Shown here in pieces: positions 1 through 36,230 of a stretch of DNA of 36,230 bases. Within the stretch, counting starts at the first letter, position 1, and every line of letters starts with the position of its first letter. Position numbers and translations under genes: made by a program. The stretch is from positions 1-36,230 of the forward strand of contig CAMAYR010000019.1 in NCBI GenBank assembly GCA_945862355.1, given 5' to 3'. Source of the stretch: Devosia equisanguinis. GTDB lineage: Bacteria > Pseudomonadota > Alphaproteobacteria > Rhizobiales > Hyphomicrobiaceae. Under the pieces are notes generated by a model. That model worked only from the letters and a program-made list of their open reading frames with translations. It was not told where the DNA came from and did not search any database.

Positions 1-144
1 CGTGTCGGTGTCCGACTGCACGATCTCGAAGCTTCGCATCCCATCACCTGCCGAGTGAGCCGCCCTCGACAAGAGAAATAGCTGATTCGCAAACCAACCC
101 AGACCCTTACGCCATCACCACCGGATCGGAGTTACGGAAGCAGG
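1..144. repeat. Left arm of a 144-bp terminal inverted repeat (end of a repeat/IS-like element)
   Basis: Positions 1-144 are the exact reverse complement of 36086-36229. Confidence 0.95.
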
Positions 145-566
145 TCTAAAAAACAGAATGGTCAGCCCCGTTGCCCGCAAATTCATAGAGTGCATTCGGG
201 ACGTGGCGCGGCCACTCGACCGGTAAGCTGCCTTCCGCCGCGGAATGCGGCTCACGCGATTTGCGCTGCAGCATTTCGCCCATCGAATGGGCCCCTCTGC
301 GGGGCTCCAACAACACATGCCATTGGATCGTCTGTCGAAAGATATTGGCGGTAGTGGCCCCAAGGCAGAATCCGCTGCGACGGTCGGTCTCGAACCTATC
401 GCGTCGACGTTCGCCTACCGTTCCAAGATCGACAGCTTGCGGAGGGTAACCTGACCGTCGACGACGCCTGGGTGCTCGGCGCGCGTGATCGCGCGATGGC
501 GGCCGGCATCGTGATCGGGCGGTGGTGAGGAAAGCCTCTTGGACGGTGCGCGGGGTCGAACCGCGC

Positions 567-1490
567 TCATCCAACCTGCCAAAGTGTTCGGCAGCGCGCC
601 GCCACCACCTGCTCGTACGGCAGCGGCCCGGCAAGCTGGCCGGCACTCACCGCGAACGCGTTGAGCCGCTCGATCATCTCCTCGGTGATCACCGGGTCGT
701 AGAACGGAACGTCGCGGGCAATCACGTTGGCGATCAGCGCCGCCGCGTCTGGCGGGAACTTGTCCGCACCCACCGTGCGGGCCTTGCTCGGATCCGCGCG
801 CAACGCAGCTTGGGCTTTCACGATGGCGCGGACGGTCGCGTCCACCGCCGCCGGCTCCTTCGCGATGAAATCTTCCCGGACGACGAGGCCCGCGAATGTG
901 CAGAAGCGCACGTCGCCCGGGTCGTCACCACGCCGCACGTCGACGTGCACCTTGCCGACGCCGCGCGAGACCGCCGTCTCCGCTCCCATCGCGTTGGCCC
1001 AGAAGCCGTCGATTTCTCCCGCCGCGAGCGCTTCTGCGGCGAACACGCCGAACGACACGTTGCGTTCGTGTGCGCCCGGCAGCGCAATAATCTCGACGTC
1101 CCGCTCGGGATCGAGACCACCCTGGCGCAGGAGCGTTTTGAAAACGAGGTCCGGACCTGCAGCCGCCGTCAACTTCAGGCCGCGCAGCGCGCCGAGATAG
1201 CCTCGCTCGGCCTTCAGATCGGTACGCACCGTCAGCAGCCATGGCGTGCCACGCGACAGGGCTACGCATACCTTGACGCCCTTCCATTCCGGAAATGCCG
1301 TCAGCACGTCGTGGACCGAGCCGGCGATGATCGCATCGGCGGCACCTTCGCCCAGGGCATGCGTCGCGCCGAGTGCGGCGACGAGTTCGATGCGCGCGTC
1401 CACGCCTTCGGCGCGAAAGAGCCCGAGGACGTCGGCGGCCAAGGCCGGGAAGCAGGTGTTGGAGACGAGGTCGACCGCTGCAATTCGCAT
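567..1490 (-). CDS. ABC transporter substrate-binding protein, NMT1/THI5/SsuA-like
   Basis: ORF translation MRIAAVDLVSNTCFPALAADVLGLFRAEGVDARIELV...; overall layout of NMT1-type periplasmic binding proteins. Start chosen at the internal Met. Confidence 0.7.
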   Translation of the reverse strand: MRIAAVDLVSNTCFPALAADVLGLFRAEGVDARIELVAALGATHALGEGAADAIIAGSVHDVLTAFPEWKGVKVCVALSRGTPWLLTVRTDLKAERGYLGALRGLKLTAAAGPDLVFKTLLRQGGLDPERDVEIIALPGAHERNVSFGVFAAEALAAGEIDGFWANAMGAETAVSRGVGKVHVDVRRGDDPGDVRFCTFAGLVVREDFIAKEPAAVDATVRAIVKAQAALRADPSKARTVGADKFPPDAAALIANVIARDVPFYDPVITEEMIERLNAFAVSAGQLAGPLPYEQVVAARCRTLWQVG

Positions 1491-2130
1491 GAGAGACTGG
1501 GTTCCCTGGTTTGTCTGCCTCGGATATCGGCGCATGGGCTCCTGGCAAAACGCACAAGCTTTGTAAGGTCGTTGAGCAGTTCCTCACGTCGCGCGATCAC
1601 ATCTTCGCGTTAGAAGTCCTTCATGCCTTCAAATGAGGGCTGGCGCGAGCCAATTGTTGGTCATCGCATCAATGGCGAAAGTGGCATTGGGGCAACCAGA
1701 GGTCGGACGAACATCTCCGCTCTTGGTCTGGATTTGTGCGTTGGCCCTGAGCAAACATTGCAGTCGGATCCCGCCACTCACCGTATCGAGCCTATAGCGG
1801 ACCCTATCGTGACAACCCGCATGTCGATGGGATATCGCGGATGGCGGTGTTCTTCATCGAGACGCCCATCGCCAAACGCGTCGTCGGCATTATCTCGACC
1901 CCTCCGCCGATCGAGGGCCGGTTAGGCAACCATTCAACGCTTTGCCGGCGGCAGCGCTGTGGTCGCAGGGCTCTGAAGTGCGATGGTGGCGTTGGTGCCC
2001 GTGCTTGAAATCGATAATGCGTTAGATCTGCGGGAGTGAGTGCTGCACCGTGATGAGTAGTTGGGCATCGGTTGCAACGGGAGCCCATCTAACTCATTGA
2101 TCAGGCTTCACTTCATGTTCTTTCGTCGTC

Positions 2131-2175
2131 TTTGTAAACCGTTGGTCGGGGGTTCAAATCCCTCAGCCGGCACCA
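2131..2175 (+). other. 3' fragment of tRNA-Thr(TGT), from anticodon loop to CCA; no 5' half
   Basis: tttgtaaaccgttggtcgggggttcaaatccctcagccggcacca: anticodon loop TTTGTAA, T arm GGGGG-TTCAAAT-CCCTC, acceptor AGCCGGC + ACCA. The upstream sequence does not pair with the anticodon stem. Confidence 0.8.
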
Positions 2176-2188
2176 TATTTGAGCTCAC

Positions 2189-2307
2189 GGGCCGTAGGCC
2201 CTCCGCATGGGCGGCGCGCGCGCCAGGGCGCGGTGCGCCCGGATCGCCTACGGCGATAGGAGAGTGCGTGCAAGCACGCACCTGTGGGCAAGCTGAGCGA
2301 CCGCTCA
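2189..2307. repeat. Cluster of short perfect hairpins
   Basis: GGGCC-gta-GGCCC, GGGCGC-ggt-GCGCCC, ATCGCC-tac-GGCGAT, GTGCGTGC-aa-GCACGCAC, TGAGCG-ac-CGCTCA in succession. Confidence 0.8.
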
Positions 2308-3093
2308 GCGTTTGAGATGACGCCGGAAGTCCGGCTGGCGCTTCTCCTTGAAGGCTGAGACGCCTTCCTTGGCCTCGTCGGTCTGATAGAACAGGCCCAG
2401 CGCCTCGAAGCCCATCGCGCCGATCGCGCGGATGCCCTCGCTGTCGAGATTGAACGAGCGCTTCGCCAGCGCCAACGCCGTCGGGCTCTTCGAGCAGATC
2501 TCGGCGCACCACAGCTCGACCTCCTCGTCCAGCTTGTCGTGCGGCACCACCGTGTTGACGAGGCCCATCGCCAGCGCCTGATCGGCGGAGTAGCGGCGAC
2601 AGAGATACCAGATCTCGCGGGCCTTCTTCTCGCCGACGATGCGGGAGAGATAGGCGGTACCCCAGCCTGGATCGACGCTGCCGACCCGCGGGCCGACCTG
2701 GCCGAAGATCGCCTTGTCGGAGGCGATCGCGAGATCGCAGACGGTGACGAGCACATTGCCGCCGCCGATCGCGAAGCCATTGACCCGCGCGATAACGGGC
2801 TTGGGCACGTCGCGGATGAGGGATTGCACCTCCTCGACGGGCAGACCGATGGCGCCGCGACCGCCATAGCCGCCGTCCTTGTGCGAGGACTGGTCGCCGC
2901 CGGTGCAGAATGCCTTGTCGCCCGCGCCGGTGATGACGATGACGCCGATGTCCTTGTTCCAGCCCGCCCGCTGCAGGGCGTGGATCATCTCCTCGCAGGT
3001 CTCGGCGCGGAAGGCGTTGTAGACCTTCTCGCGGTTGATGGTGACGCGCGCGACGGGGCCGGTCTCGGCGTAAATGATGTCGTTGTAGGTCAT
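2305..3093 (-). CDS. badI: Enoyl-CoA hydratase/isomerase family; 2-ketocyclohexanecarboxyl-CoA hydrolase (BadI)-like
   Basis: MTYNDIIYAETGPVARVTINREKVYNAFRAETCEEMIHAL...AFCTGGDQS...FGQVGPRVGSVDPGWGTAYLSRIVGEKKAREIWYLCRRYSADQA: crotonase fold, close to remembered BadI motifs. Confidence 0.75.
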   Translation of the reverse strand: MTYNDIIYAETGPVARVTINREKVYNAFRAETCEEMIHALQRAGWNKDIGVIVITGAGDKAFCTGGDQSSHKDGGYGGRGAIGLPVEEVQSLIRDVPKPVIARVNGFAIGGGNVLVTVCDLAIASDKAIFGQVGPRVGSVDPGWGTAYLSRIVGEKKAREIWYLCRRYSADQALAMGLVNTVVPHDKLDEEVELWCAEICSKSPTALALAKRSFNLDSEGIRAIGAMGFEALGLFYQTDEAKEGVSAFKEKRQPDFRRHLKR

Positions 3094-3180
3094 GGGGTCT
3101 CCTCTGGGGCGCGGCCGGTTTTGGATCGGCCTGCACTTTCTCACCCAAAGGAGGTCTCACACAAGCTGTGGTGCTGGATC

Positions 3181-3231
3181 ATACCGGCCCACCGAAAGTT
3201 CAAACTCCATTGTGCTGTGGTGGGCCGGTAT
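3181..3231. repeat. 13-bp perfect inverted repeat ATACCGGCCCACC / GGTGGGCCGGTAT
   Basis: Direct reading; 25-nt loop; lies upstream of the badI-like gene and downstream of the 3317-4129 gene. Confidence 0.85.
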
Positions 3232-3316
3232 CAGCTATTGCTTGCGCGCGGATACCTCCAACCCAAATGCCCGCCGAAGGGTCGAACATCTGGCTTTCCG
3301 GCACCAAAGGGCTGCT

Positions 3317-4129
3317 TCAGAACTCGACGCCCGCCTTCAGCTTGATCAACATGTCCTGCGTCGCATCGGTGAGACCAAACAGAACGCCCAGCTCCATGCC
3401 GAACTTGGGCTTGCCGTCATCACCATTCCCGCCGGCATCCTTGACGCTCATCCGGCGGCCGTCTCCATGTCCTGACAAGCCCGCCAGCGCACGCTCCAGA
3501 TAAATCACCGGGCCGATCCGATGCGGCTGGAAGTCGATGCCGGGAGCGTTTGCGATATCAGGGACGACACCGTAGCCTTCGATGCCGATTGCGAGCCCTT
3601 CGCGCACCTCCTGCTTCAAGGCCCAAGCGTAGGAGAACTCCGTTCCTTCCTCACGATTACGACCAAAGGTGTTCGTGAACAGCGTGTTGACCAGCAGCTG
3701 CGACTTGTCGGTCCCAAACTGCAGGATCGGCCCGTAGGTCACCGAATTGGCATGCTCATGATTGACGGCGAATCCCGTCTCTGTGTACCAAGCCAGACCG
3801 ACACCGCGCTCGAATTTCTTCAGCATGACCTGCGCTAAAGCGGCCACGCTCGCGATATGGAAGGGCTCGTCGACCGGCTTGTCGATGTTCAGCTTTACGC
3901 CCAGCTTCAGCCAGTCCGTGAAACCGTGGCTGGCCTCGATCTGGGATGAGAATCTGTCCCGGTCCGCATTGGCCGGATAACCGTCGAGAAAACTGTTGTT
4001 CGCTTCGACGGAGGTCTTTCCCTTGTCGACATCGGAGCCCTTGACGTCGAACGTCTGATGGCCGGCGAGTGAGGCGGCGGTGCTGAGTGTCAAAGCAGCG
4101 ACAGCACCGACCAGGGCCTTGATTTTCAT
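3317..4129 (-). CDS. Exported outer-membrane-like protein of unknown function
   Basis: Signal peptide MKIKALVGAVAALTLSTAASLAGHQ; alternating hydrophobic beta-strand-like pattern ending in F (KAGVEF). Confidence 0.65.
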   Translation of the reverse strand: MKIKALVGAVAALTLSTAASLAGHQTFDVKGSDVDKGKTSVEANNSFLDGYPANADRDRFSSQIEASHGFTDWLKLGVKLNIDKPVDEPFHIASVAALAQVMLKKFERGVGLAWYTETGFAVNHEHANSVTYGPILQFGTDKSQLLVNTLFTNTFGRNREEGTEFSYAWALKQEVREGLAIGIEGYGVVPDIANAPGIDFQPHRIGPVIYLERALAGLSGHGDGRRMSVKDAGGNGDDGKPKFGMELGVLFGLTDATQDMLIKLKAGVEF

Positions 4130-4266
4130 CGAGTCGAGTAGCCTTGATGATGATCGAACCCGCGACAAATAGAGTCGCCGACCGATTCTGGCGAGATCCT
4201 CACTGCCATTTCGGCGCGTTTCGCGCGGAGAGAGTCCTCTCGGCCACATCCGTGGAAGGTCGGCCT

Positions 4267-4430
4267 TGAGGCGTCGCGCCTTAGTCGACCGACGGTGCGG
4301 CGAGGTAGGTTTCAACTAAGGCGCGATCAACGCCTCACTAAACCATTGTTGATTCTAGTGGCCCTCATGTCGCGCCAAAATCGGACGGTGGTTGCGGCCA
4401 TGGTGCGATTCTGACGCGACGGGCCACTAG
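4267..4430. repeat. Two-hairpin intergenic repeat, copy A
   Basis: TGAGGCGTCGCGCCTTAGTCGACCGACGGTGCGGCGAGG...CTAAGGCGCGATCAACGCCTCA, then CTAGTGGCCC...GGGCCACTAG; similar to 17366-17498. Confidence 0.85.
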
Positions 4431-4449
4431 TCCGTCGCGCCAAATGCCT

Positions 4450-5241
4450 TCACTTGCGCGGCAACGTCCGGGAATAGGCCAGCACCGCCAGCGCGTCCTC
4501 CATCGGCAATGCCCGGAAATTGATCATGGCGATCCCAGTGTGGGAGTTCCTGATCTTGTGAAGCACCTCCCACGGAAACTTGTTGGAGTCCGTGCCGATG
4601 AAAGCGGGATCGTCCTTGCTGCCCCAGTTGAGCAGCTTACCGTCAAAGCCGTGACAGGCGGCACATGTGGTCTGATAGAGGGCGCGGCCACGGGCCGAAC
4701 TGCCGACCGGATTGCCGGTCTTCTTGTCCTTCAGCCGGTCCACGTCGTGCTGGCCTTTGGTGACGAACAGCGCGACGCGGCGCAACTCGTCGTCCTTGAT
4801 CATTTCCTGCGTGTATCCGTGAAGGGGCGCGCGAAGCATAGCCATTATCCGGGCTGGATCGCGGCCCTGAGCCCCCCTGATGCCCTTGATACCGGAGTAG
4901 TGATCGCCCTTGGCGTACTCGCCCTGCCGGCCCTTGTAGTCCCAGCCATGACACTCCTTGCAGCGCCAGGTGTTGGGACCCGACCCCTTGCCGTCCGCCG
5001 GATAGCTCGGATGGCCCGATGCCGGCTTCTTCCGGTCGAGCGCGTCCCACCAGTTGTCGTAGATGCGACCGCCCGCCGCCAGTGTCCAGGCTTCGCTGGG
5101 ATCGGTTGGAGCGCCATGCACGAAGCTCTGGGCTTCCTCGTCATGTTTGGGCTTGGCATCCTGCGCGGAGGCAGAACCAGAAAATTGCGCCATACACGCG
5201 CATGCAATCGCTGCCAGGGCAGCTCTGAAAATCGGTTTCAT
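4450..5241 (-). CDS. Periplasmic diheme c-type cytochrome
   Basis: Signal peptide plus two CxxCH motifs (CKECHG, CAACHG). Confidence 0.85.
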   Translation of the reverse strand: MKPIFRAALAAIACACMAQFSGSASAQDAKPKHDEEAQSFVHGAPTDPSEAWTLAAGGRIYDNWWDALDRKKPASGHPSYPADGKGSGPNTWRCKECHGWDYKGRQGEYAKGDHYSGIKGIRGAQGRDPARIMAMLRAPLHGYTQEMIKDDELRRVALFVTKGQHDVDRLKDKKTGNPVGSSARGRALYQTTCAACHGFDGKLLNWGSKDDPAFIGTDSNKFPWEVLHKIRNSHTGIAMINFRALPMEDALAVLAYSRTLPRK

Positions 5242-5316
5242 ATTTGATCCCTCGCCCCGTTGGGGTCACCTGTCGAGATAAGTGCGGCCCGGCGCGGCGC
5301 CGTGGTTTGATCCCCG

Positions 5317-6678
5317 TCAACCGTCCGAGTTTCGCGCATACCTGCTCGCCGGCCGCCGCAGCCCCATATGGTCGCGTAGCGTGGTGCCCTCGTAGCCCGT
5401 GCGCACCAGTCCACGGCGCTGAAGCTCGGGCACCAAGCTGTGGCAAACGTCGTCGAGCTCGCCGGGTAAATACGATGGCTGGAGGATGAACCCGTCGCAG
5501 GCGCCGAGCGAGAACCAGTGCTCCATCTCGTCGGCAACGTCCTTTACGGAGCCGATCATCGTCGCCTTGCCACGGCTGCCGGCGAGCCGCTCCCACATCT
5601 GACGGACTGTGAGCTTCTCGCGCGCGGCAGTCTCCATGATGTTGCGGAACATGCCCTGGCTCTGGACCTTCGCGTGCAGTTCGAGCTGAGGGAAGGGATC
5701 GTCAGGCTTCAGGCCCAGCGCGGTCAGGTTGGTCGCCAGCAGCATCGAGAGATAATCCATGCCGACCTTCGGGTGGATCAACGATTGCAGGTGATCCCAC
5801 TTGGCACGGGCCTCGTCGCGGGTGGCGGCGACGACCGCCGTGAGGCCGGGCAGAATCTTCATCTGGTCGGGCGTGCGGCCGTATCGGGCCATCCGAGCCT
5901 TGACGTCGCCGTAGTGGTCCTTTTGCGACTGCGGTGTCAGGTTCGACGTGAACACGCCCTCGGCGGTCTCGGCGGCAAGCTCGCGACCAGACTCTGATGT
6001 GCCGGCCTGAAAAATCACGGGATAGCCCTGCGGGCAGCGGGGCACGTTGAGCGGACCACGAACCTTGAAGTGCTCGCCGTGATGGTCGAGATGGTGCATC
6101 CGGCCAGGCTCCAGGTAGACACCGGAGGCCTTGTCGCGCGGGAATGCGTCGTCGTCCCAGCTGTCCCACAGGCCATGCACCACGGAGACGAACTCGCGCG
6201 CGCGATCATAGCGGGCGTCGTGCTCGTAATGCTCCTCGCGGCCGAAGTTCTGCGCCTCGGCCGGGTTGCCGGAGGTGACGACGTTCCAGCCGGCGCGTCC
6301 CTTCGAGATGTGGTCGAGAGAGGCGAAGCGGCGTGCGACGTTGTAGGGCTCGTTGTAGCTCGTTGTGGCGGTCGCCACGAGGCCGATGCGATTGGTGACC
6401 ATCGCCAGTGCGCCGAGCAGCGTGGTGGGCTCGAAATAGGCTGTGTACTGGGCGGATCGTTTCAGCGATTCCGGCGTGCGCTCGGCGGTGGCGGCGGAAT
6501 CGGCGAAGAACAGGAAATCAAGCCCGGCAGCCTCGGCAGTACGAGCCAGGCGCACGTAGTGGTCGATGTCGATATTGGCGTCCGCATCCGCCTGCGGGTG
6601 CCGCCACGAGGCGATATGATGCCCCGTGTGATTGAAGAACACCCCCAGGTGCATGCGCTTCGCGCGCGCGTCGGCCAT
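5317..6678 (-). CDS. NtaA/SnaA/DszA-family FMN-dependent (luciferase-like) monooxygenase
   Basis: MHLGVFFNHTGHHIASWRHPQADADANIDIDHYVRLARTAEAAGLDFLFFADS...GRAGWNVVTSGNPAEAQNFG...PVIFQAGTSESGRELAAETAEGVFT. Confidence 0.88.
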   Translation of the reverse strand: MADARAKRMHLGVFFNHTGHHIASWRHPQADADANIDIDHYVRLARTAEAAGLDFLFFADSAATAERTPESLKRSAQYTAYFEPTTLLGALAMVTNRIGLVATATTSYNEPYNVARRFASLDHISKGRAGWNVVTSGNPAEAQNFGREEHYEHDARYDRAREFVSVVHGLWDSWDDDAFPRDKASGVYLEPGRMHHLDHHGEHFKVRGPLNVPRCPQGYPVIFQAGTSESGRELAAETAEGVFTSNLTPQSQKDHYGDVKARMARYGRTPDQMKILPGLTAVVAATRDEARAKWDHLQSLIHPKVGMDYLSMLLATNLTALGLKPDDPFPQLELHAKVQSQGMFRNIMETAAREKLTVRQMWERLAGSRGKATMIGSVKDVADEMEHWFSLGACDGFILQPSYLPGELDDVCHSLVPELQRRGLVRTGYEGTTLRDHMGLRRPASRYARNSDG

Positions 6679-6779
6679 TGGGTTCATCCCTCCCTCACAT
6701 CGAGGCAATCCTATGGGCATGTCTCCGGCACGCCAAGCGCACCCGAGGCACAGCAATGTGTCTGGCGCGAAAGTCCTCA

Positions 6780-6825
6780 GCTAGAGTCTTTCTGGCGGAA
6801 GTGGAAGCGCCAGAAAGACTCTAGC
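6780..6825. repeat. 18-bp perfect inverted repeat GCTAGAGTCTTTCTGGCG / CGCCAGAAAGACTCTAGC
   Basis: 10-nt loop gaagtggaag; intergenic. Confidence 0.9.
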
Positions 6826-6844
6826 CTTTGATTTGTCGTGCGAT

Positions 6845-7363
6845 TCACGCCCTCGGTAGTTCCATCTCGGACGTTCGCACTCTAGGCGTCCGGCGGGGGG
6901 CTGATCCGAGATGATGCCGCCGCAGCAAGAAAAGAGCGATTGGCGGCAACACGACCCATTGCAGCAATGGCACCAACCCGACGCGCAGGCCCGGAAGCAC
7001 TGGCATCAGCGGCGAGTATGTCCAGCGGCCGACGGCCGTCGCGTGCAACTCGAGCACTACCGTCGATGCCAGCCCGGTCACAATGAACACACTTGCGGCG
7101 ACCGGCGAGGGCGACAGAAACCAGCCGCGGCCTCGTTGAACCAGAGCGGCGGCGCCAAACGACAGCAGACCGATCGCCACATCGCCGAGCGTGGCCCCTA
7201 GGCAGAACAGCGTCGCGGGCCAATGGGGCATGGCCGGCATGCCGTCGAAAAACGGCGTCTGCAGCATTTCCCAGACGAAATGAAGGAGGAAGAGATAGAA
7301 AGCGAGGACCCACTCGGGTGTCCGTAGTGTAACGATGGGGCTTCTCCACAACGCATCGTCCAT
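6845..7363 (-). CDS. Integral membrane protein of unknown function
   Basis: MDDALWRSPIVTLRTPEWVLAFYLFLLHFVWEMLQTPFFDGMP...; several hydrophobic segments. Confidence 0.6.
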   Translation of the reverse strand: MDDALWRSPIVTLRTPEWVLAFYLFLLHFVWEMLQTPFFDGMPAMPHWPATLFCLGATLGDVAIGLLSFGAAALVQRGRGWFLSPSPVAASVFIVTGLASTVVLELHATAVGRWTYSPLMPVLPGLRVGLVPLLQWVVLPPIALFLLRRHHLGSAPRRTPRVRTSEMELPRA

Positions 7364-7567
7364 GACGTTCGTACCCCTGCCGTGGCGCGCCGCGTCAGCT
7401 CGCTTCTGACGGCGCCGCACTACAATGACTTAACAAATTTGCTTGCACTATGGAGCAACTGGCGGCACATAGAAGCTAATTGTCCTTCAGATAGAAGCAC
7501 CATGCGCACCGGCTCTACAGCCCTGGCATTGTCCCGACGCCGCCTCCACGGCCCGTCGGTCGACGGC

Positions 7568-7624
7568 ATGCGCCTGCTTCCGGGTCTTCTCCTGCTGCTT
7601 AGCGGCCCCTGGGCCGTCGCCTGA
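7568..7624 (+). CDS. leuL: Leucine-rich leader peptide of leuA (MRLLPGLLLLLSGPWAVA)
   Basis: 18-aa reading with 7 Leu (CTG CTT ... CTT CTC CTG CTG CTT) shortly upstream of leuA; could instead initiate in frame at 7502. Confidence 0.65.
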   Translation: MRLLPGLLLLLSGPWAVA

Positions 7625-7647
7625 AGCTCTGCGGCCCCGCAGGGCCG
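7603..7647 (+). promoter_or_regulatory. Putative leuA attenuator with alternating complementary arms CGGCCC/GGGCCG/CGGCCC/GGGCCG
   Basis: Arms at 7603-7608, 7611-7616, 7632-7637, 7642-7647, overlapping the end of the leader peptide. Confidence 0.5.
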
Positions 7648-7755
7648 GCAGCTCAGGGGTTCGTGCAAAATCAGCCGCGCAAGGCGACTGCTGCGATTGA
7701 TATCGCCCCGCCATTGTGCTCGAAAAGCTCACGTTTTTTTTCCAGGAACACATCC

Positions 7756-9348
7756 ATGTCCACCGAATCACCCAAGATCGGGGCCGACGCCACCGCATTG
7801 ATCGTCTTCGATACGACCCTGCGCGACGGAGAGCAGTCGCCGGGCGCCACGATGACCTTCGAGGAGAAGCTCGAGGTGGCCGAATTGCTCGACGAGATGG
7901 GGGTCGACGTCATCGAGGCTGGCTTCCCGATCGCCTCGGAAGGTGATTTCGAGGCCGTCGCCGAGATCTCCAAGCGCGTCAAACGCGCGGCGGTTTGCGG
8001 CCTGGCTCGGGCCGGCTTCAAGGACATCGACCGCTGCGGTGAAGCCGTCCGGCACGCGGTGCGTCCGCGCATCCACACCTTCATCTCCACCTCGCCGATC
8101 CACATGAAGTGGAAGCTGCAGAAGGAGCCCACGGAGGTGCTCGAGCTGATCCGCGCATCGGTGGAGCGCGCACGGAAGTATACCGACGACGTCGAGTGGT
8201 CGGCCGAGGACGCCACCCGCACGGAGCACGACTACCTGTGCCGCAGCGTGGAGGTCGCCATCAAAGCGGGTGCCACCACCATCAACATCCCCGACACTGT
8301 CGGCTACACCGTGCCCGACGAGTACGAGGCGTTGTTCCGGATGCTCATCGAGCGCGTGCCGGGCGCGGACAAGGTGGTGTTCTCCACTCACTGCCACAAC
8401 GATCTCGGACTGGCAGTCGCCAACTCGCTCGCCGGTGTGCGTGGCGGCGCGCGGCAGATCGAATGCACCATCAACGGTATCGGCGAGCGGGCGGGCAACG
8501 CCGCGCTGGAAGAAATCGTGATGGCGGTCAAGACGCGGGCCGACGTGCTGCCCTACACGACGGGCATTGATGCGAGGATGCTGACGCGCGCCTCCAAGCT
8601 CGTGTCGGCGGCGACTTCGTTCCCGGTGCAGTACAACAAGGCGATCGTCGGGCGGAATGCGTTCGCGCACGAGAGCGGCATCCACCAGGACGGTATGCTC
8701 AAGCATACGCAGACCTACGAGATCATGACGCCCGAATCCGTCGGCGTCGCCAAGACCTCCCTGGTGATGGGCAAGCACTCGGGCCGGAACGCCTTCCGCA
8801 GCAAGCTGAAGGACCTCGGCTACGAGCTCGGCGACAACGCGTTCGAGGATGCCTTCAACCGGTTCAAGGCGCTCGCCGACCGCAAGAAGGTGATCTACGA
8901 CGAGGACATCGAGGCACTGGTCGACGAGGAGATCGCCACCACGGCCGACCGTATCAAGGTCGTCTCGATGATGGTCGTCGCCGGCACGCAGGGTCCGCAG
9001 ACTGCCACCATGACGCTGGAGGTCGAAGGCAAGGAGAAGACGATCCAGTCGACGGGCAACGGCCCGGTCGATGCGATCTTCAACGCCATCCAGAAACTGG
9101 TGCCGCACACGGCGATGCTGGAGTTGTATCAGGTCCACGCCGTTACCGAGGGAACCGATGCGCAGGCGGAGGTCTCGGTCCGGCTCGCCGAGGACGGCCA
9201 CGTCGTCACATCCAAGGCGGCCGACCCCGATACCCTCGTCGCTTCGGCCAAGGCCTACGCCGGCGCGCTTTCGAAGCTGATGATCAAGCGTCAGCGCCAG
9301 GTCGTGGCACAACCCCGCGGCCCCGAGCAGCGGATCAAGGGTATTTGA
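7756..9348 (+). CDS. leuA: 2-isopropylmalate synthase
   Basis: [41 protein letters not shown]..., [25 protein letters not shown]-terminal regulatory domain present. Confidence 0.96.
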
Positions 9349-9736
9349 AACCGACACTGTGGGGTGGACGATGTCAGCCGACCAGTCCGCGGTTCGGCGG
9401 GCATAGTCCGTTTGCGTGGCTTGGGCAACACATCCAGCACGCATCTGTCCGAGACGGCGTTCACCGGATCGGACCGCTCTACGCGGCGGGCCGTGGCTAT
9501 GCTAAGCTATCGTGGCTCGGGCAGCGGCATCGAGCGGCATTCGGCGATCGAGGGTAAGAGGCCACCAGAGATCGTCGGGAAGGCGCAATTGCAGCATACG
9601 GATTGGCGCATGGCTTGCAGATCGTGAGCCAGCGTTGGGCCGGATATGTCGCTTGGCGCCTTCGCAGGGCTCCTTTGTGCGTGAAGCGCGAAAGGAAACC
9701 GCGACTTTTGTGCCGGAATGGCACGCCTGGTTGTGA

Positions 9737-10839
<1,103 letters not shown>

Positions 10840-10874
10840 GCCAATTGGACGACAACGCCGACCGAAGCGAACAT

Positions 10875-11795
10875 ATGGGACCGCTATCAACCGACCGATT
10901 TTCACGCCGCGACACAAGTCCGGGGAACGGCCGTGCGTTCTCGCTGCGGCTGCCGGCGCTGTTTTTCATGTCGTTCGCGCTGATCGTGCTGAGCCGGCTC
11001 GGTCACCCCGCCATCAGGGAATTGCGCGCGGAAGCTGAATTCTGGATTGCGCCGGCACTCGGCGCTGCGATGTTGCCGTTCGATCCAGCACGGCGCCTCG
11101 CACGCCAGGTGCAGTCGAGCTACGATGGCTTTGCCGAGCTGGAACTATTGCGGGGCGAGAACCTAAGGCTCAAGCAGTGGGAGAGCCGGTCGCGCGATCT
11201 CGAGCGAAAGTTCGGCGAGCTCGCCCATCTGGCCCGCACGCTCGAGCAGCAGAGCATCGACTATCGCACAGTGCGCGTGATCGCCACGTCGAGTGGTGCG
11301 TTCGTCAATTCCGCCCTCCTCGAAGCGGGCAGAGAGCACGGCGTTCTCGTCGGCCAGCCCGTGATCAACGCCAGCGGCTTGCTGGGCCGCATCGTCGAGG
11401 CGGGCAGCCGAACGTCTCGGCTGTTGCTGCTCACCGACGTCAACAGCCGGATCCCGGTGCTGGCGGGTAGCCATCAGGTTCGCGCCATTCTGGCTGGCGA
11501 CAATGGTGCAGAGCCGAGGCTGACGATGCTGCCGCAAGGAGCCGAGCTCGATCACGGAGAGGAAATCCTCACCTCGGGGATCGGCGGCATGTTCCCGCGC
11601 GGCCTTCGCGTGGGGCACGTGTCGCTGATGCCTAGTGGGCCGCGCGCCACGCTCAATGCCGATCTCGGTGACCTCGAATACGTGAGCATATTGATGTTCG
11701 AGAACCCCGGGGTCTCGCTGACGCGAGAGTTGCGGCAGCCGAACGATCCAGCTGCCAGGGTGCGTTCCCGCAGCGAGAGGGGAGGAAGCCCATGA
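10875..11795 (+). CDS. mreC: Rod shape-determining protein MreC
   Basis: N-terminal TM, coiled coil LRGENLRLKQWESRSRDLERKFGELAHL, VIATSSGAFVNSALLEAGREHGVLVGQPVINASGLLGRI; follows mreB. Confidence 0.9.
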   Translation: MGPLSTDRFSRRDTSPGNGRAFSLRLPALFFMSFALIVLSRLGHPAIRELRAEAEFWIAPALGAAMLPFDPARRLARQVQSSYDGFAELELLRGENLRLKQWESRSRDLERKFGELAHLARTLEQQSIDYRTVRVIATSSGAFVNSALLEAGREHGVLVGQPVINASGLLGRIVEAGSRTSRLLLLTDVNSRIPVLAGSHQVRAILAGDNGAEPRLTMLPQGAELDHGEEILTSGIGGMFPRGLRVGHVSLMPSGPRATLNADLGDLEYVSILMFENPGVSLTRELRQPNDPAARVRSRSERGGSP

Positions 11796-12301
11796 CGGTT
11801 TCCTCACGTATCGCTCCGCCTGCCCTGGTCGTTCTCGCAGTGATCGTCTGCGCGCTGCCGTGGAGCCCCACTGCGGAAATGCGGCTCGTTTTGCCGCTGC
11901 TGCCTTATGTCGTCATTCACCGCTGCGTCGAACGCTGGGGTGAGGCAACGCCGGACTGGCTGGTTTTCCTGGCGGGATTCGCGGCGGACGTCGCCGGGCA
12001 GGGACCGCTGGGCTACTGGTCGCTGATCTACTTGTGCGGATACACCATGATCCGTTCCGCAACGGCCGAGCGGCAACACAACGCGGCGACCCGGTTGTTG
12101 CTGTTCGTCGTCACGATCGTCAGCCTGGCAGCGATGCAGTGGTCGGTATCGTCGGTCTATTTTCTGCGGAGTGCGGAGATCAAGCCGCTCGCGGTAGCTG
12201 CTGGCGTTGCGTTCGCTGCATATGTCGTCGTGTCGATCGTCATTCCTGCCGGGTCAGGCGTACCGGCGCGCAGCAATACGCGGCTGCAGAGGGGCACTTG
12301 A
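11792..12301 (+). CDS. mreD: Rod shape-determining protein MreD
   Basis: Small polytopic membrane protein between mreC and mrdA; 4-bp overlap with mreC. Confidence 0.8.
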   Translation: MTVSSRIAPPALVVLAVIVCALPWSPTAEMRLVLPLLPYVVIHRCVERWGEATPDWLVFLAGFAADVAGQGPLGYWSLIYLCGYTMIRSATAERQHNAATRLLLFVVTIVSLAAMQWSVSSVYFLRSAEIKPLAVAAGVAFAAYVVVSIVIPAGSGVPARSNTRLQRGT

Positions 12302-14256
12302 TGGCACGCGAGCCTCTCCCCAGCGAGCCGGGTGCCCAAGATCGCCAGGAGCGCGTCGCCTTCACGCGGCGCGCTGCACTGATGGGGTTTGGCCAGGCCC
12401 TCGTGCTCGGCGCCCTGGGTTCTCGCCTCTACCAGCTGCAGGTGCTCGATTCGGGCCGCTACAGGCTACTGGCCGACGACAACCGGTTCAACGCAATTTC
12501 GCTCGCTCCGGTCCGCGGGCGCATTCTCGATCGCTTCGGTGTCGCGCTCGCCACCAACGAGGAGGCGTTTCGCGTCACGATCGTACCCGCTCTGGCTGGC
12601 GACATGGCCGCTGCGCTCGAAAAGCTATCCAGGATCGTCGACATCCCGCCCGCAGAACGCGCGCGTCTCATCGCGCGGGTGCGTCGCCAGCCTGCGCATC
12701 TTCCGGTGATCGTTGCGAACGATGTCAGCTTCGAGCAGGTAGCGACCATAAATCTGTTGGCCCCGGATCTGCCCGGCGTGGAGACGGAGACGTTCAGCCG
12801 ACGCATCCATCATCACACGCGTGTCGTTGGCCACATCGTCGGGCACGTGGGCGCGGTAGAGCGGTTCGGGCTCGGCGACGATCCGGTTCTACGAATCCCC
12901 GGAATGCGAATTGGGAGGGCGGGTCTCGAGCGCGGGATGGACAAAGCGCTGCGTGGCATCGGCGGTGTGGTTCGACGCGAGGTGGACGCGCGCGGCCGCA
13001 TCGTTCGCAATCTGGAGCGCACAGAGCCAAAGGCGGGCCGTGACATCGCGGCCACGATCGATCTGGAGCTGCAGTCGTGGCTCGTCGAGCGCGTCTCGCG
13101 TGAGCGCCGCGCGGCGGTCGTTGCGCTGGACGTTCGCGGTGGCGAGGTCGTCGCGATGGCGTCGTCGCCCGCCTACGATTCCATGCTCAATGCTCAGCAA
13201 CCTCCGGCCGCTGCACCAGAGCCACCGCGTGGCCGACGTCGCAGCCGGTCGTTGCGGACAGGCCATCGCTCGACACCGACGCGAGGGGACGCACTGTTCA
13301 ATCGCGCGACGGCCGGTCTTTATCCTCCAGGCTCGACGTTCAAGATCGTCACCGCGTTCGCCGCGCTCGAAGCCGGTGTCGTGGATCTGCGCGAACGGAT
13401 CGACTGTAAGGGGTCCTACACGCTCGCCGGGCATACGTTCCGGTGCTGGAATCGAGGCGGGCACGGTCGCTGTGACCTGCATCGCGCCATGCGCGAAAGC
13501 TGCGACGTATATTTCTACGAAGTCGCGCGGCGTATGGGAATCGAGGCGCTGTCCGCAATGGGCCAGCGGCTGGGTCTCGGGCAGATTTACGAGGCGGGCT
13601 TCGCGCCGCTCGCGTCCGGCATCATGCCGACACCAGCCTGGAAACGCGGCAAGCTCGGCCGAAACTGGCTCGGCGGCGAGACCATTCTGGCCGGCATCGG
13701 GCAAGGCTACGTGCTGACCTCGCCCTTGCAACTCGCGGTGATGACGGCACGTGCGGCAACCGGCTACGCCGTCACACCAACTCTGGTTCTACCGGAACGG
13801 GGCCGCTTGCCGCCGTCTTTTCCATCACTCGGCATCAACGATCGGCACCTGAAAGCCGTGCAACGGGCGCTGCGCGCAGTCGTCGAAGAACCCGGTGGAA
13901 CTGGATCGCGCGCCAGCATGGCGGATCTCGGGATCGAGGTCGCCGGCAAGACGGGAACGTCGCAAGTGAGCCGCCGTTCCGCGGGCCGCTATATCGGCAG
14001 CCTGCGCTGGGAGGATCGAGATCACGCATTGTTCGTGGGTTATTTCCCTGCTGCCGCGCCACGCTATGCGGTAGCGGCCGTGATCGAACATGCCGGCGGC
14101 GGCGGCACTGTCGCTGCGCCGCTCGTGCGCGAGGTGATGGCGGAACTCGTCACGCGCGATCCCCTGCGGAAGCCGGCTTTCTCGGTCAGCTTTCCCGAGC
14201 CGGATAGCGCTCCAGCGTCAGCACACTCCCGCAACAGGAGGTCGCCGCCGACATGA
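12301..14256 (+). CDS. mrdA: Penicillin-binding protein 2
   Basis: PVRGRILDRFGVALATNEEAFRVTIVPA, YPPGSTFKIVTAFAALE (SxxK), AGKTGTSQVS (KTG). Confidence 0.93.
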   Translation: MAREPLPSEPGAQDRQERVAFTRRAALMGFGQALVLGALGSRLYQLQVLDSGRYRLLADDNRFNAISLAPVRGRILDRFGVALATNEEAFRVTIVPALAGDMAAALEKLSRIVDIPPAERARLIARVRRQPAHLPVIVANDVSFEQVATINLLAPDLPGVETETFSRRIHHHTRVVGHIVGHVGAVERFGLGDDPVLRIPGMRIGRAGLERGMDKALRGIGGVVRREVDARGRIVRNLERTEPKAGRDIAATIDLELQSWLVERVSRERRAAVVALDVRGGEVVAMASSPAYDSMLNAQQPPAAAPEPPRGRRRSRSLRTGHRSTPTRGDALFNRATAGLYPPGSTFKIVTAFAALEAGVVDLRERIDCKGSYTLAGHTFRCWNRGGHGRCDLHRAMRESCDVYFYEVARRMGIEALSAMGQRLGLGQIYEAGFAPLASGIMPTPAWKRGKLGRNWLGGETILAGIGQGYVLTSPLQLAVMTARAATGYAVTPTLVLPERGRLPPSFPSLGINDRHLKAVQRALRAVVEEPGGTGSRASMADLGIEVAGKTGTSQVSRRSAGRYIGSLRWEDRDHALFVGYFPAAAPRYAVAAVIEHAGGGGTVAAPLVREVMAELVTRDPLRKPAFSVSFPEPDSAPASAHSRNRRSPPT

Positions 14257-15377
14257 CCAGTACTGGCGTCTTTCATCGGCCGCCACCGAACATCATCGAC
14301 AAGCTCGGTGCCCTCAATTGGCTGCTGCTCATTGCGCTGTGCGCGGTGACCGCGGTCGGCCTCGCGGCACTATATTCGGTTGCGGGCGGCTCGTGGTCAC
14401 CGTGGGCGGAGCGTCATGCCCTACGCTTCCTGGTCGGGCTCGCGGTGCTGATTGCAATGGCGGTCGTGCCGCTCGCGTTCTGGATGCAGCTCGCCTATCC
14501 CGCCTATGCTGTCGCATTGGGGGCACTCGCTCTGGTGCCTCTGGTCGGAACCGAGGCGCTCGGCGCACGGCGTTGGCTGCCGATCGGACCGCTGAGCTTC
14601 CAGCCTTCGGAAATGATGAAGGTAGCGCTCGTCATGGCGCTCGCCCGCTATTGTCACGGGCTCACACCCGGGCAACTCTCGAATCCGCTGCGGCTTGTCA
14701 TCCCGGCTGCCATGATCGCAGCACCGATGCTGCTGATCGCGCGCCAGCCCGACCTCGGTACGGCACTGATGATCAGCATGGTCGGCGCAGGCACGCTGCT
14801 GATTGCTGGTGTCCACATCGCCTATTTCGCGGTCGGCGGCGCGGCGATAGCGGGGGGCATTCCGCTCGCGCTGCCGTATCTGCACGACTACCAGCGGCGG
14901 CGCATCGAGGTGTTTCTAGATCCATCCGCAGACCCGCTGGGGGCGGGCTATCACGTGACGCAATCCAAGATCGCGATGGGATCGGGAGGATTTGGCGGTA
15001 AAGGCTATCTCGCAGGTACACAAAGCCAGCTCGATTTCCTGCCCGAGAAGCATACCGACTTCATCTTCACGACGATCGGAGAGGAGTGGGGCTTAATCGG
15101 CGCCGTCGTCGTTCTGCTGCTGATCGGGTTCGTGCTCGCTGTGCTTCTCGGCATGGCGTTCGCCGTGTCGAGCAGGGCCGGCCGGCTGCTGATCTGCGGC
15201 TCCGCGCTGACGCTGTTCCTGCATGCGGCGGTCAATATCGGCATGGTCACTGGCAGCCTGCCGGTGGTCGGCATCCCGCTGCCATTCATCTCATATGGCG
15301 GGACCTCTCTGACGATGCTCATGATCGGGATGGGCTTGAGCATGTGCGCTTGGGTGCACCGCGGCGAGAAGATGTAG
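14253..15377 (+). CDS. rodA: Rod shape-determining protein RodA (SEDS family)
   Basis: GARRWLPIGPLSFQPSEMMKVALVMALARY, LDFLPEKHTDFIFTTIGEEWGLIGA, LPFISYGGTSLTMLMIGMGL. Confidence 0.95.
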   Translation: MTSTGVFHRPPPNIIDKLGALNWLLLIALCAVTAVGLAALYSVAGGSWSPWAERHALRFLVGLAVLIAMAVVPLAFWMQLAYPAYAVALGALALVPLVGTEALGARRWLPIGPLSFQPSEMMKVALVMALARYCHGLTPGQLSNPLRLVIPAAMIAAPMLLIARQPDLGTALMISMVGAGTLLIAGVHIAYFAVGGAAIAGGIPLALPYLHDYQRRRIEVFLDPSADPLGAGYHVTQSKIAMGSGGFGGKGYLAGTQSQLDFLPEKHTDFIFTTIGEEWGLIGAVVVLLLIGFVLAVLLGMAFAVSSRAGRLLICGSALTLFLHAAVNIGMVTGSLPVVGIPLPFISYGGTSLTMLMIGMGLSMCAWVHRGEKM

Positions 15378-15461
15378 GAAGCCAAAACTTCCGCCGGTGC
15401 TCGAGCGGGCCGAATTGCGAGGGACATCGGCAAAGGTAACGCGGGGCCATGCCCGGAAAGA

Positions 15462-15842
15462 TCAGGCCGCAAGAAGCAGGTCGACCTCGCGGACCAGGTC
15501 CTTCAGGTGAAACGGCTTGGAGAGAACGCGCGCGTCCTTGGGCGTCTCGTTGTTCAGTGTCACGGCGGCGAAACCAGTGATGAACATGATCTTCAGGTCT
15601 GGATCGAGCTCGGTGGCCTTACGTGCCAGCTCGATGCCGTCCATCTGCGGCATCACTATATCGGTGAGAAGTAGCGAGAACGGCTCGCGTTGCAGGCAGT
15701 CGTATGCCTCGCGACCGTTGGCGAACGAGATGACCTCGTATCCGGCACGGGCGAGCGCGCGCTCGAGAAACCCGCGCATCGATTCATCGTCCTCCGCGAG
15801 GATGATACGTTGGCGAAGCTGGGCAGAGATCTGGGTGGCCAT
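15462..15842 (-). CDS. cpdR: Single-domain response regulator, CpdR-like
   Basis: RIILAEDDESMRGFLERALARAGYEVISFANGREAYDCLQREPFSLLLTDIVMPQMDGIELARKA...KPFHLKDLVREVDLLLAA. Confidence 0.85.
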   Translation of the reverse strand: MATQISAQLRQRIILAEDDESMRGFLERALARAGYEVISFANGREAYDCLQREPFSLLLTDIVMPQMDGIELARKATELDPDLKIMFITGFAAVTLNNETPKDARVLSKPFHLKDLVREVDLLLAA

Positions 15843-16178
15843 GGCGGATGCAAAAGCGCTCTGGTTGATCGACCAATGGGGAAGCCGCGACTGTCAGGGT
15901 CTCCAATGCTCATGCAATCTGGCGCGAGTTTGGTAAACGACGCGTGAACTTGCGCGCCCCTTTTTGCACTTTATCGTTTACTGGCCCGCCGGCCAGGGTG
16001 CTTGCGGTCTTGTCGTAAACGGATCGGAGGCCCAGGTGGTAAGCAAAACCGCTGCTGTGCTGGATAGCAAATCGCCACACCGACCGAATAATGCACCCAC
16101 CGGCCCTCCGGGGCATGGACAGAAGCGTGCGCTCTTGCAAGACTGTTAGTCTTTCTCCGCATCATCGAACCAGCGTCC

Positions 16179-17078
16179 ATGCCGCTTCAGGAACGCGCCG
16201 CAATCTTGTCCGAGCTCACACCCGGGCACACGATAGCCGAGCCCGGCGAACAGCTCGTGCCGTTCGTATTCTGCTCGCCGCATTCCGGCCGCGTGTACCC
16301 CCGCGTGCTGCAGGAGGCCTCGCGGCTCAGCGCACATGCGTTGCGGAAATCCGAGGATTGCTTCGTCGACGAGCTTTTTGCCTGCGTTCCGACGCTTGGC
16401 GCACCGTTGATCTCGGCTCTGTTTCCCCGCGCCTATATCGACGTAAACCGCGAGCCGTTCGAGCTCGATCCGGTGTTGTTCGGCACCCAACTGCCATCCT
16501 ACGCCAACAGCCAATCCGTCCGCGTGTCAGGTGGCCTCGGCACGATCGCGCGCATCGTCGCCGACGGGGAGGAGATCTATCACACCCCGCCGACGATCCC
16601 GGCAGCGATGGAGCGGATCGAGAGGCTGTACCGCCCGTTCCATTCCGATCTTGCCGACCTTTTGGAGAGAACGCGGGCCCGGTTCGGTCAGGCCGTACTC
16701 ATCGACTGTCATTCCATGCCGTCGGCGGCGATGAACCAGACTAGCGGCGGTCGCCCCGACATCGTGCTGGGTGATCGATTCGGCTCGGCTTGCGATCCCC
16801 GGCTCACCCGCATCGTGCGCGATCAACTCGGGCGGTTAGGCTACCATGTCCAGCTCAACCGCCCCTATGCCGGCGGTTTCATCACGGAGCACTATGGCCG
16901 ACCCAACACAGGGTGCCACGCGTTGCAGATCGAGCTAAACCGTGCGCTCTACGTCGACGAAACTACGTTGCAGCCGACAAAGCGGTTCGTTCGACTACAT
17001 GCAGATCTGCTGACGGTAATCCGACGCATATTCGCCGAGTTCGCAGCGGACGCGGAGCTGCGGGCGGCGGCAGAGTAA
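16179..17078 (+). CDS. N-formylglutamate amidohydrolase family protein
   Basis: VFCSPHSGRVYP, YIDVNREPFELDPVLF, VLIDCHSMPS, GGFITEHYGRPNTGCHALQIELNRALY. Confidence 0.9.
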   Translation: MPLQERAAILSELTPGHTIAEPGEQLVPFVFCSPHSGRVYPRVLQEASRLSAHALRKSEDCFVDELFACVPTLGAPLISALFPRAYIDVNREPFELDPVLFGTQLPSYANSQSVRVSGGLGTIARIVADGEEIYHTPPTIPAAMERIERLYRPFHSDLADLLERTRARFGQAVLIDCHSMPSAAMNQTSGGRPDIVLGDRFGSACDPRLTRIVRDQLGRLGYHVQLNRPYAGGFITEHYGRPNTGCHALQIELNRALYVDETTLQPTKRFVRLHADLLTVIRRIFAEFAADAELRAAAE

Positions 17079-17115
17079 GCTGTGCCGAACGAACCGCGGT
17101 GTCGTCATGCGCCAG

Positions 17116-17197
17116 AAAAAAAGAAAGCCGCCTTTGAGGGCGGCTGAAGTCTAGGGAGGAAACGCCCAGAGTGGGCACAAGCCGCGACGAGGTCGCC
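17116..17197 (-). ncRNA. MmgR/suhB (alpha-r8)-like sRNA, copy 1 (5' end estimated)
   Basis: Minus strand: GCGAC-ctc-GTCGC hairpin, GCCCA-ctc-TGGGC hairpin, GTTTCCTCCCTAGACTT, terminator GCCGCC-ctcaaa-GGCGGC followed by TTTCTTTTTTT. Confidence 0.8.
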
Positions 17198-17365
17198 TGC
17201 TCGCCTCCTAGATGTATGTTGCGATGCAGCGGCTTTCAATAGCACGTTTCGCCTCAGACCACTTGTCGCAACGTGACGGGCCGCCGCAGTACCTTGCAAT
17301 CCGGACTGCATAATCCAAGGCCGCGGCACCAATCCAGGCCTCGCCGAGCATCAAATATCAACTAG

Positions 17366-17498
17366 TGAGGCGTCGCGCCTTAGTTGACCGACGGTGCGGC
17401 GAGGGTGGTGTCAACGAAGGCGCGAGGCCTCACTAAGACCTTGTTATTCCTAGTGGCCTCATGTCACGGCTAAATCGGACGGCGCTACGGGCCACGAG
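17366..17498. repeat. Two-hairpin intergenic repeat, copy B
   Basis: TGAGGCGTCGCGCCTTAGTTGACCGACGGTGCGGCGAGG...GTCAACGAAGGCGCGAGGCCTCA, then CTAGTGGCC...GGGCCACGAG; similar to 4267-4430. Confidence 0.85.
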
Positions 17499-17517
17499 CA
17501 ACTCTCAGGCAGTGCGC

Positions 17518-17612
17518 GAAAAAGAAAAGGGGCCGGTCGGGGATACCGATCGGCCCAAGTCTAGGGAGGAAACGCCCAAGGAGGGCACGACAGACGAGGG
17601 AGGCTCGTCAAT
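17518..17612 (-). ncRNA. MmgR/suhB (alpha-r8)-like sRNA, copy 2 (5' end estimated)
   Basis: Minus strand: GACGAG-cctcc-CTCGTC hairpin, GCCC-tcctt-GGGC hairpin, GTTTCCTCCCTAGACTT, terminator stem GGGCCGATCGG/CCGACCGGCCC then TTTTCTTTTT. Confidence 0.8.
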
Positions 17613-17860
17613 GTCGCAATGCAAAAACTAACGATGCAGTGCAGCATTGGCAAGCTAAAAATGCGCAGATCGAGCCCCTGAGCCATGCAAAATCGTATGC
17701 GGCATAGCCGCATCGGGAGTTGGCAAACCGGTGCTCCCGTTGCAGCCGCTGGATCTAGACCTCGGTTCAGTTTAGCGGCCAGGTCGCTGCTGAAGTCGGC
17801 CCAACTCAAGGCACTTGCATGGAGGCATGAAATTCACGCCCTTGGAAGGCGTCGGGCAAG

Positions 17861-17943
17861 AAAAAAGGGCCGTAGAAACGGCCCCAAGTCTAGGGAGGAA
17901 ACGCCCAAGCAGGGCGACGTTCTGCCAAAGGGGAACTTTGGCG
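17861..17943 (-). ncRNA. MmgR/suhB (alpha-r8)-like sRNA, copy 3 (5' end estimated)
   Basis: Minus strand: CCAAAG-ttccc-CTTTGG hairpin, GCCC-tgctt-GGGC hairpin, GTTTCCTCCCTAGACTT, terminator GGGGCCGT-ttct-ACGGCCC then TTTTTTCTT. Confidence 0.82.
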
Positions 17944-18115
17944 TCACACGATTCATATGTTGGTGTTCGCTCGTGCCAGCAAGGTGAAGTGTCTGATTTA
18001 CGTCAACTGGATTCTACAACTGATGCAGTTCTGATACAGTGCAGCAATCGGCCGTGGTCGATCCGACCTGAATGCCTGACCTAAAGTCTTTTGCGGCTCG
18101 AGGAGGAACCCAAAA

Positions 18116-18922
18116 TTGGCCAGAAACACCGCCCCGTCAGCCGCAACACTCCTCGCGTTCGCCCACGAGTTGGCCGATGCTGCGGGTGCTGAGATACTCC
18201 CGCACTTCCGGCGTCGCCTAGTGGTCGACAACAAGGCGAGCGACGGCGGATACGACCCTGTCACCGCGGCAGACCGGGCCGCGGAGCGCGTTGTGCGCGA
18301 CCTCGTTCGCGCGCGCTTTCCTGAGCATGGCTTCGAGGGCGAGGAGTATGGCGACGAGGCCCTCGAGCAGCCCTGGCGCTGGGTCGTCGATCCGATCGAC
18401 GGTACCAGGGCCTTCGTTCTCGGATTGCCGATATGGGGAACGTTGATCGGCCTGACCCACGAAGGCTCACCCGTTCTCGGCATGATGGATCAGCCGTTCA
18501 CCCGTGAGCGGTTCTGGGCCGACACTCGCGAGGCGTGGCTACGCGACCCGGAAGGTACGCACGTCCGACTGCAGACCCGCGAAGCACCCGACCTTGCCCA
18601 GTCGATGATGACGACGACGCATCCAGACCTGTTCGCGCCGGGCGATGAACGTCTGGCATTCGAGCGAATCAAGGCGACAGTGCGGGCCTGCCGATACGGC
18701 GGCGACTGCTACACCTACTGCCTGCTGGCAGCCGGCCACATCGACCTCATCGTGGAAGCCGGCCTCAAACCCTACGACATCACTGCGCTGGTGCCGATCA
18801 TCGAGCGGGCAGGCGGCGTCGTCACGACCTGGACCGGCGAGCCTGCATCGCGAGGCGGACGCATCATCGCCGCCGGCGACCGGCGGTTACATGCCGAAGC
18901 ACTGCGAGTGCTGGCGGCCTGA
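18116..18922 (+). CDS. hisN: Inositol monophosphatase family protein (histidinol-phosphatase HisN-like)
   Basis: DPVTAADRAAERVVRDLVRARFPEHGFEGEEYG, WVVDPIDGTRAFVLGLPIWGTLIGL, YGGDCYTYCLLAAGHIDLIVEAGLKPYDITALVPIIERAGG. TTG start. Confidence 0.85.
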   Translation: MARNTAPSAATLLAFAHELADAAGAEILPHFRRRLVVDNKASDGGYDPVTAADRAAERVVRDLVRARFPEHGFEGEEYGDEALEQPWRWVVDPIDGTRAFVLGLPIWGTLIGLTHEGSPVLGMMDQPFTRERFWADTREAWLRDPEGTHVRLQTREAPDLAQSMMTTTHPDLFAPGDERLAFERIKATVRACRYGGDCYTYCLLAAGHIDLIVEAGLKPYDITALVPIIERAGGVVTTWTGEPASRGGRIIAAGDRRLHAEALRVLAA

Positions 18923-18955
18923 AGGCACCGCGCCCGATACTCACGCCTACACCAC

Positions 18956-19807
18956 TCAAACCTGGCCGTCGGCACTTACGGCAGCCTCTTTCCAATCGTA
19001 GTAGAGCTTTATGATCGTGGCTGCCGTCTCTTCAACGGACCGGCGCGTTACGTCGATGACCGGCCAGCCATGCTTGGCGGCAAGCCGGCGCGTGTAGGCG
19101 ATTTCGGCCTGGATCTCTTTCAAGTCCACATAAGTCTCGAGCGGCCTGTCGGACAGCAGACGCACGCGATTGCGCCGGATCTCCGCGATACGCTCTGCGG
19201 CCGCGACGAGGCATACGGTAAAGGTCGCGTGCGGGGCAGTGACGACCTCCGGCAGCGGGATTGACGGGACGAGGGGGAGGTTCGTCGTCTTGTAGCCGCG
19301 CTGCGCGAGGTAGATGCTGGTCGGTGTCTTGGAGGTCCGCGAGATGCCGAGCACCAGAATATCGGCCTCCGCCAGATTGTCCGGCAGCTTGCCGTCGTCG
19401 TGCATCATCGTGAAGTTCAGCGCGTCGATGCGGCGGAAATACTCCTGATCGAGCACATGCTGGCCGGCTACGATCGGCGTCGAAGCCGTGCCCAGGTAGC
19501 TCTCGAACAACTTCATGATCGGATCGAGCACGTAAAGGCACGGCGAGCCCATCTCCTTGCAACGCCGCTCCAAATCGACCGTCAACTCCTTGTTCACGAT
19601 CGTATAGAGCACGATGCCCGGCGCGGACTCGATCTCCTGCAACACGCGCTCGATCTGCCGGCGACTGCGTATAAGGGGGTAGACATGCTCGATGGCACGC
19701 GCGTCCGCATATTGCACGGCCGCGGCCTTTGCGATGGTGGTCAGCGTCTCGCCGGTCGAATCCGACACGAGATGCAGGTGGAAGTAGCTCGGCAGGGCGT
19801 TGGCCAT
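18956..19807 (-). CDS. ppsR: Pyruvate,phosphate dikinase / PEP synthase regulatory protein (DUF299, kinase-pyrophosphorylase)
   Basis: FHLHLVSDSTGETLTTIAKAAAVQY, DILVLGISRTSKTPTSIYLAQRGYKTTNLPLVP. Confidence 0.93.
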   Translation of the reverse strand: MANALPSYFHLHLVSDSTGETLTTIAKAAAVQYADARAIEHVYPLIRSRRQIERVLQEIESAPGIVLYTIVNKELTVDLERRCKEMGSPCLYVLDPIMKLFESYLGTASTPIVAGQHVLDQEYFRRIDALNFTMMHDDGKLPDNLAEADILVLGISRTSKTPTSIYLAQRGYKTTNLPLVPSIPLPEVVTAPHATFTVCLVAAAERIAEIRRNRVRLLSDRPLETYVDLKEIQAEIAYTRRLAAKHGWPVIDVTRRSVEETAATIIKLYYDWKEAAVSADGQV

Positions 19808-20226
19808 GTGTGGATAAGATCCGGTGTTATCCCCAGCGGCCCATGCGACGGCGAGGGTCAGGTGGACAACTCTAGCCTTGTCCACAAAGTTGTCCCAGTC
19901 CAAGCTCGAGGGGATAGAATTCGACGATGAAGGGCTATCCCCGTGGAAAGCAGCCTTGTGCCAGCCCTTTCCACACCTTCCCCACACCTTCACCCAGACA
20001 GGCCGACCTCATCCGTGATCTCAACGCCTTGACTTAACACGCGGATCTCGACCTAGTGGTGTTTCCGATGCTAAGCCACAAGATAGCGGGCCGAAGTCGT
20101 GCTCCTGGGGATTTCGTGTGGAGAGATGTGTGTGAAAAAGTTCTGCCCGTAATCCGCAGCACTAAGAGTCATAATAATAACCCAGAAGACTCTCTTTTCT
20201 AATTTAAGAGAGTCCCACCAGCCACG
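19808..20226. promoter_or_regulatory. oriC: Probable chromosomal replication origin (oriC) between DUF299 and hemE
   Basis: TGTGGATAA 19809-19817, TTATCCCCA 19827-19835, TTGTCCACA 19878-19886, TTTCCACAC near 19968; AT-rich stretch about 20130-20215; GANTC at 20166, 20188, 20210; ppsR/hemE flanks as in other alphaproteobacterial origins. Confidence 0.75.
20188..20214. repeat. Perfect 9-bp inverted repeat GACTCTCTT-ttctaattt-AAGAGAGTC
   Basis: Direct reading; each arm carries a GANTC site. Confidence 0.9.
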
Positions 20227-20235
20227 TTGGATAAG

Positions 20236-21300
20236 ATGCCCGGCAGAACACCACCCCGCCTGAGCGAGTGCCGCTTCCTGCAGCCGTTTTCGGGCAAGGC
20301 CATCAGCCCTCCGCCGGTGTGGCTCATGCGGCAGGCCGGTAGATATCTGCCCGAGTATCGGGAGATCCGGGAGAAGGCCGGCGGGTTTCTCGACCTGTGC
20401 TACACGCCGACACTGGCTGCGGAGGTTACTCTGCAGCCGATCCGACGGTTCGGATTCGATGCGGCGATCCTGTTTTCGGATATTCTCGTGGTCCCCCATG
20501 CGTTGGGTCAGAAGGTCGAGTTCAAGGAAGGCGAGGGCCCCGTGCTCGAGCCGATACGACAGGCAGCCGATCTGTCGCGCCTCGATCAGAGCCGAACCAC
20601 GGACAAGTTCGCGAAGGTTTACGAGACGGTCGCGCGAGTTCGCGATGGACTGCCGCGCGGGACGGCGCTGATCGGGTTTTGTGGCGCGCCTTGGACTGTG
20701 GCCACCTACGTCGTGGCGGGGCACGGCACTACCGATCAGGCCGACGCCAGGCTTTGGGCGTACCGCGATCCGGAAGGCTTCTCGCGGCTGATCGATATCC
20801 TGACGACGACGTCGATCGAGTATCTCTCCGGCCAGATCCTGGCGGGGGCAGACGTCGTGCAGATCTTCGATACCTGGGCGGGCGCGCTGCCAACCAACGA
20901 GCTCGAGCGCTGGGTGATCACGCCGACGCGCAAGATCGTGACGGAGTTGCGCAGCCGCCATCCCGAGGTGCCGGTGATAGGCTTTCCGAAGGGGATCGGC
21001 GTGCATGTGCCGCACTACGTCGAGGAGACCGGCGTGGACGGTATCGGTTGCGACACGACGATGCCGATGCCCGAGCTCCGCGATCGTATCGCTGAGCTGG
21101 GTGTCGTCATGCAGGGCAATCTCGATCCGCTGCTGCTCGTCGCTGGCGGGGTAGAGTTGGAGCGGCGGGTTTGCGAGATCATCAGTGAGGCCGGCGACGC
21201 GCCGTTCATTTTCAATCTCGGCCACGGCATCGTTCCGCAAACGCCGCCGTCGCATGTCGCGCGGCTGGTCGAGCTGGTTCGGCAAGGGAGTTCCGGGTGA
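20236..21300 (+). CDS. hemE: Uroporphyrinogen decarboxylase (alternative TTG start at 20227)
   Basis: PPVWLMRQAGRYLPEYREIREKAGGFLDLCYTPTLAAEVTLQPIRRFGFDAAILFSDILVVPHALG, GFCGAPWTVATY. Confidence 0.97.
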   Translation: MPGRTPPRLSECRFLQPFSGKAISPPPVWLMRQAGRYLPEYREIREKAGGFLDLCYTPTLAAEVTLQPIRRFGFDAAILFSDILVVPHALGQKVEFKEGEGPVLEPIRQAADLSRLDQSRTTDKFAKVYETVARVRDGLPRGTALIGFCGAPWTVATYVVAGHGTTDQADARLWAYRDPEGFSRLIDILTTTSIEYLSGQILAGADVVQIFDTWAGALPTNELERWVITPTRKIVTELRSRHPEVPVIGFPKGIGVHVPHYVEETGVDGIGCDTTMPMPELRDRIAELGVVMQGNLDPLLLVAGGVELERRVCEIISEAGDAPFIFNLGHGIVPQTPPSHVARLVELVRQGSSG

Positions 21301-21725
21301 GCTGGCTGCTGTGGCTGAAGGCCCTGCACGTAATAGCTGTTATTTCGTGGATGGCAGGACTGCTCTACTTGCCGAGACTTATGGTCTACCATGAAGGGGC
21401 CGATAAGGGGTCGGTCCAATCAGAGACCTTCAAGATTATGGAGTACCGTCTACTGCGGTACATCATGAATCCTTCTATGGTCGTCGTCTGGGTAACGGGG
21501 CCTATTTTAGCGTGGCAGTTTGGAATGCTGGGCGATTACTGGCTATGGGCCAAGTTTCTGCTCGTTGTTGCGATGACGGACTTCCACCACAGGTTGGCGA
21601 GATGGGTGAAAACTTTCGCCGCCGACCAAAATACTCGCGACGGAAAATTTTTCCGTATCGTCAACGAGGTACCTACGCTGCTGATGGTTGGAATCGTGAT
21701 ATTGGTGATCGTCAAGCCGTTCTGA
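21297..21725 (+). CDS. hemJ: Protoporphyrinogen IX oxidase, HemJ
   Basis: WLKALHVIAVISWMAGLLYLPRLMVYHEGADKGS...; follows hemE with a 4-bp overlap. Confidence 0.92.
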   Translation: MSWLLWLKALHVIAVISWMAGLLYLPRLMVYHEGADKGSVQSETFKIMEYRLLRYIMNPSMVVVWVTGPILAWQFGMLGDYWLWAKFLLVVAMTDFHHRLARWVKTFAADQNTRDGKFFRIVNEVPTLLMVGIVILVIVKPF

Positions 21726-21820
21726 GCGCGGCACGAGGTTCGCATTTTCGTGGCTTCGACCTATATTCAAAACACAGTACGTCGGCCGCGCTGCCGGTCG
21801 CAGGAACGGAAATCACCGAT

Positions 21821-22219
21821 ATGGTCGCCTCCACATCAGCCCGTCCCCGTCCCAAGGTTCTCGGATTGACCGATGCCGCCGCAGCGCGGGTGCGTGAGGT
21901 CATGGCGAGCAAGCCCGATGCCGTCGCACTCAAGATCGGCATTAAGAAGGGCGGCTGCGCCGGCATGGAGTACACGATTTCCTGGGCCGATAGCGTTGGC
22001 AAGTACGACGAGGTCGTGGAGGATAAGGGCGTAAAGGTCGTGATCGATCCGTCGGCCGTGCTCTATCTGCTCGGCACAGAGATGGACTGGAAAGTCGAGA
22101 AGCTCTCCGCGCAGTTCGTGTTCAACAACCCCAACCAGAAGAGCGCGTGCGGGTGCGGGGAGAGCGTAAATCTGGTTCCCGCGGACAAATCGGAGATCGG
22201 CAGCCAGCCGGGTGCCTGA
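21821..22219 (+). CDS. A-type iron-sulfur cluster assembly protein (IscA/SufA/ErpA)
   Basis: LTDAAAARVREVMASKPDAVALKIGIKKGGCAGMEYTISW... with C-terminal CGCGES. Confidence 0.93.
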   Translation: MVASTSARPRPKVLGLTDAAAARVREVMASKPDAVALKIGIKKGGCAGMEYTISWADSVGKYDEVVEDKGVKVVIDPSAVLYLLGTEMDWKVEKLSAQFVFNNPNQKSACGCGESVNLVPADKSEIGSQPGA

Positions 22220-22238
22220 AGTTGGATCGTGCTGACCC

Positions 22239-22805
22239 ATGCCGGAAGAATGGATACGCGAACTGTTGACGTTCTGGTTCGATGAGCTCGCGCCAGCGCA
22301 GTGGTTCGAGAAGAGCGTGACCGTCGATCAGCGCATCAAGGAGAGCTTCTCGGCGGTCTACGAGGAAGTGTCCTCTCGCGATGCGGCTGCCGAGGTCTGG
22401 GCAGGTGCAGGCGAAGGCACCGCGGGCCGGGTCCTCGCCCACGTCATTCTTCTCGATCAGCTTCCCCGGAATATGTTTCGCGGAACGGCGCGGATGTTTG
22501 CCAGCGATGGGGCAGCACTCGCGATCGCGCGGGCGGCCGTGGAACGTGGTCTCGACGCAGGGATGGATACGAATCGAAGGCTTTTCATCTACTTGCCGTT
22601 CGAGCACAGCGAGAGCCTAGTCGATCAGGATCTGTCCGTGCGGCTGTTCAAGCAACTGGGTCATGCCGAGTATCTTCGATATGCGGAGGCGCACCGCGAG
22701 ATAATCCTGCGCTTCGGCCGTTTTCCCCATCGCAACGCACTGCTAGGACGCGCCTCGACGGCGGAGGAGGCAGCGTTCCTGCAGCAGCCGGGTTCGAGCT
22801 TCTGA
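22239..22805 (+). CDS. DUF924 family protein
   Basis: ELLTFWFDELAPAQWFEKSVTVDQRIKESFS...ILLDQLPRNMFRGTARMFASD...YLPFEHSESLVDQDLSVRLF. Confidence 0.9.
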   Translation: MPEEWIRELLTFWFDELAPAQWFEKSVTVDQRIKESFSAVYEEVSSRDAAAEVWAGAGEGTAGRVLAHVILLDQLPRNMFRGTARMFASDGAALAIARAAVERGLDAGMDTNRRLFIYLPFEHSESLVDQDLSVRLFKQLGHAEYLRYAEAHREIILRFGRFPHRNALLGRASTAEEAAFLQQPGSSF

Positions 22806-22896
22806 GGTTTCCAGAACTACCATAGTTCGGGATAGGGGTTTGCTCCGGGGCGCAGGGTTCGCGTAGGGTCTGGCCGACCGATCAGGGAGGCCCCAC

Positions 22897-24153
22897 ATGA
22901 CCGACGCCGCCATCGCCCAGCCAGCCAAAGCCGCTCGCGCAACCGCAGGTGCGGATCCGCGTAGCGAGTACATGCGGCGCTATCCGACAGCGTTCGATCT
23001 GCGTGACCTCGCGCGGCGGCGGATGCCGAACTTCGCGTTCGAGTATGGCGACGGCGGCGCAGGCACGGACGGTGGCATCCGGCGCAATTGGGCGGCGTTC
23101 GATGCCGTCGAGTTGATGCCGAGGTACGGCAAGGTGATCGCACCGCCGTCGGCGCAGACGAAAATTCTCGGCAAGAGCTATGCGGCGCCGATCGGGATCG
23201 CGCCAGTGGGTGGGCCTGGCACCTGCTTTCCGGGTGCCGAAAGGTATCTGGCGGCCGCAGCGCAAGCGGCTCGTGTGCCTTATACGCTCGGCGTGCTGAG
23301 CGGCATCACCGTCGAGCAGGCGGCAGAAATTGCGCCGGATGTGCTGTGGTTCCAGATGTACAGGTTCGCCAACAACAATCACAAGATCGGGCTCGATCTC
23401 GTGCGGCGGGCGGCGGCTGCCGGCGTTCAGGCGCTGGTGCTGACCTTCGATACGCCGGCACGGACAACGAGGCCGCGCGAATCGAAAAGCGGCATTCCCC
23501 ATCCTTTCCGGCTGACGATGAAGATGCGGCTCGACGCGATGTCGTCGCCGGCGTGGATGGCGTCGCTTGCCCGTAACGGCATTCCGAGGTTCGTCTCTCT
23601 GACGCCCTACATGGGCGGAAACCTGAGCCTGGAAGAATCCACGGCGTTTATTCGGCGGGAGCAGGGCGGAGCGTTCACCTGGGACGAGCTCAAGCTCTAT
23701 CGTGACGCGTGGAAAGGTCCGCTGGTGCTGAAGGGCGTGCTGCATCCGGCGGACGCGGAGATGGCGGTCAAGGCGGGAATCGACGGCATCCTGGTCAGCA
23801 ATCACGGAGGTCGGCAGATCGAGGCGTTGCCGGCGTCGATCGACGCGCTGCCGGCGATCACGGAGGCTGTCGGGGGCAAGATTTCGATCATCGTCGACAG
23901 CGGGGTCAGGTCGGGTGTGGACGCTGCGCGTGCCGTCGCGCTGGGGGCGGAAGCGGGCTTCGCGGGCAAGGCATTCATGTGGAGCCTGGGTGCGCTGGGG
24001 CCGGACGGGCCGGCCCACTACATCAATCTGCTGACCGAGGACGTGCGGGCGACACTGGGACAGACCGGCTGCAACACGGTGGCTGAGCTGCGCGCGGTGC
24101 CGGTTCGCCACCCTGGCGCCTACCGGCTCGCCGATTTCCGCGAGAGGGTTTGA
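22897..24153 (+). CDS. FMN-dependent alpha-hydroxy-acid oxidase (lactate dehydrogenase LldD-like)
   Basis: FDLRDLARRRMPNFAFEYGDGGAG, APIGIAPVGGPG, WFQMYRFAN, LVLTFDTPA, GILVSNHGGRQIEALPASIDALP, IIVDSGVRSGVDAARAVALGAEAGFAGKAFMW. Confidence 0.92.
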   Translation: MTDAAIAQPAKAARATAGADPRSEYMRRYPTAFDLRDLARRRMPNFAFEYGDGGAGTDGGIRRNWAAFDAVELMPRYGKVIAPPSAQTKILGKSYAAPIGIAPVGGPGTCFPGAERYLAAAAQAARVPYTLGVLSGITVEQAAEIAPDVLWFQMYRFANNNHKIGLDLVRRAAAAGVQALVLTFDTPARTTRPRESKSGIPHPFRLTMKMRLDAMSSPAWMASLARNGIPRFVSLTPYMGGNLSLEESTAFIRREQGGAFTWDELKLYRDAWKGPLVLKGVLHPADAEMAVKAGIDGILVSNHGGRQIEALPASIDALPAITEAVGGKISIIVDSGVRSGVDAARAVALGAEAGFAGKAFMWSLGALGPDGPAHYINLLTEDVRATLGQTGCNTVAELRAVPVRHPGAYRLADFRERV

Positions 24154-24255
24154 GCCAGATTGTCCACGGTCCTTCGCAGGGAGAGGTTCATGTGTCCGCG
24201 ACAATGGGTTATGGGCTACTCGAAGTGAACTACAACACCCTGTGCCCGGCCAAGG

Positions 24256-27207
24256 ATGTCGCAGAGACGGAACTCAACGCGCAGGGGCGCGCCGGAGAGG
24301 GAAGACCCGGTGAGCGGCCAAGCAGAAACAGATCCGACGGCCGCACTCGGTGAGGCGGGCTCGCCTTCCCGTGGCGGTGCTGGAAGCGCACCGGCAGGTC
24401 TGGCCGAGGCCACGCCGTCGATGGCGCAGTATCTCGAGATAAAGGCTGCCAATCCCGATTGCGTGCTGTGGTATCGCATGGGGGATTTCTACGAGCTGTT
24501 CTTCGAGGATGCCGTCGTCGCGTCGGCGGCGCTCAGTATCGTGCTGACCAAGCGCGGCAAGCATCTAGGCCAGGACATTCCGATGTGCGGCGTGCCTGTT
24601 GTGCGCGCCGACGAGTATCTGCAGCGGCTTATACGGCAGGGCTACCGTGTAGCGGTATGCGAGCAGCTCGAGGATCCGGCGGAGGCGCGAAAGCGCGGAT
24701 CGAAAGCCGTCGTGCGTCGCGATGTCGTGCGGCTCGTCACGCCGGGTACGCTCACCGAAGACACGCTGCTCGATGCGCGCGCGCGCAACTATCTGTCTGC
24801 GTTGTTTCGCACGCCTCCCTCGCAAGGCCAGGCGCGCGGGGCGTTGGCGCCTGAGTTTGCGATTGCTTCGCTCGACCTGTCGACGGGAGAGATGGAGGTC
24901 GGGCTCGCCCATCGGGGCGATCTCGGCAGCGAGATCGTGCGGCTCTCGCCATCCGAGCTGATCGCAGCAGACGACACGCTGGGTGACGAGGACGTTGCGA
25001 AGTGGATCGCGGTGGTGCGCGCGGCAGCGATGCCGGTGCCGGCGGCAAGCTTCGACAGCCTCGCGGGTGAGCGCAATCTGAAGGCGGCACTCGGCGTCGG
25101 CGATCTCGATGCGTTCGGTGCTTTCAGCCGGCCTGAGTTTTGCGCGATCGCGTCGCTGCTCAAGTACGTGGAGCTTACGCAGATCGGCAAACGGCCGATG
25201 CTCAGGCCTCCGCGTCGGACGGGGGTAGGCAGTGTCCTCGTGATCGACGCGGCGAGCCGGGCAAGCCTGGAGATCCTGCGTTCGACATCGGGCGAGAAGA
25301 ACGGCAGCCTTCTTGCAGCACTTGACCGGACGGTGACTGGGGCAGGGGCACGCGAGCTGGCGGCGCGGCTTTCCAGTCCGCTCACCGAGCCTCGGGCGAT
25401 AAATGCCCGGCTCGATGCCGTGGGCTTTCTGATCGAGCGCGAGACGGTCCGGGAAGACGTGCGAGCAGCGCTGAAGGCTGCGCCCGACATGGGGCGTGCG
25501 CTGTCGCGGCTCGCCTTGCAGCGTGGCAGTCCGCGCGATCTCGGCGCGGTGCGCGATGCGCTGGCGCAGGGCCGGTCTTGTGGGGCCCTGCTCTGCGACG
25601 CGGGGGCCAGCATCGGTCTGCCAACGGAGCTGTCAGGAGCCTTAGAGCGCATTTCCAGCGTAAGCGTCTCGCTGGGCGAGAACCTTCAGCAAGCGCTGGG
25701 GGATGCGTTGCCGCTGGTGCGGCGTGAGGGTGGTTTCGTGCGCGCAGGATTTCGCCGGGAGCTTGACGAGGCGCGGCAACTCGCGGAGGACGGCCGGAAG
25801 GTGATGGCGGCGCTGGAGACGCGCTATATCGCAGAGAGCGGCGTCAAATCCCTCAAGATCCGGCACAACAACATCCTCGGCTATTTCATCGAGGTGTCGC
25901 AACTGAACGCCAAGCCGCTGCAGACGCCGCCGCTGTCCGAAACTTTCCGGCACCGCCAGACCATGGCGAACGCGGTGCGTTTCACGACGGGAGAGCTCAG
26001 CGAGACGGAGGGGCGCATCGCTTCCGCGGGGGAGCGGGCGCTGGCGCTGGAGCAGGAAATATTCGACGAGCTTGCCGGAGCTGTCGCGAAAGAAGAGCAG
26101 GCGCTCGCTGCACTTGCGGCCGCGCTTGCCGAGATCGACCACTATGCCGGCCTTGCCGAGTTGGCGGCGGAAGAGCGCTACGTGCGGCCGACCGTGGACG
26201 GTAGCCTCGTCTTCGAGCTTCGTGGCGGGAGGCATCCCGTCGTCGAGCAGGCGCTGAGGGCTGCCAAGTCCGGCCCGTTCATCGAGAACGACTGTGTGCT
26301 GGTGCGTGGGGCTGGGGGGGATGCGGACGATGGCTTTGCTTCAGCATCGAGCAAGCCACCGGGCTTCGAGGAGGGCGCGGAGGGTCGCGTGTGGCTCGTC
26401 ACGGGGCCGAATATGGCCGGCAAGTCGACATTCCTTCGGCAGAATGCGCTTATCACATTGATGGCGCAGGCGGGGTGCTTCGTGCCGGCGCGGTCGGCGC
26501 ACCTTGGCGCGGTCGACCGATTGTTCAGCCGCGTCGGCGCATCCGACGATCTGGCACGTGGACGCTCGACGTTCATGGTCGAGATGGTGGAGACGGCGGC
26601 AATCCTCAACCAGGCGACGGAGCGCTCGCTCGTCATCCTGGACGAGATCGGGCGGGGAACGGCGACATTCGACGGGCTGTCGATCGCCTGGGCGGCGCTC
26701 GAGTATCTGCACGATGCTTGCGGCTCGCGCGCATTGTTCGCGACGCACTATCACGAGCTTACCCAGCTCACGTCGCGACTGGGTGCGCTTGCCTGCGCGA
26801 CGATGGACGTGAAGGAATGGCAAGACGAGATCGTGTTCCTGCATCGGGTGCGCGCCGGCGTTGCCGATCGCTCTTATGGCATCCAGGTGGCGAAGCTGGC
26901 AGGCCTGCCTCCGAAAGTGGTCGCACGGGCAGGCGAGGTTCTGAAAAGGCTGGAGAAGCAAGGGCGGCGCAGTGGCGGATCGGAGAAGGTGCTCGAGGAT
27001 CTTCCGCTTTTCGCTGCTGCAGCACAGCCCGAGCTGGAATCGAGGCTGGATGCTGCGGCGAGGTTCGGGCCGACGCCGGCGGAAGTCCTGCTCGATGCAA
27101 CGAACGTCGACGATCTGACCCCGCGCGCGGCGCTAGATCTGCTCTACAAGTTGAAGGAGCTGCGCGCCCCGGCGGCTGCCGGCGAGGACAGGAAGGGATC
27201 GCCATGA
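24256..27207 (+). CDS. mutS: DNA mismatch repair protein MutS
   Basis: MAQYLEIKAANPDCVLWYRMGDFYELFFEDA; VTGPNMAGKSTFLRQNALI; DEIGRGTATFDGLSIAWA. Exact start uncertain. Confidence 0.97.
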   Translation: MSQRRNSTRRGAPEREDPVSGQAETDPTAALGEAGSPSRGGAGSAPAGLAEATPSMAQYLEIKAANPDCVLWYRMGDFYELFFEDAVVASAALSIVLTKRGKHLGQDIPMCGVPVVRADEYLQRLIRQGYRVAVCEQLEDPAEARKRGSKAVVRRDVVRLVTPGTLTEDTLLDARARNYLSALFRTPPSQGQARGALAPEFAIASLDLSTGEMEVGLAHRGDLGSEIVRLSPSELIAADDTLGDEDVAKWIAVVRAAAMPVPAASFDSLAGERNLKAALGVGDLDAFGAFSRPEFCAIASLLKYVELTQIGKRPMLRPPRRTGVGSVLVIDAASRASLEILRSTSGEKNGSLLAALDRTVTGAGARELAARLSSPLTEPRAINARLDAVGFLIERETVREDVRAALKAAPDMGRALSRLALQRGSPRDLGAVRDALAQGRSCGALLCDAGASIGLPTELSGALERISSVSVSLGENLQQALGDALPLVRREGGFVRAGFRRELDEARQLAEDGRKVMAALETRYIAESGVKSLKIRHNNILGYFIEVSQLNAKPLQTPPLSETFRHRQTMANAVRFTTGELSETEGRIASAGERALALEQEIFDELAGAVAKEEQALAALAAALAEIDHYAGLAELAAEERYVRPTVDGSLVFELRGGRHPVVEQALRAAKSGPFIENDCVLVRGAGGDADDGFASASSKPPGFEEGAEGRVWLVTGPNMAGKSTFLRQNALITLMAQAGCFVPARSAHLGAVDRLFSRVGASDDLARGRSTFMVEMVETAAILNQATERSLVILDEIGRGTATFDGLSIAWAALEYLHDACGSRALFATHYHELTQLTSRLGALACATMDVKEWQDEIVFLHRVRAGVADRSYGIQVAKLAGLPPKVVARAGEVLKRLEKQGRRSGGSEKVLEDLPLFAAAAQPELESRLDAAARFGPTPAEVLLDATNVDDLTPRAALDLLYKLKELRAPAAAGEDRKGSP

Positions 27208-30035
27208 CCGCGCTAGAGCCTCAATCGCGGCGGATGCGTGCATCGACTGCGGCTGTCGATCTCGTGCCTGCCCCCTATTTTGACACGCTGGAACTGCGAA
27301 AGGAGCTGACAGGGATTTTCAATGCCGCGGGCACCACCCAAGATGCGCGAACGGTGGTGGTCGAGCGCATGAAAGGGCTCGTCAAGGCGGCGCGTGCGGC
27401 CGCATTGGCTCAGCTCGAGGTCGACGGGAAAGGACGACGCTGCGCTGCGGGGCTGTCTCTGTTCCAGGACGAGCTGATACGGCTGCTCTTCGACTACACG
27501 ACACGGCACATCTATCGCGCGACCAATCCGTCCGACGCGGAGCGCATGGCGATCATCGCGACCGGCGGTTACGGGCGGGGGCTGCTTGCACCGGGATCGG
27601 ACATCGATCTGTTGTTCCTGCTTCCCTACAGGCAGACGCCGTGGGGCGAGAGTGTCGCGGAGTACCTGCTCTACATCCTGTGGGATCTCGGCTTCAAGGT
27701 CGGCCATGCGACGCGGACGGTCGAACAGTCGATCAAGCTTGCCCAGGCGGACATGACGATCCGTACTTCCATGATCGATATGAGACTGATCCAAGGCGAT
27801 GGACAGCTCTTCGAGGAACTCGATCAGAGGCTGAAGGCCGAGGTTATTCGTGGTACGGCGCGCCAGTTCATCGCGGCAAAGCTCGGCGAGCGCGACGATC
27901 GGCACAAGCGCGAAGGCGAGAGCCGGTATCGCGTCGAGCCCAACATCAAGGAAGGGTCCGGCGGGCTGCGCGATCTGCACACGCTGCACTGGCTCGCGAA
28001 GTATCTCAACGGCGCGGATCTGGCGCACGGCACCGGTGCGCAGGATATGTTCACTAAGGCGGAGCTGACGTTGTTCCGGCGCTGCGAGGATTTCCTCTGG
28101 ACCGTGCGCTGTCATCTCCATTTCCAGACGGGACGTCCGGAGGAGAGGCTTTCGTTCGATGTGCAGCCGACGATGGCGCGTCGGCTCGGCTATCGCGACG
28201 CGGGTGGAATGTTGCCGGTCGAGCGTTTCATGAAGCACTACTTTCTCGTAGCCAAGGACGTCGGAGATTTGACGAATACGCTGTGCTCGGCGCTCGAGAT
28301 GCAGCAGCTTCTTGCTGCGCCGCGGATCAACAAGCTGCTCAATCCGCTGACGTGGACGATGCGGCGGCGTGTGCGGCAGCGGACTGATTTCCGTGTCGAC
28401 AACGAGCGCGTCAACGTGTCGGACGAGGGGGTGTTCGAGCGCGATCCGGTCAATCTCATCCGCATCTTTGCAGTGGCGGAGGAGACGGGCTCGTTTCTGC
28501 ATCCTAACGCGCTGCGGCTGATCAGAAGCTCGCTGCGGCTCATCAGCGACCGCTTGCGCAACGATACGGAAGCCAATCGCATCTTCCTCGATTTGCTCGA
28601 GCGGACCGTCGAGCCGGAGACGATGCTGCGCATGATGAACGAGGCTGGCGTTCTTGGGCGCTTTATTCCCGAGTTCGGCCGCGTGGTCGCGATGATGCAG
28701 TACAATATGTATCATCACTACACGGTGGACGAGCATCTGGTTCGCACCGTCGGCGAGCTGAAGCGGATCGGCGCGGGCAAGTTCGCCGACACTCTGCCGG
28801 TCTCGACGGAGATCTTCGCCTCGGTCATCAACAAACGGGCTCTTATCGTGGCGGCGCTGCTGCATGACGTCGGCAAGGGCCTCAAGGAGGATCATTCGAT
28901 CGTCGGCGAGCGGATCGCGCGCCAACTGGGGCCGCGGCTGGGTTTGACACCGGCAGAGACGGAGACAGCGGCGTGGCTCATTCGCGATCATCTTACGATG
29001 AGCGAGACGGCGCAGAGCCGCGATCTCGGGGATCCGAAAACGATTCGCGATTTCGCAGCGGTCGTACAGAGCCCGGAGCGTCTCAAGCTACTATTGCTGC
29101 TTACCGTCGCGGATATCCGCGCGGTGGGGCCGGGCACGTGGAACGGCTGGAAAGGGCAGCTTCTGCGCCAACTCTACTGGGAGGCGGAGCCGATCGTTGC
29201 CGGTGGCCACACGACGGTGGGGCGGCGAACACGGATCGCAGCCGCGCATGAGGCGCTGCGGCCAGAGCTCAAAGACTGGCCGTCGGCAGAGATCGAACGC
29301 TTCATCGCCCGACATTACGACGACTACTGGCTCAAGACGGATACCCGTCGGCAGGCCGATCATGCAAGGCTGATGCGGAAAGCCGAAGAAGGCGGGCTCA
29401 AGCTTGCGACGGACTATGCGTCGAATGCGTTCACCGCGATAACGGAGCTTACAGTTCTCGCGCCGAACCATCCGCGGCTATTGTCGCTGTTTGCGGGAAG
29501 TTGCGCGGCCGTCGGTGCGAACATCATCGGTGCGCACATCTCCACGACGCGAGACGGTCTGGCACTCGACACGTTTCTGCTGCACCGTGAGTTCAGTGAA
29601 GACGACGACGAGCAGCGCCGTATCAAACGCATCGCAAAGACCATCGATACCGTGCTTCATGGCGAGGTCCGGCTCGCGCAACTCATGGCGAGTCGCAAAC
29701 CGCAAGAGCGACGGATCAGTGCTTTTCATGTCGAACCGGAGGTCGTCATCAACAACGAGGATTCGGATACCTTCACCGTTATCGAGGCGACCGGGCTCGA
29801 CCGCCCCGGGCTCCTTTACGATCTCACGAGCACTTTGTCGGACCTTTCTCTCGACATCACATCGGCGCACATCACGACCTACGGCGAAAAGGCGGTGGAC
29901 GTGTTCTACGTGACGGACCTGACGGGCAAGAAGATCGTGTCGGAGAGCCGGCACCAGGCCATTAGGACACGGTTGACGGCGGCGCTCAGGGCGCCGGGTG
30001 GGGCAAAGCAAGCGGTGCCGGCATCTGGCGGGTAA
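27204..30035 (+). CDS. glnD: Bifunctional uridylyltransferase/uridylyl-removing enzyme GlnD
   Basis: ATGGYGRGLLAPGSDIDLLFLLP, EGSGGLRDLHTLHWLAKY, HD domain AALLHDVGKG, C-terminal ACT domains. ATGA overlap with mutS. Confidence 0.96.
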   Translation: MTALEPQSRRMRASTAAVDLVPAPYFDTLELRKELTGIFNAAGTTQDARTVVVERMKGLVKAARAAALAQLEVDGKGRRCAAGLSLFQDELIRLLFDYTTRHIYRATNPSDAERMAIIATGGYGRGLLAPGSDIDLLFLLPYRQTPWGESVAEYLLYILWDLGFKVGHATRTVEQSIKLAQADMTIRTSMIDMRLIQGDGQLFEELDQRLKAEVIRGTARQFIAAKLGERDDRHKREGESRYRVEPNIKEGSGGLRDLHTLHWLAKYLNGADLAHGTGAQDMFTKAELTLFRRCEDFLWTVRCHLHFQTGRPEERLSFDVQPTMARRLGYRDAGGMLPVERFMKHYFLVAKDVGDLTNTLCSALEMQQLLAAPRINKLLNPLTWTMRRRVRQRTDFRVDNERVNVSDEGVFERDPVNLIRIFAVAEETGSFLHPNALRLIRSSLRLISDRLRNDTEANRIFLDLLERTVEPETMLRMMNEAGVLGRFIPEFGRVVAMMQYNMYHHYTVDEHLVRTVGELKRIGAGKFADTLPVSTEIFASVINKRALIVAALLHDVGKGLKEDHSIVGERIARQLGPRLGLTPAETETAAWLIRDHLTMSETAQSRDLGDPKTIRDFAAVVQSPERLKLLLLLTVADIRAVGPGTWNGWKGQLLRQLYWEAEPIVAGGHTTVGRRTRIAAAHEALRPELKDWPSAEIERFIARHYDDYWLKTDTRRQADHARLMRKAEEGGLKLATDYASNAFTAITELTVLAPNHPRLLSLFAGSCAAVGANIIGAHISTTRDGLALDTFLLHREFSEDDDEQRRIKRIAKTIDTVLHGEVRLAQLMASRKPQERRISAFHVEPEVVINNEDSDTFTVIEATGLDRPGLLYDLTSTLSDLSLDITSAHITTYGEKAVDVFYVTDLTGKKIVSESRHQAIRTRLTAALRAPGGAKQAVPASGG

Positions 30036-30101
30036 GTGTGGGGTGGGTGTGGGGCGGGCGGCATTGACCCGCCTCGCGGAGCCGCTATCTACCCTGCATA
30101 G

Positions 30102-31088
<987 letters not shown>

Positions 31089-31232
31089 TACCATCGAGCG
31101 AGAGTTTCGATCCACTACATGGGGCTTCACTTTCGCTGCGGCGCTTGCGCCGGGCCGCAGTCGCGCCCTCGCCGAGCGGACAGAGCAACAAGTCATGACT
31201 TCCGCTCGGTGGTTTGAGTGGAAGTTCTGCGT

Positions 31233-31955
31233 TCAGGTCCCGTCTTTCATCGGTATTGCGAGATGCTTACGCCAGATTGCCTTGTCGCCGAGGGATTCGA
31301 TGAACTCGAGGTGGGCGGCCTCGTCGCCGGGTGTGAGGCGGGGCGGGAGTGGCGTGGGGCGCGGCCGTGCCTTACCCAAGTGCACGACGTTGCTGGCGGT
31401 ATCGGCGGTGGATTTCGCGAGGCTGAGCTTGGCTTGGCGTTCGCCGATCAGCTCGACATAAACGTCGGCCAAGAGGCTCGAGTCCATAAGCGCGCCGTGC
31501 TTCACGCGCTTTGAGTTGTCGATGCCGTAGCGCTTGCACAGCGCGTCCAGCGTATTTGGGCCGGCTGGGTGCTTGCGCCGCGCGATGGCGAGTGTGTCGA
31601 CGACGCGGTCGGGCGTGACGTGGGGTCGGCCGATCCGGCCAAGCTCCATGTTGATGAAGCCCATGTCGAAGTTGGCATTGTGGATGACCAGCGAGCCGTC
31701 GTCGCCGAGGAAGGCGAGGAAGTCGTCGACGACATTGCCGAAAACCGGCTTGTCGGCCAGCGAGGCGGTCGAGATGCCATGCACGCGCTCTGCGTCGGGG
31801 TGGACCTCGCGGCCTTCGGGGTTGATGTATTGGTGGTACTCGCGGCCGGATGGGATGCGATTGATAAGCTCGATACAGCCGATCTCGATCAGCCGGTCGC
31901 CCTTCTTGTGATCGAGACCGGTGGTCTCGGTGTCCATGACGATCTCGCGCAGCAT
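31233..31955 (-). CDS. dnaQ: DNA polymerase III epsilon subunit
   Basis: MLREIVMDTETTGLDHKKGDRLIEIGCIELINRIPSGREYHQYINPE, VIHNANFDMGFINMEL. Confidence 0.95.
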   Translation of the reverse strand: MLREIVMDTETTGLDHKKGDRLIEIGCIELINRIPSGREYHQYINPEGREVHPDAERVHGISTASLADKPVFGNVVDDFLAFLGDDGSLVIHNANFDMGFINMELGRIGRPHVTPDRVVDTLAIARRKHPAGPNTLDALCKRYGIDNSKRVKHGALMDSSLLADVYVELIGERQAKLSLAKSTADTASNVVHLGKARPRPTPLPPRLTPGDEAAHLEFIESLGDKAIWRKHLAIPMKDGT

Positions 31956-32011
31956 GGCAATCTCCTCGGGGGACTTTCGCACGGCCAATCCGCGAATGCG
32001 CGCGGCGTGCC

Positions 32012-32626
32012 TCAGCTCCAATGCTCGGCGAAGGCGCGACCGGAGCGGCCTTGAAGCTCGACAACGATTCGGTCGACCTGTGCGAGGGTCTCCTCCAAGG
32101 CCACCCCGCTATCCACAACGAAGGTGGCCTGACGGCGCTTTTCTGTGTCGGGGAGCTGTCGGGCCAGAATCATTTCGAGCTTCTCGGGCGTCATGCCGGG
32201 TCGTTCCAGCACACGGGCACGTTGCACCTCGGCGGGTGCGCTGACCACCAACGTCACGTCGCAGCGGCGGGCCTTGTCGGCCTCGAAAAGCAGCGGGTGC
32301 TCGAGGACCGCCATCGTGGCGCCACTGCGCGCGGCGGCCTGGAGGCATTCCCGCTCAGCCTCGTGAACGAGGGGATGAACAATGGCTTCAAGGCGTTTGA
32401 AGCCGGAGGGGTCCTTCAGCAGCTCGGCGGAGAGGCGGGAACGATCGACACGGCCGTCTCTCGTGCAACCAGGAAAGGCGGCCTCGACAGGGGCCACTGC
32501 AAGGCCCTCGTAGAGCTCGTGGACGAGAGCGTCGGCGTCGCATACGGGGAGGCCCAGCTCGCGAAGGCGGCCGGCTATGGTGGATTTGCCCATGCCGATC
32601 GAGCCGGTAAGACCAATGACGAGCAT
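32012..32626 (-). CDS. coaE: Dephospho-CoA kinase
   Basis: MLVIGLTGSIGMGKSTIAGRLRELGLPVCDADALVHELY; LEHPLLFE. Confidence 0.94.
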   Translation of the reverse strand: MLVIGLTGSIGMGKSTIAGRLRELGLPVCDADALVHELYEGLAVAPVEAAFPGCTRDGRVDRSRLSAELLKDPSGFKRLEAIVHPLVHEAERECLQAAARSGATMAVLEHPLLFEADKARRCDVTLVVSAPAEVQRARVLERPGMTPEKLEMILARQLPDTEKRRQATFVVDSGVALEETLAQVDRIVVELQGRSGRAFAEHWS

Positions 32627-32802
32627 TTCGATGTGAGCCTTTCGTGCATCGTGTATCGCGGACAACGCGGCGGTATGCCGGGGCATTCTGACTGCGCGGC
32701 GATCGTTCCGGCAAGGGACTTCGATGGGGAGGGACTTCGATAGATCCAATCGGCCGTTTCTCATGTAATGTGATTTTGAACCAGAACTTCCGGAACAATC
32801 TC

Positions 32803-33204
32803 ATGGCTCGGGCGATCCAGATCCTGCTGCTGCTGGCGGCTCTCGCGGCGCCGTTGTCAGCTTCGGCGGAGGGTGAGATTGGTGCTGAGAACGTGGAGAT
32901 CGTGTCGTCGTTGTGGTGTGACACGGCCGACCAGCTCGAGGCGGTTCTGATGGCGCACTACACCCACAAGGAGCCGATGGCACAGGCGATGGCGGAGATC
33001 AATCGGTTCAGCCCGGATGCCTGCATCATGGCCCGGGCGATCGTCCGTACCGGCAGGGAGGTGCGGCGGGTGACGGCGGGTAATAGCATCATGTCGCTGC
33101 GTGCGGCGCTGGTGCTCGGTGTCATGCGTGGGCAATATGCGATGATGATGAGGCCGCAGACGTGGTTTTTCGTGCGGATCGTCGACGAGCTGATCCCCCT
33201 GTGA
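32803..33204 (+). CDS. Small exported protein of unknown function
   Basis: Signal peptide MARAIQILLLLAALAAPLSASA; no recognised family. Confidence 0.6.
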   Translation: MARAIQILLLLAALAAPLSASAEGEIGAENVEIVSSLWCDTADQLEAVLMAHYTHKEPMAQAMAEINRFSPDACIMARAIVRTGREVRRVTAGNSIMSLRAALVLGVMRGQYAMMMRPQTWFFVRIVDELIPL

Positions 33205-33243
33205 GCAGGCGGCGTCGCCGGTTTCCAGTCGGCGGTCCCCGAT

Positions 33244-33843
33244 TTATGTGGCGAGCTGATCGCGGCGGCGCAGCTCGGCGAGAACCGGAAGTAACGGCAG
33301 GCCGAGGATGGTGAAGTAGTCGCCGTCTATCTGCTCGAAAAGTTGGATGCCAAGGCCCTCCAGCTCGTAAGCGCCGACGCAGGCACATACCCTGTCGCCG
33401 GCGGCGGCGAGATAGTCGTCCAGAAAGGCGTCCGAGACATCGCGCATCGTCAGCTTTGCTGTCTCGATGTGGCTCCAGACCTCGTGGCCTTTCCTGGCCA
33501 GGGACACGGCTGACGACAGCTCATGGGTCCGTCCGGCGAGGGAGCGGAGCTGCGCGCGGGCGGCGGCGATGTCGGCGGGTTTGGTGTAGATCGCGCCGTC
33601 GAGCGCGAGCACCTGATCGGCTCCGATGACCAGCGCCGCGGGAACGCGCCGGCTCGCCTCCTCCGCCTTCGCGCGAGCGAGTGTGAGAGCGACCCGTTGC
33701 GGCGCAGCTTGTTGACCGATCTCGTTGCGCAGGGCGTGCTCATCGACATCGGCGGGGGCAACCCGAAAGGCAACGCCGGCCGCCTCCAGCAACTTGCGCC
33801 GTGCGCTGCTGCCGGAGGCCAGGATCAGTTCATAAGGGGCCAT
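33244..33843 (-). CDS. maf: Maf-like nucleotide pyrophosphatase
   Basis: ELILASGSSARRKLLEAAGVAFRVAPADVDE, VIGADQVLALDG, DDYLAAAGDRVCACVGAYELEGLG. Confidence 0.94.
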   Translation of the reverse strand: MAPYELILASGSSARRKLLEAAGVAFRVAPADVDEHALRNEIGQQAAPQRVALTLARAKAEEASRRVPAALVIGADQVLALDGAIYTKPADIAAARAQLRSLAGRTHELSSAVSLARKGHEVWSHIETAKLTMRDVSDAFLDDYLAAAGDRVCACVGAYELEGLGIQLFEQIDGDYFTILGLPLLPVLAELRRRDQLAT

Positions 33844-33896
33844 GCTGAGGCGCTTTCTCTCGCGTGGCTCCTGTCGGTGGCGCCATGCAACCGAAG

Positions 33897-34904
33897 TCAG
33901 GCACCGAAGGTGAAGCGCGAGCCGACGTTGGTCGTCACGACACGCTCGGGCATCCGGCGGCGAAGGCTCTGAATGAAGGCTTCACCCGAGCAGTGCATGG
34001 GGACGACCACGTCGGGCTTGAGGGCCTCGAGCTCAGTTATCGTCTGCTCGATGTACTCGGGCGGCGCGGTCACGAGATGGAATCCGCCGAGCACGGCGTG
34101 GAGCTTGGAGACGCCGGAGACGTGCATGGCCTGCTTTATGGTGTTGATCAGGCCAACGTGGCCGCAGGAGGATATGACGACGAGGCCGCGGCCCTGGATG
34201 ATGTAGCAGGTGGCGTGCTCGTCGGGGTGGGTGTCCTTCATGAGCTTGCCGCGCCGCTCGGTCTCGGTGAAGTGGTCGTACTCGTAGACCATCGAGCCGC
34301 CGCTGACCGTCTCGAAGGAATTGCGCTCAATGAACCCGGTCGTGAAGGCCTGATCCTCGATGATGTGCGGCTCGCTGCATGAGCACGGCTTGACTGCCTG
34401 TGCCGTCAGCATGGCGCGGTCGACACGGCCCCAGGAGATCGGGTCCTTGGGATCGCCCAGCATCTTCTCGCGGAAGCCTTCCTCGCCGCCGTTGTAGAAG
34501 CTGAGGTCCTCGCGCATTTTGCTGCGGTGCTGGGTGATGAAGCCCACCATGCCGCCGAAATGGTCGCGATGGGCGTGGGAAAGGATGAGGCCGTCGATTT
34601 TCGTGGGGTCGATGTCGAGCAGGTCGGCGTTGCGCAGGACGATCTCAGGCGTATAGCCGAAATCCAACATGAACTGGGCCGTGGCGCCGGCGCGGGCGCT
34701 CTCCAGGTGCAGCGACAGGCCCCATTCGCAAGCGAGGGACGTCATCTGGCGCTTCGGGACCTGGCCGACGTGCTCGATCCTGACGAAATCGTGCGTGTGC
34801 TTGGGCAGGAAGCGCTCGTAGCGGCTGTCGACGACGACGCGAACCGAGAGGCGATCGACGGTTGGAGGGGCGAAGGGCTTGGTGGGGGCTAACGACTGGC
34901 TCAT
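33897..34904 (-). CDS. Metallo-beta-lactamase fold hydrolase (dihydropterin/RFA-P synthase-like group)
   Basis: DGLILSHAHRDHFGGMVGF (HxHxDH), SSCGHVGLINTI, GGFHLVTAP, VVPMHCSGEAFI. Confidence 0.85.
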   Translation of the reverse strand: MSQSLAPTKPFAPPTVDRLSVRVVVDSRYERFLPKHTHDFVRIEHVGQVPKRQMTSLACEWGLSLHLESARAGATAQFMLDFGYTPEIVLRNADLLDIDPTKIDGLILSHAHRDHFGGMVGFITQHRSKMREDLSFYNGGEEGFREKMLGDPKDPISWGRVDRAMLTAQAVKPCSCSEPHIIEDQAFTTGFIERNSFETVSGGSMVYEYDHFTETERRGKLMKDTHPDEHATCYIIQGRGLVVISSCGHVGLINTIKQAMHVSGVSKLHAVLGGFHLVTAPPEYIEQTITELEALKPDVVVPMHCSGEAFIQSLRRRMPERVVTTNVGSRFTFGA

Positions 34905-35202
34905 CGGCAATTTCCTCCGTGCGGGCGAGGCTGCCTCGGTTGGGCGGCGTCGCGGTAGCAGACTGCTGGGGGCACTATATGATGCAGGTCGGTTGGTTCG
35001 CACGCCGAAAAATGCGCAGCGGCCCGCCGTCGGAATCAGAGTATTTGGCGGGTGCAAGGAAAATCGGGGCAGCGGATCAATTATTCCAATCGCCAATGGA
35101 CCTGCCGGTCGCGGCGTGGCATTTTCACGCCAAGGCCGGGGCTCAGCTCAACAGGCGGCTCATGCTGGTTATCCGGCTTGCGTTCCAGGGAGGTAAGAAA
35201 GA

Positions 35203-36123
35203 ATGCGAAAGGCTATTTCGTGGACTGCCGCGATTGCGGCAGCGTGCGTTGTGGGCGGTACAGCCGTCTCAGCCCAGGAGATCAAGGTGGGCGTAGTCCT
35301 GCCGTTCACAGGCGTTGGCGCTGAGCTCGGGCAGCAGGGCAAGCGCGGCATCGAGCAGTACTTGAAGCTCAACGCCGACAAGCTGAAGCCCTACACGTTC
35401 AAGATCATCGAGCGCGACGAAAAGGATGCCAGCGGCGCAAGCGCCAAGGTCGTGGTGCAGGAGTTGATCACCCAGGACAAGGTGGACTTTCTACTGGGCT
35501 GGATCTACTCGCCCAACGCGATCGCGTCGGCACAGCTCGTGACTGCGGGCAAGGTCCCGGCCATCATCACGAACGCGGGCACGGCACACATCACCAACTT
35601 GTCGAAGAGCTACGCGCGCGTCTCGTTCAGCATGTGGCACTCCGGTCATGCGCTCGGAACGGCCGCTGCCAAGCAGCTCAAGGCCAAGACGGCCGTCGTC
35701 GGGTATACGGACTTCCCGCCGGGCAAGGACAGCCTCAACGCTTTCAAGCTTGCGTTTGAGGCCGCTGGCGGCAAGGTAATCGACGAGATCCCAATGGGGG
35801 GCGCCAACGCGGTGCCCGACTTCACGCCCTTTTTCCAGCGCGCGAAGGAAAAGAAGCCCGACGTGTTCTTCGTTTTCGTGCCATCCGGCGACCACGCAAC
35901 TGCTGTCGCAAGAACATACGGCGCATTGGGAATGAAAGAGGCAGGGATCAAGCTGATCGGCCCCGGCGACATCACCCAGGACAACAAGCTGCAGGCGATG
36001 GGCAAGGCTGCCGTCGGTCTCGTGACGATGCACCACTACAACGCCGATCTCGACAACCCCGAGAACAAGCGTTTCGTAGCATCGTCCTGCTTCCGTAACT
36101 CCGATCCGGTGGTGATGGCGTAA
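35203..36123 (+). pseudogene. Branched-chain amino acid ABC transporter substrate-binding protein (LivK-like), 3'-truncated by the terminal repeat
   Basis: MRKAISWTAAIAAACVVGGTAVSAQEIKVGVVLPFTGVGAELGQQGKRGIEQYL...HYNADLDNPENKRFVA; then SSCFRNSDPVVMA* is encoded by the repeat. Confidence 0.88.
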
Positions 36124-36229
36124 GGGTCTGGGTTGGTTTGCGAATCAGCTATTTCTCTTGTCGAGGGCGGCTCACTCGGCAGGTGATGGGATGCGAAGCT
36201 TCGAGATCGTGCAGTCGGACACCGACACG
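36086..36229. repeat. Right arm of the 144-bp terminal inverted repeat; an outward ORF starts at 36191 (MRSFEIVQSDTDT...) and runs off the window
   Basis: Reverse complement of 1-144; ATG at 36191 preceded by AGGTGA. Confidence 0.95.
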
Positions 36230-36230
36230 A

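Follow-up and report, generated by a model that had tools for sequence, protein, structure and literature searches.

Why bacteria keep several sRNAs that share one seed is an open question, alpha-r8 sRNAs included (2025 Caulobacter paper, PMC12559287), and it is raised here by three sRNA genes lying in tandem on the minus strand of the window (the whole stretch of DNA analysed, 36,230 nucleotides of Devosia equisanguinis contig CAMAYR010000019.1). As the copies are adjacent and carry position-specific, conserved promoter classes, dosage and split input can be tested directly against each other at this locus. The copies are probably Hfq-dependent anti-Shine-Dalgarno sRNAs that have one seed in common but are under divided transcriptional control, with copies 2 and 3 linked to PHB via PhaR and copy 1 not. 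What is new here is the promoters; the sRNA family and adjacent copies are already known (PMC12559287 describes multiple and adjacent alpha-r8 copies), and the conserved split in promoter class was not found in the alpha-r8 papers covered, with evolutionary work on tandem copies taken second-hand.

The three genes form a real array and belong to an established sRNA family, RF00519 (Rfam suhB, now named for MmgR; alpha-r8), flanked by two protein-coding genes:

17852–17946, minus strand: alpha-r8 sRNA gene copy 1, first in transcription order, on the IMPase side (Rfam match 17922–17852; 5′ stem 17942–17924; 5′ end an estimate based on promoter and stem)
17515–17612, minus strand: alpha-r8 sRNA gene copy 2 (Rfam match 17593–17515; 5′ stem 17609–17593)
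17111–17200, minus strand: alpha-r8 sRNA gene copy 3, on the FGase side (Rfam match 17183–17111; 5′ stem 17196–17184)
17886–17907, minus strand: invariant seed/anti-Shine-Dalgarno core of copy 1, exact 22-mer
17557–17578, minus strand: the same core in copy 2, exact 22-mer
17147–17168, minus strand: the same core in copy 3, exact 22-mer
16179–17078, plus strand: N-formylglutamate amidohydrolase (FGase), convergent neighbour (PF05013, E 8.4e-76)
18116–18922, plus strand: inositol monophosphatase family protein (IMPase), divergent neighbour, start codon uncertain (PF00459, E 2e-52)

The first-pass annotation had described three minus-strand copies of a 22-mer and proposed a suhB/MmgR identity, both of which hold. 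The 22-mer is exact at 17147, 17557 and 17886 (AAGTCTAGGGAGGAAACGCCCA on the plus strand, TGGGCGTTTCCTCCCTAGACTT on the minus strand), with no further site at up to three mismatches (shuffle expectation 0.00), and the 10-mer UUUCCUCCCU, the alpha-r8 single-stranded element, is likewise exact in all three copies. RF00519, the best-matching Rfam family for all three loci, covers model positions 1–77 of 77 in each, at 64.8 (copy 1; E 2.5e-11), 62.5 (copy 2) and 62.7 bits (copy 3), far over the gathering cut-off of 41, and has no match beyond these in the genome and window. A scan of the array against Rfam at a relaxed threshold for a second RNA family gave chance-level matches only. The inositol-phosphatase gene adjoins the array, but the RNAs are divergent from it, convergent with FGase, and lie outside the IMPase leader. 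The nearest named relatives of the array FGase are from Hyphomicrobium and Hyphomicrobiaceae MAGs (~63% identity), which makes Hyphomicrobiaceae the most likely origin of the window. Elsewhere in the window, a kinase/pyrophosphorylase family gene (PF03618; 18956–19993) adjoins the inositol phosphatase, and 10434–15377 carries cell-shape genes in a single orientation (MreC, a penicillin-binding protein 2 type transpeptidase and a RodA/FtsW protein).

The Rfam alignment of every copy contains a GCCC/GGGC hairpin followed by a terminator (GC-rich stem plus U-run in all three), and the 5′ stems are GCCAAAG..CTTTGGC (17924–17942), GACGAG..CTCGTC (17593–17609) and GCGAC..GTCGC (17184–17196). The annotated architecture (5′ hairpin, GCCC hairpin, open core, terminator) is thus present element by element in each copy, but its fold is less clear in copy 3: copies 1 and 2 clearly beat shuffled sequences (z −3.6 and −4.2) and also show the GCCC/GGGC hairpin before the 10-mer when folded, whereas copy 3 reaches −2.5 and its GCCC hairpin has a competing fold that partly covers the core. 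Covariation had been called strong within the locus, which was an overstatement because three paralogues alone cannot demonstrate it; the support comes instead from relatives, where compensatory changes occur in 8 of 13 RNAalifold pairs of the family alignment, every one of them in the terminator. The 5′ stem is conserved across relatives as a structure while its sequence changes (mean z −2.8 in 28 first, −3.2 in 29 second and −2.1 in 7 third copies), and an alignment of 77 relatives' copies shows no change in the core columns but a variable 5′ part and terminator stem, bearing out the picture of a fixed seed with drifting outer stems. As the GCCC hairpin is nearly invariant, covariation says nothing about it. 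RNAalifold paired the invariant GGG with the core CCC. Given that Rfam has GCCC opposite GGGC, this pairing is regarded as spurious, a product of columns that do not vary and loops that differ in length.

RF00519 matches over the cut-off were found in 49 of 60 relatives, among which Hyphomicrobiaceae usually carry two or three tandem copies between FGase and IMPase, the FGase-sRNA-IMPase block being kept in almost all loci of that family. Eighty loci found through FGase gave a matching distribution: most Hyphomicrobiales outside Hyphomicrobiaceae have one copy, likewise placed, and the loci with two or three copies (L091–L095) belong to Hyphomicrobium or Hyphomicrobiaceae MAGs. The tandem state is therefore ordinary for Hyphomicrobiaceae and not special to this locus. 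Copy number also shifts within the genus, one genome (G001) having the equivalents of copies 2 and 3 and another (G002) those of copies 1 and 2; third copies occur in a minority of genomes only. At L057, L059 and L079, copies lie away from both FGase and IMPase. Genome G057 carries RF00519 matches that lack the canonical core (L087, 2007–2307; L088, 1864–1942), having TTCCCCTCTGGAGGTTTTTG in its place and, upstream of it, a conserved TTTTCCTCCCAGT; these may represent a separate but related sRNA. Copies 2 and 3 of the window are separated by a spacer that contains a 26-nt inverted repeat (17363–17388/17410–17435; 92% complementary, 21-nt loop), possibly a REP- or MITE-like element.

The copies differ in what lies upstream of them. 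PhaR (AniA) is a repressor titrated off by PHB granules and recognises a palindrome with the core YGCRNYGCR; in S. meliloti, EMSA shows it bound near the mmgR start site, with the shift lost once the site is mutated (PMC12542648). Searching with this published core gave three putative operators in the array:

17635–17643, minus strand: putative PhaR-type operator core TGCACTGCA, distal, copy 2 (YGCRNYGCR at −50)
17615–17623, minus strand: putative PhaR-type operator core TGCATTGCG, the proximal one of copy 2, spaced 20 bp from its distal partner (YGCRNYGCR at −30)
17220–17228, minus strand: putative PhaR-type operator core TGCATCGCA, copy 3, within the −35/−10 spacer (YGCRNYGCR at −45)

The genome encodes both PhaR (PF07879) and a PHB synthase (PF07167). 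Upstream of copy 1, YGCRNYGCR is absent from 300 nt, and a one-mismatch core, TGCACTGTA, is found farther upstream only. It lies in a segment (18033–18046) identical at 13 of 14 nt to the copy 2 distal operator region (17633–17646), and may be an operator relic or due to chance.

The same contrast is found in relatives. Within 95 nt upstream, 56 of 95 relatives' copies have YGCRNYGCR, vs 13.1 ± 3.5 in dinucleotide shuffles, with positions peaking near −50 and −30, 20 bp apart, and of 60 named single-copy loci 54 carry the core just upstream, the exceptions including the Brucella loci. In Hyphomicrobiaceae arrays it accompanies 34 of 35 later copies vs 2 of 29 first copies, and one of these two exceptions is explained by G001, whose array lacks copy 1 and whose ‘first’ copy is the equivalent of copy 2. 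The third copy of G031 has lost its operator. In G022, where copies are dispersed, the operator is missing from the IMPase-adjacent copy and present twice at another. The p-value of the first/later contrast (1e-14) overstates independent support because the genomes are related and the arrangement inherited; on the sequence comparison, the contrast is to be read as one arrangement maintained across many genera, not as dozens of independent events.

First copies have a promoter class of their own, TTGc-N7-gCGAAcA-N2-gc-CATA, which all but a few of 31 sequences carry at about −60 relative to the Rfam start. In most of 28 first copies a palindrome, TGTkGC-N6-GCmaCA (14.9 bits of information vs ~10 in shuffles), starts 54–57 nt before the TTG. 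In the window the corresponding features are:

17954–17982, minus strand: predicted promoter of copy 1, first-copy class, TTGCTGGCACGAGCGAACACCAACATATG (TTGc-N7-gCGAAcA..c.CATA motif)
18021–18038, minus strand: upstream box of copy 1, TGTATCAGAACTGCATCA, which matches TGTkGC-N6-GCmaCA only weakly (most first copies have the box in phase with the −35 element)

That the box is held in fixed phase with the sRNA promoter speaks for a role in expression of the sRNA rather than of IMPase. Exact scans for the box in ten genomes gave counts no higher than those of the reversed pattern, so neither a regulon nor a transcription factor can be named from it. Four candidates were considered on the form of their sites and not adopted: CRP/FNR (spacing differs), NifA (TGT-N10-ACA, again with different spacing), sigma-54 (the box lacks a conserved GG 10 nt upstream of GC) and NtrC (half-sites in opposite order). 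The suggestion that the copies might be separately regulated or additive can accordingly be sharpened towards separate control, with predicted PhaR operators at copies 2 and 3 and none at copy 1.

This arrangement bears on whether the array is simply a matter of dosage, that is, equivalent, co-regulated sRNAs whose number only raises total seed. The 22-nt core identical in all three copies would fit, as would the retention of copies 2 and 3 in G001 and of 1 and 2 in G002, which is what interchangeable copies should show; set against promoter classes that are position-specific and conserved over many genera, with first copies lacking PhaR operators and having their own promoter, dosage appears an unlikely account. 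Less likely again is that one or more copies are decaying, functionless duplicates: copy 3 folds less clearly, third copies are in the minority and that of G031 is without an operator, but in every copy of the window the core is exact, the 5′ stem and U-tailed terminator are kept, and the upstream region resembles a promoter of its class. That the minus-strand RNAs act mainly in cis, by antisense or readthrough control of FGase or the inositol phosphatase, is very improbable despite the conserved block and a family name that originally reflected a location opposite suhB (PMC2873474), as each copy terminates before FGase, mapped RNAs overlap no flanking gene, copies at L057, L059 and L079 are distant from both genes, and the Caulobacter siblings work in trans (PMC12559287).

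The shared seed offers a route to candidate targets. The seed complement placed before a start codon, GGGAGGAAA-N2-10-ATG, occurs at 14 distinct sites in the genome and the reversed pattern at none. Eight of these 14 genes exceed Pfam cut-offs for solute-binding proteins (SBPs; TctC, DctP, NMT1) and three more resemble SBPs, while only 2 of 14 tested control genes with other strong Shine-Dalgarno sequences are solute-binding; the control patterns are partly uninformative, many of their matches falling inside genes. In a second genome (G008), 8 of 11 seed-complement genes encode SBPs, of five SBP families. Fisher's test gives p 0.046 in this genome, 0.006 with G008 and 0.02 with five genomes pooled, on few genes and few controls and with gene starts and some SBP assignments made within this analysis. 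TctC accounts for 5 of the 14 genes vs ~2% of genes, taking an estimated gene total of ~4900. For its 5 Mb, the genome as a whole is rich in TctC-type solute-binding receptors, with ~100 of them (111 matches at E <= 0.001). The target prediction thus favours SBP genes here and in G008, but not in G009, G012 and G023, where SBPs make up 0 of 5 seed-complement genes. SBP mRNAs as targets are a lead, consistent with the repression of transporters by Caulobacter SisA, and not a demonstrated regulon.

Under split control, the array would give three paralogous trans-acting sRNAs, probably Hfq-dependent, each transcribed from its own minus-strand promoter and ending at its own intrinsic terminator. 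Their common unpaired seed, GUUUCCUCCCUAG, would pair with Shine-Dalgarno regions and repress translation. The input would be split and the output kept: the PHB sensor PhaR/AniA would keep copies 2 and 3 repressed until PHB granules titrate it away, and copy 1, with its different conserved promoter, would be expressed independently of PHB, probably through an activator. The targets probably include mRNAs of periplasmic SBPs, in which case the sRNAs would curb nutrient uptake when stored carbon is present. The promoter classes suggest that the copies may signal different nutritional states to one set of target genes. More tentatively, and on balance doubtful as a complete description, the Hyphomicrobiaceae array could be a small logic device in which one seed and regulon are served by two independent sensors that jointly set the repression of SBP-dependent uptake: the FGase-side copies would follow PHB state via PhaR, and the IMPase-side copy a second activator acting via TGTkGC-N6-GCmaCA. 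Split control of the array would also link a predicted uptake regulator, by way of the known sensor PhaR, to carbon storage.

The closest known system is MmgR (SmelC689, alpha-r8) of Sinorhizobium meliloti, which has the same Rfam family, seed and PhaR-type operator at its promoter (PMC12542648), but is a single copy and, unlike the array, has no PhaR-free sibling; its known link is to PHB accumulation, and a direct target was not found in the sources covered. SisA-D of Caulobacter crescentus are of the same family and are siblings with the same 10-nt seed, and SisA, which lies downstream of FGase much as the array adjoins FGase, uses this 10-mer for pairing on Hfq and represses genes for transporters (PMC12559287). 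SisA-D are dispersed, with unrelated promoters that have no common motif, whereas the copies here are in tandem and two of their promoters share a predicted PhaR operator. AbcR1/AbcR2 (ar15) of S. meliloti are likewise sibling sRNAs in tandem that act as anti-Shine-Dalgarno RNAs on mRNAs of transporters and are partly suhB-homologous (PMC7143759), but belong to a different family; the ar15 model (RF02345) has no matches in this genome and gave none in control genomes either. OmrA/OmrB and Qrr (discussed in PMC12559287) are also multicopy sRNAs with a shared pairing region, but they are unrelated in sequence and their siblings are co-regulated, whereas control of the array copies appears to be split.
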